In this document: one piece after another, positions 1-64,000 of the stretch
Numbering within the stretch: position 1 is the stretch's first letter
How the letters are laid out: the number at the start of each line of letters is the position of its first letter
Origin: Actinomycetota bacterium
Lineage (GTDB): Bacteria > Actinomycetota > Rubrobacteria > Rubrobacterales > Rubrobacteraceae
Direction: 5' to 3'
DNA length: 64,000 nucleotides
Assembly (NCBI GenBank): GCA_902810695.1
Contig: CADDYV010000013.1
Span: 1-64,000, forward strand
The notes under the pieces: generated by a model
Databases searched by the model: none
Seen by the model: only the letters and a program-made list of their open reading frames with translations
Told to the model about the DNA's origin: nothing
Translations under genes and position numbers: made by a program

Positions 1-123
1 GCACACCGGCCCCAACTTTCCACACCGCAAACAGTGGGCGCGGTATCCGCCCTCTACAGGGTGCACCATCACACGGGAGCCTTCGTGCCGGCACACCAAT
101 TTGCCCAGCATCACCCCGTTCAT
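1..123 (-). CDS. Small zinc-ribbon-like protein (partial, runs off left edge)
   Basis: Minus-strand reading from ATG at 123 stays open to base 1, giving at least 41 codons. Cysteines fall at residues 11, 31, 34 and 41 with His at 13 and 30; the HCLRC segment forms a CxxC knuckle, which suggests a small zinc ribbon. A GGGGGAG stretch abuts the ATG, so a GTG three codons later (base 114) has better ribosome-binding spacing and may be the true start. It follows the phasin-like gene by 17 bp in the same direction and is probably its operon partner. The function is unknown and the C-terminus is outside the window. Confidence 0.5.
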   Translation of the reverse strand, partial: MNGVMLGKLVCRHEGSRVMVHPVEGGYRAHCLRCGKLGPVC

Positions 124-140
124 CTCCCCCGAGCAGGCCC

Positions 141-692
141 TCAGACCAGGGAACGGTCCAGGCGCTCCAGCACGGAGCGGCGGTTCTTGTGCCGTCTCTC
201 GTAGGTCTTGAGACGCTCGATCTGGTGGGCCTCCAGGTTTTTCAGCCTGCGGCTTATCTCCTCGGCGCTCAGCCGGTCGTAGTCTTTTACCGGCAGCTCC
301 TGGCTCTCAGGGGCGCCCCCGGAGGCGTCTTTGAAGGGGAAGGCGAGAAAGCCTGCGCCCACCGACCCGCGCACCAGCGTCCGGAGAATCTGCTGCTGCT
401 TCTCGGAGTACTCCGCCAGAGCCTGCATAACGCCGCGGTTGATCTCCGCCTGCCGTTCGAACATTCTCACAGAGTCCCCGAAGAAGTCGCCCAAGAGCCT
501 TATATTCCCCTCCGTGAGGCGGGCGGTATCCTCCGTCAGCCTCTCAAGCTCTTTGAACCCGCCGTCGAGGATGCCGAAGACGAGCCTGGCGTTGTGCTCC
601 TGGACAGACGCGACACCCTCCAAGAGAGCCCGGTATGATTCTCCGACCAGGCTGCCCGTCGCCCCGCTCTCACCGCCGTTTGTATGGACCAT
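141..692 (-). CDS. Helical, phasin-like hypothetical protein
   Basis: This 183-residue protein has no signal peptide or membrane segment. Residues about 15-110 form long amphipathic helices rich in Glu, Leu, Gln and Arg, like phasins or other granule-coating and coiled-coil proteins, and the C-terminus (about 135-183) is a basic and acidic helix. No catalytic motif is visible. ATG at 692 has a strong AAGGAGGAGG site about 7 bp upstream, which fixes the start. It lies 34 bp downstream of another small helical gene and 17 bp upstream of the zinc-ribbon ORF, so all three look co-transcribed. A polyhydroxyalkanoate role is only a guess; no PHA synthase is seen here. Confidence 0.65.
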   Translation of the reverse strand: MVHTNGGESGATGSLVGESYRALLEGVASVQEHNARLVFGILDGGFKELERLTEDTARLTEGNIRLLGDFFGDSVRMFERQAEINRGVMQALAEYSEKQQQILRTLVRGSVGAGFLAFPFKDASGGAPESQELPVKDYDRLSAEEISRRLKNLEAHQIERLKTYERRHKNRRSVLERLDRSLV

Positions 693-726
693 CGCGTACC
701 CTCCTCCTTCTTTCGAATACGCTTTT

Positions 727-1020
727 CTACGAGAGAACCCTCCCTGCCGCTCCAGGAATCTCCTCTACGTGCCGGATACTCGGCTCTGTGGGAATCACAA
801 CCGGCGCACCCTCTGCCGAAGGTTCCAGTCTCCCACCCACACCTCCGAGACGTAAAAGCTCCTGCCTGGTGGCTTCCAGGATGCCGCCAACCAGGGTTTT
901 CAGCCCCGGATCGGAGAACTTGCCGGCCCGGGTACGGGAAATCCCGAGATCTATCAGCCCGATGACGTCTCGCAGTGCATCCTCCTGTATCTCCCACACC
1001 AGCCTGATCTCCTCGGTCAA
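727..1020 (-). CDS. Small helical hypothetical protein
   Basis: About 97 residues. The N-terminal two thirds are predicted helical (MTEEIRLVWEIQEDAL onward) and the C-terminal third is Pro/Gly-rich and probably disordered. Two tandem TTG codons (1023 and 1020) can start it; AAGGAGG lies 5 bp before the TTG at 1020, so I prefer that one. It is the first gene of the apparent operon with the phasin-like gene and the zinc-ribbon ORF. I do not recognise the family. Its size, helicity and neighbour suggest a partner of the phasin-like protein rather than an enzyme. Confidence 0.55.
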   Translation of the reverse strand: MTEEIRLVWEIQEDALRDVIGLIDLGISRTRAGKFSDPGLKTLVGGILEATRQELLRLGGVGGRLEPSAEGAPVVIPTEPSIRHVEEIPGAAGRVLS

Positions 1021-1071
1021 CAAATCCTCCTTCCCAACTCCCCCCTTCCTATGCTTGTCCTCACAGATAAG

Positions 1072-1117
1072 GGGCCGGTATCGTTTGGGAGGGGGGTAAT
1101 TGATACGATACCGGCCC
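1072..1117. repeat. Perfect 13-bp inverted repeat with 20-bp spacer
   Basis: GGGCCGGTATCGT at 1072-1084 is exactly mirrored by ACGATACCGGCCC at 1105-1117. It lies in the 363-bp gap between the phasin-like operon and the crp-like gene. No T-run follows on either strand, so a simple Rho-independent terminator is unlikely; a two-site operator or an RNA hairpin in the leader fits better. The rest of 1024-1386 shows only a probable promoter (1313-1340), a small hairpin (1265-1279) and no coding sequence. Confidence 0.6.
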
Positions 1118-1312
1118 GGTTTCCTCCAACCTTTCCCCGAACCCCTTTATATCGGGTTCACCTGGTTTTGAGGAACCTGCCTGGACAGTCTCAGGCAAGC
1201 GCAGCAGAATTTCGGTATCCTGTAATACAAAATACGCTTCTGATACCCAAAATGTTGTGCGCTAGGAGCTTTTGGCTCCGACATATTGGCGACAACCCGG
1301 ATCCAACACTGC

Positions 1313-1340
1313 TTGTAGATTGTGTTATCAGGGATAGAAT
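1313..1340 (+). promoter_or_regulatory. Predicted sigma-70 type promoter for the Crp/Fnr gene
   Basis: TTGTAG (1313-1318), a 16-bp spacer and TAGAAT (1335-1340) lie 46 bp upstream of the ATG at 1387. Four of six bases match each consensus hexamer or better. This is a pattern match only. Confidence 0.4.
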
Positions 1341-1386
1341 CTGGTCAGGGCGAGACGAAGGAAGTCTCAGAGAGAAGTAGGGTTTT

Positions 1387-2106
1387 ATGGCTGATCCACA
1401 GGAGGAAGGCGACCTAGAGGAGAAGGTACGTCTTTTCTCTCTGGTAGACATCCTTCAGCCGCTCTCGCAGGATGAGATAACGGATATCGCGCGCAGAGTC
1501 CCGGATGTTCGTCTTCAAAGGGACCAGACCTATTACACCCCGGAGTTTCACAGCAAGCTACTCTTTCTGGTCCTCAGGGGACGTGTAAGGCTCTACGACG
1601 TGGTAAACGGGAGCGAGTTCACCTTTCTGGTAGTATCGGCCGGGAATTTTTTTGGGGAGACGGCGTTCACGGAGGACGAGGTTCGGGGCACCTACGCCCA
1701 GGCTCTCGTGCCTTCGAGGATCGCCATCATGCACCGGAACGTCTTCGAAAGCGTCGTGATGCGCAACCCCAGGGTCGGCTTGAAGATGGTGGAGCAGTTG
1801 AGCGAACGTCTCGCCATCTACAGCAGCCGGCTGATGGACGTTGGCTTCAAAGAGGTTCAATCCCGACTGGCAGCCTTGATCCTCCAGCTCGTCAACAGCG
1901 AGGGGGTTGTAACCCCCGACGGTATAATGATCCCAACCCACTACACCCACCGCCAGCTAGGGAGCATGATCGGCGCCAACCGCGAGGCCGTGACCAACGC
2001 CTTCACCCGCCTCCGGGGAGCCGGCGCGGTGAAGCTGGTACACCGGCACATATATATCCAGGACGCCGAGACCCTCAAGCACATCGCGAGGGGAGAGCCG
2101 CCATGA
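1387..2106 (+). CDS. Crp/Fnr-family transcriptional regulator
   Basis: The 239 residues match the family length. Residues about 20-135 form the cyclic-nucleotide-binding beta-barrel, with the GNFFGETAF stretch at the effector pocket; the long dimer helix follows (about 135-165). A winged helix-turn-helix is at about 165-235, with HRQLGSMIGANREAVTNAF as the recognition region. The N-terminus lacks the Fnr cysteine cluster, so it is not an Fe-S oxygen sensor. The pocket lacks the full RS signature of cAMP-binding Crp, so the ligand is unclear. The gene stands alone, divergent from the phasin-like operon, with its own predicted promoter. Confidence 0.9.
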   Translation: MADPQEEGDLEEKVRLFSLVDILQPLSQDEITDIARRVPDVRLQRDQTYYTPEFHSKLLFLVLRGRVRLYDVVNGSEFTFLVVSAGNFFGETAFTEDEVRGTYAQALVPSRIAIMHRNVFESVVMRNPRVGLKMVEQLSERLAIYSSRLMDVGFKEVQSRLAALILQLVNSEGVVTPDGIMIPTHYTHRQLGSMIGANREAVTNAFTRLRGAGAVKLVHRHIYIQDAETLKHIARGEPP

Positions 2107-2169
2107 AACGCAAGGAACCACCGGCGGTGAGAGCCAGAGGGGGAACACTCCTCGCGGATAGACCTTCGG

Positions 2170-3369
2170 CTACGCCACCCAGCGCCAGGTAACGAACAGA
2201 GTAGTCAAAGCCACACCCAGAGCACCGCTCAGGATGAGCCAGAGCGCAAGCCCTCTGCCGCTGCGAGCCAGCGGGTAGCCGAGCGCGAGGAAGAACGGGA
2301 ACGCCCCCAGCACGAAGCGCGGCAGGCTCATCAGCGGAAACTCGGGGCTCGGCGTCAGGACCGGGAGCAGCACGATGACGAGCGCGTAGAGCGTAAATCC
2401 GGGCGGCAGCACGACGAGTCCCACGCCCATAACCAAAAGGAAAACCACCAGGAAAGCCAGGTTCAGCGTGTTCGAGGCGCTCAGGGCTGGCTGCGCCGAA
2501 GGATTCAGAAATAACGTCGCGGGGTGCAGGATGTAGCTCATCCCGGCTCTGGCAGTCCTCCAGGCCATATCCGCGGTCGTGAACGGGTTGGTCAGTCTGC
2601 GTCCCCAGTAGGCGCTCTGCTGGTGGGCGAAGATCAGGGGGCTGCCGAACCTGCCGCCGAGGAAGATCGCATACGCCGCGAGCCCCGCGAAAACCAGCCC
2701 GATCTCCGCCAGCCCGCGCCGCCCGAACTCCCTGCGGTTACGAACCCACTCGAAAAACAGCGGCACCACCAGCAGAATCCCCAGGTTTCTCGTTGCCGCC
2801 GCGAACGCCCCCAGAACCCCGGCCAGGAGAAGATCCCGCCTCACATACGCCGCCCAGACAGAACCCGTAGTGAGCGCCAGAAAGAGCGCCTCGGTATAGA
2901 CGGCGTTGAGGAAAAAGGCTGTCGGGAAGAAGGCGAGAGTCAGGGTGGAGGCCCTTGCCACCCGCGCGTCGTAGAGCTTCTGCGCTATCCCGTAGAGGAA
3001 GTAGAGCGCGAAGAAGGTGGAGAGAAGCGATATCAAAACTCCCCACAGCGCAGGCCCCTCGCCGAGATAGCTTCCGAGCCTCACGAGCATCGGGTAGAGC
3101 GGGAAGAAGGCGGTCGAGGCCGGCGCGTGGGCCCCGTATCCTCTGGTGGCGATCTCCGAGTACCACGCGCCGTCCCAGTGCGCCCAGTAGTTCAGAAAGC
3201 CGGGCGGCTGTAACGGCGAGCCGCCGGGACGCGCCTGCGGCAGCATCGAGTGGGCCAGAGCGCCCACCCCGAGGAAGAATACTCTGGAGAGGAGAAAGAC
3301 CCACAGGACGAACGAGAGATCGCCCGGTGAGGCTTTTGCTCTCTTTCTAGTAGCGGAGGTTCGGGCCAC
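2170..3369 (-). CDS. PIG-V-like membrane mannosyltransferase
   Basis: This 399-residue protein has about 10 hydrophobic helices. Near the N-terminus, after the first membrane segment, it carries HWDGAWY (residues 64-70), which matches the acidic loop of the PIG-V/GT-C glycosyltransferases. These use a lipid-linked sugar on the outer membrane face. Its ATG lies inside the end of the upstream ABC permease gene (23-bp overlap), so it is translationally coupled to the exporter. A role in glycosylating an exported lipid or wall polymer is inferred from that coupling. GT-C family membership is well supported; donor and acceptor are unknown. Confidence 0.8.
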   Translation of the reverse strand: MARTSATRKRAKASPGDLSFVLWVFLLSRVFFLGVGALAHSMLPQARPGGSPLQPPGFLNYWAHWDGAWYSEIATRGYGAHAPASTAFFPLYPMLVRLGSYLGEGPALWGVLISLLSTFFALYFLYGIAQKLYDARVARASTLTLAFFPTAFFLNAVYTEALFLALTTGSVWAAYVRRDLLLAGVLGAFAAATRNLGILLVVPLFFEWVRNRREFGRRGLAEIGLVFAGLAAYAIFLGGRFGSPLIFAHQQSAYWGRRLTNPFTTADMAWRTARAGMSYILHPATLFLNPSAQPALSASNTLNLAFLVVFLLVMGVGLVVLPPGFTLYALVIVLLPVLTPSPEFPLMSLPRFVLGAFPFFLALGYPLARSGRGLALWLILSGALGVALTTLFVTWRWVA

Positions 3370-4114
3370 GGTTGATCGCCCAGCAGGCTCCGGAGAACGC
3401 GAGGACGGCGAACAGGACGATTATTCCCAGCGTCGGGTAGGGGTTTATGTCGGATATCTCCAGCGTCGCGTAGCGGGCGGCGTCCACGGTGTGGAAGATG
3501 GGGTCGAAGAGCGTCGCCACCCGGATCGCCGGGGGCAGCATATCCACCGAGTAGAACACCCCGCCGAGGAAGGCGAGAGGCTGGATCACCACATTCGTCA
3601 TGAAGGTAACGTGATCTATCCGGGAAGCGACGACGCCCACGATCACCCCGAGGGCCGAGAAAGCGAACGCCACAACAGCCCAGATCAAAAGCAGCAACAG
3701 CGGATGCGCCACCCTCTCTCCGGCGAACGGCATCCCCAGGACGAAGATCCCCACCCCGACGATAACGCCCCGCAGCGCCCCGCCTAAAGTGTAGGCCAGG
3801 GCTATCTGGAGGTCGCTCATCGGGCTTATAAGCACCTCATCAATGTAACGCTCGCGTTTGGCGTCGAAGACCGAGCTGGAGGTGTTCATGTAGGAGCCGG
3901 TGATGAGGCTCATCGTCGCGATCCCCGGCAGTATGTACTGCAGATACGGGACGCCGTGTATCTCCTTCACGCGCCCGCCCAGAGCTATTCCGAAGACCAC
4001 CACGTACAACAGCGAGGTCAGAAGCGGAGGGATTATGGTCTGCGTCCACACCCGCGTGAAGCGCAGGACTTCGCGTTTCAGGAGAGTCTGGAAGTGTCTA
4101 TCCGTTATTATCAT
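3347..4114 (-). CDS. ABC-2 type transporter permease
   Basis: The 255 residues hold six predicted membrane helices and match the ABC-2 (DrrB/NodJ-like) permease size. A cytosolic N-terminus is followed by the conserved region VISPMSDLQIALAYTLGG, written here as LISPMSDLQIALAYTLGG. It overlaps the ATPase gene by 17 bp upstream and the mannosyltransferase by 23 bp downstream, so the three are one operon. It should form a homodimeric channel with the ATPase and export a drug, lipid or polysaccharide; the substrate cannot be read from sequence. Confidence 0.88.
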   Translation of the reverse strand: MIITDRHFQTLLKREVLRFTRVWTQTIIPPLLTSLLYVVVFGIALGGRVKEIHGVPYLQYILPGIATMSLITGSYMNTSSSVFDAKRERYIDEVLISPMSDLQIALAYTLGGALRGVIVGVGIFVLGMPFAGERVAHPLLLLLIWAVVAFAFSALGVIVGVVASRIDHVTFMTNVVIQPLAFLGGVFYSVDMLPPAIRVATLFDPIFHTVDAARYATLEISDINPYPTLGIIVLFAVLAFSGACWAINRGPNLRY

Positions 4115-4904
4115 GGTGGATCACCTTCATATACACCTCCTCTAGGCTCGCAGCCCCGTGGCTCCGTTTCAAGCCCTCGATGGTATCCTGCGCCGCTATC
4201 CTGCCGCCGGAGATGAGCGCCACCTCCTCGCAAAGCTCCTCGGCTTCTTCCAGGTAGTGCGTGGTGAGCAGGATGGTGAGTCCCTCGCGGTTCAGCTTCC
4301 GGATGTACTCCCAGAGCGAGTAGCGCAGCTCCACGTCCACCCCGGCGGTAGGCTCGTCCAGAAACAGCAGCCTGGGATAGTGCATCAGGGCGCGGGCGAA
4401 GAGAACCCGCCGCTTCATCCCGCCGGAGAGGGTGTTGGTCCTGGCCTTGCGTTTGGCGGTGAGCCCGAACCGCTCCAGCAGCTCGTCGGCGCGCTCGCGG
4501 GCTTTCTTCCTGGGTACGCCGTAGTACCCGGCGTGGTAGAGCATGGTCTCCTCGACCGTGAGGAATTTGTCCAGGTTCACTTCCTGGGGGGAGACCCCGA
4601 TCATACGCCGCGCCTCCCGGAACTCGGCGCGGGCGTCGCGACCGAAGACCTCTATCCTCCCCGAATCGGGCCGCGCCAGGCTCACGACGCTGTTTATGAG
4701 GGTGGTCTTACCCGCCCCGTTCGGCCCCAGAAGCCCGAAGAACTTACCGGCCTCTATCTCCAGCGAGATATCATCCAGGGCAACCAGGCCGCCGGGGTAG
4801 GTCTTCCTCAGATTCTCTATCTGGAGCGCCGGGACATTTTTCAATTCTTCTTCAGCACCTCTTCCAGTCCGATAATCTCGCAGCCCGGCAGAGTTTAACC
4901 GCAA
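4098..4904 (-). CDS. ABC transporter ATP-binding protein (ABC-2 exporter)
   Basis: Walker A GPNGAGKT is at residues 60-67, signature LSGGM at 159-163 and Walker B LLFLDEP at 179-185, with a switch His in LTTHYLEE. It powers the permease encoded directly downstream (17-bp overlap). The longest frame begins at TTG 4904, but the conserved domain starts only near residue 25 (PALQIENLRKTYP), and the preceding residues look non-conserved. A TTG about 20 codons in is an alternative start, and neither has a strong ribosome-binding site. The family is a DrrA/CcmA-like exporter ATPase. Confidence 0.9.
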   Translation of the reverse strand: MRLNSAGLRDYRTGRGAEEELKNVPALQIENLRKTYPGGLVALDDISLEIEAGKFFGLLGPNGAGKTTLINSVVSLARPDSGRIEVFGRDARAEFREARRMIGVSPQEVNLDKFLTVEETMLYHAGYYGVPRKKARERADELLERFGLTAKRKARTNTLSGGMKRRVLFARALMHYPRLLFLDEPTAGVDVELRYSLWEYIRKLNREGLTILLTTHYLEEAEELCEEVALISGGRIAAQDTIEGLKRSHGAASLEEVYMKVIHHDNNG

Positions 4905-4955
4905 CGGTCGAGAGAGACTAGCGGCGATCGCTGTTCATGCTAAGCTGGCGGCGTT

Positions 4956-6110
4956 TTGAACCCGCAGCCCAAAGAAAATCGCCAGGAACTCGTCGAACTG
5001 GTACGGCTTTTCACGAAGCTGGGGTTTATAGCCTTCGGGGGGCCGGCGGCGCACATCGCGATGATGCGCGACGAGGTGGTATCGAGGCGGCGCTGGATGG
5101 GTGAGCAGGAGTTCCTGGATCTCGTCGGAGCGACGAACATCATCCCCGGCCCCAACTCGACGGAGCTTGCGATCCACATCGGAAGGCTGCGCGCCGGGTG
5201 GCGGGGGCTTCTGGTGGCCGGGGCGTGCTTCATCCTCCCGGCGGCCCTGATCGTGCTCTTCCTGGCAATGATCTACGTCCGCTACGGCAGCACCCCGGCG
5301 GCGGAGAAGATACTCTACGGCATCTTCCCGGTCATCATCGCCGTGGTCTTCCAGGCTCTCTACGGCCTGCTGAAGACAGCGATAAAAGGCCCTCTGACCG
5401 CCGCCGTCGGAGCGGCGGCGCTGGCTCTCTACTTCCTCGGGGTCGGGGAGATACCGCTGCTGTTTGCCGGGGCTCTCGCCGTGCTCGTCTTGCAGAGAGG
5501 CTGGCGTTTTTCGACACCGGATCGAACGTCGGCGCTCTTCCCTTTCGGCCCGGCGATGGGACTTCTCACGGCTCCCGCCGGCTCCATCGGCCTCGGCAAG
5601 CTGTTTTTGTCGTTCCTGAAGATCGGGGCCGTGCTCTTCGGCAGCGGGTACGTGCTCCTGGCCTTCCTGCGCTCGGAGTTTATCGGGCCGGGACTGCTCA
5701 CCGAGAAGCAGCTCCTCGACGCCGTGGCCATCGGCCAGTTTACCCCCGGTCCCGTCTTCACCACGGCCACGTTTATCGGGTATCTGCTCGGCGGGGTGCC
5801 CGGAGCGGCGCTCGGCACGGTGGGCATATTCCTCCCGGCTTTCGTCTTCGTCGCCATCACCGGCCCCATCATCCCGCGTCTGAGAAACTCCCTGGTGACG
5901 GCCAGCCTGCTCGACGGACTGAACGTCGTCTCTTTAGCCCTGATGGGCGGCGTAACCTGGCAGCTTGGTCGGAGGGCCATAGTTGACCCGTTTACATTTT
6001 TGCTCGCGCTTGCTGCCTTTGTCCTGATCTTCAGATACAAAGTGAACGCCGCGTGGCTTGTGATCGGTGGCGCAATCCTGGGCCTTCTGTACCGGACGTT
6101 TCTCGGCTAG
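4956..6110 (+). CDS. chrA: ChrA-type chromate/anion transporter
   Basis: The 384-residue protein has two homologous halves, as in long-chain ChrA. The first half opens with FTKLGFIAFGGPAAHIAMM and carries GATNIIPGPNSTE; the second half repeats it as LKIGAVLFGSGYVLLAFL and AIGQFTPGPVFT. These FGGP and PGP motifs are diagnostic for the CHR family, which exports chromate or exchanges it for sulfate. The start is TTG at 4956 with only a weak upstream purine tract. It ends convergently with topB and shares the CTAG at 6107-6110. It stands alone without a ChrB regulator. Confidence 0.88.
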   Translation: MNPQPKENRQELVELVRLFTKLGFIAFGGPAAHIAMMRDEVVSRRRWMGEQEFLDLVGATNIIPGPNSTELAIHIGRLRAGWRGLLVAGACFILPAALIVLFLAMIYVRYGSTPAAEKILYGIFPVIIAVVFQALYGLLKTAIKGPLTAAVGAAALALYFLGVGEIPLLFAGALAVLVLQRGWRFSTPDRTSALFPFGPAMGLLTAPAGSIGLGKLFLSFLKIGAVLFGSGYVLLAFLRSEFIGPGLLTEKQLLDAVAIGQFTPGPVFTTATFIGYLLGGVPGAALGTVGIFLPAFVFVAITGPIIPRLRNSLVTASLLDGLNVVSLALMGGVTWQLGRRAIVDPFTFLLALAAFVLIFRYKVNAAWLVIGGAILGLLYRTFLG

Positions 6111-8212
6111 TCGAAATCCAGCCGTACCCGGTGCTCCTCATCCAGCTTGAGGGCGGCTGAGTAGGGTTTGCCGCTCTTGCTCTTGAAGCCCTTGAGTTTT
6201 CTGGTGCGTCCTTTCGCAAGTAACTGGCGGGCCTGGGCTTCGCTCAGGCGCTTGCCGGAGACGGTCTTCCAGATGACGAAGTCGCACCCGCTCTTTTTCC
6301 AGGCGGAGCACGAGTACGCCTTCATCGTCTCGACGACCGGCGCACCGCACTTGGGACACGAACCCAGCGGCCCGCCGTTTGAAGAGGCAGCGGGCGCGGA
6401 GATCTTTTGCGCCTCCATCCGCCGGACTTCTTCTACCAGCGCGGTCGTGAAATCCCCGATTTCGGCCATGAAATCGGGACGCCGCTCCGCACCGCGTTCC
6501 ATGCGGGCCAGTCGCTCCTCCCACTGCGCGGTCATCTCCGGCGAGGTGAGCGGGCTCTCGCCGAGAAGGGAGACGAGCGCCCGTCCTTTCTGCGTCGGGA
6601 CGAGCACTTTCTTCTGGCGCGCGAGGTAGCCGACCGTAAGCAGCCGCTCGATGATCGCAGCCCGCGTCGCCGGGGTTCCGAGCCCCGAGTCCTTCATGGC
6701 CTGGCGGAGCTCCTCGTCCTCGACGAATTTGCCCGCCGTCTCCATGGCCCCCAGAAGCGCTGACTCCGAGTACCTCGGCGGCGGCTTGGTCTCCCCCTCC
6801 TTCACGCCGACCTTCCTGACCGCCCATTCCTGCCCCTCCTCGACCGGCGGCAACACCGGGGGCTCTTTCTCTCTCTTGCCGCCGACTCCATCCGGGTAGA
6901 GCCTTCTCCACCCCGCCTCCAGCACGACCCGGCCTCTGGAGAGAAACGTCTCGCCTCTGACCTCTGTGATCACCGTCGTATTCTCGAAGCAGGCCGCCGG
7001 GAAGAAAACGGCTAGAAAGCGCCGGATCACAAGATCGTATATCCTCGCCTCATCCGGCGGCAGCTCCCCGGAGAGCTTTCTGCCGGTGGGGATGATGGCG
7101 TGGTGGTCCGTTACCTTCGAGTCGTCCACGATGCGCCTGTTTACCGGCAGCTTCGGAAGCGCGAGCAACTCTTTGGCGAACGGGGCGAGCGCGGGCAGAG
7201 TCTCCGCGGCTCCGACGCGCTTTTTCAACGTGGAGACGACGTCTTTCGAGAGGTAGCGGCTGGAGGTGCGGGGGTAGGTGATCAGCTTTCTCTGTTCGTA
7301 GAGCGCCTGGGCCGCTCGCAGCGTCCTCTCGGCGGTGAAGCCGAACTTCGCGTTGGCGTTGCGCTGCAACTCGGTGAGGTCGTATAGGAGCGGCGGTTTT
7401 TCGGTAGCGGTCTTTTTCTCGACCTTGCGTACTGCTCCGGTGCCGCCGCGCACCCTGTTCGCTATCTCCTCGGCGGCGGCTTTTTCTTTGAGCCGAGACT
7501 GCTTGCGTTTGAACCACACGCCGTCGTATGTGGCTTCATCGCGAGCGAAGCGGGCGTGGACGGTCCAGAACTTCTCGGGTTTGAAATTCTCTATCTCCTG
7601 CTCGCGCTCCACCAGGAGCTTGAGGGTCGGGGTCTGGACGCGGCCTATGGAGAGAACGTTTCCGGGTCTGCCGAAGCGGACCGAGTAGGCGCGCGTCGCG
7701 TTTATGCCCACGATCCAGTCCGCTTCGCTGCGGCTGCGCGCGGCGGCCTCAAGCGGCTTCATGCTCCGCCCGTCGCGCAAAGACGTGAAGCCCTCCCGGA
7801 TCGCCTCGGGAGTGAGAGAGGATATCCAGAGCCGCAAAACCGGCTTTCTGCACCCGGATAACTGGTAGAGGTAGGCGAAGATGAGCTCTCCTTCCCGCCC
7901 CGCGTCGCAGGCGTTGACCACCTCCGTTACACCGGCGTCGCGCATGAGCCTCTTTACGGTCATAAACTGCTCGCGGGTTTTGGGTGTGATCCGCACCTTA
8001 AACCTGTCCGGAATGATGGGCAGGTCTTCGAGCCGCCACTTCTTGTACTCTTCGCGGTAGGCGTCGGGTGGCGCAAGCTCGGCCAGGTGCCCCAGTGCCC
8101 ACGTTACGGTCCAGCCACTGCCCCCGAGGCAGCCCTGCTCGCGGCGATGTTTGCCTAAAGCGTTCGCAATATCCCGTCCAACCGACGGCTTTTCGGCGAC
8201 GATGAGCCTCAC
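6107..8212 (-). CDS. topB: DNA topoisomerase III (type IA)
   Basis: Starting at GTG 8212 the protein is 701 residues and begins directly with the conserved VRLIVAEKPSVGRDIANAL strand of the Toprim domain. The acidic Toprim motif is NACDAGREGE (about residue 100-109), and the catalytic tyrosine lies in LITYPRTSSRYL at about residue 313. Near the C-terminus a CPKC plus a second Cys pair form a zinc ribbon, followed by the GK..LKGFKSKSG unit typical of TopB. The enzyme relaxes and decatenates DNA by single-strand passage. An upstream ATG (8293) would add 27 unconserved residues. TATACT lies 6 bp before the GTG, so the transcript could be leaderless. Confidence 0.93.
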   Translation of the reverse strand: MRLIVAEKPSVGRDIANALGKHRREQGCLGGSGWTVTWALGHLAELAPPDAYREEYKKWRLEDLPIIPDRFKVRITPKTREQFMTVKRLMRDAGVTEVVNACDAGREGELIFAYLYQLSGCRKPVLRLWISSLTPEAIREGFTSLRDGRSMKPLEAAARSRSEADWIVGINATRAYSVRFGRPGNVLSIGRVQTPTLKLLVEREQEIENFKPEKFWTVHARFARDEATYDGVWFKRKQSRLKEKAAAEEIANRVRGGTGAVRKVEKKTATEKPPLLYDLTELQRNANAKFGFTAERTLRAAQALYEQRKLITYPRTSSRYLSKDVVSTLKKRVGAAETLPALAPFAKELLALPKLPVNRRIVDDSKVTDHHAIIPTGRKLSGELPPDEARIYDLVIRRFLAVFFPAACFENTTVITEVRGETFLSRGRVVLEAGWRRLYPDGVGGKREKEPPVLPPVEEGQEWAVRKVGVKEGETKPPPRYSESALLGAMETAGKFVEDEELRQAMKDSGLGTPATRAAIIERLLTVGYLARQKKVLVPTQKGRALVSLLGESPLTSPEMTAQWEERLARMERGAERRPDFMAEIGDFTTALVEEVRRMEAQKISAPAASSNGGPLGSCPKCGAPVVETMKAYSCSAWKKSGCDFVIWKTVSGKRLSEAQARQLLAKGRTRKLKGFKSKSGKPYSAALKLDEEHRVRLDFD

Positions 8213-8390
8213 AGAAAAAGTATACGGGATACCAGGCCCTCCGCCTTCGTTCAATTTTCTCCGTGCATAGCAGGTTCCACCCCCACGATGCAAACACCCA
8301 ATATGTAGTTGTTCAAGCTACAAACCCTTCCCTCTTTAGTGTGAGTTGTGTTACTATTCAGGGGTTCTGAAGGAGTTGTTCACGAGGGCG

Positions 8391-10658
8391 ATGCGGGTGC
8401 ACGGGCGATGTTGCCATAAAAAGCGAAGCCGCAAGGCTGAGATACGCAGGTTTAGAACCTTCTTGCTGATCGCCGTGGCGCTCGTCACGCTCTCGGGTTT
8501 TCTCGATTGCGGGCAGGTTCTAGCACAAACCCTGGAAGACACCACCTCGGACTCGGGTCTCGCCACCACAGGCGATCCGAGCTCCACGACGACCACGGAT
8601 GTCTCGGCTAGCGTGCAGGTCCCTTCCGACTCGACGAGCCAGACACCGGTAACAGATACTTCTGGAACGGAAGCCACTTCTACTCCGGCGTCCACCACCG
8701 ATCCCGGCAGCACGGATCAGACAACAGAAACTACAGCTTCTTCCGCTCCCTCATCTACCAGTTCCGACGCTTCGGCCCCCGCGATCACCTCGGACCCCTC
8801 AACGGACAGCTCGGGGACTACTGTACAGTCATCCGAAGGTACTACCTCTGATGCTACTACCGCAGAGCCAACCGGAGCTACCACCAGCCCGGCAACAAAT
8901 TCCGATTCCGCAACTGATAGCTCGCCAACCACACCCGTAGTCTCCGGCTCGTCAACGGACAGTTCGGCAAGCACTCCTGCGGTTTCGGACCCGACATCGG
9001 AAAGTTCGCCAACCGGGCAGACGACTACCGATCCGACAACCGCCCCGACGGCGAGCCAACCACCGGCAACCGATTCTTCGGGGTCGGGAACCACGACTTC
9101 TGACGCACCGCCGGCTACCAACTCCGGCTCCTCAGATCAGGCCAGCACCCCCGACCAGACAACAGACAACTCGGGTACTGCCGCGTCGTCCTCCGGGACT
9201 ACTTCCTCTGGTTCCTCCACAGAGTCGGCAGGAACGGGACCCGGCATGGATACAAACAGTCCGCCAGCGGTTGGGCAATCCACTCCCCCGACAACAACGC
9301 AAGCACAGGCGGGATCCTCTTCCGCGAACTATCAATCGCCGAGCGGGAGCACTACAACATCCCAACCGGCAGCTAGCACGCCGCCAGATGCAACCGGCAC
9401 GCAGACCACAGCCCCAGCACATTCTACCGGTACGGCTGCCTCGACGTCTCAGTCCGATTCGAATAGTTCGACGACCAGCAGTTCGACCACTTCCTCCTCA
9501 CCCCCGGTTACCGGATCACAGACCGGCTCTGGAAATATCGCCCCATCGGGCACAGGAGCCACGAGTGATCCGGCAACCGCACCGCAAACTGGTTCGACCA
9601 GCACGCCAACTACCAGCCCGGCAACCGCTCCTCCCGCTACCCAGGGAACACCCCCACCGGTCTACGCACCAACGGTTCCCGGGCCGACCGAGTCCAGCCT
9701 GACATCACACACGCCAGGCGCACAATCCGTGAGCGAGCCGCCAGCCTCAAATCCCATAATAACCGGGCTTACCACCGTAATAGCTTACGATCTGGCATCG
9801 GTCCCCAAACCAGAGATCGCGATCAAAGAATCACCTACCGCAAAAGAGACACTTGAACTTTTCACGTCATTCTCCCTAAAGCATGTGTCTATCCCCTCGC
9901 TACCCATAAAACGTATATCGGTTGGGCTGCTGCACTCATCGGTCAAACTGGTGCATTCGACGACGCAAGTTCTGGCGTCCTACCTCCAGCACACCGCGAA
10001 CCTGAGCAAGGGGATTGGCGACTCGGTTACCGACATGCTGCACCCTCTTCTCGGACAGGTTGGGCACCTCGCCGATCGAGCCCACGACCTGGCGAGCGGG
10101 GTTCTGCAGTTCGTGGGAGGGTTGTCAAGCGGGACCCCCGGCGGAAGTCACAATCCGGGCCTGACATACACACCTCAGGCTTCCGTTATTCCAAAAGCCT
10201 GGACGAGGCTGCCGCAACTGGCGAGAAGCTCGTCGCAACCCTACTCCGGGCGAACAGGCTATGTGATCGCACAGTTCGTTCGTTCCCTCTCCAGCGGATA
10301 CCAGGAGCCTCGCGGCAACATCATCAAGACTGCTTCCAGCAGCGTAATTGCGCCGGTACGCACTCAGATCTCCGCCTCCGCTCAGGCAGCAGATCCGCCT
10401 CAGCAGAAGCCGGTCGTCTCTAGTCAGGCGTCTCCTTCCCAGCAGAAGCTGCCGACGATCCCGGCAGGCAACATACCCGCGAGCACCGCGATGCTGGGAG
10501 GTTCGGGGTCGTTTGGTGGCAGCAGCTCTCCCGTGTTGCTGGTAGCCATCCTGGTTGCGGGCTCGATACTCCTGCGCGGCGGCGCATCTTCGTGGCTCTC
10601 CGGCAATTTCTGCAGACCAGCCTCGGTATTCAGCCCGGCGATCGAAAGACCTGGCTAA
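8391..10658 (+). CDS. Ser/Thr-rich surface protein with signal peptide and C-terminal membrane anchor
   Basis: From ATG 8391 (GAGG 3 bp upstream, AAGGAG further up) the protein is 755 residues; a TTG at 8346 would add 15. A basic N-terminus and hydrophobic core (FLLIAVALVTLSGFL) end at a plausible signal peptidase I site after VLA. About 400 residues of almost pure Ser, Thr, Pro, Ala, Gly and Asp follow, with recurring TTDS/ATDSS-like units, as in wall-spanning or O-glycosylated stalks. The next 200 residues contain amphipathic helical stretches. The C-terminus has a Gly/Ser linker, one membrane helix (VLLVAILVAGSILL) and a short tail. No LPxTG or enzyme domain is visible. Surface location is inferred. 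Confidence 0.75.
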   Translation: MRVHGRCCHKKRSRKAEIRRFRTFLLIAVALVTLSGFLDCGQVLAQTLEDTTSDSGLATTGDPSSTTTTDVSASVQVPSDSTSQTPVTDTSGTEATSTPASTTDPGSTDQTTETTASSAPSSTSSDASAPAITSDPSTDSSGTTVQSSEGTTSDATTAEPTGATTSPATNSDSATDSSPTTPVVSGSSTDSSASTPAVSDPTSESSPTGQTTTDPTTAPTASQPPATDSSGSGTTTSDAPPATNSGSSDQASTPDQTTDNSGTAASSSGTTSSGSSTESAGTGPGMDTNSPPAVGQSTPPTTTQAQAGSSSANYQSPSGSTTTSQPAASTPPDATGTQTTAPAHSTGTAASTSQSDSNSSTTSSSTTSSSPPVTGSQTGSGNIAPSGTGATSDPATAPQTGSTSTPTTSPATAPPATQGTPPPVYAPTVPGPTESSLTSHTPGAQSVSEPPASNPIITGLTTVIAYDLASVPKPEIAIKESPTAKETLELFTSFSLKHVSIPSLPIKRISVGLLHSSVKLVHSTTQVLASYLQHTANLSKGIGDSVTDMLHPLLGQVGHLADRAHDLASGVLQFVGGLSSGTPGGSHNPGLTYTPQASVIPKAWTRLPQLARSSSQPYSGRTGYVIAQFVRSLSSGYQEPRGNIIKTASSSVIAPVRTQISASAQAADPPQQKPVVSSQASPSQQKLPTIPAGNIPASTAMLGGSGSFGGSSSPVLLVAILVAGSILLRGGASSWLSGNFCRPASVFSPAIERPG

Positions 10659-10672
10659 AACCCCCTCTCCAG

Positions 10673-10692
10673 AGGTATGCCCCGGCATACCT
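10673..10692. repeat. Inverted repeat downstream of the Ser/Thr-rich gene
   Basis: AGGTATGCC at 10673-10681 pairs with GGCATACCT at 10684-10692, leaving two unpaired bases. It starts 14 bp after the stop codon of the surface-protein gene and has no T-run. It may be a transcript-end hairpin or an operator for the following receiver gene. Confidence 0.45.
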
Positions 10693-10763
10693 TGAAGCAT
10701 TGTTGCCTGCTCCCGAGTGGAGTAGCGCAAGAAGGCTAATTCTCGAAGAGGGAGTAAAGGAAC

Positions 10764-11162
10764 TTGTTTACCGAGTTAGAAAAGAAACACAGAACAAAGC
10801 GGGTTGTCCTCGTCCATCGCAACGAGTTGTTCTGCGAGGCTCTCGCGCTTCTGCTCGAGTGGAAGACGGAGTTCAAGGAGATCGTTCAGGTGGGGTCGTT
10901 CGCCGAGGCGCGTCAGGCTTTAGACGGCCTGGAAGGCAAGGCTGACCTCGCGATCGTTGACCTCGACCTGCTCAAGCGGCACGGGCTCGAACCAATCGGA
11001 GATCTGCTGGGCGAAAGCGATGTTCCGGTGCTGGCTCTGACTACCAGCCGGGACCCCGAATGGCGCGACAAAGCCTCCGAGGCGGGCGTGGGCGAGGTGT
11101 TCAACACGACAGTCTCCGCCGCGGAGATTATCAGCGCGGTCCGGCGGCTAGGAGGAGAATAG
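10764..11162 (+). CDS. Stand-alone degenerate receiver-domain protein
   Basis: A 132-residue single receiver fold with the strands RVVLVHR, LAIVDLDLL, VPVLALTT and GVGEVFN. The usual Asp-Asp pair near the N-terminus is replaced by Arg-Asn-Glu, and the conserved Lys of strand 5 is missing (FNTTV). The acceptor-position Asp66 is kept. It is therefore probably a pseudo-receiver that signals by binding rather than by normal phosphotransfer. The start is TTG 10764 with AAAGGA just upstream. It follows the surface-protein gene by 105 bp. No output domain is present. Confidence 0.75.
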   Translation: MFTELEKKHRTKRVVLVHRNELFCEALALLLEWKTEFKEIVQVGSFAEARQALDGLEGKADLAIVDLDLLKRHGLEPIGDLLGESDVPVLALTTSRDPEWRDKASEAGVGEVFNTTVSAAEIISAVRRLGGE

Positions 11163-11179
11163 AAGAAGGGTAGGATTTT

Positions 11180-11208
11180 TTGAGCAAGGGCATACGCTGA
11201 GCTATACG
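11180..11208 (+). promoter_or_regulatory. Predicted promoter upstream of the 11281 gene
   Basis: TTGAGC (11180-11185) and TATACG (11203-11208) are separated by exactly 17 bp, 72 bp before the GTG start at 11281. Pattern match only. Confidence 0.5.
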
Positions 11209-11280
11209 TATATCGCACCAGCCCGTGCGTCTGGTTACAATAAGTGCGGAAAGAAGGGCTGGTCAGAAACGCGAATACTA

Positions 11281-11625
11281 GTGGCATTCGAAGATGGGTA
11301 TGACATCTACCGCGATGTTATCGCCAGCGTCGTCGAGGTTCTCCGCCCGCAAGTTGAGGTGACGACCGCGAGTCTGAAAACTCTCGAAGAAGAGTTGGCG
11401 CGCCTCGAACCCCAGATGGTTATTTGCGGACGCTCCGAAACCGCCGATCCGCCAAACGACAGGCTCGCCTGGATCGAGCTTCCCATGGATCCCGTCCAAC
11501 CGGCGAAGATATCCCTCGGCGGGCGTACTTCGGAATCACACGGTCCTACCCTGGATACGATGCTCAAAATTATTGACGAGGTCAGCAGGCTCGCCAACCC
11601 GGAAAGGTACCTCAAAAATGGCTGA
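11281..11625 (+). CDS. Hypothetical protein, receiver-operon neighbour
   Basis: A 114-residue soluble protein starting with GTG (MAFEDGYDIYRDVI). An N-terminal alpha/beta unit (YRDVIASVVEVLRP then VEVTTASLKTLEEELARLEPQMVICG) resembles the first half of a receiver or Rossmann-like domain. A Pro-rich middle and a final helix (TLDTMLKIIDEVSRLA) follow. No catalytic residues or known family are recognisable. It has its own predicted promoter and a short GC-rich hairpin after its stop, so it is probably monocistronic. I cannot assign a function. Confidence 0.65.
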   Translation: MAFEDGYDIYRDVIASVVEVLRPQVEVTTASLKTLEEELARLEPQMVICGRSETADPPNDRLAWIELPMDPVQPAKISLGGRTSESHGPTLDTMLKIIDEVSRLANPERYLKNG

Positions 11626-11629
11626 TATC

Positions 11630-11647
11630 GCGGCATACCGATGCCGC
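11630..11647 (+). terminator. Possible terminator hairpin after the 11281 gene
   Basis: GCGGCAT-ACCG-ATGCCGC forms a perfect 7-bp stem with a 4-base loop, 5 bp after the stop codon. The following bases (CTATTCGTT) are only moderately T-rich, so termination efficiency is uncertain. Confidence 0.45.
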
Positions 11648-11787
11648 CTATTCGTTAGGGAGTTTTCGTAGAGCATCGGATACTTTACATTTGAAGAGAA
11701 TATTTCCCGAGTGTGGCATCTGGTGATTGCAGGTAAAATTACGTACTAATGCTGCATTAGAAAGCATCGTTTGGTTCGGGCGGCAGG

Positions 11788-12762
11788 ATGATTATGGAGG
11801 CGAACCGGGAAAAATCCGGGACTTCGAGCGTCGCGAGCAGACCCGCGGCGGGCTCCGTAGTGAACTTTTTACATGACCTCAAGGCGCTGCTCGGGTTCCG
11901 GGCGCTCAAACGCACCATTCAGGAGTTTCAGAAAGACGATATCCTCAACATCTCCGCCGGTCTGGCTTACTACCTGATCCTGGCCCTGTTCCCGTTCATA
12001 CTGGCGCTGGTCTCGCTGATGAGCCTTCTCTCCACTCCCCAGTTCGCCAGCGAGGTCCTCGGTTACTTCCGGCAGGTCATGCCGGGCTCGGTCTACGGCT
12101 TGATAGAGTCCTTCATGCAAAGCGTGCTGAAGGGCAAGAACCCGGCGCCGGGGTTATTCTCGGTCGGCATACTGGGCACGATCTGGTCCGTATCCGGGGC
12201 CTTCTCCGCGCTCATAAACGCCCTGAACAGGGCCTATGACGTACAAGAGAGCCGCCCGTTCTGGAAGGTCAAGGGGCTCGCCATCCTGATGACGATCGGG
12301 CTCTCGGTACTGATCTTCGTCGGCGTGCTGCTGCTCATCCTCGGGCCGCAGATCGGGCATTGGATCGCGAGTCTGTTCGGGCTCGGCTCGATCTTCAACG
12401 TTGTGTGGAATGTTATGCGCTGGCCGGTGGCGCTCTTGTTTCTGGTGGTGACGGTGGCGCTGATCTACTACTTCGCCCCCGACGTCTCGCAGCCGTTCCG
12501 CTGGATCACACCCGGCGGCTTTGTCGCGGTCGTGCTGTGGGTTCTGGCGAGCGTGGCTTTCAGCTTCTATGTAGCCAACTTCGGTTCCTACAACAAGACT
12601 TACGGTTCGATCGGAACGGTCATCATCCTGCTCCTCTACCTGTACATCTCCTCGATCATGGTCCTGCTCGGCGCCGAGCTCAACGCTACCCTGGTCAAAA
12701 TGAAGGAAGAGATATCAGGCAAACAGGTCCTCGAAACCGGAGATCAGCCTGAAAACCTCTAA
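11788..12762 (+). CDS. YihY/BrkB (UPF0761) family membrane protein
   Basis: The 324 residues match the YihY/BrkB family, with about six membrane helices. Hallmarks are the N-terminal DDILNISAGLAYYLILALFPFILAL (positions roughly 50-75), the NALNRAYDV segment and YxxxN..YGSIG near the last helices (SYNKTYGSIGTVIILLLYLY). The family was once mis-annotated as RNase BN; its activity is unsettled, with proposed roles in membrane permeation or transport. ATG 11788 and ATG 11794 are both possible starts. The gene stands alone upstream of tRNA-Ser; 11648-11787 holds only AT-richer promoter-like sequence. Confidence 0.9.
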   Translation: MIMEANREKSGTSSVASRPAAGSVVNFLHDLKALLGFRALKRTIQEFQKDDILNISAGLAYYLILALFPFILALVSLMSLLSTPQFASEVLGYFRQVMPGSVYGLIESFMQSVLKGKNPAPGLFSVGILGTIWSVSGAFSALINALNRAYDVQESRPFWKVKGLAILMTIGLSVLIFVGVLLLILGPQIGHWIASLFGLGSIFNVVWNVMRWPVALLFLVVTVALIYYFAPDVSQPFRWITPGGFVAVVLWVLASVAFSFYVANFGSYNKTYGSIGTVIILLLYLYISSIMVLLGAELNATLVKMKEEISGKQVLETGDQPENL

Positions 12763-12837
12763 ACCTCTAAGGTTAGGACGAAAAACGTCGCGCCCACCTC
12801 GCAGCCAGGAGGTATCGAACGTTCGAGCCATCTTTGC

Positions 12838-12843
12838 TATACT
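12838..12843 (+). promoter_or_regulatory. Predicted -10 box of the tRNA-Ser gene
   Basis: TATACT ends 16 bp before the first base of the tRNA. The position 17 bp further upstream is TCGAAC, a poor -35 match. Confidence 0.4.
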
Positions 12844-12859
12844 CGGTGCTCGACAATCT

Positions 12860-12949
12860 GGAGGAGTGGCCGAGTGGTTGAAGGCGGCACCCTGCTAAGG
12901 TGTTATACCTCTTAACGGGGTATCGAGGGTTCGAATCCCTCCTCCTCCG
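12860..12949 (+). tRNA. tRNA-Ser (anticodon GCU)
   Basis: Acceptor strands GGAGGAG (12860-12866) and CTCCTCC (12942-12948) pair fully, with G as discriminator. The anticodon loop CTGCTAA reads GCU. A long variable arm, the T-arm GAGGG-TTCGAAT-CCCTC (12925-12941) and a D-arm with GTGGTTGAAGG complete a class II serine tRNA. CCA is not encoded. The flanks AATCT before and AGATTTTATTT after extend an inverted repeat around the gene and provide a T-rich end. Confidence 0.95.
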
Positions 12950-12969
12950 CTCCAGATTTTATTTGCGCC

Positions 12970-14232
12970 CTACTCATCCTCTCTTCGAGATTTGAGCATG
13001 TTCAGCAGTCTCAGCGCCTCTTCGGCTACCAGATCACCCGCTTCGGGCGCGAAAGGCGTCGCCGAGGACTCATAGCTCTCGGGGTCATAGCCAGCCGCAC
13101 CCGGCAGGTAGCCGACATAACCTCCCGCGTAGCCGACGATGCAAGTCGGGAAGAACGGAGACCTCTCCCGTATCCGATCCCCCAAATCCGAGAAGAGCTC
13201 TCCGGGAACCGTAACGAAGGCCGCACCGCCGACCCTGATCGCGGAGATCGGGCAGAGATCGTCTATAGTCGCGGCACATCCGGCCAGAGCCTCTTCTATG
13301 AGAGCACCTTCGAGGGCCGTCTGCGCCGTTCTCAGCCTAGCCGCATCCGACCCGCTCATCCGGTCGAGATGGCGTTTGTGGGCCGCGACTTTCTCCCGCG
13401 CCTGCTCTGGAGAAGGGATATCCCTGAGCGGCAAGGAGAATGTATTGCTTGCTACATCCAGCCCGTCTGAAGGCACCTCTCTCGTTCGCGCTACCAGATT
13501 CTCGACGGCGTGGCCTAGCCTCTCGCCAAGCCGCTTCACCTCGCCGAAGCCCTGTCCCCGGCGCGTGAGGCGCGTGCTCAGGTTTCCCGCTGCGCCCTGC
13601 ACGAACAGGCAGTTGAGCCCGAGCCGTCGCTCGATGTACGAGATGGTTGCGCCAGGGAAGTCGGCGGATATCTCGCGGTTTGCGCTACCGAGGACCGTGG
13701 GGTGGCAGGCGAAGTATATGAGCAGAGTGTCCCCTACCAGCAACAAGTCCAGCTCACCCGCAGAAGTTGATGTGCCCTGCAAGCGCCGGTCCGCCGATAT
13801 CCCTTCCACCCGGCCTCTCGCGTGTTTCACGGGAGCAGGCCTCCTCTGGGCGCAGGCCGCTGAAACCGCCGAGGAGACGTACCCTGCCAGGTGCTCCAGA
13901 TATTCCTCCTCATCAGGCGGCGTTCCGGGGATGAATCCGCTCAGCGTCTGGGGGCCGGAGTGGGTGTGCGTGCAGGCGAGCGTCAGAGCATCCGGGCGGA
14001 TACCTGTAGAACGCGAGATATCCTCCCGCAGCCGCTCAGATGCCTCCCGGTCCAGGCTGAGCAAATCGAGAACAGCCAGCGCCCATTCCTTCTCTCCATC
14101 GCAGAGCGCGAGTACCCGGACGAACAGCGGATCGTGGATTCCTGTCGCCGGTCCCTGGCGCGCCGCATAACCTCCCATCCGAATCGGCACACCAGGGGTT
14201 ATCTCCGCGCGGACGAACCCTGAATGCAGCAC
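12970..14232 (-). CDS. Neutral/alkaline ceramidase-like zinc amidohydrolase
   Basis: The 420-residue protein starts at GTG immediately after the IIA stop codon. It begins SGFVRAEITPGVPIRMGGY and carries THTHSGP (88-94), CHPTVLG with His178 and FVQGAAGNLSTR (211-222). All are signature segments of the neutral ceramidase N-terminal domain, where the histidines bind catalytic zinc. It lacks a signal peptide and the C-terminal immunoglobulin-like domain of secreted ceramidases, so it is cytoplasmic. As the last gene of a PTS operon it more likely cleaves an amide on an imported N-acyl sugar or a related compound than ceramide; that is inference. Confidence 0.82.
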   Translation of the reverse strand: MLHSGFVRAEITPGVPIRMGGYAARQGPATGIHDPLFVRVLALCDGEKEWALAVLDLLSLDREASERLREDISRSTGIRPDALTLACTHTHSGPQTLSGFIPGTPPDEEEYLEHLAGYVSSAVSAACAQRRPAPVKHARGRVEGISADRRLQGTSTSAGELDLLLVGDTLLIYFACHPTVLGSANREISADFPGATISYIERRLGLNCLFVQGAAGNLSTRLTRRGQGFGEVKRLGERLGHAVENLVARTREVPSDGLDVASNTFSLPLRDIPSPEQAREKVAAHKRHLDRMSGSDAARLRTAQTALEGALIEEALAGCAATIDDLCPISAIRVGGAAFVTVPGELFSDLGDRIRERSPFFPTCIVGYAGGYVGYLPGAAGYDPESYESSATPFAPEAGDLVAEEALRLLNMLKSRREDE

Positions 14233-14637
14233 CTAGCCCCCGCCCTGTTTTGAGATAAGCTCGTTGATGTCTATGACTCCCTGCCGGCCAGCATCGAGCG
14301 CCGTCTGCGCCACGCTCTTAAGGCTCTCTCCTTCCCTGCCCAGCAGCACCTCCAGCAACATCGGCAGGTTCAAACCGGATACGACGCGGTGCCCGCGCTC
14401 CAGCGCGAGGCGGGCGCAGACGTTCGAGGGCGTCCCACCCGGCAGGTCCACCAGCAGCAGGATCTCGCCGCCGAGCCGTTCTATGGCGCCTGTGATCTTC
14501 TGCAACAGGGCGTCCGGCCCCTCCTCCATCCCGAAGGTAACGGGGATGACGCGCTCGGACTCTCCCGCTATGAGCTCCGCCGTTTGCAGCATAGACTCCG
14601 CCAGCTCGCCGTGAGCGACCAGTATCACACCGACCAT
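14233..14637 (-). CDS. PTS mannose-family IIA component
   Basis: 134 residues, the normal IIA(Man) size. The N-terminal strand ILVAHGE places the phosphoryl-accepting His at position 9, and LLLVDLPGGTPSN is the conserved dimer and loop region. It takes phosphate from HPr-P and passes it to IIB. It sits 13 bp after the SIS gene and directly abuts the ceramidase-like gene. HPr and Enzyme I are not in this window. Confidence 0.92.
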   Translation of the reverse strand: MVGVILVAHGELAESMLQTAELIAGESERVIPVTFGMEEGPDALLQKITGAIERLGGEILLLVDLPGGTPSNVCARLALERGHRVVSGLNLPMLLEVLLGREGESLKSVAQTALDAGRQGVIDINELISKQGGG

Positions 14638-14650
14638 ACTTCCCCCAACG

Positions 14651-15427
14651 TTAGTAGAAGCGGTTGCGCGCCCTATAGCGCGAGAGGAGTGCCTCGTTTC
14701 TCACCTCTTCGCCGGGCAGGTTCTGGGACGAGAAGATGGGCGGGCGCTCCCCGGAAGCGGCTCGCAGGCAGGCTACCTCGACCACCAGGGCATTCAGGAT
14801 CGTAGCCCCCGCTACCGTGGAGAGCGGCCCCGTGCGCAGCCCCGCGAGGCGTTCGTCTTTCGTGATCCCGGCCAGCTCCACCGAGGCGTCGCCGGGCGGG
14901 ACGTGTGTGTCCACGGCCACGTCAGCCAGCTCGTAGAGCCTGCGTCCATCAGGATGTCGGGGGGACACCTGGCGGCTGTGTCCGACAGAGGTGATGGCGA
15001 CCACCTTCAATCCCTGCTCGCGGGCGCAGAGCGCCATCTCGACCGGCACGGCGTTGACGCCGGAGTTGGAGAACACGACCATCGCCTCGCCCGCCCGCAG
15101 GTCCTCCCCCGCGAGTAGCACACGGGCGTAGCCCTGCAGCCTCTCCAGGGGTGCGGCCCGCCTGCCACCGAACGTCGTCAGGTTCGGGTCGAGGATGGGG
15201 TTTACCGGCACCAGACCACCGGCGCGCCAGAACGCTTCTTCTACCAGAAGATGGGAGTGCCCGGTGCCGAAGACGTGGATCACGCGGTCCGGCTCTCCGT
15301 CGAGCGAGGACGCCAGAAGCTCTGCGGCCTCCAGGAGCCGTGCGCGCTCTTTCTTGAGGATCTCAGCCTGGATCTCCCGCACGCGCTCGAAGTATGCGTT
15401 GAGACCGCTGCCCGGTTCCATCGGCAA
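14651..15427 (-). CDS. SIS-domain sugar-phosphate protein (UPF0309-like)
   Basis: 258 residues with a SIS fold. VIHVFGTGHSHLLVEEAFWRAGG and VVFSNSGVNAVPVE are the phosphosugar-binding loops, and ITSVGHSR follows. It resembles the UPF0309 SIS proteins rather than the MurQ etherase or a two-domain GlmS-type isomerase. The C-terminal half has conserved-looking PGDASVELAG and TIKN-like segments. Lying between PTS IIB and IIA genes, with gaps of 6 and 13 bp, it presumably acts on the sugar phosphate the PTS delivers, as an isomerase, deaminase or lyase. The exact reaction is not determinable. Confidence 0.85.
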   Translation of the reverse strand: MPMEPGSGLNAYFERVREIQAEILKKERARLLEAAELLASSLDGEPDRVIHVFGTGHSHLLVEEAFWRAGGLVPVNPILDPNLTTFGGRRAAPLERLQGYARVLLAGEDLRAGEAMVVFSNSGVNAVPVEMALCAREQGLKVVAITSVGHSRQVSPRHPDGRRLYELADVAVDTHVPPGDASVELAGITKDERLAGLRTGPLSTVAGATILNALVVEVACLRAASGERPPIFSSQNLPGEEVRNEALLSRYRARNRFY

Positions 15428-15433
15428 CCGGCT

Positions 15434-15922
15434 CTACCCGTAGACCTTCCGCAGGTACTCCATAAAGCTTCTGCGGCTTTCCTCGGGCATCATGCGCCCG
15501 GTCATCTTCACGCCGCGCCGGTCCAGCTCGCGGAAGGCCTCGACATCCTCCGGGCTCACGGAGACCGACCTCTTGACCTGTTTGGAGCCTTCGCGGTGGC
15601 TCATGTTGCCCACGTTCAGCTCGCCGATCTCCACTCCCGCATCCAGCAGCCTTATGATGTCCGCGGGCCGCTTGACGATCAGGAAGGTGCGTTTTCTGGC
15701 GGCTTCCCCGCCCTTCAAGGAGTCTGCAGCTTCATTCAAGGTCATGATCTCCGTCTTCACCCCGCTCGGAGCGGAGAGCGGCAGGAGCATCTTCTGCATC
15801 TCGTCGGCGGCCACCTCATCGTTGGCGACAAGGAGCATGTCGGCTCCGACCTCTCTCGTCCAGCGCACGGTTACCTGACCGTGGATCAGCCGCTCATCAA
15901 TGCGCACGTGCTTTATGGGCAT
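15434..15922 (-). CDS. PTS mannose/fructose/sorbose-family IIB component
   Basis: 162 residues, full length for IIB(Man). The N-terminus HVRIDERLIHGQVTVRW contains the phosphorylated His14, and MLLVANDEVAAD follows as in family members. It transfers phosphate from IIA to the sugar bound by the membrane component. It lies 33 bp downstream of the IIC-IID gene and 6 bp upstream of the SIS gene. Confidence 0.93.
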   Translation of the reverse strand: MPIKHVRIDERLIHGQVTVRWTREVGADMLLVANDEVAADEMQKMLLPLSAPSGVKTEIMTLNEAADSLKGGEAARKRTFLIVKRPADIIRLLDAGVEIGELNVGNMSHREGSKQVKRSVSVSPEDVEAFRELDRRGVKMTGRMMPEESRRSFMEYLRKVYG

Positions 15923-15955
15923 CTCAGGTTTTCTACCTCCTCTTCCAACGGGGCT

Positions 15956-17548
15956 CTAGGAGCTGGGATAGGCCAGGACTCCTGCGACCGAGAGCACGAT
16001 CCCCAACACCAGAAGCCCGAGTATAGCCCACGTCGGCCTCACCCTCCGGGAGAGCGCGAAGTACACGAGCACGACGAGGAGCACCGGCACGAGCGCGGGC
16101 AGGATGTTGTTGAGCTGGTCTTGCAGGTTGAGCTTCACCCGCCCCGAATGGAACACGTAAGCCACCTTAGTGTTTATGATGGTCGGGATCAAACCTCCCA
16201 CCACGGCCAGCCCCAGGATGGAAGCCGCGTCGGTGAGCCGTCGGAGCATCCCGCCCGCCATCTGGCCCACGAGCCTTATCCCTCTACGGTAGGCTGCCAG
16301 GAAGGACCACCACCGGAAGGCGGTGAAGAAGATGATCGTGTAAAGAAAGACGATCACGGACCCGACGATGCTGCCGCTCAGGGCCAGGCTGGCGCCGATG
16401 CTGAAGACGATCGTGTTGCAGATCGCGAAGAAGAAGGAGTCACCGATCCCGGCGAAGGGGCCCATCATGCCGGTCTTGAGTCCGGTTACGGTCTGCTCCG
16501 GGAAGACGGGCTCCTTGTTTTGCTCCTCTACGGCGATGTTCGCGCCGAGTATGGGAGCGGTCATCAGAGGGTTGGTGTTGAAGAACTGCAGGTGGGTTCT
16601 CAGCGCCTGCTGGCGTATTCCTCTGTCCGGGTAGAGCCGCTCCATAACGGGAGACATGACGTGGGCGTAGCCTAGCCCCTGCATCCGCTCGTAGTTCCAC
16701 CCGGACTGGAACCAGAGCAGGTAACGAAGGAACACGCGCCGGAGATCGCGCATGCTCAGCCTCCCTTCCGCAGCCGGCTCGGTTTCCTCTTCGGATGCCG
16801 CGGCGGCGCTACTCTCGCCTCCCGCATACCTGTAGACCAGCGCGGCCATCGCCAGACCGAGTATCGCGACGCCGACGAGGTTCACCTTGAGGTAAGCCGC
16901 AACGACGAAGCCAACGAGCAGGAAGGGCCAGTACTGCCGCAGCGGGAGCAGCCTGAGCAGCATGGCGATCCCCAGGGCAGGGAGTATGCCGCCCGCGGTC
17001 TGCAGGCCGTTCAGCAGCCACTCGGGGCTGCTGTTGACCGCGCTCTTTACCGGACCGGAGCCCAGCCACACGCCGAAGAAGATGGGGATCGCGCGGCTGA
17101 GGCCCCAGGAGATCGTGCCGAGCATGTTCATCAGGCCGACGGCTCTGAGGTTGATCGTCTTGACGTAAGCGTCGGCCCGGTGCTGGAAGAACAGGTTGGC
17201 CATCCGCGCCAGGATGTCGAGTTGGGTCAGAAGCAGGGCTATGGGAACCGCCAGCCCGATCGCCGCGTGCGGGCTCAGGTTCGCCTGGCTCGCGAAAAAC
17301 GTTCCCAGGATCGCGCCGGAGGCGTAGTCGGGGATCGAAGCACCCCCGTAAGTGTAGACGCCCAGGGCCGCAAGCTCCAGGGTGGCCCCTATGATCAAAC
17401 CCGTCTTGAGATTTCCCACGAGCAGACCGGTTACGGTCCCGGTCATCAGGGGCCGTCCAAACTGGAAAAACAGGAGATTCAGGTTCTCCCAGATGCTAAA
17501 AAATCCGAATGCGGCCAGAATTACCGCCATCAGAAAGGTGTTATCCAC
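15956..17548 (-). CDS. PTS mannose-family IIC-IID fusion permease
   Basis: The 530 residues combine two normally separate subunits. Residues 1-245 are IIC: multiple membrane helices, GRPLMTGTVTGLLVGNLKTG and GATLELAALG. A Ala/Glu-rich linker spans about 245-268. Residues 270-530 are IID: MRDLRRVFLRYLLWFQSGWNYERMQGLGY, TNPLMTAPILGANIAVEE, MGPFAGIGDSFF and a C-terminal helix. Both halves look intact. The start is GTG 17548 with GGAGG 10 bp upstream. It is the first gene of the operon, behind a leader of about 220 bp. A mannose-family substrate such as an amino sugar is likely but not proven. Confidence 0.92.
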   Translation of the reverse strand: MDNTFLMAVILAAFGFFSIWENLNLLFFQFGRPLMTGTVTGLLVGNLKTGLIIGATLELAALGVYTYGGASIPDYASGAILGTFFASQANLSPHAAIGLAVPIALLLTQLDILARMANLFFQHRADAYVKTINLRAVGLMNMLGTISWGLSRAIPIFFGVWLGSGPVKSAVNSSPEWLLNGLQTAGGILPALGIAMLLRLLPLRQYWPFLLVGFVVAAYLKVNLVGVAILGLAMAALVYRYAGGESSAAAASEEETEPAAEGRLSMRDLRRVFLRYLLWFQSGWNYERMQGLGYAHVMSPVMERLYPDRGIRQQALRTHLQFFNTNPLMTAPILGANIAVEEQNKEPVFPEQTVTGLKTGMMGPFAGIGDSFFFAICNTIVFSIGASLALSGSIVGSVIVFLYTIIFFTAFRWWSFLAAYRRGIRLVGQMAGGMLRRLTDAASILGLAVVGGLIPTIINTKVAYVFHSGRVKLNLQDQLNNILPALVPVLLVVLVYFALSRRVRPTWAILGLLVLGIVLSVAGVLAYPSS

Positions 17549-17787
17549 TTCCGTCTAACCTCCGCCTCTCCGGTACACGCTCACTCCCCGGTCCATAGAG
17601 CCCTCCCGCTATCCGCCGTACCCGAACGAGTACCTTCCAGAAGACCGCACTTCATCGAAGCGGACTAGATCGCAGGAATTACCCGGAGAAGCAACCATGA
17701 CCGGATCTCCCGTACCCTGCAACGCCGTACTCTTCCCTATCCCACCCTCTAACTCTTCTCACCCTTCTGTCATAATGTATAGACCAC
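17549..17787 (-). other. Long 5' leader of the PTS operon
   Basis: About 230 bp separate the predicted minus-strand promoter from the GTG at 17548. I find no ORF with a ribosome-binding site in it and no clear riboswitch or terminator hairpin. Only the GGAGG site at its end is obvious. Confidence 0.4.
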
Positions 17788-17795
17788 ATTATATA
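17767..17795 (+). promoter_or_regulatory. Predicted rightward promoter toward the serine hydrolase
   Basis: CTGTCA (17767-17772) and TATATA (17790-17795) are spaced by 17 bp. The palindromic operator fills the spacer, so a bound repressor would block this promoter. The first candidate start codon is TTG 17866, 71 bp downstream. Confidence 0.5.
17772..17792. promoter_or_regulatory. GntR/HutC-like operator (dre-like palindrome)
   Basis: ATAATGT-N7-ACATTAT is a perfect 7-bp inverted repeat. On the minus strand the centre reads TGGTCTATACA, which contains GTCTATAC and fits the HutC-subfamily consensus GTnTAnAC; it is also close to the TGGTCTAGACCA site of DasR/NagR amino-sugar regulators. It overlaps predicted promoters on both strands. 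No GntR gene lies in the window. Confidence 0.65.
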
Positions 17796-17817
17796 TACGG
17801 GGCTACACCCCGCGCAA
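17788..17817 (-). promoter_or_regulatory. Predicted leftward promoter of the PTS operon
   Basis: On the minus strand TTGCGC (17817-17812), an 18-bp spacer and a perfect TATAAT (17793-17788) precede the PTS operon. The -10 box is embedded in the palindromic operator, so repression by occupancy is expected. Confidence 0.55.
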
Positions 17818-17865
17818 GCTGAGGGTTAGATCCGTCCATATGCGGCCCCCCACAGGTACAATGGT

Positions 17866-18018
17866 TTGTACGAGACAGAGGAGAAGAGTGAGAATAGACA
17901 GAAGAAGCCCGGCTCCCAGGCACCACCAACTCACTCCGAGAACCGGCGTTTGGGGTACGTCGAAGGTGCTTACCGCATCACCGGCACCCTGATCCCGGAC
18001 GGGCAGTTCTGGACGTGA
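17866..18018 (+). CDS. Possible 50-residue ORF coupled to the serine hydrolase
   Basis: From TTG 17866 the frame stays open for 50 codons and ends TGA at 18016-18018, overlapping the GTG start of the hydrolase as GTGA. The first half is charged and Pro-rich (TEEKSENRQKKPGS); the end reads GYVEGAYRITGTLIPDGQFW, which looks protein-like. No good ribosome-binding site is visible before the TTG. It could be a short leader peptide, a remnant of a longer gene, or chance. The overlap is the main support, because the hydrolase itself lacks a clear ribosome-binding site. Confidence 0.3.
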   Translation: MYETEEKSENRQKKPGSQAPPTHSENRRLGYVEGAYRITGTLIPDGQFWT

Positions 18019-19163
18019 AGCCCTCGAAGTTGCGCTACGGATCGCCGGAGGAGGTCGGTCTGGACCCGGTGCTCGGGGCACGGATCGGGGCGGATGTGGC
18101 ATCCGGCACGCGGTCCGCCCACACCCTTCCTCCCTATCCCGGCGCCGTGATCTTGGCGGCGAAAGATGGTGTGATCTTCGAGCACGAGGCTTTCGGTTAC
18201 GCCCTACTCTATGCTGACTCGCGTCCGACACTCCTGACGGCGGACGGGCGAATCCCCGCGCAGCGGGACACCATCTTCGATCTCGCCTCGCTCTCCAAGC
18301 TCTTCACCTCTATTGCGGCGATGCAGCTGGTAGAGCGAGGCATGCTGGACCTGCACACCCCGGCAGCGAATTATCTGCCGGAATTTGTGGGGAAAGGCAA
18401 AGAAAATGTTACCCCGCACCACCTGCTCACCCACACCTCCGGGCTTCCGACCCTTATCCACCTGGATGAGCTTCCGGGCCGCGAGGCGCGTATGGAGGCG
18501 GTTTACAGGGCCGAGCTGGTGGATGAGGCCGGGATGCGCTACCGCTACGGGGACCTCAACATGATCCTGCTGGGATGGATCGTCGAGGAGATATCCGGCC
18601 TTCCGCTGGATAAGTTCGTCGCCAGCAACATTACAAATCCCCTGAGCATGACCGATACCGGCTACAACCCGCCCGCGAGCAAGCTGGACCGCATCGCCGC
18701 CACCGAATACAAGCCCGAAGAGGGGCGGGGGATGGTTCGCGGGAACGTCCACGACGAGAACGCCTACGCCCTGGGCGGCGTGGCCGGGCACGCGGGAGTG
18801 TTCTCGACCGCTTATGACCTCGCGATACTTGCTCAGACCATCCTGAACGGGGGAAGCTACGGAGGCGCGCGGATACTCCAGGAAGAGACGATACGGAGCA
18901 TGCTCGACAACCATAACCGGCGCTTTTCGGGTTGCGATCACGGGCTCGGCTTCGAGCTGAACCAGGAATGGTATATGAATGGGATGGCATCCCCGCAGAC
19001 CGCAGGCCATACCGGTTTCACGGGTACTTCGCTGATAATCGCTTTGCATAACCGCTCCTTCGCGATCCTGCTCACCAATCGCGTACACCCGACTCGCAAT
19101 GGAGAATGTATCAATCCCTACCGCCGGGCACTCTCGCGAGCATTGGCCCCTAACGGGCGGTAG
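18015..19163 (+). CDS. Serine hydrolase of the beta-lactamase/AmiE type
   Basis: 382 residues with the serine beta-lactamase fold. The SxxK motif is S92-L-S-K95, the YxN-equivalent is Y178-G-D in RYRYGDLN, and GHTGFTG supplies the third HTG box. There is no signal peptide, so it is cytoplasmic. Sequence layout (THTSGLP, YGDLNMILLG, GVFSTAYDLA) resembles the YbbE/AmiE group, in which the Bacillus protein is an N-acetylmuramyl-L-alanine amidase of wall recycling. It is divergent from the PTS operon and shares its operator, which fits amino-sugar or muropeptide recycling. Antibiotic resistance is less likely. Substrate is inferred. Confidence 0.85.
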   Translation: MKPSKLRYGSPEEVGLDPVLGARIGADVASGTRSAHTLPPYPGAVILAAKDGVIFEHEAFGYALLYADSRPTLLTADGRIPAQRDTIFDLASLSKLFTSIAAMQLVERGMLDLHTPAANYLPEFVGKGKENVTPHHLLTHTSGLPTLIHLDELPGREARMEAVYRAELVDEAGMRYRYGDLNMILLGWIVEEISGLPLDKFVASNITNPLSMTDTGYNPPASKLDRIAATEYKPEEGRGMVRGNVHDENAYALGGVAGHAGVFSTAYDLAILAQTILNGGSYGGARILQEETIRSMLDNHNRRFSGCDHGLGFELNQEWYMNGMASPQTAGHTGFTGTSLIIALHNRSFAILLTNRVHPTRNGECINPYRRALSRALAPNGR

Positions 19164-19172
19164 AGGCCAGGA

Positions 19173-19200
19173 TTGCCAAAAATACACCAGATGATATATT
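19173..19200 (+). promoter_or_regulatory. Predicted promoter of the CorC-like gene
   Basis: TTGCCA (19173-19178), 16 bp, TATATT (19195-19200). It begins 10 bp after the hydrolase stop and lies 101 bp before the proposed CTG start. Confidence 0.45.
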
Positions 19201-19300
19201 TCGCCCGAACCGGCATGGATTCCAGCGAGACATCGAGTACCAGCGCGTCCCATGATAAGGGACGCTTACCGGCCCGCAACACTCAACTCCGGGAGCCGCT

Positions 19301-20638
19301 CTGGAAAGCGTAGCCATCTCGGTTCTGAAGCTGCTTGTCGCGCTCCTTCTGGTGCTCTTGAACGGGCTGTTCGTCGCGGCGGAGTTTGCCTTCGTAAAGA
19401 TCCGCTCCGAGCGCGTTGATACTCTCGTTCTGGAGGGCAGGGCCGCCGCCGGGATGGTCAGAGAAGCCACCCGGAAGCTCGACTCCTACCTGGCGGTGAG
19501 CCAGGTGGGGATCACGATCAGCTCCCTGGGGCTCGGCGCTCTGGGAGAGCCGGCCGTCTCCGCGATCATCGAGCCGCTGCTCGGTCCTCTGGGTTTCCCG
19601 CAGGAAGCAATACAGTTTATCGCCTTCGCGGTAGGGTTCGCGATCATCACGTTCTCGCACGTGGTTTTCGGGGAGCTTGCGCCCAAGACCATTGCCATCC
19701 AGAGCGCGGAGAAAATATCGCTCGCCGTCGCGCCGTTCATGAAAGTCTTCTACTACCTGTTCCTGCCGCTGATCTTTGTCTTCAACGGAACGGCCAACGC
19801 TTTCACCAAGCTGCTCGGCTACCCCCCAGCATCAGAAGCGGAAGAGGCTCCGTCGGAGAGCGAGATCCGGACCCTCATCTCCCGCTCAACCCGGCAGGGG
19901 ATGCTCGAAGAGGAAGAGGAGGAGATGGTCGGAGCCATCTTCGAGCTCAACGACAAGCCGGTGCGCGAGATCATGGTCCCGCGACCGGATGTGATGGCCC
20001 TGCAAGCCAGCATGGGTTTGAAAGACCTGGTCTCGGTAGCCGCCGCTGGCAACTACACCCGTTACCCGATCTACGAGGGCGAGTCTCCCGAGCGGATCAT
20101 CGGGGCGGTGCACCTCAAGGACGTGTTGCGGGCGGTCGAGTCCGAGGGCAGCCTGGAATCGGGGATCACGGCCAGAGACCTCATGCGCAAGGTGCTCGTC
20201 GTCCCGGAAAACAGGCGCATAGACGAGATCCTGGGAGACTTCCAGAGCCAGGAGATCCAGATGGCCGTGGTCATAGACGAGTGGGGCTCCTTCGAAGGGA
20301 TCGTTACCATCGAGGACATTCTGGAGGAGATCGTCGGCGAGATCCGGGACGAATTTGATCAGGAGGAACCCGCGGTGCGCAGGCTCCCGGACGGCTCCTA
20401 CTCGATAGACGGGCGCATCCCGATCGAGGTCGCAAACGAAGCCCTGGATACCAACTTCGAGAGCGAGGACTTCGACACCATCGGCGGGTTCGTCATGGGC
20501 TCCCTGGGCCGCGTCCCGGAGATCGGAGATGAGATCCAGGCCGACGGCCACATCCTGCGCGTGGACGATACCGACGGTTCCCGCGTCGCAAGCGTGCTGG
20601 TCTGGGAGACTGGCGAAAAAGAGCCTAAAGAAGCTTAA
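19301..20638 (+). CDS. HlyC/CorC-family membrane protein (DUF21-CBS-CorC_HlyC)
   Basis: A CNNM/CorC-type protein: an N-terminal DUF21 domain with three or four membrane helices (VLLNGLFVAAEFAFVKIRSER onward, about 1-190), a CBS pair (about 205-330, with REIMVPRPDVM and ARDLMRKV) and a C-terminal CorC/HlyC domain (about 345-435). Family members handle Mg or Na and other divalent ions. The first standard start, GTG 19352, would delete most of helix 1. CTG 19301, 5 bp after GGGAG, restores a full helix (VAISVLKLLVALLLVLLNG) and gives 445 residues. I therefore favour CTG. It ends 3 bp from the convergent microprotein gene. Confidence 0.88.
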   Translation: MESVAISVLKLLVALLLVLLNGLFVAAEFAFVKIRSERVDTLVLEGRAAAGMVREATRKLDSYLAVSQVGITISSLGLGALGEPAVSAIIEPLLGPLGFPQEAIQFIAFAVGFAIITFSHVVFGELAPKTIAIQSAEKISLAVAPFMKVFYYLFLPLIFVFNGTANAFTKLLGYPPASEAEEAPSESEIRTLISRSTRQGMLEEEEEEMVGAIFELNDKPVREIMVPRPDVMALQASMGLKDLVSVAAAGNYTRYPIYEGESPERIIGAVHLKDVLRAVESEGSLESGITARDLMRKVLVVPENRRIDEILGDFQSQEIQMAVVIDEWGSFEGIVTIEDILEEIVGEIRDEFDQEEPAVRRLPDGSYSIDGRIPIEVANEALDTNFESEDFDTIGGFVMGSLGRVPEIGDEIQADGHILRVDDTDGSRVASVLVWETGEKEPKEA

Positions 20639-20641
20639 AAC

Positions 20642-20713
20642 TCAGGCAAACGAAGCGTAGATGATCACGGCGGCAATGGTCAGGATGACCACCAGCGCCA
20701 GAAGCTCTCTCAA
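20642..20713 (-). CDS. 23-residue single-span membrane microprotein
   Basis: After the ABC exporter stop (TAA 20730-20732) comes AGGAGG, a 6-bp spacer and TTG at 20713. The frame reads 23 codons to TGA at 20642. The product is MRELLALVVILTIAAVI plus a short YASFA tail: a charged N-terminal tip and one hydrophobic helix long enough to span the membrane. The ribosome-binding site is as good as any in the window and is placed only 5 bp after the ABC stop. Like other tiny transporter-linked peptides such as KdpF or AcrZ it may bind and stabilise the exporter. That role is inference. Confidence 0.65.
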   Translation of the reverse strand: MRELLALVVILTIAAVIIYASFA

Positions 20714-20729
20714 CTGAAACCTCCTCTCT

Positions 20730-22547
20730 TTAAGGTTGTACGGCGCTTTCTTCCTGAAGGGCGTACAGCCGGGCGTAGAGGCCGCCGGAAGCCAGAAGCT
20801 CCTCGTGGGTCCCACTCTCGGCCACACGGCCATCTTCTATGACGATTATCCTGTCCACGTCGCGCGAGAGCCTGAGTTCGTGGGAGATCACGAATGTCGT
20901 CCTGCCCCCGGTCAGGGTGCGCCAGTTCTCCTCTACTGCGCCGGCGATCTCGGCGTCGAGACCGGCCTGCGGCTCGTCCAGGATCAGAACCGGCGTGTCC
21001 CGGAGCATGGCCCGCGCGATGGAGATGCGCTGCCTCTGCCCGCCGGAGAGGTTCTCCCCGCGCTCGGAGAGCAGGGCATCGTAGCCTTCGGGAAGGCTGC
21101 GGATAAAACCGTCCGCCCCGGCGAGGATCGCGGCGCGCTCTACTTCCTCCCGGCTCGCTTCGGGGCGCCCGTAGGCGATGTTCTCCATAACCGTCGCCCT
21201 AAACAGCATCGGCTCCTGCGGCACGAAGGTTATGGAGTCCCGCAGCGACTTGAGCGTGAAGCCTTTGATGTCCTGCCCATCAATGAGCACCCGTCCCCTC
21301 TGCGGGTCGTATAGGCGGGCGATGAGGCTCGTTACGGTGGTCTTGCCGGCCCCACTCGCCCCCACCAGCGCGACCCGGCTCCCCGCCTCCACGTCGAAGT
21401 TCATCCCCTTGAGCACGTACCCGGCTTCCTCGTTGTAGGCGAAGTAGACGTTCTCGAAGCTCACGTGGCCCGAAAGCTGCGGCGCGGGTCTGGCATCCGG
21501 CAGGTCCTTGACGCTCGGCTCGGCGTTCAGCAGCTCGACGATGCGCTCGCCGGAGACTAGCGACTGGCCGACCTGGTTTGCCTGCCTGGAGAGCGACCAC
21601 ATGGGCGAGAGCAACTGGCTCAGGTAGGAGACAAACACGGTAAGCTCCCCTACCGAGAGGTCTCCTGCGAGGACCTGGCGTGCACCGAAGTAGATCACGA
21701 GCGCCGTGCCCAGCCCGCCGACGACGCCGAGCAGCAGCCCGAAGCGGGCCTGGATCGCCGCGCTCTCCACGCTGGCCCGCAGCGACTCGGCGCTCTCCTC
21801 GCGGAAGCGGCCCAACTCCTCGCGCTCCCGGCCAAAAATTTTTACCGCCCGGATGCCGGTTATGGCCTCCTGGGCGACCGAGGCTATCGCTCCTTCGCGG
21901 GTCCTGACGGTGCGCATCCTCTGGATCAGGGCCTCCCGGTAGCGCGCGACGGCCACAAACAGAAACGGCCCCGCGAGCAGTGCGAGCAGGGTAAGCCTCC
22001 AGTTCAAAAACAGCATAACCACGAGCATCCCGAACAGGATCAAAAACGAAGAGCCGATCTCGACCACCGAGTCCACGAGAAGGCTTCTGACCTCCCGGAC
22101 GTCGCCCGTTACGCGGGTTATGGTGTCGCCGGTGCGTTTCTGGTTGTGGTAGTCGAGGCCGAGCTCGTGCACCCTCTCGTAGAGGGCGTTGCGCAAATCG
22201 AAGACGGTCTCCTGGCCCAACTTCTGCAACAGATAGGAGCGCAGCGAGGAGAGCCCCCGGCTGGCGGCGCTCACGAAGACCGCCAGAAGCGCGAGCGCAG
22301 CGAGCAGTATGCTACCCTCCGACAGGAAGCCGGGCACCGCCCCGGGCAGAGACTTGCTCCCCAGTACGTAGTCCAGGATGAGGGCCAGAGGCCAGGGTTG
22401 GGCCAGGCTGGAGCCCGTCTCCAGGAGCAACAGCACCAACGCGGCGAGCATTCCCCGCCAGCGTGGCGCCAGAAAAGGCGCAAAGCTCGATAGAGTTTCC
22501 TTCGTACGCCGCATCCCGGCGATAAATTCGGCAAATCGTTTGGACAC
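20730..22547 (-). CDS. ABC exporter, membrane-ATPase fusion (MsbA/LmrA-like)
   Basis: The 605-residue half-transporter has an N-terminal six-helix exporter domain (about 20-310) and a C-terminal ATPase (about 345-590). Walker A is GASGAGKT, the signature LSGGQRQRISIARAM, Walker B VLILDEP and the H-loop ISHE. It should act as a homodimer to export lipids, drugs or peptides. The long frame starts at GTG 22547 with no ribosome-binding site but a TATCTT 7 bp upstream, so it may be leaderless; ATG at codon 12 is an alternative. A 23-residue membrane peptide gene follows by 16 bp. Confidence 0.92.
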   Translation of the reverse strand: MSKRFAEFIAGMRRTKETLSSFAPFLAPRWRGMLAALVLLLLETGSSLAQPWPLALILDYVLGSKSLPGAVPGFLSEGSILLAALALLAVFVSAASRGLSSLRSYLLQKLGQETVFDLRNALYERVHELGLDYHNQKRTGDTITRVTGDVREVRSLLVDSVVEIGSSFLILFGMLVVMLFLNWRLTLLALLAGPFLFVAVARYREALIQRMRTVRTREGAIASVAQEAITGIRAVKIFGREREELGRFREESAESLRASVESAAIQARFGLLLGVVGGLGTALVIYFGARQVLAGDLSVGELTVFVSYLSQLLSPMWSLSRQANQVGQSLVSGERIVELLNAEPSVKDLPDARPAPQLSGHVSFENVYFAYNEEAGYVLKGMNFDVEAGSRVALVGASGAGKTTVTSLIARLYDPQRGRVLIDGQDIKGFTLKSLRDSITFVPQEPMLFRATVMENIAYGRPEASREEVERAAILAGADGFIRSLPEGYDALLSERGENLSGGQRQRISIARAMLRDTPVLILDEPQAGLDAEIAGAVEENWRTLTGGRTTFVISHELRLSRDVDRIIVIEDGRVAESGTHEELLASGGLYARLYALQEESAVQP

Positions 22548-22632
22548 GCCAGATAAGATACCGCATACAACACGGATAGAATGTGAGCGCGATAATCATC
22601 TGTAAGAGAAGATTTTTGGAGGTGTCGGTTCT

Positions 22633-23007
22633 GTGGCGCGAAAAGTCCTGGCGGCGGTCGAGGATCTCCTTTTCAGGAGCAAGATCTCCGAGACCGCAGA
22701 TAAACTCGGCGTCGAGGCGAAGTTTCCCAGGAGCCCGGCGAAGCTCCTCGACGCCCTGCGCGAGTCTCCGCCGGATATGCTCATCCTCGACCTCAACTCC
22801 AGCCGCTTCGAGCCGCTGGAGCTTCTCCAGTCGGTAAAGTCGGACGATAAGGCGAAGAGCGTACCGGTGGTGGGCTTTCTCTCCCACGTCCAGGCGGACC
22901 TCGCGCTCGCCGCCAGGGAGTCCGGCTGCGACCGGGTGATGGCCCGAAGCGCCTTCGTCAGAGACCTGCCGAGGATAATCGCCGGGGAGAATGGCGTTGG
23001 CTCCTAG
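22633..23007 (+). CDS. Single-domain receiver-like protein
   Basis: A 124-residue receiver fold without an output domain. Glu10-Asp11 and the acceptor-position Asp53 (LILDLNS) are present, but the strand-5 Lys is replaced (VMARSAF), so phosphorylation may be impaired. GTG 22633 has GGAGGT 9 bp upstream. It overlaps the NUDIX gene by 17 bp, so the two are translationally coupled. The association with a nucleotide-sugar hydrolase is not one I recognise. Confidence 0.78.
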   Translation: MARKVLAAVEDLLFRSKISETADKLGVEAKFPRSPAKLLDALRESPPDMLILDLNSSRFEPLELLQSVKSDDKAKSVPVVGFLSHVQADLALAARESGCDRVMARSAFVRDLPRIIAGENGVGS

Positions 23008-23551
23008 CAAGGTCTGGGAGCGGCTCGCTTCGGAGAGTCTGATCGAGACCGCGTACTTCACCCTGCGCTCCGACCGGCTGCGGCTTCCCGACGGCGCGAT
23101 CAAAGACCCCTACTACATCCTCGAACGCCCGGATGCGGCCATAATCTTCCCCGTCACCGACGAAGGCGAGGTCATCCTGGTCCGCCAGTACCGCCCGGCC
23201 ATCGAGCAGGAGGAGTTGGGGCTCCCGGCGGGTCTCGTCGAGCCGGGCGAAAAACCGGAGGCCGCCGCCCGCCGGGAGCTTCTGGAGGAGACCGGCTTCG
23301 GGGGCGGCGAGTGGGACTTTCTCTCCGCCGTCGCCTCATCCCCGAGCCTCAAGAACAACTGGGCGTACCTCTTCCTGGCGCGAGGGGTAGAGCCACTCTC
23401 CTCCGGCCCGGACCCCGACGAGTACGAGCGCCTGGAGGTGGAGCGGGTGCCGATAGGTGAGATCCTGGACAGGATCCTGGGTGGAGAGCTAGTAAGCTCC
23501 AGCGGCGTCGCCGCCGCGATGCTCGCCCTCCAGAGGTTGGGCACCCTCTGA
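22991..23551 (+). CDS. NUDIX hydrolase, ADP-ribose pyrophosphatase-like
   Basis: 186 residues with a complete Nudix box GLVEPGEKPEAAARRELLEETGF (stretch written by its ends: GLVEPGEKP and RELLEETGF, about residues 80-102), which matches GX5EX7REUXEEXGU. The upstream VILVRQYRPAIEQEELGLPAG segment is typical of ADP-ribose and ADP-sugar pyrophosphatases. The enzyme hydrolyses a nucleoside diphosphate linked to X, using Mg. It overlaps the preceding receiver gene by 17 bp. Confidence 0.9.
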   Translation: MALAPSKVWERLASESLIETAYFTLRSDRLRLPDGAIKDPYYILERPDAAIIFPVTDEGEVILVRQYRPAIEQEELGLPAGLVEPGEKPEAAARRELLEETGFGGGEWDFLSAVASSPSLKNNWAYLFLARGVEPLSSGPDPDEYERLEVERVPIGEILDRILGGELVSSSGVAAAMLALQRLGTL

Positions 23552-23558
23552 AGCCCCG

Positions 23559-23942
23559 CTACTTCGAGTAGCTGGAGATCTCGACTAGATTTCCATCGGG
23601 GTCTCGAACGTAAACAGAGTCCATAGGACCTAAGGCGCCCGTACGTTTTACAGGACCTTCCACGATCTCTACGCCGCAGGACGCAAGGTGTCTTCGCACT
23701 TCCTCCAGAGGTTCGCCGGTTACGAAGCAGACATCCGCCGAACCCGGCGTGGGCTTCAGCGCCTTCGGCTCGAACTCGTGCCCTCTCTGGTGGAGGTTTA
23801 TCTTCTGCTCCCCGAAGGAGAGGGCCCTGCGCCCATCCCCGAAGGTAACGGCCTGCATCCCGAGAACCCGCGAATAAAAGTCGCAGGTGCGCTCGATGTC
23901 CGAGACGGTCAAAACCAGGTGGTCTATGCGTTCGATCTGCAT
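23559..23942 (-). CDS. VOC-family (glyoxalase-fold) protein
   Basis: 127 residues form two beta-alpha-beta-beta-beta modules. Metal-ligand positions are His8 in RIDHLVLTV, His51 in KINLHQRG and the Glu in GNLVEISSY near the C-terminus, a set found in fosfomycin-resistance, dioxygenase and virulence VOC proteins such as the YwbC/GlxI-like group. The substrate is unknown. It is downstream of erpA across a strong terminator and so is probably read-through or separately transcribed; it ends convergently 7 bp from the NUDIX gene. Confidence 0.88.
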   Translation of the reverse strand: MQIERIDHLVLTVSDIERTCDFYSRVLGMQAVTFGDGRRALSFGEQKINLHQRGHEFEPKALKPTPGSADVCFVTGEPLEEVRRHLASCGVEIVEGPVKRTGALGPMDSVYVRDPDGNLVEISSYSK

Positions 23943-23950
23943 CGGCTACG

Positions 23951-23982
23951 AAAAAGCCCGGAGCCTCTGGAGGCTCCGGGCT
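23951..23982 (-). terminator. Rho-independent terminator of erpA
   Basis: On the minus strand a 12-bp GC-rich stem (AGCCCGGAGCCT with its complement, loop CCAG) is followed by TTTTT. It lies 22 bp after the erpA stop. It is the clearest intrinsic terminator in the window. Confidence 0.88.
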
Positions 23983-24004
23983 ACAAACTTCGCTCGGACG
24001 TTTT

Positions 24005-24352
24005 TTAGCAGGTGAACGAGCCGCCGCAGCCGCAACCGCCGCTGACGTTCGGATTCTCGACCTTGAAGCCGGCGCCCATGAGGCCCTCGACGTAGTCGAA
24101 CTCGCTGCCCATGATGTAGGGAACGCTCATCGCGTCAACGACGACCCTGACACCCTTCGTCTCGAAGACCTCGTCATCCTCGGCGATCTCGTCGTCGAAG
24201 TAGATGTTGTACTGGAAGCCGGAGCAGCCGCCGGGACGGACCCCGATCCGGAGCGCGAGATCCTCTTCCCCTTCCTGGGCCATGAGAGCCTTGACCTTCT
24301 CGGCGGCGTTGTCGGTAATCGTTACGATAGCTTCCTGTTGCGTCTGGTCCAT
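24005..24352 (-). CDS. erpA: HesB/IscA/ErpA-type Fe-S cluster carrier
   Basis: 115 residues, typical A-type carrier length. GGCSGFQYNIYFDD holds the first ligand cysteine and the C-terminal SGGCGCGGSF supplies the CxC pair; a further Cys ends the protein. These bind a 2Fe-2S or 4Fe-4S cluster for delivery to apoproteins. ATG 24352 has GGGAGG 6 bp upstream. A strong intrinsic terminator follows. The exact paralogue (ErpA, IscA or SufA) cannot be settled by sequence alone. Confidence 0.92.
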   Translation of the reverse strand: MDQTQQEAIVTITDNAAEKVKALMAQEGEEDLALRIGVRPGGCSGFQYNIYFDDEIAEDDEVFETKGVRVVVDAMSVPYIMGSEFDYVEGLMGAGFKVENPNVSGGCGCGGSFTC

Positions 24353-24427
24353 TCAGCACCTCCCAGGGGAATGCCGTAGTAAGTTAGCTTTGTGTGCAAG
24401 TCATTATTACATCGCCAGGCAAACATA

Positions 24428-26710
24428 TCAACGTAGCCTTCTGATGATGCTCCTCAACCGCCCCTGGATCGTCTTGCGAGAGTATGCTCGCAGAGACTTG
24501 AGGCCGGCTTTTGCCCGCCAGAGGAGCGAGGCGGGGTTTACGACACCGAGCGCGCGCCGCCAGAGGGGTAGTATCGCGTAAGCCCGCCGCGCTCTCCGGT
24601 AGGCGATTTGCACCGTCCGGTAGGTCTCGGGGCCCGCCTCTCCAGAGTACAGGTAGCCCGAGTAGGCGCGGGAGAACTCTTTGAACGGTCCGCTCTCGAG
24701 TCCTGCGGCGTCAGCCAGCAGGAGTATTCTCTCCATCGGGGTGAGCGCGGGGGAGTCCGCCAGGCGCGCCTTGCCCGGGGGCAAGATGTCCCGGAGGCGT
24801 CCTGTGAGATCCTCGTAGAGGGCATCTGGATCCCCTTTGCGGAGCAGCAAACCTTTCGTCAGCGGCACGGAAGCGACGAGGATAACCAGCAAGAGGGTGT
24901 ACGGGATCCAGGGCGGCACCGTAGACGGCCGTTGCTGCTTACTTCTGCTTTTGTGCTTTTCTGGGGAAGTCGCGTGCTGCTTTTTCTCTGAGGAACTCTG
25001 GATCGAAGGAGCCACCCCGTGCCCGAGGGGGCGCTTTTCATAGAGGTTGGGAGAGTTTACAGCGGCGTCCTGGCCGATGGCGGGGTTCTGCGGCATAGGG
25101 GCGTTGGCCTCCATGGCGTTGGGCACGGAGAATCCGGGTGTCGGGTCGAAAGGATACCAACCGACTCCGGGGAAGTAGATCTCGACCCACGTGTGCATGT
25201 CGTAGCCGGTAACCATGTACTCGTTCGGTCGCGCCTGCTGCCCCTCGGTGGCGCCGTAGACTATCCTCGAAGGCACGCCCATCTCCCGCGCGAGCAAAGC
25301 CATCGAGGTTGCGAACTGGGTACAGAAACCCTCCCGCTTGTCGCCCAGAAACTCCTGCAGCTCCTGTCCCGGCGGGTACTTGACGTTGAGGTTGTAGACG
25401 AACCCCCCGTCGTAGAGCAGATAGCGCTGGATGGCCCGCGCCTTCTCGTAAGGGGTTACGGGCCGGTAGCGGCGCTGGATCCGCTCTGCCGTCTTTTGCA
25501 GAACTTCCGGCCTGTTGCCCGGAAGTTGCAGGTATTTTTGCCTTATCGTCTTCGAATAGCTCGTTCCGGCATTCTGTAGTTGCTCGGCTGTGGGCTCGGG
25601 CACTTTGGAGATAACCCTGTATTCAGTGCCGTCGCCAAGAGTATTGGCTACCGACCACGAGCCGTCGGAGTGCCGCTGGGCATCCGGCAGCGAGGTATTC
25701 ACGATCTCATATCCGCCAAAGACCAGATTCGTCTCGGAATCCAGAACCTTGACCCTCTGATAAACGGTGCGCGTCGGGACTTTGGGTGATATCTCCTCCC
25801 CGTCGCTCTCGCCGGGACTGGTGGTGCTCGTCCACCGCACGCCGTCGAAGTGATCCAGCGTCCCCCCGCGCCAGTAGAGCGGCTCCGAGCTCTGGACCTC
25901 GAAGATCTGGGCGTCTCTTCCGGCGCTCAGGTAGTCCCCCACATCCGCCTGCGTGCTGAGACGGGAGGTCTGGCCGGCTCCGATTCTGGTCCAGTCTATG
26001 GCTCCGGGGCGGATCATCGAGCTGGCGAGCGGCATTTTCGGCAGCAGGAGGACTATCAGGACGACAGCGACCCCGGCCACCACACCCGACCGGCTGAGAC
26101 TCCTCAGGCTCCCGGTCGAGCCCACGGTGCCCGTGGCGTACAGGAGGGCCACGGCGCTGACCAGAAACACCGCGAAGTACGGCCCGATGCCGTCCTCGAA
26201 GCTGATGGTGCTCAAAACGCCGACCGTGAGCCCCAGGATGGTTACCGAGATAACCGGGCTCCTCTCGTAGAGCGTGGCCGAGGTCGCAAACGCCACCAGG
26301 ATTACGACTACCGGTATCAGAAGTACGAAAAGCCCGGACTGCAGGTCGTAGGGGACCCGCTGGAGGTACATGATGTTCGCCGCGGTAAAAACGTCGCGCC
26401 AGATCTCTGCCGCCAGCCTCCGCCAGCCTGAGATGGAGAGCGGCAGTCTCCCGTAGACGGCGACGAGCGTGTACAGCGCCGCAGCCGGGAGCAGCAAGAT
26501 GAATCGGTAGCGACCCGCCGACCCTACGAGAATGGCAACGATCGCCGCCCCCGCCATCACCGCGAAGGCGCTCTGCGTGCTGCCCAGAAGCCCCGAAAGG
26601 TCGTCCGCAGATCCCCCGTAGGGATTGCCGGTAAAAACGACACTGAACGTGGTCCCGGCCGCAAGCGCGGCTGCATAGAGCGAAGCCCTGATCCAGAGTT
26701 CGCGCGTCAT
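24428..26710 (-). CDS. Transglutaminase-like membrane protein (TgpA-type)
   Basis: 760 residues. The N-terminal third has about seven membrane helices (DUF3488-like, to about residue 225). A large extracellular transglutaminase-fold domain follows, with catalytic Cys in GFCTQFATSMALLAREMGVP, His in GYDMHTWVEIYFPG and Asp in WYPFDPTPG. One more membrane helix (near 630-650) and a cytosolic DUF4129-like tail complete it. It overlaps the DUF58 gene by 4 bp (ATGA). The MoxR-DUF58-TgpA trio is a recurring bacterial operon linked to envelope protein handling. Confidence 0.92.
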   Translation of the reverse strand: MTRELWIRASLYAAALAAGTTFSVVFTGNPYGGSADDLSGLLGSTQSAFAVMAGAAIVAILVGSAGRYRFILLLPAAALYTLVAVYGRLPLSISGWRRLAAEIWRDVFTAANIMYLQRVPYDLQSGLFVLLIPVVVILVAFATSATLYERSPVISVTILGLTVGVLSTISFEDGIGPYFAVFLVSAVALLYATGTVGSTGSLRSLSRSGVVAGVAVVLIVLLLPKMPLASSMIRPGAIDWTRIGAGQTSRLSTQADVGDYLSAGRDAQIFEVQSSEPLYWRGGTLDHFDGVRWTSTTSPGESDGEEISPKVPTRTVYQRVKVLDSETNLVFGGYEIVNTSLPDAQRHSDGSWSVANTLGDGTEYRVISKVPEPTAEQLQNAGTSYSKTIRQKYLQLPGNRPEVLQKTAERIQRRYRPVTPYEKARAIQRYLLYDGGFVYNLNVKYPPGQELQEFLGDKREGFCTQFATSMALLAREMGVPSRIVYGATEGQQARPNEYMVTGYDMHTWVEIYFPGVGWYPFDPTPGFSVPNAMEANAPMPQNPAIGQDAAVNSPNLYEKRPLGHGVAPSIQSSSEKKQHATSPEKHKSRSKQQRPSTVPPWIPYTLLLVILVASVPLTKGLLLRKGDPDALYEDLTGRLRDILPPGKARLADSPALTPMERILLLADAAGLESGPFKEFSRAYSGYLYSGEAGPETYRTVQIAYRRARRAYAILPLWRRALGVVNPASLLWRAKAGLKSLRAYSRKTIQGRLRSIIRRLR

Positions 26711-27948
26711 CCGGTCCCCTTCAGCCCGGCCTCCGCGAGCCCCGCCACGCCTTCGGGATGGCGCATCACCAGCACCGTTGCCCCTGCGGCTTCGAGGCGT
26801 CCTACCTCTTCCAGGAACTTCGCTTCGTGGTCCCGGTTCGAGACGCCGGAACGTCGGTAGGTGTAAGATGCGAGTGTCACCACTATCACCGTCAGGCCCG
26901 CGCCTCGCAGCTTTCCTATAGTCTCTGGAAGCTCCTCGTCGCGGGAACGGGAGACCATAATAACCACGTCGCCCAGGCTTTTACGCTCGTCGTAGACGGC
27001 CTCTCCCAGGGCTCTGTCGCCGTCGGCCTTGACCGTCGCGAGAGCCTTCATGGCTTCCCAGTAATCACCCTCGTCCCCGGCGAACTCCGTGGCGACGCCC
27101 CGCCGGTCGTTGCACATCAGACGGCACGGCAGACGTTCTTCCGCGAGGTGGTTGAGCATCGAGGCCGCCGCCGAGACCGCATCCTCTACCTCCCTCTCCG
27201 GGGCCCGCAACCCCTGGCGGCGCATATCCAGGGCCACGGTGTAACGCTTGGGCGCGTGGCGCGCGAACTCCTTGACGTACAGCTCTCCGGTGCGCGCGAG
27301 GCTTTTCCAGTGGATGTGCCGCCGGTCGTCGCCCCGGCGATACTCCCTGATCCCCGAGAACTCGTCCCCCTGGCGTCCGAAAGCGCCCTGGTTCACCGAT
27401 CTGGCGCTGCTCCCGCGCAACGGGAAACCGGAGAGCTCGTGTATCTCCGGGTAAACAAGAACCTCCGTGCGCTCCTCGAACTCCTTCGTGAAGCGCAGCA
27501 TCCCGAAAGGGTCCTCCACCCGGACCGCAGCCGGCCCGAGCTCGTAGATCCCCCGCCGCGCGAAGGTTACAGAAACTTCGATTTCCCCATCTTTTCCCTC
27601 CTCCGGAGCGGATACCTCGAAGCTGCGGAGATCAGGCAGCCGATCCTTCACCTCTACCCTGGAGCCGCCGAAAAATGAGCCGCCCGAGAGCGAGAGAACG
27701 ACCCTCGCGGGCTGCCCGACGGTGATGCGCGCCCCGGAGGAAACCTTCCGGGAGAACCCCAGATTACGAGAGTTGAAAAGCCCCAGCAACAGCGCCGCTA
27801 TGACGAGCGCGATCAGGAGGTAGGCGAGCTGGAAGAACTGGGTCGTACCGACCGCGATCGCAACCCCCAGGACCAGAATCCCCACCACGAGCGCCTGCCA
27901 GCCCCGGGCCGTCGGTCTTACGGCGATCCGCGGGGCTGCCTTTCGCAC
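26707..27948 (-). CDS. DUF58 domain membrane protein
   Basis: 413 residues: two N-terminal membrane helices (about 15-60), a beta-rich extracellular-type middle region, and the DUF58 core with the diagnostic GDEFSGIREYRRGDDRRHIHWK at about residues 190-212 (written here by its two ends: GDEFSGIREY and RHIHWK). A von Willebrand A-like segment follows (VDMRRQ, VVIMVSRSRDEE). GTG 27948 is the start. It lies 5 bp after moxR and overlaps the transglutaminase gene by 4 bp. It probably acts as a partner recruited by the MoxR ATPase. Confidence 0.92.
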   Translation of the reverse strand: MRKAAPRIAVRPTARGWQALVVGILVLGVAIAVGTTQFFQLAYLLIALVIAALLLGLFNSRNLGFSRKVSSGARITVGQPARVVLSLSGGSFFGGSRVEVKDRLPDLRSFEVSAPEEGKDGEIEVSVTFARRGIYELGPAAVRVEDPFGMLRFTKEFEERTEVLVYPEIHELSGFPLRGSSARSVNQGAFGRQGDEFSGIREYRRGDDRRHIHWKSLARTGELYVKEFARHAPKRYTVALDMRRQGLRAPEREVEDAVSAAASMLNHLAEERLPCRLMCNDRRGVATEFAGDEGDYWEAMKALATVKADGDRALGEAVYDERKSLGDVVIMVSRSRDEELPETIGKLRGAGLTVIVVTLASYTYRRSGVSNRDHEAKFLEEVGRLEAAGATVLVMRHPEGVAGLAEAGLKGTG

Positions 27949-27953
27949 GGCTT

Positions 27954-28925
27954 CTATACCGCCTCTGTAACCGGCACCGATCCCAGGATGTCTTCCACTA
28001 TCGCCCTGGTAACGCTACTATATCCTGCGTACCCGTTCTCTGTACCCCCCGCGCGTCTCGCCCCCGCGGAAGGGATGATCCGGTGCGAGAGTACCGAGGG
28101 CGCCAGCGCCTTTACATCATCGGGGATGCAGTAGGAGCGCCCTTCGGTGGCGGCCCTGGCTTTGGAAGCCTCCAGAAGCATCCGGCTGGCCCTCGGAGAG
28201 GCGCCGAGATACGAATCCCCATGCTTCCTCGTCGCCGAGGTTACGGAGACCACGTAGCGCAGGACGGCCTCGCTTGCGTGCACCTCGTCCACCAACTGCT
28301 GCATCTGCAGAAACTCATCCAGGCTCACGACGGCCTCTAGGTCCGCAACCGGGTCCCGCGCGAGCTTTAGCATTTCCTTCTCGGCGTCCCCATCCGGGTA
28401 GCCGATCTCCATCTTGATCATGAAGCGGTCCAGCTCGGCGTGCGGCAGCGGGTAGGTCCCTTCGTGCTCGATGGGGTTCTGCGTCGCGAGAACCCCGAAA
28501 GGTTGCGAGATAATCCTCGTCTCGCCATCCACCGTCACCGAACCCTCCTGCATCGCCTCAAGCAGCGCGCTCTGCGTCTTGGGAGAGGCGCGGTTGATCT
28601 CATCCGCCAATACCACGTTCGCGAACAACGGACCAGCCCAGAACTCGAAGGCCCTCGTATCCTGGTTGTAGATGTTGAGGCCCGTAACGTCGGAGGGAAG
28701 CAGATCCGGGGTGAACTGTATCCTGCTGAACTTCGCCTGGATCGAGCGCGCGAGCGACTTCGCCAGAAGCGTCTTCCCCACCCCGGGCACGTCCTCGATC
28801 AGCACGTGTCCCCTTGCTAAAAGCGCCGCCACCGCAAGAAAAACACTCTCTCGTTTGCCGCTGATGGCGCGCTCGACGTTATCTACTATCCTCTCTACCC
28901 TATCCGCAAAACCCTCGTAGTCCAA
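27954..28925 (-). CDS. MoxR-type AAA+ ATPase
   Basis: 323 residues. Walker A GVGKTLLAKSLA, Walker B VVLADEINRASPKTQSALLEAM, the pre-sensor PFGVLATQNPIEHEGTYPLPHAE stretch and a C-terminal lid domain identify MoxR. It is the first gene of the trio with DUF58 and transglutaminase. Start TTG 28925 follows GGTGGAG at 5 bp. The family remodels or assembles metalloenzymes and envelope complexes; its client here is unknown. Upstream 28926-29017 contains no gene. Confidence 0.93.
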   Translation of the reverse strand: MDYEGFADRVERIVDNVERAISGKRESVFLAVAALLARGHVLIEDVPGVGKTLLAKSLARSIQAKFSRIQFTPDLLPSDVTGLNIYNQDTRAFEFWAGPLFANVVLADEINRASPKTQSALLEAMQEGSVTVDGETRIISQPFGVLATQNPIEHEGTYPLPHAELDRFMIKMEIGYPDGDAEKEMLKLARDPVADLEAVVSLDEFLQMQQLVDEVHASEAVLRYVVSVTSATRKHGDSYLGASPRASRMLLEASKARAATEGRSYCIPDDVKALAPSVLSHRIIPSAGARRAGGTENGYAGYSSVTRAIVEDILGSVPVTEAV

Positions 28926-29017
28926 GGAATCTCCACCCTATTTTTGGAGACGACAAACAAGGATTATACCAAGCGTATAAGCGAAACCTGCTGCACATTT
29001 CGGACTAATTTTTCGGG

Positions 29018-29578
29018 CTAAACAGCGGGCTCGGCCAGGGGAGCCTCCCCGTAGAACTGCTCGACGTAACGGCGCTGAACCGCGTTTAGCTCCCGCGAGT
29101 ACCACACCATCACCACGTATCTGGGTTCTTTTGGTGTGCTTTTGGGATACATCCCGCATTCCATCGGCAGCCGGTTACCCTTCCTCGCGTTGCACTTGGT
29201 GCAGGCCGTAACCACGTTGTCCCAGGTATTGCCGCCGCCGCGCGAGATGGGCTTCACGTGATCGCGCGTCAACCTCTCGCCACGTCCCAGATCGTTCCGG
29301 TGTTTGCCGCAGTACTGGCACTTGTAGTTGTCGCGCGCGAAGAGGATGGCGTTGGTAACGTGCTTGCGCAGGCGACGGGGTATCTCGACGAACTTGACCA
29401 GCCGGATCACCAGTGGGTAAGGGTACTCGCTCTTCTCCGAACGAAACCTGCGCTCCAGGTTGGCCTCCACGATCTCGGCCTTCTCGGAGACGACAAGAAC
29501 GATGGCCCTCTTGACAGGTACCAGGGCCAGCGGTTCATAGCTCGCGTTCAAGGTCAGGCACCGCGCCACGCTCTGCAT
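29018..29578 (-). CDS. HNH endonuclease family protein
   Basis: 186 residues. The C-terminal half holds the HNH module: KCQYCGKHR, then RLTRDHVKPISRGGGNTWDN and ACTKCNARKGNR, combining two CxxC zinc pairs with the catalytic His and Asn. The N-terminal 75 residues (LTLNASYEPLALVPVKRAI) match a widespread chromosomal HNH subgroup found outside restriction systems. No methylase or mobile element is nearby, so a housekeeping nuclease role is more likely than restriction. The ATG at 29578 has no clear ribosome-binding site. Confidence 0.88.
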   Translation of the reverse strand: MQSVARCLTLNASYEPLALVPVKRAIVLVVSEKAEIVEANLERRFRSEKSEYPYPLVIRLVKFVEIPRRLRKHVTNAILFARDNYKCQYCGKHRNDLGRGERLTRDHVKPISRGGGNTWDNVVTACTKCNARKGNRLPMECGMYPKSTPKEPRYVVMVWYSRELNAVQRRYVEQFYGEAPLAEPAV

Positions 29579-29640
29579 TTTAGCATAACCGGATGCTTGT
29601 CAATACAGAGTTCCCTTATCTACGCCTTTTTACGAAGTTT

Positions 29641-30687
29641 TTACTTCATGGGGGCGGTCTTTGGCGCTGCGAGGACGGCCTCGAGTATCGGAGCCGCAGA
29701 ACTCCTTAGCGGATCGGCAACAGGCAGCCCGGTTTCCTCCGCGATGGCGGAGATGTATTTCTCTGACTCTCCGTCATCCAAGCTCCTGGTGTTGACGCTG
29801 ATGGCGACCACGGGCGCGGGTTTTACCAGGGCGGCGACCTCTTCGTAGAGGCGCACCGCGCGGGGAACTTCCGGGCGCGGGACCCCGGCCAGGATCTCCT
29901 CTCCAGAGGCGTCGGCGCAGAGGACCAGGCAGTCGGGACACGAGCCGTGCAAAAGCCCCAGCGTAACCCCGGAGTAGGCCGGGTGGGCCAGGGCCCCCTG
30001 CCCCTCCACCAGGATGAGATCGGGATTTCTCTTCGCCGCTTCGAGAACGAGCTGCTCGGCGGCCCCGGCGATGAAATCTGAGATCACGGCGTCAACGCAT
30101 ACACCCCACCCGGAGATGATTATCCCCGTCTGTCCTGTCGCGGCGAACTCTGTCTTTACGCCGGCTTCTCTCGCGGCCTGCTCCACCTCCAGCGTCGCGG
30201 TCATCTTGCCGACGGCGGCGTCGGTTCCAACGGTCAAGGCGATCCTGGGCTCTACGCCGAATCCCTCGCCGGAGAAGAGCGGAATCTCCGCTGGCGGCTC
30301 GCGCACGTCCCAGACTTTCCTGCCAGGAAACTCCGGCGCGAGGCGCTGGTGCAAACCGCTCACGATCTCCACCCCGGCCTCTGAGGCTTCTTTGAGGCCC
30401 GCCATCCACTCCTCCGGCAGCCGCCCGCCCGCGGGCGCCAGCCCGACGAGCACGGATGTCGGGGAGTAGTCGAGGGCTTCCTGCATAGAACCGACGATCG
30501 GGGCGTCCCGCCGCACCTCCGGCATAACCTCCAGCGCGCGTTTTCCGGCGAGGGTGGAGTCTATGACGCAGACAACCTCGTCTTTGCCGTAGCGCAGGAG
30601 CCCGTGGGCGGTCTTGGCGTGGCGGTCGGTGAAGTACCCCTCGGCGAAGATCGCGTATCGGCGCTCGGGGACGCTCTCCGGGATCAC
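29641..30687 (-). CDS. DUF1611 protein, DgcN-like (candidate D-glutamate N-acetyltransferase)
   Basis: 348 residues from GTG 30687, which overlaps the epimerase stop as GTGA; a longer upstream frame is non-conserved. An N-terminal Rossmann-like part (YAIFAEGYF, SVLVGLAPAGGRLP) is followed by a P-loop domain with VGTDAAVGKMT and GQTGIIISGWGV, as in DUF1611. Family members include DgcN, reported to N-acetylate D-glutamate before a racemase step by DgcA, an enolase-superfamily enzyme. The immediate neighbour here is exactly such an enzyme. The DgcN assignment is by family and context and is not proven. Confidence 0.82.
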   Translation of the reverse strand: MIPESVPERRYAIFAEGYFTDRHAKTAHGLLRYGKDEVVCVIDSTLAGKRALEVMPEVRRDAPIVGSMQEALDYSPTSVLVGLAPAGGRLPEEWMAGLKEASEAGVEIVSGLHQRLAPEFPGRKVWDVREPPAEIPLFSGEGFGVEPRIALTVGTDAAVGKMTATLEVEQAAREAGVKTEFAATGQTGIIISGWGVCVDAVISDFIAGAAEQLVLEAAKRNPDLILVEGQGALAHPAYSGVTLGLLHGSCPDCLVLCADASGEEILAGVPRPEVPRAVRLYEEVAALVKPAPVVAISVNTRSLDDGESEKYISAIAEETGLPVADPLRSSAAPILEAVLAAPKTAPMK

Positions 30688-31679
30688 AGTGGCCCCACCC
30701 CCAATCCCGGTTTCTCTGAAAGAACTATGCGACCGTCCTCGAACCCGAGACCTCCGAAGGGATCGTCGGCGAGCAGCATCGGACCATCGAGGTCCACGAA
30801 GTCCACGAGGCCGGATATCTGGGCCGCAGCCGCTATCCCTAAAGAAGTCTCGACCATGCAACCGAGCATGACCCTCATGCCGCAGGCGCGGGCGGTATGC
30901 ACCACCTCCAGCGCCCGCCGGATGCCGCCGCACTTGGCGAGCTTTACATTCACCCCGCTCACAGAGCCCGTAAGAGGCGGCACGTCTTTTGCGACGATGG
31001 CGCTCTCATCGGCGATGACCGGGATGGGTCGGGCGGCCTCGGTCGCACCTTTCAGGGCCTCTGGTCCAGCCGAAGCGGGCACGGGCTGCTCGATCATGGC
31101 TACGCCGATCTCCTTCAGCTCCCGCGCGATATCGAGTGCTTCTTCCGGCGAGAACGCTTCGTTGGCGTCAACCCAGATATCCGCGTCCGTAGCCCCGGCG
31201 ACCGCCTGGACGGTCTCGATGTCCTTCCTGCTACCGACCTTCACCTTGAAGATCGGCTGCCGCGGAAGCCCGCGGGCGCTCTGTAGCGTCGTCTCTTTGT
31301 CGGCGATGGCGAGGGTGTAGGCGCTAACCGGCTCCGGGAGCCCCAGACCCAGAAGCCGCCAGACCGGTACGCCGAGCTTTCTGGCGGCGAGGTCGTGGAG
31401 CGCCGAGTCCAGGGCGGATTGGGCGCTCGGCGGCAGGAAATCGTTCTCTTGGAGAGTGCCCTCGATGTCCCAGGGATCTTTTATTCTCACGGACCGCAGG
31501 GCTTTGCAGGCGTCATCGGCGTTCTGGCCGTAGTAGGCGGTGGGCGCGGCCTCGCCCCACCCGGTAAGCCCGGAGTCTTCAATCTCGAAGACCACACACC
31601 GAAACGTATCCGAGGAGCTGCGGGCGATGGCGAAAGTCCGCCTAGTGTGTACGGTGATGATATCCGCCCTGATCTCCAC
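30684..31679 (-). CDS. Enolase-superfamily epimerase (dipeptide epimerase / DgcA-like)
   Basis: 331 residues with a capping domain and a beta-barrel. The catalytic KVKVG lysine, metal ligands in DANEAFS, the later Glu in IEQPVP and IADES, and a second catalytic lysine in VNVKLAKCGG are all present, matching muconate-lactonizing-type epimerases such as L-Ala-D/L-Glu epimerase. Overlap with the DUF1611 gene suggests N-acetyl-D-glutamate racemase (DgcA) or dipeptide epimerization in wall-peptide use. Start GTG 31679 has AAAGGAG 9 bp upstream. It is divergent from the two-component system. Confidence 0.88.
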   Translation of the reverse strand: MEIRADIITVHTRRTFAIARSSSDTFRCVVFEIEDSGLTGWGEAAPTAYYGQNADDACKALRSVRIKDPWDIEGTLQENDFLPPSAQSALDSALHDLAARKLGVPVWRLLGLGLPEPVSAYTLAIADKETTLQSARGLPRQPIFKVKVGSRKDIETVQAVAGATDADIWVDANEAFSPEEALDIARELKEIGVAMIEQPVPASAGPEALKGATEAARPIPVIADESAIVAKDVPPLTGSVSGVNVKLAKCGGIRRALEVVHTARACGMRVMLGCMVETSLGIAAAAQISGLVDFVDLDGPMLLADDPFGGLGFEDGRIVLSEKPGLGVGPL

Positions 31680-31767
31680 TTCCTGCGACTCCTTTCTCTA
31701 ACTGCCGGGTGCCATTGTAGCGGGGGCAGGTCGAGCGCGCGAGAGTGATACCAGAGGGCGCAACGTT

Positions 31768-31773
31768 TATAAT
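31768..31773 (+). promoter_or_regulatory. Predicted -10 box of the PhoP-like operon
   Basis: A perfect TATAAT lies 40 bp before the TTG start at 31814; no good -35 is seen at 16-18 bp, so an activator-dependent promoter is possible. Confidence 0.45.
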
Positions 31774-31813
31774 TTCATGCGACTTGGGCCAGACTAAACA
31801 GGAGCTGGACGCC

Positions 31814-32566
31814 TTGGCTGAGACGAAGGCAGAGATTTTGATCGTAGAAGACGACCGGGTGATACTTGAAACTCTGGCATACAACCTTTCGCGCGCAGGG
31901 TTTTCCACCAGCCGTGCCATGACGGGAGCGGAAGCCTTGAAACTCGCCCGGAGCAGACGGCCAGATCTCATCCTGCTGGACATCATGCTTCCAGGCCAGA
32001 GCGGCATAGAGGTCTGCGAGAAGGTCCGGGAGCAGGATGAGGACGCCATCATCATCATGCTGACCGCCAAAGATGCCGAGGAAGACAAGCTCAGGGGATT
32101 CGAGGTCGGCGCCGACGACTACGTAACCAAGCCCTTTAGCATGAAGGAGCTCATGGCGCGCGTAAACGCCAACCTCAAGAGGAGCACCACCGTAAACGGG
32201 CGGGGCAAAATCCTGGAGGCCGGAGACCTGGAGCTCGACACCAAGAACTTCACGGCCAGGGTGAAAGGCGAGCCGTTGAGCCTGCGCCTGAAGGAGTTCG
32301 AGCTTCTGGTGACCCTGGCCTCGCGCCCCGGAGAGCTAAAGAGCAGAGAGGAGCTGGCAAAAGAGGTGTGGGGACATGCGGGGGTGGGCGCTTCGCGCAC
32401 CATAGACGTTCATATCCGCAGAATAAGGGCCGCACTCGCCGAACGCTCCTCCTACGAGTACATCCACACCGCGAGGGGTCTGGGATACCGCTTCGAGCCC
32501 CGGCTGAGAAGCCAGGAAGATGCCTCCGAAACGGTCAACCCGGATACCTCTGAACCACGAAGGTAG
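31814..32566 (+). CDS. OmpR/PhoB-family response regulator
   Basis: 250 residues from TTG 31814 (AGGAG 9 bp upstream); an ATA/GTG-type earlier frame adds an unconserved 23 residues. The receiver has the acidic pair in ILIVEDDRV, acceptor Asp in LILLDIMLPG, Thr in LTAKD and Lys in VTKPFSMKEL. A C-terminal winged helix (SLRLKEFELLVTLAS to RGLGYRF) binds DNA. The sensor kinase gene follows 9 bp downstream. It resembles PhoP/RegX-type regulators, so phosphate control is possible but unproven. Confidence 0.93.
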   Translation: MAETKAEILIVEDDRVILETLAYNLSRAGFSTSRAMTGAEALKLARSRRPDLILLDIMLPGQSGIEVCEKVREQDEDAIIIMLTAKDAEEDKLRGFEVGADDYVTKPFSMKELMARVNANLKRSTTVNGRGKILEAGDLELDTKNFTARVKGEPLSLRLKEFELLVTLASRPGELKSREELAKEVWGHAGVGASRTIDVHIRRIRAALAERSSYEYIHTARGLGYRFEPRLRSQEDASETVNPDTSEPRR

Positions 32567-32575
32567 GCGAGAGTA

Positions 32576-33319
32576 GTGCTGGAAAACAGCCAGGAAGAGT
32601 TCGTCAGTGTCGAGGAACTCAGGCGCGTCAACAAGATCCGGCGCGATTTCGTCGCCAACGTCTCCCACGAGCTCAAGACGCCTGCAACCAGCCTGCAATT
32701 GCTCGCCGAGAGCCTGGTCGATATCATAGACGAAGACCCGGAGCAGGCGAGATTTTTCGCCCACCAGCTCAAGAGCGAGACCGAGCGGCTGGGCCGGCTC
32801 ATAACGGATCTCCTCGACCTCGCGCGCCTCGAAAGCGAGGAGAAGGTCGCCGCCCCCAAGCCTGTTGACGTGCGCGGTGTGCTGCTGGCGGTGCTCTCGC
32901 GCATGAGACCGCCCGCCCATCAGAAGGACATCACGCTCACGTGGAAGCGACTCGGCCCCTCCGAGGACTACACCATCCAGGGAAACGAGACGAACCTCAC
33001 CTCGATGTTCTCCAACCTGGTAGACAACGCCATCAAGTACACCCCGCCGGGCGGACGCATAGAGGTTACGGGAGAGGCCGACGACCTCGGGGTGACCGTG
33101 CGCGTCTCCGACACCGGCATCGGCATCCCGCAGAAGAAGCTCTCCCGCATCTTCGAGCGGTTCTACCGGGTGGATAAGGCCCGCTCGAAGGAGACCGGCG
33201 GCACGGGGCTGGGACTCTCGATCGTCCGGCACGTCGCCGAGAACCACGGCGGAAAGGTAACCGTGGAGAGCAAGATCGGCGAAGGCACGACCTTCACCGT
33301 CTACCTGCCCCGGGGATAA
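32576..33319 (+). CDS. Soluble PhoR-like histidine kinase core (no sensor domain)
   Basis: 247 residues consist only of the transmitter. The H-box is DFVANVSHELKTP near residue 30; N-box LVDNAIKYTPPGG, G1 DTGIGIP, F-box IFERFYRVDKARS and G2 GGTGLGLSIV follow. There is no membrane helix, PAS or HAMP, so the sensory part was lost or is supplied by another protein. It is co-transcribed with the response regulator 9 bp upstream. It starts at GTG 32576. The module is most like PhoR, but with the N-terminal sensor removed. Confidence 0.92.
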   Translation: MLENSQEEFVSVEELRRVNKIRRDFVANVSHELKTPATSLQLLAESLVDIIDEDPEQARFFAHQLKSETERLGRLITDLLDLARLESEEKVAAPKPVDVRGVLLAVLSRMRPPAHQKDITLTWKRLGPSEDYTIQGNETNLTSMFSNLVDNAIKYTPPGGRIEVTGEADDLGVTVRVSDTGIGIPQKKLSRIFERFYRVDKARSKETGGTGLGLSIVRHVAENHGGKVTVESKIGEGTTFTVYLPRG

Positions 33320-33342
33320 CCCGCCGGTCGGGGCATCATCTT

Positions 33343-34041
33343 TTACCGCCGGGTCCTGCCGAAGAGTCTCTCGCGTCCTGCCTCATCCAGGTCCTCGATA
33401 GGCTTCTTGAGATCCTGCCCCACCTCCAGCGCCCGCCTGACCGCCGGGCGCGAACCTACCTGCTCGTACCAGCGGGCGAGGTTCGGATAGTCTTCCATTC
33501 TCTGGCCCTGATCCTCGTGGGAGACGAGCCAGGGGTAGATCGCGATGTCGGCGATGGTGTACTCTGCGCCCGCGAAATACTCCGAGCCAGCGAGGCGCCG
33601 GTCCATCACGCCGTAGAGCCGGGCGGCCTCGTTGGTATAGCGGTCTATGGCGTAGGGGATCTCCTCGGGGGCGTACTTGCGGAAGTGGTGCGCCTGGCCG
33701 AGCATCGGGCCCACGTGCCCCATCTGGAACATCAGCCACTGCAAGACCGTGTACCTCTCACGCGCCGGGGCAGGCAAAAACCTACCGGTCTTCTCGGCGA
33801 GGTAGATCAGGATGGCCCCCGACTCGAAGAGGCTGATCCGCTCCCCATCCGGGCCTTCGGGGTCCACGATGGCGGGCATCTTGTTGTTGGGGCTTATCTT
33901 GAGGAAGTCTTCCTTGTACTGGTCTCCGGCAGTGATGTCCACGGGCACTATGTTGTACGGTAGCCCACTCTCTTCAAGAATGATCGCTATCTTCCAGCCG
34001 TTGGGGGTCGGCCAGTAGTACAGGTCTATCGGTTCGGGCAT
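33343..34041 (-). CDS. Glutathione S-transferase-family protein (nu/YfcG-like)
   Basis: 232 residues. The N-terminal thioredoxin-fold half (LYYWPTPNGWKIAIILEE, NNKMPAIVDPEGPDG, FESGAILIYLAEKTG) carries the NKMPAI cis-Pro and the ESGAI glutathione gamma-Glu site; an all-helical C-domain follows. The sequence PTPNGWK matches nu-class YfcG/YghU enzymes that act as disulfide reductases and lack the usual Tyr/Ser/Cys. Actinobacteria generally use mycothiol or other thiols, so the in vivo thiol is unclear. It is convergent with the kinase gene. Confidence 0.9.
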   Translation of the reverse strand: MPEPIDLYYWPTPNGWKIAIILEESGLPYNIVPVDITAGDQYKEDFLKISPNNKMPAIVDPEGPDGERISLFESGAILIYLAEKTGRFLPAPARERYTVLQWLMFQMGHVGPMLGQAHHFRKYAPEEIPYAIDRYTNEAARLYGVMDRRLAGSEYFAGAEYTIADIAIYPWLVSHEDQGQRMEDYPNLARWYEQVGSRPAVRRALEVGQDLKKPIEDLDEAGRERLFGRTRR

Positions 34042-34288
34042 CTTGCGCCGCTCCTCTCTAACGCGATAGCTGCTTACACCTGCTTCCTACCCGCACCTCT
34101 CGGCCCTTAACCGCTCACGGATCCTGTTTTTCATATCGCAACCCAACTCCCGCAGCCAGGTGAGCTGGAAAGGCACAATCACTCCTGTATATTCACGGCA
34201 TGATGCGTCGAAATCTTTAACAGCGCGCGGATTTCGTATAAAGCTAAAGTAATTCGGCGAAGAATCCGATAATTCCTCTTAGAGTGCA

Positions 34289-39001
<4,713 letters not shown>

Positions 39002-39002
39002 C

Positions 39003-39950
39003 ATGAGGGTACTCATCGCAGAGGATGATACCGTCTCCCGCACCATCCTCCGCCGCGCTGTCGAAAAACTGGGGCATGAATGTCTCGCGGCCTCCGACGG
39101 CGACGAAGCCTGGCGGCTATACGAAGAAACACCCGATCTGGACGTCATCATAAGCGACTGGATGATGCCCGGCATGGACGGCGTCGAGCTCTGCCGCAGG
39201 GTCCGGAACTCCGAGAAAAACGGGTACACGCACTTCATCTTTCTCACGGCCCTCGGAGACAGGGGGCATCTGCTGACGGGGCTTCAAGCCGGAGCCGACG
39301 ACTATCTCTCCAAGCCGCTCGACCGGGATGAGCTGCAGGTCCGGCTCATATCCGCTTCCCGCATCACGACGCTGCACCGGAAGCTGGAGAGGCAAAACGC
39401 CGAGCTAGCGCGCCTGAAAGACAAGTTCTTCGAGCAGGCGCGCCGGGACCCACTGACGGATCTCGGCAACCGGCTCCAGCTACGGGAGGACCTGGAGATG
39501 CTCAAAGGCCGAGCCGAACGCTACGGCCACACTTACTGCGCCGCCCTGTGCGACATTGACTTCTTCAAGCTCTATAACGATCACTACGGCCACCCGGCGG
39601 GGGACAAGATACTCGTGCGCGTCGCCAGCACGCTGAAAGACGGCTGCCGCAAGGGAGATGCGCTCTACCGGTACGGCGGCGAGGAGTTTCTGGTCATCCT
39701 GCCCGGCCAGACGCTCGAGTCCGCAACTACCGTGGCTGATCGGCTGCGCAAGGACGTCGAGGCGTTAAAGATCCCGCACGAAGCCAAAAATCTGCCAGGG
39801 GTGGTAACGATCAGTGCCGGGGTCGCCGAACTCTCTGCAGAGCACCCCAAAACCTCTGATGAGCTGTTGAAAGAGGCCGACACCGCCCTATACCGGGCAA
39901 AGCAAGCGGGCCGCAATCGCGTAACCCGCTATGACGGGAAAGCAGATTAG
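39003..39950 (+). CDS. Response regulator diguanylate cyclase (REC-GGDEF)
   Basis: 315 residues. The receiver (about 1-120) has MRVLIAEDD, acceptor Asp in VIISDWMMPGMDG and Lys in LSKPLDRDEL. A short coiled linker leads to GGDEF (about 150-312): ALCDIDFFKLYNDHYGHPAGD, then active GGEEF preceded by the inhibitory I-site RKGD at the canonical five-residue spacing. It should make c-di-GMP with product inhibition. ATG 39003 begins one base after the hybrid kinase stop, so the two are coupled and the kinase probably phosphorylates it. Confidence 0.95.
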   Translation: MRVLIAEDDTVSRTILRRAVEKLGHECLAASDGDEAWRLYEETPDLDVIISDWMMPGMDGVELCRRVRNSEKNGYTHFIFLTALGDRGHLLTGLQAGADDYLSKPLDRDELQVRLISASRITTLHRKLERQNAELARLKDKFFEQARRDPLTDLGNRLQLREDLEMLKGRAERYGHTYCAALCDIDFFKLYNDHYGHPAGDKILVRVASTLKDGCRKGDALYRYGGEEFLVILPGQTLESATTVADRLRKDVEALKIPHEAKNLPGVVTISAGVAELSAEHPKTSDELLKEADTALYRAKQAGRNRVTRYDGKAD

Positions 39951-39962
39951 CGCGCCAGATTC

Positions 39963-40367
39963 TTACCTGTTCCCGGAACGCCCGGCGCGCCACAGCACGG
40001 TCCGCACCCGCGCGGCCAGCTCATCCGGGGAGAAAGGCTTTATCACGTAGTCGTCGAGTCCGGCCTGCAGCCCCTCGATGACGTCCTGCTCGCCGCTGCG
40101 GGAGGTAAGCATGATAACCGGCATGGAGGATATTTTCTGATCCGGGTTGTTGCGGAGGGTTCGGACGAGCTGGATGCCGGAGACGCGGGGCATCAGGCTG
40201 TCGGTTATCAGGAGGTCGGGCACGTCGCCGCTCTCCAGACGATCCAGCACCTCCCGGCCGTCGGTAGCTTCGGAGAGGTCGTAGCCCAACCCCGAGAGCT
40301 TTACGATGACGATACGGCGCACGATCCGGTCGTCATCCGCCACCAGTATCTTGGCTGCCTCGCTCAG
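39963..40367 (-). CDS. Single-domain response regulator (CheY-like), probable CTG start
   Basis: 134 residues from CTG 40367. All receiver residues are intact: ILVADDD, acceptor Asp in LLITDSLMPRVSG, Thr in MLTSRSG and Lys in DYVIKPFSP. The first standard start, GTG 40343, would delete strand 1 (AAKILV), which a receiver needs. CTG 40367 follows GAGGGGG by 4 bp and restores it; no in-frame ATG, GTG or TTG exists upstream. It ends 12 bp from the convergent diguanylate cyclase gene and may take phosphate from the HPt domain. Confidence 0.88.
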   Translation of the reverse strand: MSEAAKILVADDDRIVRRIVIVKLSGLGYDLSEATDGREVLDRLESGDVPDLLITDSLMPRVSGIQLVRTLRNNPDQKISSMPVIMLTSRSGEQDVIEGLQAGLDDYVIKPFSPDELAARVRTVLWRAGRSGNR

Positions 40368-40476
40368 GATTCCCCCTCGAAAAAGCCATGAACAAGCCTG
40401 TATAGATCTTACTAGGACCGATCCTTATATTCCAACGGGCTAAAGTTATCCGACCTACCATCCGATAATCTAGTTG

Positions 40477-41697
40477 ATGGGAAGGCCGGGCCTCATAGAG
40501 ATCGCCATCGTGGTGATGGCGGGTCTGAACGTAGTGATGATCCTGCTTACAGTCGCCGTCAAGGTCGCCCGCTCCCTGCGAGAGAGCTGGCTGAAAGCGC
40601 GGCGGAGCAGGATAGAGTCTGCCCTGGATGATTTCCTCCTAGCAGGAGAAGTGAGACCAGAGCTGCGGCGGCTGAGAGCCAGGGAACTCGATGTACTCGC
40701 GGCCACGATGATCGAGTACCTCACGGTACTGCGGGGCTCGGAGCGCGAACGTCTGCTCGGGCTTGCCGTGGAGCTTGGCCTGGTGAAACGATACGCTGGC
40801 TGGCTCTCCTCGCAGCGACGCTGGCGGCGGGCCCGCGCGGCGGAGAACCTCGGGTATCTGGGGGGATCTGACAGTGTCGGGGGGCTTGCGAAGCTGCTCT
40901 CTGACAGGGACGAGACGGTGCGGGCGGTTGCGGCACGAGCCCTGGCGCGCATAGGGACGCAAGAGGCCGCGCAGGCTCTCGCACAAACCCTCAATGACCC
41001 TTCGGACCTCACCCGCCTCCGGGTGGCCGAGAATCTGGAGAGGATCGGACCTCTCGCCGCTCCTTCTCTGATAGATCTCCTCTCCTCTGAAGAGAGGAGA
41101 TCCCCGATCCTGGCCGCGAGGGTTCTGGGAAACCTGCGGCTCCTGGAGGCGGGTCCGGCTCTGGAAGCGGCGGCGCGCACCGGGACGAACGTAGACTTAA
41201 GAGCCCAGGCGACGCTGGCCCTGGGCAAGACCGGAGACCCCGAGTACGTGCCCGTGCTGCTGGAGGCCGCCAAAGACGAGGAGTGGCCCGTGCGGGCGCA
41301 GGCAGCCAACGCCCTGCGCATGATCGGGGAGGTCTCGACCATCCCCACGCTCAAGAACCTGATGGCCGACCGCGAGTGGTGGGTGCGCGTCAACGCCGCC
41401 AGAGCCCTCGCCAACTTCGGAGCGGCGGGAGAGCGGGCGCTCGTGGATATCCTCGAAGGAGAGGACCGCTTCGCCCGCGAACGGGCCGCGGCCACACTCG
41501 AAGCCCAGGGTATCACCCGCAGGATGGTGGATGATCTGGCGAGCCCTGGAGAGCGCGGCGAGCGGGCGCGGCACGTGATCCGGGCGATGGTCAAAACCGG
41601 TTCTACCAGGCATCTCAGGCGCATCCTCAACGACATGCCCGAAGGAGACAATCGCCGGGTGCTGAAGAAAATACTCGCGGAGAACAATGAGCTTTAA
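40477..41697 (+). CDS. Membrane-anchored HEAT-repeat protein
   Basis: 406 residues. An N-terminal membrane helix (IEIAIVVMAGLNVVMILLTVAVKVA) is followed by a basic linker and at least six HEAT/PBS-type repeats from about 105 on (for example ARAAENLGYLGG, TVRAVAARALARIG, PVRAQAANALRMIG, WVRVNAARALANFG). These form a cytosolic solenoid for protein contacts. It overlaps the glycosyltransferase gene by 11 bp. I suggest it is a scaffold or co-polymerase for that enzyme, taking the place TPR proteins hold in Pga, Pel and Alg systems; that is inference. The true start may be ATG 40477 rather than the preceding TTG. Confidence 0.85.
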   Translation: MGRPGLIEIAIVVMAGLNVVMILLTVAVKVARSLRESWLKARRSRIESALDDFLLAGEVRPELRRLRARELDVLAATMIEYLTVLRGSERERLLGLAVELGLVKRYAGWLSSQRRWRRARAAENLGYLGGSDSVGGLAKLLSDRDETVRAVAARALARIGTQEAAQALAQTLNDPSDLTRLRVAENLERIGPLAAPSLIDLLSSEERRSPILAARVLGNLRLLEAGPALEAAARTGTNVDLRAQATLALGKTGDPEYVPVLLEAAKDEEWPVRAQAANALRMIGEVSTIPTLKNLMADREWWVRVNAARALANFGAAGERALVDILEGEDRFARERAAATLEAQGITRRMVDDLASPGERGERARHVIRAMVKTGSTRHLRRILNDMPEGDNRRVLKKILAENNEL

Positions 41698-43150
41698 CCA
41701 GTTTATACTCGGCGCAAACTACTTCGTGCTCGGTTATTTCCTGCTGATAAACGGGGTATACGCACTTCTGTACTTCATCTCCTTCTTCGAGATAGCTGAC
41801 TATACGCGGCGTGAGATCTTCTCTGGTTTCTCGGAGCTTTTTACCTCGAACTACGCTCCTCCGGTCTCCGTGGTGGTCCCCGCCTACAACGAGGAGGCGA
41901 CCATCGCTGCGAGCGTGCGCTCCTTCCTCACTTTGCGCTACCCGCTGCACGAGGTCGTCGTGGTCAACGACGGTTCCAGAGACGGCACCCTCGATGTCCT
42001 CAAGCGCGAGTTCGACCTCTGGGAGTACGACCGCCCCACGAGGCTGCAGCTACAGACGGCTCCCATCCGGGGCATATACGCCTCCACCACGGAACGTCTC
42101 ATCGTGGTGGACAAGGAGAATGGCGGAAAGGCCGACGCTCTGAACGCCGGGATCTGCACGGCCCAGTATCCGCTGGTCTGCTGCCTGGACGCCGACATCA
42201 TCCTGGAAGAAGACGCCCTGCTCAAAGCCGCCCGTCCGGCGATAGAGTACGGGGATGTGGCCGCAGTCGGGGGTATCGTCCGGGTCGCCAACGGCTGCGA
42301 GGTGGATGCCGGGCGTATCGTGGAGATCAAAACCCCCCGCAGAGCGCTTCCAAACCTCCAGGTCGTCGAGTACCTGCGGGCTTTTCTGGCCGGGAGAACC
42401 GGGTGGAGCAAGATCAACGCGCTGCTCATCATCTCCGGTGCGTTCGGGCTGTTCCGCAAGCGAGACCTCATCGCCGCCGGGGGATACTCTCTGGGTACAG
42501 TAGGAGAGGACATGGAGCTCGTAACCAGGATGCACCACGTCCTGCGGGAGAACAACCGCAAGTACCGCATAGTCTTCGTCCCCGACCCCGTCGCCTGGAC
42601 CGAGGTTCCCGCGACCCTCCGCGTCCTGCGCCGCCAGCGCGACCGCTGGCACCGGGGCCTTCTGGACACCCTCGTCAGACACCGCAAGATGCTCTTCAAC
42701 CCCCGATACGGCATTGTAGGGCTGTTCGCGATGCCCTACTACTTCCTCTTCGAGCTGCTGGGGCCGGTAATAGAGCTTCTGGGATACATCGCCTTCGTCG
42801 CGGGGCTTTTGCTCGGGATACTCAACGCCCGCTTCGCCCTGGCTTTCTTCCTGGTGGCCGTCGGTCTCGGAGCCCTGCTCTCAGTCGCGGCGGTCTTTCT
42901 CGAAGAACTGAGACTCCAGCGTTATCCGAGCTGGCGGGACATGGTCAAGCTCATACTCTACGGGATCGCAGAGAACTTCGGCTACCGCCAGTTAAACACC
43001 CTCTGGCGGGTCATGGCGATATTTTCGTTCCTCCGCAGAAACACCGACTGGGGCAGCATGGAGCGCCGCGGCTTCGAGCAGGCGAAACCACCGGAGACCA
43101 CGCCGAAGCGTGAGTACGAAGAGGTCAAAACCAGCCGCGATAGCGAGTAA
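41687..43150 (+). CDS. Family 2 processive glycosyltransferase (PgaC/BcsA-like)
   Basis: 487 residues. An N-terminal membrane helix (FVLGYFLLINGVYALLYFISFF) is followed by a GT2 domain: VSVVVPAYNEE, VVVNDGS, LDADI (DxD), TEDMEL-like GTVGEDMELVTR and RRQRDRWHRG, the Q/RxxRW of processive synthases. Three or four C-terminal helices (about 330-420) form the export channel. It is probably a membrane polysaccharide synthase. No PilZ domain is present, so c-di-GMP control would need a partner. It overlaps the HEAT gene by 11 bp and precedes the glycosidase-like gene by 12 bp. Confidence 0.92.
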   Translation: MSFNQFILGANYFVLGYFLLINGVYALLYFISFFEIADYTRREIFSGFSELFTSNYAPPVSVVVPAYNEEATIAASVRSFLTLRYPLHEVVVVNDGSRDGTLDVLKREFDLWEYDRPTRLQLQTAPIRGIYASTTERLIVVDKENGGKADALNAGICTAQYPLVCCLDADIILEEDALLKAARPAIEYGDVAAVGGIVRVANGCEVDAGRIVEIKTPRRALPNLQVVEYLRAFLAGRTGWSKINALLIISGAFGLFRKRDLIAAGGYSLGTVGEDMELVTRMHHVLRENNRKYRIVFVPDPVAWTEVPATLRVLRRQRDRWHRGLLDTLVRHRKMLFNPRYGIVGLFAMPYYFLFELLGPVIELLGYIAFVAGLLLGILNARFALAFFLVAVGLGALLSVAAVFLEELRLQRYPSWRDMVKLILYGIAENFGYRQLNTLWRVMAIFSFLRRNTDWGSMERRGFEQAKPPETTPKREYEEVKTSRDSE

Positions 43151-43162
43151 GGACAGTTTAGT

Positions 43163-45388
43163 TTGTACCAGTATTATGAAACAAGGGAACGCAGCAAGCG
43201 CGGGAAATACGTTCTGGCGGTCCTGCTGCTGGCCCTCGCGTGCGCGGCGGGTGTGCTCTTCTGGTTGCACGAGGCCAACAGCCGGCCCGTCTCCAAAGCG
43301 TACGGGGTCAAGCGCGTCTCGACGGTAAAGGGCACCCACCTCGCGGTCTACGATGGGAAAGGCTGGAAGACGCAGTTCTGGGACGGGGTGAACCTGGGAG
43401 CCACCCTGCCGGGTCATGCTCCGGGCGAGCTGGCGCCGACCAAAGAGGACTACCTGCGGTGGTTTGCGATGATGAAGGCGATGCACGTGGATGTCGTGCG
43501 GGTGTACACGATCCTGCCGCCCACGTTCTACGAGGCGCTCGCGCAGTTCAACTCCGGGCGCAAGGACCCCTTGTGGTTCATCCAGGGCATCTGGTCGCCC
43601 GAGGAAGAGCTTATCGGGAAAAACGAGCTGGGCAACGACGCCTACAAGCCCGATATCACCCATCAGTTCAGGCATGAGATCCAGGACGCCGTCCACGCGG
43701 TCCACGGCGACGCCGACATCCCGCCGCGCCACGGCCACGCCAGCGGCCACTACGACGCCGATGTCTCCCAGTACATGCTCGGCTGGATGGTCGGGACCGA
43801 GTGGTTCCCCTACGCCGTCAAGAAAACCGACGACGCCCATCCCGGCATGTCCCCGTACTCCGGCAAATATTTCAGCGCCACCAAAAACGCGAGTCCCTTC
43901 GAGAGCTGGCTGGCCTCGATGCTGGAGACGCTGGCGAACACGGAGATGCAATACGGCTGGCAGCACCCCGTCTCCATAACCAACTGGCTCACCACCGACC
44001 CGCTGCACCACCCCGACGAGGCGTTCCCGCAGGAAGACATGGTCTCCGTGGACCCGACGCACATAAAGCCCACCTCCGAGTGGAAGGCCGGCTACTACGC
44101 CTCGTTTCACATCTACCCTTACTACCCGGATTTCCTGCGCTACCAGAAGAGCTACCAGCACTACAGGACCCCCGACGGCAGGAGAGATCCCTACGCCGGC
44201 TACCTGAACCAGCTCAGGCACTACGTCAAGGGGATGCCGCTCGTGGTCGCGGAGTTCGGCGTGCCGAGCAGCCGCGGGATGGCCCACCGCGGGCCATTGG
44301 GCAGAAATCAGGGCTACCACACCGAGAAAGATCAGGGCGATATCGAGAAGACCATGCTCAAAGACATTCGGGAAGAGGGCTACGATGGAGGCTTCGTGTT
44401 CTCCTGGCAGGACGAATGGTTCAAGTTCACCTGGAACACGAAGGATCTGAACATCCCGGCCACCAGAAGGCCCAAGTGGTTCAACAAGCTGACCAACGAG
44501 CAAAACTTCGGGGTCGTGGCTGAAGACGCCGGCAAGGCGAAGGACCAGATCTACCTGGACGGCAAAACCACGGACTGGAAAGGCCGCGAGAAGAAGAGTC
44601 GAAGCTACCCGGACTTTACCCTCTCCGTCGCCCACGACCCGGCCTACCTCTACCTGCTCCTGAAGAAAAAACACGGCGACTGGGACTTCTCGAAGGACCC
44701 GCTCGACGTCGGCTTCGGGACCCAGCCAGGCGGCAGCGAAAAGGCGGATGCGGCACCGGGTCTCAGCTTCCCCGGCGGCATACAGACCCTGCTCCAGATC
44801 CGGGGCAAAAAAGACTCGCGCATGATGATAAACAGCGCCTACGACTACGAGTCCTGGTTCTACGGCAAGAAGCTGCACATGATCCCCCAAGTCCCCGACG
44901 GCGGGAACGCCGGGGCGGGCAAGTTCGTGCTCTGGAAGCTGCCCTTGAGCCGTCCGCTCACCCTGCCGCAGAGCAAGCGCAAGATCCCCTTCGAGGCTTT
45001 CGACGTGGGCAAGATGAAACCCGGCATCACCGACCCCAAAAGCCCGAAGTACGACAGCCTCGCCGACTGGTACGCCAAAGGCAAGGTGCTTGAGGTGCGC
45101 ATCCCGTGGATGATGCTAGGCTTCACGGACCCGAGCCGCCTCATGGTGTGGAAGAATTTTTATAAAGCGGGTAAGGTCCAGCCCGTAAAGAGCGACGGCA
45201 TACGGGTGTATCCGGCCATAAACTCGAACACCTCCGGGAAAGATAAACCCGAGCCGCTTTTCTACACCTGGCGGCCCTGGAACCAGCCCGCCTACCACGA
45301 GCGCAAGAAGCAGAGCTACTACATCCTGCAAAAAGCGTTCGAGAACAAGCGGCTGGAGCCCATACCCCCGGCCCGGTCCGGCTCGTAG
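43163..45388 (+). CDS. Membrane-anchored TIM-barrel glycosidase-like protein with C-terminal beta domain
   Basis: 741 residues from TTG 43163 (AAGGA upstream). One N-terminal membrane helix (YVLAVLLLALACAAGVLFWL) exposes the rest outside. Residues about 60-455 resemble a GH-A glycosidase barrel: FWDGVNLGATLPGH, MHVDVVRVYTILPP, GWMVGTEW and VVAEFGVPSS, where the Glu of AEFG is in the usual nucleophile position and the Glu of GTEW in the acid/base position. Residues about 480-720 form a beta-rich domain reminiscent of CBM9/DOMON. It probably trims, modifies or extrudes the polymer made by the GT2 gene, but activity is unproven. Confidence 0.82.
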   Translation: MYQYYETRERSKRGKYVLAVLLLALACAAGVLFWLHEANSRPVSKAYGVKRVSTVKGTHLAVYDGKGWKTQFWDGVNLGATLPGHAPGELAPTKEDYLRWFAMMKAMHVDVVRVYTILPPTFYEALAQFNSGRKDPLWFIQGIWSPEEELIGKNELGNDAYKPDITHQFRHEIQDAVHAVHGDADIPPRHGHASGHYDADVSQYMLGWMVGTEWFPYAVKKTDDAHPGMSPYSGKYFSATKNASPFESWLASMLETLANTEMQYGWQHPVSITNWLTTDPLHHPDEAFPQEDMVSVDPTHIKPTSEWKAGYYASFHIYPYYPDFLRYQKSYQHYRTPDGRRDPYAGYLNQLRHYVKGMPLVVAEFGVPSSRGMAHRGPLGRNQGYHTEKDQGDIEKTMLKDIREEGYDGGFVFSWQDEWFKFTWNTKDLNIPATRRPKWFNKLTNEQNFGVVAEDAGKAKDQIYLDGKTTDWKGREKKSRSYPDFTLSVAHDPAYLYLLLKKKHGDWDFSKDPLDVGFGTQPGGSEKADAAPGLSFPGGIQTLLQIRGKKDSRMMINSAYDYESWFYGKKLHMIPQVPDGGNAGAGKFVLWKLPLSRPLTLPQSKRKIPFEAFDVGKMKPGITDPKSPKYDSLADWYAKGKVLEVRIPWMMLGFTDPSRLMVWKNFYKAGKVQPVKSDGIRVYPAINSNTSGKDKPEPLFYTWRPWNQPAYHERKKQSYYILQKAFENKRLEPIPPARSGS

Positions 45389-45389
45389 T

Positions 45390-46178
45390 TCAGGGAATAG
45401 AGTAGATCCACTCTCGTGTCCCGTAGATGGTGCGCGTGAGTTCTTCGGCCTCCGCCATCTCCTCTGGCGAAAGCGAGTCCTCTACCAGGCCACTTTCGGT
45501 GTGCATCCGGGAGAACGTCTCTATCATGCGCTCTTTGATCTCCTCGCGCGGGAGCTGTGTCTGCCTCTTTAAGGGACCGACCCGCTTCTCGGCGCTCTTT
45601 ATGGCTTTGTCGGATATCTTCTCCTGGCCGATACGCAGAACCCTCAGCATCTTGGCCGCGTCCATCTCGTAGGAGAGCATCGCGTGGTGCAGCACGGCGC
45701 CGTGACGCCTCGCCTGGGCCGCGCCTCCGATCTTGCCGTTCGTCGAGGAGATGTCGTTGATCGGCTCGTAGTAGGCTTCGATCCCGAGCGAGCGGAACGT
45801 CTCGATGACCCACCTGTCCAGGAAAGCGTAGGAATCTACCGTGCTCATCCCGGAGACGAGCTCCAGCGGCGCGTAGACCGAGTAGGTGATTATGTTCTCT
45901 GGCTCGGAGAACATCGCCCCGCCACCGGTGGTGCGGCGGATGATATCAACCCCCTCCCGGCGCGCCGCCTCTTCGTCCACCTCGTTACTCACCGACTGGA
46001 AGCGCCCGATAACGACCTCGGGCCTGTACCGCTCCCAGAAGCGCAGGGTAGGCGGGCGCTCGCCGCTTCCGACCCTGCGGACCAGCACCTCGTCGAGGGC
46101 GACGTTCACCGGCGGGTCAACGGGCTCACCCCGGATCAAACGCCACTCGTACTTCTTCCACCGCTCCCCGGCACTCAT
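45390..46178 (-). CDS. lplA: Lipoate-protein ligase catalytic subunit (LplA large domain)
   Basis: 262 residues cover the BPL/LplA large domain only. RRTTGGGAMFSEPENIITYSV (RRTTGGGA near residues 79-86) and SSTNGKIGGAAQARR with the catalytic Lys are diagnostic. A C-terminal small domain is missing and is encoded by the overlapping upstream gene (ATGA). The enzyme activates lipoate with ATP and transfers it to E2 or GcvH lysine. It ends one base from the glycosidase-like gene, convergently. Confidence 0.9.
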   Translation of the reverse strand: MSAGERWKKYEWRLIRGEPVDPPVNVALDEVLVRRVGSGERPPTLRFWERYRPEVVIGRFQSVSNEVDEEAARREGVDIIRRTTGGGAMFSEPENIITYSVYAPLELVSGMSTVDSYAFLDRWVIETFRSLGIEAYYEPINDISSTNGKIGGAAQARRHGAVLHHAMLSYEMDAAKMLRVLRIGQEKISDKAIKSAEKRVGPLKRQTQLPREEIKERMIETFSRMHTESGLVEDSLSPEEMAEAEELTRTIYGTREWIYSIP

Positions 46179-46450
46179 TCCACCCCTCTTTTTACCGCGC
46201 GGGCGACGGCCTCGGGCGAGAAGCCGATCATCTCCACCTCATCACCAAGCGACCCCCGGATACGCTCCGCCAGAGCTTCTTCCGAAAGATCCGCTGGCAC
46301 ACCCTCCAGAGAGCCTGCGATGGTAGAGAGGGCTTCTGGAGGTTCGAGGAAGAAGTCTCCGCTCACCCGAACGCCGGTGAGCCTGCCGTCCCGGACCTCG
46401 AAGTCTGCAACGACGAGCTTGCCGCCCCGTGTCTTGTACTCTCCGTGCAT
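46175..46450 (-). CDS. lplB: Lipoate-protein ligase small subunit (LplB-like C-terminal domain)
   Basis: 91 residues from ATG 46450. It begins MHGEYKTRGGKLVVADFEVR and continues GVRVSGDFFLEP, matching the C-terminal accessory domain of fused LplA proteins and the separate LplB of Thermoplasma. A longer frame to 46582 has no conserved N-terminal content. It overlaps lplA by 4 bp. In the known bipartite ligase both parts are required for lipoyl-AMP formation. Confidence 0.8.
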   Translation of the reverse strand: MHGEYKTRGGKLVVADFEVRDGRLTGVRVSGDFFLEPPEALSTIAGSLEGVPADLSEEALAERIRGSLGDEVEMIGFSPEAVARAVKRGVE

Positions 46451-46460
46451 ACCCTGGATA

Positions 46461-46853
46461 TTACCTCGTAAGCTCATCAGAGTAATCGAGGCTGGCTTCA
46501 TCGAGCGCGCTCTCAAGGTCATCGTAGCGCGAAAACTGCGCAACGCGCTGGCCGTCAACCCGAAAACTAGAAGCGATCTCACGCTCGCCGGTTACTTCCC
46601 CGGTTTCTACGGAACGCCACACGGCACGTTGCGCCACGACCACCACATCATCGCGCGCAAAGGCGCGAAGCGTTTCGAGGCTCAATCCAGCCCGGTCGAG
46701 CCAGTCTCTCAGAAGCTGATGCCTGTAACCGGAACCACGAGGACCAACTACTTCGATACCGGGATCGGATAGTTCGAGAAGGCGGCCAACGTCTCCACTG
46801 CTGGCGGCATCCTGCCAAGCCTGGACAACGGCGAACGCACCTTCACGCTGCAT
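46461..46853 (-). CDS. SnoaL/NTF2-like small protein
   Basis: 130 residues with the NTF2 cone fold pattern: helix VVQAWQDAASSGDVGRLLELSD, strand GIEVVGPRG, helix HQLLRDWLDRAGLS, then strands VVVVAQRAVWRS and GEREIASSFRVDGQRVAQFSRYDDL. SnoaL-like and DUF4440-like proteins act as small cyclases, isomerases or ligand-binding proteins; the active residues here are unclear. It lies 11 bp after iclR and 10 bp before lplB, so all four genes appear to form one operon. Confidence 0.8.
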   Translation of the reverse strand: MQREGAFAVVQAWQDAASSGDVGRLLELSDPGIEVVGPRGSGYRHQLLRDWLDRAGLSLETLRAFARDDVVVVAQRAVWRSVETGEVTGEREIASSFRVDGQRVAQFSRYDDLESALDEASLDYSDELTR

Positions 46854-46864
46854 ATGAACAGATC

Positions 46865-47638
46865 CTATCCCCGGAAGCCGAGGCGCCGGGAGATGCCAGC
46901 GGCGGATTTTTTAGCCAGCTCCCCGATCTCGGGAATGGATTCCATCGGGAGCCGGAAGGCGGGACCGGAGACGCTAATAGCGGCGACGACCGTGCCGCTG
47001 GCCGAGTGGATCGGGGTCCCGACGGCGTTGAGCCCGACCTCCAGCTCCTCGATGGTGTGCGCGTAGCCTCTGGCCCGGATCTCCTCTAGCTGTTCCTGGA
47101 GAACCCCCAGGTCCACGATGGTGTTCTCGGCGAAACGATCCAGTGGTTTTTCCAGGACGTGGCGGCGCTGGTCTTCTGGCATGTGGGCCAGAAGAACCTT
47201 CCCGTCGGCGGTGGCGTGCAGCGGCGTGTGCTTGCCCGACCAGTCCACGCTCACCACCGAGGAGGTCGGCATGATCTGCTGAATGACGACGGCGTCCTCG
47301 CCTTCGAGCACGGAGATGGTTACCGTCAAATCTGTCTGTTCGCACAGGCGCTCGCAGAACGGGCGGGCGTAGCGGACCACGTCGAGGTCGGCGGTAACGG
47401 CGCCCGCGAGCAGCACCATCCCGAACCCCAGCCGGTACTTCTCCGTCGCGGCGTTCTGCTCGACCAGGCCCCGGTCCCTCAAAGTGGTGAGCAGCCGGTA
47501 GGCGGTGGATTTGTGTATGCCGATCTGGCTCGCAACCTCGGTTACTCCCGACCACCCGTTGCCAGCGAGAAACTCCATCACAGAGATAGCCCGGTCTACG
47601 GACTGAACCGTCGTGTTTCTGCGCTTCGCAGTGTCCAT
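46865..47638 (-). CDS. IclR-family transcriptional regulator
   Basis: 257 residues. The N-terminal winged helix (SVDRAISVMEFLAG to YRLLTTLRDRGLVEQ) binds DNA and the C-terminal GAF-like effector domain (about 85-255) contains LHATADGKVLLAHMPEDQR and GYAHTIEELEVGLNAVGTPI. It is the first gene of the unit with SnoaL-like, lplB and lplA genes and probably controls it or itself. IclR regulators mostly respond to carboxylates and aromatics; a link to lipoate is not known to me. Confidence 0.92.
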   Translation of the reverse strand: MDTAKRRNTTVQSVDRAISVMEFLAGNGWSGVTEVASQIGIHKSTAYRLLTTLRDRGLVEQNAATEKYRLGFGMVLLAGAVTADLDVVRYARPFCERLCEQTDLTVTISVLEGEDAVVIQQIMPTSSVVSVDWSGKHTPLHATADGKVLLAHMPEDQRRHVLEKPLDRFAENTIVDLGVLQEQLEEIRARGYAHTIEELEVGLNAVGTPIHSASGTVVAAISVSGPAFRLPMESIPEIGELAKKSAAGISRRLGFRG

Positions 47639-47694
47639 GAAGTAGTATTCTACACTTTTTGCTAGTTTCTCCCCCGCTCGCAGCGGTGGCGTAT

Positions 47695-48006
47695 CTACTC
47701 GGAACCCTGGTTTTCCCGCACAGAGCGCACCATGTCTTCTGCGGAGCGGTGGCCCGCATCTCTGCGCTCGTCCAGCTTGATCACAGTATAGGAGCGTTCA
47801 GAGCCAAGCTCGAAGATGGCTTCCTGCGCCCGCGAGAGCGCGGCATAGAGCTCTTCCCTCGTCCCGGCCTCGACGGTCGTTCCCATCGGTCCCAGCGTGC
47901 ACTTCAACCCGGAGGACTCAAGCTCACTCACGGCTGCCGCCACATACCGGCTTACGCTGGTGGAGCCGGTACTGAGAGGGAAGACGCTGATCTCAGCTAC
48001 AACCAT
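47695..48006 (-). CDS. MTH1187/YkoF-type thiamine-binding protein
   Basis: 103 residues from ATG 48006, with AAAGGAG 5 bp upstream. The sequence VVAEISVFPLSTG, SVSRYVAAAVSELESSGLKCTLGPMGTTVEAG and EAIFELGSERSYTVIKLDERRD is the ferredoxin-like MTH1187 fold, which binds thiamine or hydroxymethylpyrimidine and is often found with thiamine uptake genes. A long upstream frame is a high-GC artefact. It lies next to the divergent APC permease, which could conceivably be its transporter partner. Confidence 0.88.
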   Translation of the reverse strand: MVVAEISVFPLSTGSTSVSRYVAAAVSELESSGLKCTLGPMGTTVEAGTREELYAALSRAQEAIFELGSERSYTVIKLDERRDAGHRSAEDMVRSVRENQGSE

Positions 48007-48180
48007 TTCTTCTCCTTTTGTATGCCTGCCGGGAGATCCAGGTCTCCCTTTTCCGAATCGGAAGATCGTTAGAAGGATCGTAGCACGCGGCGTAAGCGGC
48101 GGGGGTTCTTGAGGATGATCGCCGTATCTGCAACACTTGCCGGCGGATAAAAATAGAGGCGGGAGCAAGGGGGTGAGGTT

Positions 48181-49539
48181 TTGGAAGATCAGGGCGGCGC
48201 AGGGTCCCGGGCGTTCGCGCCAGTCCTGCGGTTTTTCAACGTGTTCTCCATCGCGCTCGCGGCGATATCGCCGACTACCTCGGTGTTTCTGGTCTACGGT
48301 GAGGGGTTGGGCTCGGCGGGGACCGGGGTGGCCTGGGCGTTCGTCGTCGGGGCGATCATCGCGATATCGATGGCCTTCTGCTACGCGGAGCTGGGTTCGA
48401 TGTATCCGGGAGCGGGCGGCGCCTACAATCTCGTGCGCAACGTGCTGGGGAGCGGCGCGGGATTCGTAGCCATTTTGCTCTTCCTGGTGCTGGGAGTGGT
48501 GATCACCGCGACGATCCTGGTCGCTTCGGCGACCTACCTGCACGAATTGCTCCCCGTTCTGCCCGTCAACCTGACGGCGGTGGCGATGATGGTGGTGGTA
48601 ACGCTGCTCTCGCTGGAGCGGATCGGGCCGACTAGCTGGATCGCGGCGGTAATGCTGATCATAGAGATGGTGGTCATCCTCGCGTTCATCGCGGTCTCGC
48701 TCCTCTCCGTACGCCACTCTCTGGGATTCGTGCTGCACCCCGTAACGGAGCATGGAGGGACCCTCTCCGGCATCGGGTGGTCGGCGCTGCTCGGCGCGGT
48801 CGTCCCGGCACTTTTCGCGTTCAACGGCTACGACTGGCCGCTGTACTTCGCGGAGGAGACCCACGATCCCATCAGAACTCCCCCTCGGGCGGTGATGGTC
48901 GCCGCGCTCACGGCCATTCTCACCGAGGTTCTGGCGGTGGTTGCGGCGACCCTCGCGATCCCGGACCTCCATGCCGCGCAGGGAGCCTCGGCTCCGCTGG
49001 CCTACCTGGCCCGGACGATAGCGGGTTCTGCGGGCTCGACTATCCTGCTCGCCGGGGTGGTCGTGGCGATGTTCGACACGGGGCTGAGCGGGAACCTGGC
49101 CTACGCGCGCATCTACCTGGCATCCGCCCGCGACAACTCGTGGCCCGCGCCCATAGGCCGCTTCTTCGCGAGCACCAACCGCCATCAGGTCCCCAAGTGG
49201 GGTTTCGTCTTTCTCGGCGTGGGAAACGCCGCGCTCTGCTACTTCTCCTCCCTTACCGACCTCGTAACCTTCACGGGCGTGGTGATCGTGACGATCTACC
49301 TGCTGGTGGCGGTATCCGCGCTGGTGAGCCGCTTCAAGAACCGCTCCGCCGAACGGCCCTTCCGCATGCCGCTGTGGCCCGTGCCGCCCGTGATCGCGGT
49401 TCTCGGGGTCATCCTCGCCCTAACGCAGCAGCTCCCGAGGGATCTCATCATCGTGGGAGTGGTCGTCGCTGCGGCGGTTCTGTACTGGGCATCTTATTTG
49501 AGGCTCAAGGAAAAAGCGCGATCGCGACCGGCTTCTTAA
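48181..49539 (+). CDS. APC-superfamily amino acid/polyamine permease
   Basis: 452 residues, about 12 membrane helices. The helix-1 motif ISPTTSVFLVYGEG and CYAELGSMYPGAGGAYNLVRNVLG (helix 2-3) and FAFNGYDWPLYFAEETHDP (helix 6) are typical APC segments. TTG 48181 follows GGGGGTGAGG. Substrate is unknown: amino acids are usual, and the thiamine-binding-like neighbour makes a thiamine-related compound possible. The gene is divergent from that neighbour by about 175 bp with no ORF between them. Confidence 0.9.
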   Translation: MEDQGGAGSRAFAPVLRFFNVFSIALAAISPTTSVFLVYGEGLGSAGTGVAWAFVVGAIIAISMAFCYAELGSMYPGAGGAYNLVRNVLGSGAGFVAILLFLVLGVVITATILVASATYLHELLPVLPVNLTAVAMMVVVTLLSLERIGPTSWIAAVMLIIEMVVILAFIAVSLLSVRHSLGFVLHPVTEHGGTLSGIGWSALLGAVVPALFAFNGYDWPLYFAEETHDPIRTPPRAVMVAALTAILTEVLAVVAATLAIPDLHAAQGASAPLAYLARTIAGSAGSTILLAGVVVAMFDTGLSGNLAYARIYLASARDNSWPAPIGRFFASTNRHQVPKWGFVFLGVGNAALCYFSSLTDLVTFTGVVIVTIYLLVAVSALVSRFKNRSAERPFRMPLWPVPPVIAVLGVILALTQQLPRDLIIVGVVVAAAVLYWASYLRLKEKARSRPAS

Positions 49540-49637
49540 AGGGAGTCGGAATAACTAGCCGCGCATTTGAGCCATACTCTCCTCTATAATGCCTTTCGGG
49601 AAGGCCATCTGGAGTCGCCGTAGAGAGGTGGTGCATC

Positions 49638-50312
49638 TTGGCAGAGGAGGCGTTCAGGCTTCCGGGCTCTCCTTACGAGGTGCTCGTGAACATAATCGTG
49701 GCGTACGGGACCCGCGACGAGGCGGCTGGCCCGGGGGATATTAGCAAGCTGGACGCAGCCCACCTTTCGAGCGCGAGCCGCAACAACGCCTTTCTGGCCC
49801 ACCTGGGCATCCTGCAGGGCGAGACGAAGAGGGTCATAACCGAGCAGGGCCGGGATCTGGCGCTGGCACTCGGGCGCAGGGACCGCGAGGGCATCCGGCA
49901 AAACTGGCGAAAGGTCGTCTCGAGCAGCGAGTTCATGCAGAACGTCGTCTCGGCGGTCAAGATGCGCGAAGGGATGATGCGCACCACCCTCCAGTCTTAC
50001 ATCGCCCAGGCCGCCAAGCAGCCAAAGAACAAGCCGGTGATGAACGGCGCGGGCGCCATCATAGACATCCTCAGAGCCGCCGGGCTGCTCAAGGAAGAGG
50101 ATGGCATGGTCCGGGCGACCTTCGACGGGGAGGCGGACCTGCCAGAATCCACCCAACAGGAAGTCTCCGAGTCCGCCCGGGTCTCGGTCTCCGCAGGCGA
50201 GAACCCCACGGTCAACATCCACCTGCACGTCAGGTGCGACGCCGACGAGATAGAAGACCTCGCCCCCAAACTCAAGGCCCTACTCCGGGAACTCTCGGAC
50301 CCCCTCGCGTAA
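49638..50312 (+). CDS. DUF5343-like winged-helix protein
   Basis: 224 residues from TTG 49638. Residues about 5-150 resemble DUF5343: PYEVLVNIIVAYG, LDAAHLSSASRNNAFLAHLGIL, ITEQGRDLALALGRRD and RTTLQSYIAQAAKQPKNKPVMNGAGAIIDILRAAGLL, an arrangement of winged-helix type units. An acidic Glu/Ser tail follows. A DNA- or protein-binding role is suggested. No defence or phage gene is nearby. It precedes the J-domain gene by 82 bp without a clear link. Confidence 0.68.
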   Translation: MAEEAFRLPGSPYEVLVNIIVAYGTRDEAAGPGDISKLDAAHLSSASRNNAFLAHLGILQGETKRVITEQGRDLALALGRRDREGIRQNWRKVVSSSEFMQNVVSAVKMREGMMRTTLQSYIAQAAKQPKNKPVMNGAGAIIDILRAAGLLKEEDGMVRATFDGEADLPESTQQEVSESARVSVSAGENPTVNIHLHVRCDADEIEDLAPKLKALLRELSDPLA

Positions 50313-50394
50313 GCCAATACGGCAAACCAAAAAGCATCCCTGTGCTCTGAAGGTCGCTTAAGAATTTGGCGCGATCTTACGATAACAACATGAG

Positions 50395-51423
50395 ATGCTA
50401 AACGAAGAGACCTTAGAACGAATAAACACCCGCTCCGGCAGGAACAGACGCGCGGCGGGAGTCGTGATCGTGATGTGCCCGGCCACTCTCGGCGCGTTGT
50501 ATATCTCTGTCGCGCTGGCTGTCGGGGTTTTCGTTCTGGGGGTGCTTCTTTTCTGGTACGCGCGCAGGCTGGATCGAGAGAGCAGCAAGGTTCGTCTCTT
50601 CTACACGTTCGCCGGCGGAAGCGGGGCCTGGTTCAGATCCATAGGAGAAGCCTGCAAAAAGCTCTCCGGGGTGGAGCGGATCTGGATCATAGAAGCTCAG
50701 GACAAAAATCCCGATTGGAAGCTACACGCCGGGACTACCTCGATTATCTCCCGAAGCCGGGCCGGGGTGGAGCGCATGAACGTCCCGGAGATCTCCGCGA
50801 ACGTCGCCGTCTGGGGGCTTGACCTCGGCGAAAACAGACTGTTCTTCTTCCCGGACAAGATTCTCCTCCGGCAGAGATCGGGGTATACGGCCCTGCCCTA
50901 CGAGACGCTCGGCGTGTCTTTCTCTGCGGCCCGGTACGTGGAGGAGCGGGTGCCCAAAGACGCGGAGATCGTGGGACACACCTGGAAGCACGTCAAGAGA
51001 GACGGCAGCCCGGACGAGAGCTACAAGTCGAACCCACGCATTCCCATTGTCCTCTACGGTTCCCTGAAACTCCGCGTCGCGGACGAGTTGGACCTGGAAC
51101 TGCAGGTATCCGACACCTCGGCGGCATCGCTCTTCGCCCGGTCGCTGGGCTTCGCGCCCAAGAGGCCCAGGAGATCCAACACCTCCAGCAAACGGAGAGG
51201 ATACCTGGCCCCGGCGACGATGACCGTAGAGTCCGCGAGACGAGTCCTCGGCGTGCAAGAGAGCGATTCCAGAACGGAGATCGTCGCGGCATACAGGAAG
51301 CTGGCGCGAAAGTTTCATCCAGACAAAGTGGTTGGAGCCGCCCCGGAGATCCGCGAGATGGCCGAGCAGCGCATGAAGGAGATCAACGCCGCCTACGCCA
51401 TGCTCAAACAGCATATCGCTTGA
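50395..51423 (+). CDS. Membrane-anchored protein with C-terminal J-domain
   Basis: 342 residues. Two N-terminal helices (about 20-55) are followed by a conserved cytosolic domain of about 200 residues (LFYTFAGGSGAWFRSIGEACK, GYTALPYETLGVSFSA, DAEIVGHTWKHV). A C-terminal J-domain comes last, with LGVQESDSRTEIVAAYRKLARKFHPDK carrying the HPD motif that activates DnaK. Placing a J-domain at the C-terminus of a membrane protein recruits Hsp70 to a specific client. The middle domain recurs in bacteria with no assigned role. Start ATG 50395. Confidence 0.85.
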   Translation: MLNEETLERINTRSGRNRRAAGVVIVMCPATLGALYISVALAVGVFVLGVLLFWYARRLDRESSKVRLFYTFAGGSGAWFRSIGEACKKLSGVERIWIIEAQDKNPDWKLHAGTTSIISRSRAGVERMNVPEISANVAVWGLDLGENRLFFFPDKILLRQRSGYTALPYETLGVSFSAARYVEERVPKDAEIVGHTWKHVKRDGSPDESYKSNPRIPIVLYGSLKLRVADELDLELQVSDTSAASLFARSLGFAPKRPRRSNTSSKRRGYLAPATMTVESARRVLGVQESDSRTEIVAAYRKLARKFHPDKVVGAAPEIREMAEQRMKEINAAYAMLKQHIA

Positions 51424-51489
51424 CCTCACCCTTTATCTGCAAGCAAACTATGCTCTCATGCTAAATTAAGCGCGAAGGAGAGCATCAGG

Positions 51490-53601
51490 ATGAACCAGGG
51501 CGTCTTGGACAATATCCCCCACCGCTTGAGGCGGCTGCCCGATCTGGCGTACAACCTTCTCTGGAGCTGGCAGCCAGAGATGCAGAGGCTCTTCGAGCGT
51601 CTGGACCCGGATCTCTGGGAGGCCACCGAACACAACCCGGTACGCCTTTTATACGAAACTGCGAACCTCGAAGCGGCATCCGAAGATGCGGGGTTCGTGG
51701 ACGCCTACCACGGTGTGCTACGGGCTTTCGACGAGTACATTGACCGACGCGGCACCTGGATGGGAAGGGTCTACCCCAGGATGGAAGGCCCTATCGCGTA
51801 CTTCTCGGCAGAGTTCGGGCTGCACGAGTCGCTCCCGATCTACTCCGGAGGCCTCGGCATCCTGGCCGGGGACCACGTGAAGAGCGCCTCGGATCTGGGG
51901 GTGCCTCTGATCGGGGTGGGCATCCTCTACGCCCAGGGCTACTTCCGACAGCGGCTCAACCCGGAGGGCTGGCAGGAAGAGGTCTACGAACCTTTCGTTC
52001 CCGAGATGCGCCCCATCCTGCCCGCCCGCGACCTGGATGGCGGCGAAGTCATGGTTACGCTAGAGATGCCGGGCCGGGAATTGCACCTCAAGGTCTGGAA
52101 GGTGGAGGTCGGGCGGGCGACGATCCTGCTCCTCGACGCGGATATTCCGCACAACAGCGAGGAGGACCGCGCGCTGACCGCCCGGCTCTACGGCGGCGAC
52201 CAGCGGACCAGAATTTCCCAGGAGATCATCCTCGGAATAGGCGGAGTCCGGGCTCTCAGGGCGGTCGGGGCGCGCCCATCCGTGTTCCACATGAACGAGG
52301 GCCACGCCGCCTTCCTCGGCCTGGAGCGGATACGCGAGATCGTCTCCGCCGGGCGAAGCTTCGAGGAAGCCCGCGATGTGGTCGCTGGGAGCACCGTGTT
52401 TACCACCCACACCCCCGTCCCCGCCGGGCACGATGCCTTCTCGCCGGAGTTGTTCTGGGAATTCGCCGGGAACTGGCCCGCGCAGATCGGCACCGACGGC
52501 GACGGCCTCTGGTTTCTGGGCCACAAGGAAGAGCAGTGGGGCGCGACCTTCAACATGACCGTGCTCGCCATGCACCTCTCGGCGGGCCGCAACGCCGTCT
52601 CCAGGATACACCGGGACGTCTCGATGGGTATGTGGAGCTATCTCTTCTCGAAGGACGGTGAACTAACACCCATTACGTACGTCACCAACGGCGTCCACAC
52701 CTGGAGCTGGCTCTCTCCCGAGATGGCCGAGCTTTTCGACGAGAGGTCGGCGGGCAGGGCCTGGCGCGAGGCGGCGCAGGACGCGGGCACCTGGTCCTTC
52801 GTCCCGGAGATACCTTCCAAGGAGCTGTGGGAGACACACAACTCGGTGAAGCGCAGAATGGTCGCCTTTGCCAACCGCAGGCTCGGGATCCAGCAGGAGC
52901 GCAACGAAAGCCCGCGCCGCGAGCTGGACCCCGATGCTCTCACCATCGGCTTCGCCCGCCGATTCGCCACCTACAAGCGCGCCACGCTCCTGCTCTCGGA
53001 TTTGCAGAGATTGCGCAGGATAGCAAGCGATCCAGACCGGCCGGTCCAGTTCGTCTTCGCGGGAAAAGCCCACCCGGCGGACAACCCGGCCAAGAGCTTC
53101 ATCCAGGAACTCTACCGGCTCTCCGAGGGAGAGCTGGCCGGGCGGCTGTTCATCCTCGAAGACTACGACATGAACGTAACCCGCCACCTGGTGCAGGGCG
53201 TGGACGTCTGGCTCAACAACCCGCGCCGCCCCCTGGAAGCGAGCGGCACCTCCGGCCAGAAAGCCGCGCTCAACGGCGCCCCGAACTTCAGCGTCCTCGA
53301 CGGCTGGTGGCCCGAGGCCTACAACGGCCACAACGGCTGGACCATCGGTGGCGAGCAAGAGTACAGCTCCACCGAAGAGCAAGACGCCGCCGACGCCGAA
53401 TCACTCTACCGGACGCTCGAAGAGTCGCTCATCCCGCTCTACTACGACCGCGACGCCGCGGAAGTACCCGAAGAGTGGGTCAGGGTGATGAAGGAATCCA
53501 TCTCCACCATCGCGCCCACCTTCTCGACCCAGCGGATGGTCCGCGACTACGTGCACAGGCTCTACGCGCCGCGTGCCGTGCACCTCGAACGTCGCTTCTA
53601 A
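51490..53601 (+). CDS. glgP: Alpha-glucan (glycogen/maltodextrin) phosphorylase
   Basis: 703 residues, GT35 family with the shorter bacterial/archaeal N-terminus that starts with a DUF3417-like segment (LPDLAYNLLWSWQPEM). IAYFSAEFGLHESLPIYSGGLGILAGDHVKSASD and the PLP-pocket SGTSGQKAALNGAPNFSVLDGWW near residue 580-600 (Lys in QKAALNG) are hallmarks. It releases glucose-1-phosphate from storage glucan. It is monocistronic and overlaps the convergent nitrilase gene by 4 bp. Aldose epimerase nearby may be related only loosely. Confidence 0.95.
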   Translation: MNQGVLDNIPHRLRRLPDLAYNLLWSWQPEMQRLFERLDPDLWEATEHNPVRLLYETANLEAASEDAGFVDAYHGVLRAFDEYIDRRGTWMGRVYPRMEGPIAYFSAEFGLHESLPIYSGGLGILAGDHVKSASDLGVPLIGVGILYAQGYFRQRLNPEGWQEEVYEPFVPEMRPILPARDLDGGEVMVTLEMPGRELHLKVWKVEVGRATILLLDADIPHNSEEDRALTARLYGGDQRTRISQEIILGIGGVRALRAVGARPSVFHMNEGHAAFLGLERIREIVSAGRSFEEARDVVAGSTVFTTHTPVPAGHDAFSPELFWEFAGNWPAQIGTDGDGLWFLGHKEEQWGATFNMTVLAMHLSAGRNAVSRIHRDVSMGMWSYLFSKDGELTPITYVTNGVHTWSWLSPEMAELFDERSAGRAWREAAQDAGTWSFVPEIPSKELWETHNSVKRRMVAFANRRLGIQQERNESPRRELDPDALTIGFARRFATYKRATLLLSDLQRLRRIASDPDRPVQFVFAGKAHPADNPAKSFIQELYRLSEGELAGRLFILEDYDMNVTRHLVQGVDVWLNNPRRPLEASGTSGQKAALNGAPNFSVLDGWWPEAYNGHNGWTIGGEQEYSSTEEQDAADAESLYRTLEESLIPLYYDRDAAEVPEEWVRVMKESISTIAPTFSTQRMVRDYVHRLYAPRAVHLERRF

Positions 53602-54587
53602 CGCCCGGCCCGATCATGACGCTCGCCCCCGGCGTTGACCCGCACGAAGGGCTCTCTGACCTCGGATGACGCCAGAGGCCCGTAGAGCCGGGGTTTCCTG
53701 AAAGCGTTGCCCCACGTCTCGCGTCTCCGGTACTCCCGCATCCTGCTCAGGTCGAACGGTGCGAGGTAGACTCCTTCTTCCTCTCCGGCTTCGATAACGA
53801 AGTTGTCCCTGGCCCTGCCATCGGCCTCGCAGACTATCGGGTCGAAGGCCACCGAATGGCCGTTGTTCTGCGGGGCGGCGTAGTTGGTCATGGCGACGCC
53901 GACCATGTTCTCGAAGGCCCGCGCGCGGAACTGGGCGATGCGGTTGGTCTCCAGCTCGCAGGCGTTGGGGGTCAGTATGATCTCCGCGCCCTTGAGCATG
54001 AGGATGCGCGCGCTCTCGGGAAACTCCCGGTCGTAGCAGATCATGGCCCCTACCTTCACGCTTCCGTGCCCGGTGTCGAGGTCGCACACGTAGAAACCAT
54101 CACCCGGCGTACACGCGGCTTCCAGATGGTCGAAGTCGCAGGTGTGGACCTTGGCGTAGGTCACGGCGATATCACCGTGGCGATCTAAGAGCGAGACCGA
54201 GTTGCGCGGCGGGCCGTCCCACTCCTCCAGGTAGGTGAGGGCTACAGCCATCTCCAGCTCCCTGGCAAGATCTCGGAAATGGTTGACGAAGTCGCTGTTC
54301 CGGCTGATGGCCTGCGCCTGCCACCGCGCGCGGGCACGCTCCAGCTCCGGCCCTGCCAGAGCCGCGTCTCCGTCCCACCTCTCCGGCGCACGCCACAGGT
54401 TGTGGCTCGGCCCGGACTCCCGCGGGCAGAACGGCGTGTAGCCGATGTTCCACATCTCCGGGAAGAGCGCGATGTCCGCTCCCATCTCCGCCGCTTTCCG
54501 GCAAAAGTTTTCCCCTTTGGCGAGGTTGGATTCCTGGTCCGTTCCGCAGGAGTTCATCTGCAGCAGAGCAACCCTGATAACGCTCAC
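53598..54587 (-). CDS. Carbon-nitrogen hydrolase (nitrilase superfamily)
   Basis: 329 residues with the full E-K-C triad: Glu in ALFPEMWN, Lys in VTYAKVHTCDFD, Cys in GAMICYDREFPES, plus a second Glu in that loop. Such enzymes hydrolyse non-peptide C-N bonds in amides or carbamoyl compounds, for example N-carbamoylputrescine or N-carbamoyl amino acids. GTG 54587 has AAAGGAG 7 bp upstream. Substrate cannot be deduced. It is convergent with glgP and downstream of, in the same direction as, the epimerase gene, with a 131-bp gap that holds no gene. Confidence 0.92.
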   Translation of the reverse strand: MSVIRVALLQMNSCGTDQESNLAKGENFCRKAAEMGADIALFPEMWNIGYTPFCPRESGPSHNLWRAPERWDGDAALAGPELERARARWQAQAISRNSDFVNHFRDLARELEMAVALTYLEEWDGPPRNSVSLLDRHGDIAVTYAKVHTCDFDHLEAACTPGDGFYVCDLDTGHGSVKVGAMICYDREFPESARILMLKGAEIILTPNACELETNRIAQFRARAFENMVGVAMTNYAAPQNNGHSVAFDPIVCEADGRARDNFVIEAGEEEGVYLAPFDLSRMREYRRRETWGNAFRKPRLYGPLASSEVREPFVRVNAGGERHDRAGR

Positions 54588-54718
54588 GCATATTCTCCTT
54601 TACACGCCCACACTGATTTTCGTCCCTTCCGCTCCAGATAGAGAGCGAGAGTGGTCTATGGTGGAGAACGGGACCGTTGTAGAGGGGTGCGTCAGAGCAT
54701 AGAGATCAGTCTACCACC

Positions 54719-55684
54719 CTAAGAGACCTCTATCTCCCAGACGCTCGCAAACGACTGGCCCGGCTCCAGACGGATCAAACCCTCCCCGGTGTTGAAGGCG
54801 TTGGGGGCGCAGGTCATGGGCTCGATGGCGAGGGCGCGGCGCAGCTTCTCTTGGGGGAGCGTGTCGCTGGTGAAGACCTGGACGAAGCTGTAGTGCTCGT
54901 CCATCGAGATCCCGATCTCCGGGCTGCCGCCGGGGTGGGAGAGCGTAACGCGCGCCTTTCCGTCTTCGTCGGGTCTCAGATCGGTGAAACACGTATCGAG
55001 TTTGACGGTCCCGACCTCGCGCGCCTCGCGGAAGTCGTATCCGGTCCCGGCGACGCTCGCCCGGCCCGTGGGGATGAGCCGGTCGTCGGTCTCGTAGTAG
55101 GTTTCGGCGGGTAGGCGCAGGAGGGCCGTATCCACGGTCGGGGTTCCGACGGTGAAGTAGGGGTGGTTGCTCGCACCGTAGGGCAGCGGTGAGCTCCCGA
55201 GGTTTTCGGCGGTGGTGCGTATGGAGAGAGCCCCTGGTGATATCTCGTACTCGACCTGAAGATCCAGGGCGAAAGGATAGCCTTCCTGCGGATAGAGGCG
55301 CATCCCCAGGGTAATGCCTGACTCATCTCGCGAGAGAAGCTTCCATCGTAACCAGCGCACCAGGCCGTGCAGGGCGCAGTCCCTCTCGACCTCGTTTATC
55401 GGGAGCTGGTGCTTTTTCCCCATAAACTCGTACCGGCCGTGGTCTATGCGGTTGGGCCACGGCAAAAGTACCTGCCCCCGCGAGAAATCGCTCATCGCTT
55501 CGGGACCGAACCCCGCCAGGACCTCACTCCCCGCAACCTCGAAGGATCTCAGCGTAGCCCCGACCTCGGTGATGACGGCGCGCAGGTCGCCGCTTGAGAT
55601 CTCAAACTGCTCGCCTGTGGGTAAGACTTTCGAGGTCTCATCCTTTCCGGAGTTTTTCAGAGCATTATCATAAAACAAAAGCAA
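54719..55684 (-). CDS. Aldose 1-epimerase (GalM family)
   Basis: About 310 residues of the galactose mutarotase beta-sandwich. The conserved FGPEAMSDFSRGQVLLPWPNRIDHGRYEF segment, HGLVRWLRWKLL and NHPYFTVGTP with the catalytic His, and a later Glu are present, close to family length. The longest frame begins at TTG 55684, but TATGATAAT lies inside its first codons, so a downstream start is possible and the N-terminal 15 residues are uncertain. It mutarotates hexoses. No operon partner other than the nitrilase, 131 bp downstream. Confidence 0.88.
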   Translation of the reverse strand: MLLFYDNALKNSGKDETSKVLPTGEQFEISSGDLRAVITEVGATLRSFEVAGSEVLAGFGPEAMSDFSRGQVLLPWPNRIDHGRYEFMGKKHQLPINEVERDCALHGLVRWLRWKLLSRDESGITLGMRLYPQEGYPFALDLQVEYEISPGALSIRTTAENLGSSPLPYGASNHPYFTVGTPTVDTALLRLPAETYYETDDRLIPTGRASVAGTGYDFREAREVGTVKLDTCFTDLRPDEDGKARVTLSHPGGSPEIGISMDEHYSFVQVFTSDTLPQEKLRRALAIEPMTCAPNAFNTGEGLIRLEPGQSFASVWEIEVS

Positions 55685-55774
55685 GGCTCCGGCGGAGGCA
55701 AAGGCGGTATTCCGACCCTTCCTTTCCTTGTGCCGGATGTTGCCCCCGAGAAGCCCTTTCGTCTAGACTGAGGT

Positions 55775-55939
55775 ATGAACGTTAAATGTGGAAAAGATAT
55801 CTATAAAACGCCTACTTCCCTTGAGGAGAGACCAGAATTCCATGAAAGAGTCATGGCCGCAACGCTTCTCCGGCGCACGGCCGAGTATGTCTTGCAGGAA
55901 AGCCGCCTGCCACGCTGCGTATCCGGGATACGGGGATGA
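55775..55939 (+). CDS. Possible 54-residue protein coupled to the PAS kinase
   Basis: ATG 55775, directly after GAGGT, opens a 54-codon frame ending TGA at 55937-55939. This overlaps the ATG of the kinase by ATGA, a common coupled arrangement. The product is basic and helical: SLEERPEFHERVMAATLLRR then TAEYVLQESRLP. No domain is recognisable. GAGGT abuts the ATG, so spacing is poor, and homologs could not be checked. It may be a small adaptor or leader peptide, or chance. Confidence 0.4.
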   Translation: MNVKCGKDIYKTPTSLEERPEFHERVMAATLLRRTAEYVLQESRLPRCVSGIRG

Positions 55940-58539
55940 TAAAGATGGTGGCTGAAGCGTCCGGCACAAAGTCTCCGGGCTACGGGCGTTTTTTCGAGGC
56001 GGCTACGGACGGTATGCTGGCCGCTTCCGCTAGAGGAATCATCCTGGACGCCAACCCGAGCGCCTGCCGCATCCTGGCCCGAACCAGAGAAGAGCTGGTT
56101 GGAACCAGCATAAGAGACCTCTTTGACGGTTCGGACCCGCGGCTAGATCCGGCGTTCATGCAACTGGAGAAGAGCGGGCGCTTCGAAGGCAGACTGCGGT
56201 TAAACCACCGGGCCGGACTCGAACTGGAAGTATCGCTCTTTGGCGACCAGAGCGGAGTCGGCATCGTAATCCGAAAGACCGCCGGATACGAGCCGACCGA
56301 GAAGGATATCTCCCTCGCCGCCTTCGAGCAGGCCGCCGACGGCATGCTCCTGATCGACCGCGAAGACGGACGACTTCTGCGGTCAAACGCCGCCCTGCAA
56401 AAACTCCTCGGCTACACGGCGGAGGATATCTCGCGAATGACCATCTACGACATAGCGCCTTACTCCAGGGAGACAGTGGAGCGCAACATGAGGGTCATTG
56501 CGGAGCACAAAATCAGTCCGGTGGCCGTGCGCCGGCAACGGCGCAAAGACGGCTCGCTAGTGGACGTGGAGATGAGAGGGAGTCTGATCTCCTGCAACGA
56601 GAGAGAAGTTCTGTGCCTGGTCGTCCGCGACACCTCGGGGCGAAAGGAGGCCGAGCTTCGCTACCGCACGCTGGTGGAGCAGATCCCGGCGGTAACCTAC
56701 ATAGACCTGGAGGATGGGTCAAATACCCCCATTTACAGGAGCCCGCAGATCGAGAAGATGCTCGGCTACGCGCCCGAGGAATGGCTGGATCCCTCTCGGG
56801 ATCTGTGGTCGGAGAGCCTCCACCCGGAAGACCGGGATCGCATTGTAGAAGCCAAAAAGCACTCCAGGACGAGTGGCGGGCCCTTCAGCGAGGAGTACCG
56901 GCGGATCTCACGCGATGACCGTATAGTCTGGGTGCGCGACGAGGCGGCTTTGATCCAGAACCGGGAGCAAAAACCCCGGTTCTGGCAGGGCGTTATGGTG
57001 GACGTAACCGACCGCAAGGAAGCCGAGCAACGGTATCGCTCGATCTTCGAGAACGCCGCGGAAGGCATCTTTCAGACCGGCCCGGACGGACGGCTGCTCA
57101 CCGCCAATCCCGCCTTCGCGCGGCTCTTCGGCTACGACTCTCCGCAGGAGATGTTCGAAAACATCACCAACGTAGGACGCCAGATCTACCTCGATCCGTC
57201 CAGGCGGGAGGAGTTCGTCCGCATCATGCGGGAGCAGGGCCGGGTTTCGGGTTTCGAGTTTCAAGGACGCCGCAAGGACGGCAACCCGATGTGGTTCTCC
57301 GTCAGTGCGCGGCAGATAAGGGATGTCAAGGGGAGGCTGCTCGGCTACGAAGGAACTACCCAGGACATAACCGAGCGCAAACAGGCCGAGGAGAGCTTCC
57401 GCCACTCGATGAGCGTGCTCCTCGCGCTCTACGAGGCAGGTCAGATCATGGTTTCGAGCCTGGCACTGGAGGAGATCGGCCCGCGCCTGCTGGAGATCAT
57501 CCAGCGGGTGTCCGGGACCGTCGCGGCGTCTATCTACCTGATCAGAGATGATGGGGTTCACAGGTGGCACGCCGTGGGGCCGGATGAAGCGCGAGATTTT
57601 CTGAGCAACACTCTCGAAGCCCGGGAAGCACGCCGCTCCGTGCTGGCGAGCGGCGAGTTCAGATCTTACCGCTTTCCCACAGAGCCGGCCCAGGAAAAGT
57701 CACCCTCGGCGGGGCTATGTCTGCCGCTGAGGGCGCGGGATCAGGTTGTCGGCGCGCTCGAAGTGTTCGGGCCGGAGAGCCTCACGGAGCGCACTACCAT
57801 AGGTTTCTTGAGCAGCCTCGCCAACCACGCGGGCAGCGCCCTGGAGAACGCCCGGCTCTACGAGGAGCTTGCACGCCGCGAGGACCGGCTGCAGCAGTTG
57901 GTGGGAAAGTTGATAGCGACCCAGGAAGAAGAGCGCCGCCGGGTCGCCTACGAGGTGCACGACGGCCTCACCCAGATAGCGATAGCCGCCCACCAGCACC
58001 TTCAGGCAATCGCCAGCGACCAGGACAGCGCGGAACTAAAGCGGGCGCGGGATCTGGTGCAGCAAACGGTCGTGGAGGCCCGGCGTGTTATAGCCGACCT
58101 TCGCCCAACTGCACTCGACGACCTCGGCCTGGTGGCGGCGGTTCGGATGCAGGTCGAGAAGCTGCGTGAAGAGGGCTGGAGGGTCTTCTTCGAGGAGAAC
58201 CTGGGAGATCTCCGGCTGCCGGGTGATATGGAAACCGCGCTCTACAGGGTCATACAGGAAGCCCTGAACAACGCTCGCAAGCACGCCCGCACCGACAGGG
58301 CCCGCGTCGTGCTGACCCGGCGGCGGCGCGGGATCCACCTCGAAGTCCAGGACTACGGACGCGGGTTCGACCCGGAAGCCGGGACAGAGGCGAGAGATCC
58401 CGGCGAGAGGATGGGGCTCTCCAGCATCCGCGAGAGAATCGCCATGTTTGGCGGTAAACTAAAGATCTTGAGCAATCACGGGGATGGGACCTCTATAGTA
58501 GCCGACATCCCATTACCCAAGAACTGGAGAGATAGATAG
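55936..58539 (+). CDS. PAS/GAF sensor histidine kinase, NarX-like (HisKA_3)
   Basis: 867 residues, no membrane helix. Four PAS-type units (about 15-115, 128-240, 243-365, 366-488), a GAF domain (about 490-645) and a HisKA_3 module with phospho-His675 in EEERRRVAYEVHDGLTQ, followed by an HATPase (NNARKHARTDRARV, DYGRGFD, MGLSSIRERIAMFGG). It is cytoplasmic and senses an intracellular small molecule or redox cue. Its start ATGA overlaps a small ORF. The cognate NarL-type regulator follows 12 bp downstream. The third PAS resembles two PAS of the giant hybrid kinase. Confidence 0.93.
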   Translation: MIKMVAEASGTKSPGYGRFFEAATDGMLAASARGIILDANPSACRILARTREELVGTSIRDLFDGSDPRLDPAFMQLEKSGRFEGRLRLNHRAGLELEVSLFGDQSGVGIVIRKTAGYEPTEKDISLAAFEQAADGMLLIDREDGRLLRSNAALQKLLGYTAEDISRMTIYDIAPYSRETVERNMRVIAEHKISPVAVRRQRRKDGSLVDVEMRGSLISCNEREVLCLVVRDTSGRKEAELRYRTLVEQIPAVTYIDLEDGSNTPIYRSPQIEKMLGYAPEEWLDPSRDLWSESLHPEDRDRIVEAKKHSRTSGGPFSEEYRRISRDDRIVWVRDEAALIQNREQKPRFWQGVMVDVTDRKEAEQRYRSIFENAAEGIFQTGPDGRLLTANPAFARLFGYDSPQEMFENITNVGRQIYLDPSRREEFVRIMREQGRVSGFEFQGRRKDGNPMWFSVSARQIRDVKGRLLGYEGTTQDITERKQAEESFRHSMSVLLALYEAGQIMVSSLALEEIGPRLLEIIQRVSGTVAASIYLIRDDGVHRWHAVGPDEARDFLSNTLEAREARRSVLASGEFRSYRFPTEPAQEKSPSAGLCLPLRARDQVVGALEVFGPESLTERTTIGFLSSLANHAGSALENARLYEELARREDRLQQLVGKLIATQEEERRRVAYEVHDGLTQIAIAAHQHLQAIASDQDSAELKRARDLVQQTVVEARRVIADLRPTALDDLGLVAAVRMQVEKLREEGWRVFFEENLGDLRLPGDMETALYRVIQEALNNARKHARTDRARVVLTRRRRGIHLEVQDYGRGFDPEAGTEARDPGERMGLSSIRERIAMFGGKLKILSNHGDGTSIVADIPLPKNWRDR

Positions 58540-58551
58540 AGGGGGAAGCGC

Positions 58552-59253
58552 GTGAAGAATGGCAGCCAGCCGTTCAAGATACTGATCGTTGATGACCACG
58601 CCCTCGTACGCGAAGGCACACGCGCGGTGCTCTCCGGCGAGCCGGATCTGGAGGTGATCGGCGAGGCGGAAGATGGTCAGCAGGCACTCGAGCTCTGCCG
58701 CAGCCTGCGTCCGGATCTGGTGCTGATGGACGTCAGGATGCCGCAGATGAACGGGCTGGCGGCCACCCGTTCCATCAAGGCCGAGATGCCCTCTATCGTC
58801 GTGCTGATGTTGACCACCTACGAAAATCCAGATTACCTCTCTGAATCCATCGAGGCCGGCGCCGCCGGATACGTCCTCAAGGAGGCCCCCAAGGAGAGGC
58901 TGATCAACGCCATACGCCGCGCGTTGGGCGGAGAGTCGCCGCTCAACCAGGAGTTGACGATGAAGCTGCTGCGGCGTCTGATCAAGGAGAACAGGCAGAA
59001 GCCCGAACAACAACCCTCTCCCCAACCGCAAGAGCAGCCGCAAGAACAGCTCTCCGAGCCCCTGACGGCCCGCGAGCTGGAGGTGCTGGAGCTTCTGGTG
59101 CAGGGCAAGACCAACCCCCAGATCGCCGGGGATCTGGTGGTGAGCATAGGCACCGTCAAGGCCCACGTGCAGCACATAATCTCCAAGCTCGGTGTCTCCG
59201 ACCGCACCCAGGCCGCCGTCCGCGCCGTCAAGCTCGGCATTTTCCGCTCCTAG
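58552..59253 (+). CDS. NarL/FixJ-family response regulator
   Basis: 233 residues. Receiver (about 1-122): ILIVDDHALVREG, acceptor Asp in LVLMDVRMPQMNG, Thr in VLMLTTYE and Lys in LKEAPKERLI. A Gln/Pro/Glu-rich linker (about 148-168) is unusually long. The C-terminal LuxR HTH reads LTAREVEVL-like LTARELEVLELLVQGKTNPQIA and KAHVQHIISKLGV. It is activated by the kinase 12 bp upstream; GAGGGGG lies 6 bp before the GTG start. Target genes are unknown. Confidence 0.95.
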   Translation: MKNGSQPFKILIVDDHALVREGTRAVLSGEPDLEVIGEAEDGQQALELCRSLRPDLVLMDVRMPQMNGLAATRSIKAEMPSIVVLMLTTYENPDYLSESIEAGAAGYVLKEAPKERLINAIRRALGGESPLNQELTMKLLRRLIKENRQKPEQQPSPQPQEQPQEQLSEPLTARELEVLELLVQGKTNPQIAGDLVVSIGTVKAHVQHIISKLGVSDRTQAAVRAVKLGIFRS

Positions 59254-59376
59254 AGCCAGAAACGGCCATCCGGCTACCCGAAAAATAGGCCGTCTGACCG
59301 ATGCACATCTACCATCAATAGAGCACAATCGTCTCAGCCGTACCGAGCAAAAGTAGCCTGGTGGACACAAGGAGCG

Positions 59377-59838
59377 ATGTTGGCCCAGATACCCGCTTTA
59401 GCCAGGGTAACGATAATAGGCGGAGACCCTGTAGTTTGCGGCGTCCTCGAATCGCTGCTCAAGATCGCCGGCTACGACGCCAGTTCGAGAAGCTGGTCTC
59501 TCCCCGAAGAAAAGCTCACGGACGGCGAACTCCTGCTGCTCGCACCGGGATTGGGAGCCGAGCAACGCAGGGATCTCCTCGAAAAAGCGAAGATGCCAGT
59601 TCTGGAGCTGGTTACGGCTGCCGAGAAAGTACAGGCGGCAGGAAGAGGAGATTACGTGCTCTGGCCCTGCCGGGTGGAAGACCTTGAGCGCCGGATCGCC
59701 GACGCGCTGCTTGCCAAGGGCGATGCAGGCGGCACTCAACCTCTCCAGCAAGTCGAAGATAATATAGATCACTTCGGTAAAAGCACCGATCAGGGTAGAG
59801 AGCATCCTTTTAGTAGCGCCGCCCCCGCTGGCGGTTGA
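59377..59838 (+). CDS. Degenerate receiver-like protein
   Basis: 153 residues. The strand pattern VTIIGGDPVVCGVLESLLKIAGYDA, ELLLLAPG, MPVLELVTA and GDYVLWPCRVEDLERRI is that of a receiver domain, but the phosphoacceptor Asp is replaced by Ala56 (LLLLAPG) and the strand-5 Lys is missing. It cannot be phosphorylated in the usual way. ATG 59377 has AAGGAG 2 bp before it. The last 15 codons overlap the convergent ACT gene and look unconserved, so the true end of the fold is near residue 115. Confidence 0.6.
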   Translation: MLAQIPALARVTIIGGDPVVCGVLESLLKIAGYDASSRSWSLPEEKLTDGELLLLAPGLGAEQRRDLLEKAKMPVLELVTAAEKVQAAGRGDYVLWPCRVEDLERRIADALLAKGDAGGTQPLQQVEDNIDHFGKSTDQGREHPFSSAAPAGG

Positions 59839-60493
59839 TGTCGAAGCGTGCGGAAGAGGAGACGGCCATCACGGCCATCACGCCGCATTGTATGGGATCG
59901 CTGACGACTAGGTCTGCGGCGTCCGGAACGCTACCGGGCATGTTCAGCGAGAGCACGATGATCCCTTTCTCGCGGATCTCGTAGACGGCCCGGGCAACAT
60001 CCCCGCCCATCAGCGCGCCTGCGAGAACCAGCGCCACCGCCCGCGGCAGACGGGCCACGGCTCTGACGGCGCCCGCCAGGTTCTCCTCGCCGACCAGCGG
60101 GATCGTATCAACCGATATCCGCTCGCCGCGAATGTTGTGCCTGTCGGCCTCGGCGACCGCACCGACCACCACCTGGCCCACCTGCGCCCCGCCCCCGACG
60201 ACGATGATACGTTTGCCGTATATCCTGGCAAACGACGGCGCCTGCTCGATCTCCCAAACCATCGGCAGCGCCCCGAGGTCGCGGATCAACTCCTGCGGAG
60301 CGGTTACATCTTCGAGCTCGAAGTAGGTGGTCGAGCCGTCCGCGCGTCGTTCGGCGATGTCCACGTAGGTGATGTTCGCCCGGTGCTCGAAGATCACCCG
60401 CGTAAGCGCGTGCAGCGTTCCAGGCTCATCGGGCGTGCGAATTATCAGGGCCAGCGGGGCCGGATCAATATCCCACCGCGTGCTTTCGCTCAC
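59810..60493 (-). CDS. ACT-domain protein with DUF5612-like C-terminus
   Basis: 227 residues. The ACT domain (about 12-85) reads LALIIRTPDEPGTLHALTRVIFEHRANITYVDIAE, an amino-acid-binding regulator fold. The second half (about 90-227) has RIIVVGGGAQVGQVVVGAVAEADRHNIRGERISVDTIPLVGEE and ends with VDSIQCG-like SDPIQCGVMAVMAVSSSA, similar to DUF5612 proteins known from methanogens and some actinobacteria. No catalytic residue is apparent; it may be an allosteric regulator. It is not clearly part of the cox cluster, 85 bp downstream of coxG in the same direction. Confidence 0.82.
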   Translation of the reverse strand: MSESTRWDIDPAPLALIIRTPDEPGTLHALTRVIFEHRANITYVDIAERRADGSTTYFELEDVTAPQELIRDLGALPMVWEIEQAPSFARIYGKRIIVVGGGAQVGQVVVGAVAEADRHNIRGERISVDTIPLVGEENLAGAVRAVARLPRAVALVLAGALMGGDVARAVYEIREKGIIVLSLNMPGSVPDAADLVVSDPIQCGVMAVMAVSSSARFDINRQRGRRY

Positions 60494-60578
60494 GGGTAAA
60501 CTTTCTCAAATGAGGTTCTCGGCAAAGGATTGCCGTCCTTACAACTCACGGTGAAGACGGAACGCCCGTCCGGGCAGA

Positions 60579-61286
60579 TCACCTCCTCCGAACCTCAAAC
60601 TTTATGGACAGCGATGGACGACGCAGATAATAGCGAAGGAGTGCGACCAGGCCCACAGCGAGGGCTCCCGCCAAGAGTGGAGCAGCGTGCCTGAGGAGCA
60701 CCTGCCGGCCCGCCTGTCCGATATCTAGCGGCGTAACCCCATCATCCGGGGAGCGAGGCTCGCTCCCCGCAGGCGCGGGCGCTTCTTGAGAGCTTTCGGC
60801 CCGGCCTTCTTCATCCGCGGTTCGGGCCACCTCATCAGGTTTTGCAGAGAGGATCTCCCGCTCGACGCACTCCGAAAATCTCTCCATGAGGCCGGCTGCC
60901 ACATCCTGCATGATCCCGCGTCCAAACTGCGCCACCTTTCCCGCGACCTGCATATCTGTCTCGACCCGAATACGGGTTGCGCCGTTCTCCTCGCTCATGG
61001 TAGAAACGATAGTGGCCGAAGCCGCCCCCTGCCCCCTGGTCTCCTTCCCACTCGCCCTCAGCACCGCCCGGTGTTCATCCTCATCGGTCTCTACCACGCT
61101 TACCGTGCCCCTGTAGCGGGCCGATATCGAGCCCAGCCGGATCGCCATCGTGCCCTGGTACTCGCTGCCTGCGGCTTCCTCTATGGATGCTCCGGGCAGG
61201 CAGGGGGCGATCCGCTCCAGATCCAGCATCGTCTCCCACGCACGTTCCACGGGTGCGTTGACGACGAACTCGTTCTCTATCTTCAT
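60579..61286 (-). CDS. coxG: CoxG-like SRPBCC protein with C-terminal membrane helix
   Basis: 235 residues. N-terminal SRPBCC fold (about 1-145): MKIENEFVVNAPVERAWETMLDLERIAPCLPGASIEE is the CoxG signature, ending with QFGRGIMQDVAAGLMERFSECVE. An acidic low-complexity linker (about 155-190) is followed by a membrane helix (LLAGALAVGLVALLRYYL). In carboxydotrophs CoxG anchors CO dehydrogenase to the membrane. It lies 9 bp after coxS and is the last gene of the set. Confidence 0.9.
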   Translation of the reverse strand: MKIENEFVVNAPVERAWETMLDLERIAPCLPGASIEEAAGSEYQGTMAIRLGSISARYRGTVSVVETDEDEHRAVLRASGKETRGQGAASATIVSTMSEENGATRIRVETDMQVAGKVAQFGRGIMQDVAAGLMERFSECVEREILSAKPDEVARTADEEGRAESSQEAPAPAGSEPRSPDDGVTPLDIGQAGRQVLLRHAAPLLAGALAVGLVALLRYYLRRPSLSIKFEVRRR

Positions 61287-61295
61287 GGGCTCTCC

Positions 61296-61781
61296 TTACG
61301 GCCTCTCCCACATCGCGTCCGCCTCCCGAATCGCCTCCACGATGCCCGCATACCCGGTGCAGCGGCACAGGTTGCCCGATATCGCATTCCGGATCTCTTT
61401 TTCGGTAGGCCCGTGCTTCTCCACGAGAAGCTCCAGCGCCGGCATCAGAAACCCCGGCGTGCAAAAGCCGCACTGCAACCCGTGGTGCTTGCGGAAAGCC
61501 TCCTGGATCGGGTGCAGCGGCCCTTCCGGAGAGGTTAGCCCTTCCACGGTGAGGATGTCCGCTCCGTCTGCCTGCACCGCGTACAGGATGCAGGAACGCG
61601 CGCTCGAATCATTGAACATCACCGTGCAGGCTCCGCAAACGCCGTGCTCGCAGCCGAGGTGTGTTCCGCGCAGGCCCAGGTCGTAGCGGAGAAAGTCAGC
61701 GAGGGTCTTGCGTACCTCCACCTCCCGCTCGTACTCCACGCCGTTGACGGTGAGATGTACAGTCTTCCTATGGCGATCCAT
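61296..61781 (-). CDS. coxS: 2Fe-2S subunit of a xanthine dehydrogenase-family enzyme (CoxS-like)
   Basis: 161 residues from ATG 61781 (GGGGAGG just upstream). The plant-type 2Fe-2S domain has GCEHGVCGACTV and the helical 2Fe-2S domain has QCGFCTPGF and CRCTGY, the eight canonical cysteines. It relays electrons between a molybdenum centre on the large subunit and FAD on CoxM. It overlaps coxM by 14 bp. The molybdenum large subunit (CoxL) is not in the window. Confidence 0.94.
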   Translation of the reverse strand: MDRHRKTVHLTVNGVEYEREVEVRKTLADFLRYDLGLRGTHLGCEHGVCGACTVMFNDSSARSCILYAVQADGADILTVEGLTSPEGPLHPIQEAFRKHHGLQCGFCTPGFLMPALELLVEKHGPTEKEIRNAISGNLCRCTGYAGIVEAIREADAMWERP

Positions 61782-62655
61782 CGCCCTCCCCTCTCGCCCG
61801 CTCAAGGGCCTTCCCCAGCGCCCGGCGACTCAGCACGCGAATGAGGTGCCGCCGGTAGGCAGCCGAGGCGTGGACATCGGACCCCGGTTCGCTCAGCTCG
61901 GCTGCCTTTTCTGCTGCGGCGTCGAACGACTCGCCGTCTGGCTGCTCCCCCGCCAGCAACTCAGCGGCCTCCCGGGCGTCGTAGGGAACCGGAGCAACCC
62001 CGGTGTACACCAGCCTGGCCGCCTCGCACGTGCCGTCCTCGCGCAACGTCAGCACGGCGGCTACCCCGACCAGGGCGAAGTCTCCGTGACGCCGCGCAAC
62101 CTCCAGCCAGGCCACGCCGGTTCGCGGCCTGGGCGGCGGGAACCTCACCTCGGCCAACAACTCCTCCGGTTTCAGGCTCGTGGTCATGTACGACTCGAAA
62201 AACTCCTCCGGGCGCGCGCTTCGTTCTCCCTCGGGACCGAGAATATGTAACTCGGCATCGAGGGCCGTGGCGATCGCCGGTAGCTCGGCGGCGGGGTCGG
62301 CGTGGGCGAGGCTCCCGCAGATCGTACCGCGGTTGCGGAGCGTCGGGTGCCCGATGTAGGGCGCTGCCTCGTAGAGCAGGGGCCAGCTCTTGGGAATAAG
62401 TAAAGAGCGTTCGATGGTCCTCTGACGGGCGAGGGCTCCGATCTTCAGGTAACCATCGTCGTGTCGGATGTAGGCGATATCTTCCAGCCTGTTTATGTCA
62501 ATGAGGACTTCCGGGGAGGCGAGGCGCATGTTCAAAAGCGGGCCGAGGCTCTGCCCGCCGGCGAGGATCTTGGCTGTATCTCCGTGCTGCTCTAGCAGAT
62601 CCAGGGCTTCCTCGACGCTCTCCGGCGCGAAGTATTCAAACGGGGCCGGCTTCAT
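61768..62655 (-). CDS. coxM: FAD-binding subunit of a xanthine dehydrogenase-family enzyme (CoxM-like)
   Basis: 295 residues. KILAGGQSLGPLLNMRL and GHPTLRNRGTICGSLAHADPAAELPA are the FAD pyrophosphate-binding signatures of CoxM/CutM-type subunits. A C-terminal CO_deh_flav_C domain follows. It starts immediately after the enoyl-CoA hydratase stop (TAG-ATG, with GGGGAGA upstream) and overlaps coxS by 14 bp. Substrate specificity lies in the missing large subunit, so CO, nicotinate or other substrates are all possible. Confidence 0.94.
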   Translation of the reverse strand: MKPAPFEYFAPESVEEALDLLEQHGDTAKILAGGQSLGPLLNMRLASPEVLIDINRLEDIAYIRHDDGYLKIGALARQRTIERSLLIPKSWPLLYEAAPYIGHPTLRNRGTICGSLAHADPAAELPAIATALDAELHILGPEGERSARPEEFFESYMTTSLKPEELLAEVRFPPPRPRTGVAWLEVARRHGDFALVGVAAVLTLREDGTCEAARLVYTGVAPVPYDAREAAELLAGEQPDGESFDAAAEKAAELSEPGSDVHASAAYRRHLIRVLSRRALGKALERARGEGDGSP

Positions 62656-63474
62656 CTACTCTCCCCTGAACTCCGGCTTGCGCTTTTCGACGAACGCTTG
62701 CACGCCCTCGGCGAAGTCCACCGTCCCGCGCAGCATTCCGTAGGCGTAACCTTCGAGCTGCAGCGCCGCTTCGGGCGGAGCATCCTGGCCGGTGTTGATG
62801 ACCCGTTTGGCGGTCTCCAGCGCGAGCCGCGGCTGCTTGAGAAGCTCGGATGCCAGGTTCTCGACGCTCTCGTCCAGCATCTCCGGCTCGACGACCTGGG
62901 TGATCAAACCCCACTCCTGCGCCTCGGAAGCGGGAATCCGGCGGCTGCGCAGGATCATGTCCTTCGCCCGGGTCAGACCGACGAGCCGCGCCACCCGCTG
63001 AGTTCCCCCGCTTCCGGGGATCATCCCTAACCCCACCTCAGGGAGCCCGAAAACAGCGCGGGAAGTGGCTACCCGGAAGTCGCAGGCTAAGGATATCTCC
63101 ATCCCCACCCCGAAGCAGTAGCCGTCTATGGCGGCGATCACCACGCCAGGAAAACGCTCGGGGGCGGCCACGTTGTCGTGCAGATGCGAGAGGGGGACGG
63201 GATGCGTCTTGAGGAACCCTTCAATGTCCCCGCCCGCGGTGAACGCCTGCTCCCCTGCCCCACGGATGATGACCACGCGGGTTCGCCCGTCTCTCTCCAG
63301 CGCGCGGAAGAGGTCGGATATCTGGTCCCGCATCAGCATCGTAACCCGGTTCATCTTGGCCGGATCGTCTATGACCAGGCGGGCAACGCCCCGCTTTGCA
63401 TCTAAGGAAAAGCGCATATTTTCCAGCGCGAGACCGAGATCCTCCGCCGTAACGTGGGAGTCTTGCCGGCTCAC
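62656..63474 (-). CDS. Enoyl-CoA hydratase/isomerase family protein
   Basis: 272 residues of the crotonase fold. RGAGEQAFTAGGDIEGF carries the first oxyanion-hole segment, and CFGVGMEISLACDFRVAT plus GLPEVGLGMIPGSGGTQRVARLVG hold the second oxyanion Gly and the catalytic Glu region (Glu in PEVG). It overlaps the acyl-CoA synthetase gene by 4 bp (GTGA) and abuts coxM. A pathway acting on an aromatic or fatty acyl-CoA with help of the molybdenum hydroxylase is suggested by this order, but not shown. Confidence 0.92.
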   Translation of the reverse strand: MSRQDSHVTAEDLGLALENMRFSLDAKRGVARLVIDDPAKMNRVTMLMRDQISDLFRALERDGRTRVVIIRGAGEQAFTAGGDIEGFLKTHPVPLSHLHDNVAAPERFPGVVIAAIDGYCFGVGMEISLACDFRVATSRAVFGLPEVGLGMIPGSGGTQRVARLVGLTRAKDMILRSRRIPASEAQEWGLITQVVEPEMLDESVENLASELLKQPRLALETAKRVINTGQDAPPEAALQLEGYAYGMLRGTVDFAEGVQAFVEKRKPEFRGE

Positions 63475-64000
63475 TTCGAATCTCCGGCACCGGGGGTGAG
63501 AGGCTGTATCTCCTCGTACTCGCCCGCGATGAGCAGCCGCCTGAGGAGCTTGCCCACCGGGCTTTTCGGGATTTCCTTCACGAATACCACCTTCTTCGGT
63601 CGCTTAAAAGGAGCGAGGCTTGTGCTCTCGCGGCAGTACGCGTCTATCTCCTGCGCCGTGAGGTCCGATCTCTTAGGCACCACGAAGGCGGTTACGGCCT
63701 GTCCCCACCGCTCGTCCGGCAGACCCACGACCACCACCTCGCCCACGTCCGGGTGCCGGGAGAGGACTTCCTCCACCTCTATCGGGTAGACGTTCTCGCC
63801 GCCGGTGTTGATCATGTCGTCCACCCGGCCCGTTACCCACAGATCACCATCCTCATCGAGGAAGCCGGTATCTCCCGAGAAGTGCCAGCCGTCCCGGATC
63901 GCCCTGGCGGTGGCGTCGGGCCGGTTGTGGTAGCCGGAGTAGGCGTCGTCGGAGAGGCGCACGACGATCTCACCCGTCTCCCCGTCGGGCACCACCTCAT
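63471..64000 (-). CDS. Acyl-CoA synthetase / AMP-ligase, C-terminal part (runs off right edge)
   Basis: About 176 C-terminal residues of an AMP-forming ligase. YSGYHNRPDATARAI, WHFSGDTGFLDEDGDLWVTGR (A7/A8 core) and INTGGENVYPIEVEEVL are characteristic, and the A10 catalytic Lys is in KSPVGKLLRR. The frame is open through base 64000, so the N-terminus with the P-loop motif is outside. It activates an acid as acyl-AMP and acyl-CoA. It is upstream of and overlaps the enoyl-CoA hydratase gene. The acyl substrate is unknown. Confidence 0.92.
   Translation of the reverse strand, partial: EVVPDGETGEIVVRLSDDAYSGYHNRPDATARAIRDGWHFSGDTGFLDEDGDLWVTGRVDDMINTGGENVYPIEVEEVLSRHPDVGEVVVVGLPDERWGQAVTAFVVPKRSDLTAQEIDAYCRESTSLAPFKRPKKVVFVKEIPKSPVGKLLRRLLIAGEYEEIQPLTPGAGDSK

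Follow-up and report, generated by a model that had tools for sequence, protein, structure and literature searches.

A HEAT-repeat protein gene lies directly beside a glycosyltransferase (GT2) gene in the window, i.e. the whole stretch of 64,000 nucleotides of Rubrobacteraceae DNA that was analysed, which raises the question of what a HEAT solenoid does next to a polysaccharide synthase. Synthase-dependent exopolysaccharides are usually sorted into a small number of types (cellulose, PNAG, Pel, alginate and their relatives), mostly switched by c-di-GMP, and the genes considered here carry no annotation beyond 'HEAT repeat protein' and 'glycosyltransferase'. The best explanation, with a probability of roughly 0.7, is that the locus represents, in Rubrobacteraceae, a synthase-dependent exopolysaccharide system of wide occurrence, in which HEAT is the obligate co-subunit and control lies with a phosphorelay, often joined by c-di-GMP.

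The HEAT and GT2 genes

The block consists of three genes:

40474 (TTG) or 40477 (ATG)..41697, + strand, HEAT-repeat protein (Pfam HEAT_2, E=4e-33)
41687..43150, + strand, GT2, processive-type polysaccharide synthase (Pfam Glycos_transf_2, E=7.6e-24; NCBIfam)
43163 (TTG)..45388, + strand, predicted membrane-anchored clan GH-A glycosidase (GH) with a C-terminal beta-rich region (741 aa; AlphaFold, Foldseek)

The tight packing reported in a preliminary description of this DNA was borne out by the ORF coordinates, the HEAT and GT2 ORFs overlapping by 11 bp and a gap of 12 bp separating GT2 from the third gene. The membrane-anchored HEAT solenoid described there was likewise recovered, with a single N-terminal membrane helix at residues 4-35 (hydropathy), and the positive-inside rule predicts that the solenoid lies on the cytoplasmic side. 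Its HEAT repeats present a conserved D-x-x-W-W-V-R face. The GT2 has membrane segments at residues 6-37 and 353-410 (hydropathy) and carries the inner-membrane synthase set D, DxD, (T/G)ED and QxxRW; D95, D168-A-D170, G273-E-D275 and Q317-R-x-R-W321 are kept in 26/26 homologs, in agreement with the R/QxxRW motif and helices noted before.

The closest NCBIfam model of the GT2 was PgaC_IcaA (TIGR03937), with 127.9 bits against a curated cut-off of 422.3 that was not reached. Next in rank came models of XrtG-associated synthases and of cellulose synthases rather than of dolichol-phosphate synthases, which is consistent with the preliminary assignment to the polysaccharide synthases. The BcsA model TIGR03030 gave 48.7 bits (cut-off 699.1, not reached), no PilZ domain was found in the GT2 with Pfam, and the solved structures scoring highest were those of cellulose synthase. 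Because the score is far under the PgaC cut-off, we infer the polymer and the processivity from the motifs.

Linkage, phylogeny and distribution

HEAT directly adjoined GT2 in all 135 testable loci, which span Actinomycetota, Bacillota, Deinococcota, Proteobacteria, Bacteroidota and haloarchaea, and in none of 19 PgaC-like control loci. Adjacency across taxa, chosen beforehand as the test of the preliminary proposal, thus extends far beyond the window. Only three HEAT_2 matches above cut-off occur in the genome of the window, two of them within this HEAT gene; owing to this rarity and to the difference between clade and control loci, the adjacency is not a matter of chance. All HEAT-linked GT2s of bacteria and haloarchaea formed a single clade (SH-aLRT 99), and Staphylococcus IcaA fell outside it. 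The conserved unit is the HEAT-GT2 pair, usually with a response regulator.

The system was present in 52 of 397 sampled Actinomycetota genomes (~13%); the genome survey covered this phylum, and other phyla were represented by plasmid records and a scan of genome contigs. Four natural fusions were counted, namely HEAT-GT2 (L187, 935 aa), GT2-GH (L141 and L149) and GT2-GGDEF (L145); L019, which holds Ns, was left out. Apparent fusions in L159, L166, L171 and other loci were dismissed, the N-terminal parts of these long GT2 ORFs being out-of-frame extensions.

The HEAT protein had been called an unfamiliar synthase partner, and the open literature, subscription papers and preprints apart, yielded no study that connects a HEAT protein with a synthase of the GT2 type. 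The word 'HEAT' is absent from a review of c-di-GMP and exopolysaccharides (PMC8461298), as is 'HEAT repeat' from a survey of exopolysaccharide operons (PMC7112194).

Export partners and precursor genes

In several Gram-negative relatives, a TPR gene and/or a YaiO outer-membrane barrel gene was found instead of the glycosidase. Both occurred in Mesorhizobium and Bacteroides loci, YaiO in Legionella and Emticicia (in the latter by annotation) and TPR in Erythrobacter. Such outer-membrane partners imply an exported polymer, and the product is probably a secreted polysaccharide. It could be argued instead that the GT2 is non-processive and glycosylates a lipid carrier or a wall or surface component, the HEAT protein being an assembly factor, since lipid-linked transferases are numerous among the GT2s that have C-terminal helices. 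One Paenibacillus group, in which GH is separated from the HEAT-GT2 pair by UbiA-like and DUF212 genes, would fit such a function. The invariant QRxRW, DAD and GED motifs, the ranking of models and solved structures given above and the TPR/YaiO partners all argue against it, and we consider it quite unlikely.

In Paenibacillaceae, the operon neighbours encode GlmS, the N-terminal half of GlmU and GlmM, together with an operon-adjacent NDP-sugar dehydrogenase closest to UDP-ManNAc/GlcNAc types. A HexNAc-dehydrogenase-like gene was present in 50 of 82 loci, and in Halosolutus GlmS and a nucleotidyltransferase were linked to the operon; no precursor genes were found beside the operon in the window. 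The linkage of GlmS, GlmU-like, GlmM and UDP-HexNAc-dehydrogenase-like genes suggests that the polymer may be an amino-sugar or aminouronate polymer.

These Glm genes, the top rank of PgaC_IcaA among the NCBIfam models and the cyclase gene next door in the window could also point to a variant of the Pga/Ica system, in which the polymer would be PNAG, the switch c-di-GMP and HEAT the stand-in for PgaD. However, the GT2 scored far below the PgaC cut-off, the dehydrogenase-like gene suggests a uronate, Staphylococcus IcaA branches outside the HEAT clade, and no PgaB/IcaB-type or other polysaccharide deacetylase, PgaD or IcaC was recognised among the recurrent neighbours of HEAT-GT2 loci. A PNAG system is therefore distinctly improbable.

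The glycosidase-like third gene

The third protein has a membrane segment at residues 13-38 (hydropathy) and gave no match to Pfam, NCBIfam or PDB sequences, so that only the fold search places it in clan GH-A. Its AlphaFold model (pLDDT 91.9) matched GH157 best in Foldseek (E 5e-13), followed by GH2, GH5 and GH164. The protein shares with these families the barrel and a glutamate pair at the acid/base and nucleophile positions, but identity is just 11-13%, indicating, together with the missing Pfam match, an apparently unclassified glycosidase family. The prediction is in line with the anchored, glycosidase-like barrel of 741 residues proposed earlier, including its two acid motifs:

43799-43801, + strand, codon of predicted acid E213 in GTEW, invariant in 43 homologs
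44252-44254, + strand, codon of predicted acid E364 in AEFG, invariant in 43 homologs

A Planococcus homolog has neither acid.

GH was found near GT2 in 14 of the 49 Actinomycetota loci that had been found via GT2 and was absent nearby in the other 35; two Rubrobacteraceae carry it on a contig other than that of GT2. The Bacillota set (74 loci) was found with the GH, so its co-occurrence there is partly by construction. The glycosidase is accessory to the HEAT-GT2 pair. Of the three-gene operon proposed before, the pairing of HEAT with GT2 thus held, whereas the HEAT-GT2-GH block was rejected as a conserved unit.

Regulatory genes beside the operon

Three regulatory genes precede the block:

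34289..39001, + strand, hybrid histidine kinase (several PAS, HisKA, HATPase, two REC and Hpt domains; Pfam)
39003..39950, + strand, REC-GGDEF response regulator (Pfam Response_reg, E=1.7e-25; GGDEF, E=1.2e-47)
39963..40343, - strand, REC-only single-domain response regulator (Pfam Response_reg, E=1.9e-25)

The kinase likely heads the phosphorelay, and a large REC-containing ORF lies at the equivalent place before REC-GGDEF in the relatives L187, L189 and L190. The REC-GGDEF protein contains GGEEF with an I-site-like RxxD (RKGD) five residues upstream and is predicted to be an active diguanylate cyclase. The preliminary description had placed the block directly after this regulator; REC-GGDEF does precede it, but the intervening REC-only gene had been missed. 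The reading frame of this gene is open upstream of the ORF, and its true start is probably a non-ATG codon 20-30 bp ahead of the ORF. Counterparts in matching place and orientation were found in seven loci (L018, L183, L185, L187, L189, L190 and L192).

A REC gene lay within 4 kb of GT2 in 107 of 135 loci and was not found near it in 28, some of which are on short contigs. The order REC-HEAT-GT2 was seen in haloarchaea, Emticicia and many Actinomycetota, and in Mesorhizobium and Erythrobacter an outer-membrane or TPR gene lies between REC and HEAT. In Bacillota, REC-bearing genes adjoin the pair, and in Thermobrachium and Bacillaceae a gene for a GGDEF+REC protein is directly upstream of HEAT. 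Of the Actinomycetota loci, 18/49 had a GGDEF gene within 5 kb, versus 5/74 in the Bacillota set; linkage to a diguanylate cyclase is frequent, not general, and c-di-GMP as a general regulator was not supported. In the REC protein of Paenibacillaceae, the strands and helices of the N-terminal domain are arranged in a GGDEF-like order. This is no more than suggestive of a degenerate GGDEF, the profile match being only E=0.011 and the fold-search list being filled by REC.

The HEAT protein might be a structural scaffold only, with the REC and GGDEF neighbours acting on transcription or elsewhere. The opposite strand of the Rubrobacteraceae REC gene, the 28 loci in which REC was not seen and the finding that no REC-HEAT fusion was seen would agree with this. 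Yet in haloarchaea, Bacteroidota and Actinomycetota HEAT is preceded by a REC protein that has no DNA-binding output, and the REC-bearing genes of Bacillota adjoin the pair. Consistent placement across lineages makes chance neighbours unlikely, and we regard a pure scaffold as unlikely too.

Proposed mechanism

In the favoured co-subunit model, the membrane GT2 would build a polymer from nucleotide-activated units, probably of an N-acetyl-hexosamine or a uronate thereof, and extrude it by way of its own membrane helices. The anchored HEAT solenoid on the cytoplasmic side would be its obligate co-subunit, a position filled elsewhere by PgaD or PilZ modules. The hybrid histidine kinase would feed a phosphorelay to the REC-only protein and the REC-GGDEF cyclase, and phosphorylated REC may dock on the HEAT protein and switch the GT2 on or off, with c-di-GMP as a possible second input in some lineages. 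The anchored glycosidase might, outside the cell, trim, release or remodel the product, much like BcsZ, PgaB and PelA of other synthase systems.

We see about even chances that bacteria and haloarchaea share an undescribed class of polysaccharide synthase whose processive GT2 is gated by a phosphorylated single-domain REC acting on a membrane HEAT solenoid. If so, two-component signalling would be a direct switch of polymer synthesis that does not go through transcription and need not involve c-di-GMP. The system would add to the synthase-dependent exopolysaccharides a new type of obligate co-subunit, a plausible direct phosphorelay switch and a glycosidase family without a Pfam entry, and it is testable in culturable Paenibacillus or Haloarcula.

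Comparison with known systems

PgaC/IcaA synthases need a small membrane partner for activity, and the present system resembles Pga/Ica (PgaC/PgaD, IcaA/IcaD) in combining a GT2 with export helices and a membrane partner. It differs in that the partner is a HEAT solenoid rather than PgaD/IcaD, no deacetylase is recognised and the GT2 forms its own clade. PgaCD is under post-translational c-di-GMP control (PMC8461298), whereas the commonest regulator gene here is REC. The likeness to cellulose synthase (BcsA-BcsB-BcsZ-BcsC) lies in a processive-type GT2 encoded together with a glycosidase and, for the Gram-negative members, in TPR plus an outer-membrane pore; however, no PilZ or BcsB was recognised here, HEAT holds the place of the co-subunit, and by fold search the GH is not of the BcsZ (GH8) type. 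In XagABC and YaiO-YaiP clusters a GT2 is encoded beside a YaiO-type outer-membrane barrel; these clusters are not known to include a HEAT gene. Bacillus YdaJ-N and Listeria Pss are Gram-positive, c-di-GMP-linked systems of a GT2 and a hydrolase; their partners are BcsB-like and their receptor, YdaK, derives from GGDEF, whereas HEAT and REC are present here.

Genes of the operon and their family matches

The preliminary description had proposed an operon of a HEAT-repeat protein (HEAT), a processive-type glycosyltransferase (GT2) and a third, glycosidase-like protein (GH), and the open reading frames (ORFs) found in the window bore out its coordinates for all three. The genes, with the preceding regulatory genes, were as follows.

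34289-39001: hybrid kinase, upstream of REC-GGDEF
39003-39950: REC-GGDEF (receiver and diguanylate cyclase domains), between the hybrid kinase and the REC-only gene
39963-40343, minus strand: REC-only gene, divergent from HEAT
40474 (TTG) or 40477 (ATG)-41697: HEAT, ORF; Pfam HEAT_2, E=4e-33
41687-43150: GT2, ORF; Pfam Glycos_transf_2, E=7.6e-24
43163 (TTG)-45388: GH, ORF; no match in Pfam

The best NCBIfam model for GT2 was PgaC_IcaA (127.9 bits; cut-off 422.3), with weak scores to cellulose synthase and NodC, and its nearest PDB entry was BcsA. Hydropathy analysis revealed N-terminal and C-terminal membrane segments in GT2 and a single N-terminal segment in both HEAT and GH. By the positive-inside rule, the basic residues KVARSLRESWLKARRSR after the HEAT helix predict a cytoplasmic solenoid, and the basic N-terminus of GH predicts an enzyme outside the cell.

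Conservation of the HEAT-GT2 pair

Linkage was counted in loci with enough sequence upstream of GT2. HEAT lay within 700 bp of GT2 in all of them: 49/49 from Actinomycetota, 74/74 from genome contigs and 12/12 from plasmids. It was a gene of its own directly preceding GT2 at 134 of these 135 loci and was fused to GT2 at the remaining one. No HEAT was found near 19 control GT2s (PgaC-like, from Actinomycetota genomes). Seven named GT2s that ranked next beyond the set (Staphylococcus IcaA, Deinococcus, Prevotella, Natrinema, Acidithiobacillus, Sphingomonas) also lacked an annotated HEAT neighbour. In a quick-search tree of 67 GT2s, with some controls on long branches, the 44 HEAT-linked sequences formed a single clade on one side of a branch (SH-aLRT 99). 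A REC domain occurred within 4 kb in 37/49, 63/74 and 7/12 loci, respectively. For GGDEF, with a limit of 5 kb, the counts were 18/49, 5/74 and 0/12, and for GH, with a limit of 3 kb, 14/49, 66/74 (reflecting ascertainment) and 3/12. The conserved core is HEAT-GT2, usually with a response regulator, a pattern that the window fits.

A GH profile scan of genome contigs gave 79 loci among the matches listed (472 relatives among the candidates), from Paenibacillus, Brevibacillus, Cohnella, Bacillaceae, Clostridia and Rubrobacteraceae. HEAT adjoined GT2 in nearly all, usually with GH adjacent too, ordered GH-HEAT-GT2, HEAT-GT2-GH or split. The GT2 search of plasmid records found the pair in the haloarchaea Salinirubellus, Haloarcula and Halosolutus and in Mesorhizobium, Erythrobacter, Devosia, Legionella, Bacteroides, Emticicia and Deinococcus; a profile search detected GT2 in 52/397 Actinomycetota genomes. 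MT836222.1 ('Bacteriophage sp.'; locus L221), an unverified phage entry of human faecal origin that is probably bacterial DNA, contained a GT2 sharing 38.6% identity with the query, 94% of which was aligned.

HEAT and GT2 formed a single 935-aa protein at locus L187, GT2 was fused to GH at L141 and L149, and a GGDEF domain stood at the GT2 C-terminus at L145. A GGDEF+REC protein directly preceded HEAT in Thermobrachium and three Bacillaceae. Such fusions support a function shared by GT2 with HEAT, GH and c-di-GMP synthesis.

Regulatory genes

The order kinase, REC-GGDEF, reversed REC, HEAT, GT2 was repeated in several Rubrobacteraceae (L187, L189, L190). The REC-only gene of the window had no ATG, GTG or TTG start where its counterpart at locus L018 begins, and its frame remained open further upstream (...GGILSEAAKILVADDD...); it therefore probably starts at a CTG or ATC codon or is shorter. 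REC proteins of neighbour cluster c3 (L028:13874-14662 and relatives) had an N-terminal domain with a predicted strand/helix order resembling GGDEF, possibly a degenerate c-di-GMP receptor.

The glycosidase

The AlphaFold model of GH, built with 43 homologs (pLDDT 91.9, pTM 0.90), shows a clan GH-A barrel and, towards the C-terminus, a beta-rich region. Its top Foldseek matches were GH157 laminarinase-type enzymes (E=5e-13), followed by GH2 uronidases, a GH5 mannanase and GH164. E213 (GTEW) and E364 (AEFG) did not vary across the 43 homologs. Both equivalents were absent from the homolog on a Planococcus maritimus plasmid. Paenibacillus cellulosilyticus carried a tandem GH pair (L014:9872-15185), whose second copy lacked the first catalytic acid and had an N-terminal extension of ~300 aa. 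Because of these losses, part of the family probably consists of pseudo-enzymes. The Planococcus trio (L016:4470-12824), its glycosidase lacking both acids, followed genes for a polyphosphate-polymerase-domain protein, DUF4956 and a CotH kinase; a Qat anti-phage gene was also present on the plasmid.

Substrate and neighbouring genes

In Paenibacillaceae the operon continued with genes for a REC protein, then for an NDP-sugar dehydrogenase closest to UDP-ManNAc/GlcNAc types, GlmS, the N-terminal half of GlmU, and GlmM. The Halosolutus locus carried GlmS and a nucleotidyltransferase; at the Legionella locus, two epimerase genes accompanied one for a nucleotide-sugar dehydrogenase. From these sugar genes, our best guess for the polymer is an amino-sugar or aminouronic one. 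No precursor-sugar genes of this type were found near the window operon.

A secreted ~310-aa family (KATWLWDT...GIAVHDYxxW; neighbour cluster c4, L053:16208-17149 and about 52 other loci), with no match in Pfam, stood at operon ends in Paenibacillaceae, sometimes twice. In a Paenibacillus group (L020-L027), UbiA-like, DUF212 and unknown 558-aa genes lay between GH and a divergent GlmS-HEAT-GT2.

Proposed mechanism and comparison with known systems

The conserved linkage, the motifs, the fold, the fusions and the single clade are shown by the analysis; in the mechanism proposed here, HEAT would be an obligate co-subunit of GT2. REC proteins that have no output domain generally work through contact with other proteins, so REC may dock on the HEAT-GT2 pair and thereby control it. 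GH would trim or release the polymer outside the cell.

A TPR plus YaiO-barrel protein was found near HEAT-GT2 in Mesorhizobium and Bacteroides, a YaiO barrel in Legionella and a TPR protein in Erythrobacter; these neighbours of the Gram-negative relatives match the general layout described for Gram-negative synthase-dependent systems (PMC7112194). The open-access literature, to which the search was confined, yielded no account of a GT2 synthase linked to HEAT. Synthase-dependent polysaccharide as a general kind is already known; what appears to be new is the HEAT-GT2 pair at the core, the likely control of this pair by a phosphorelay, and its extension to archaea.
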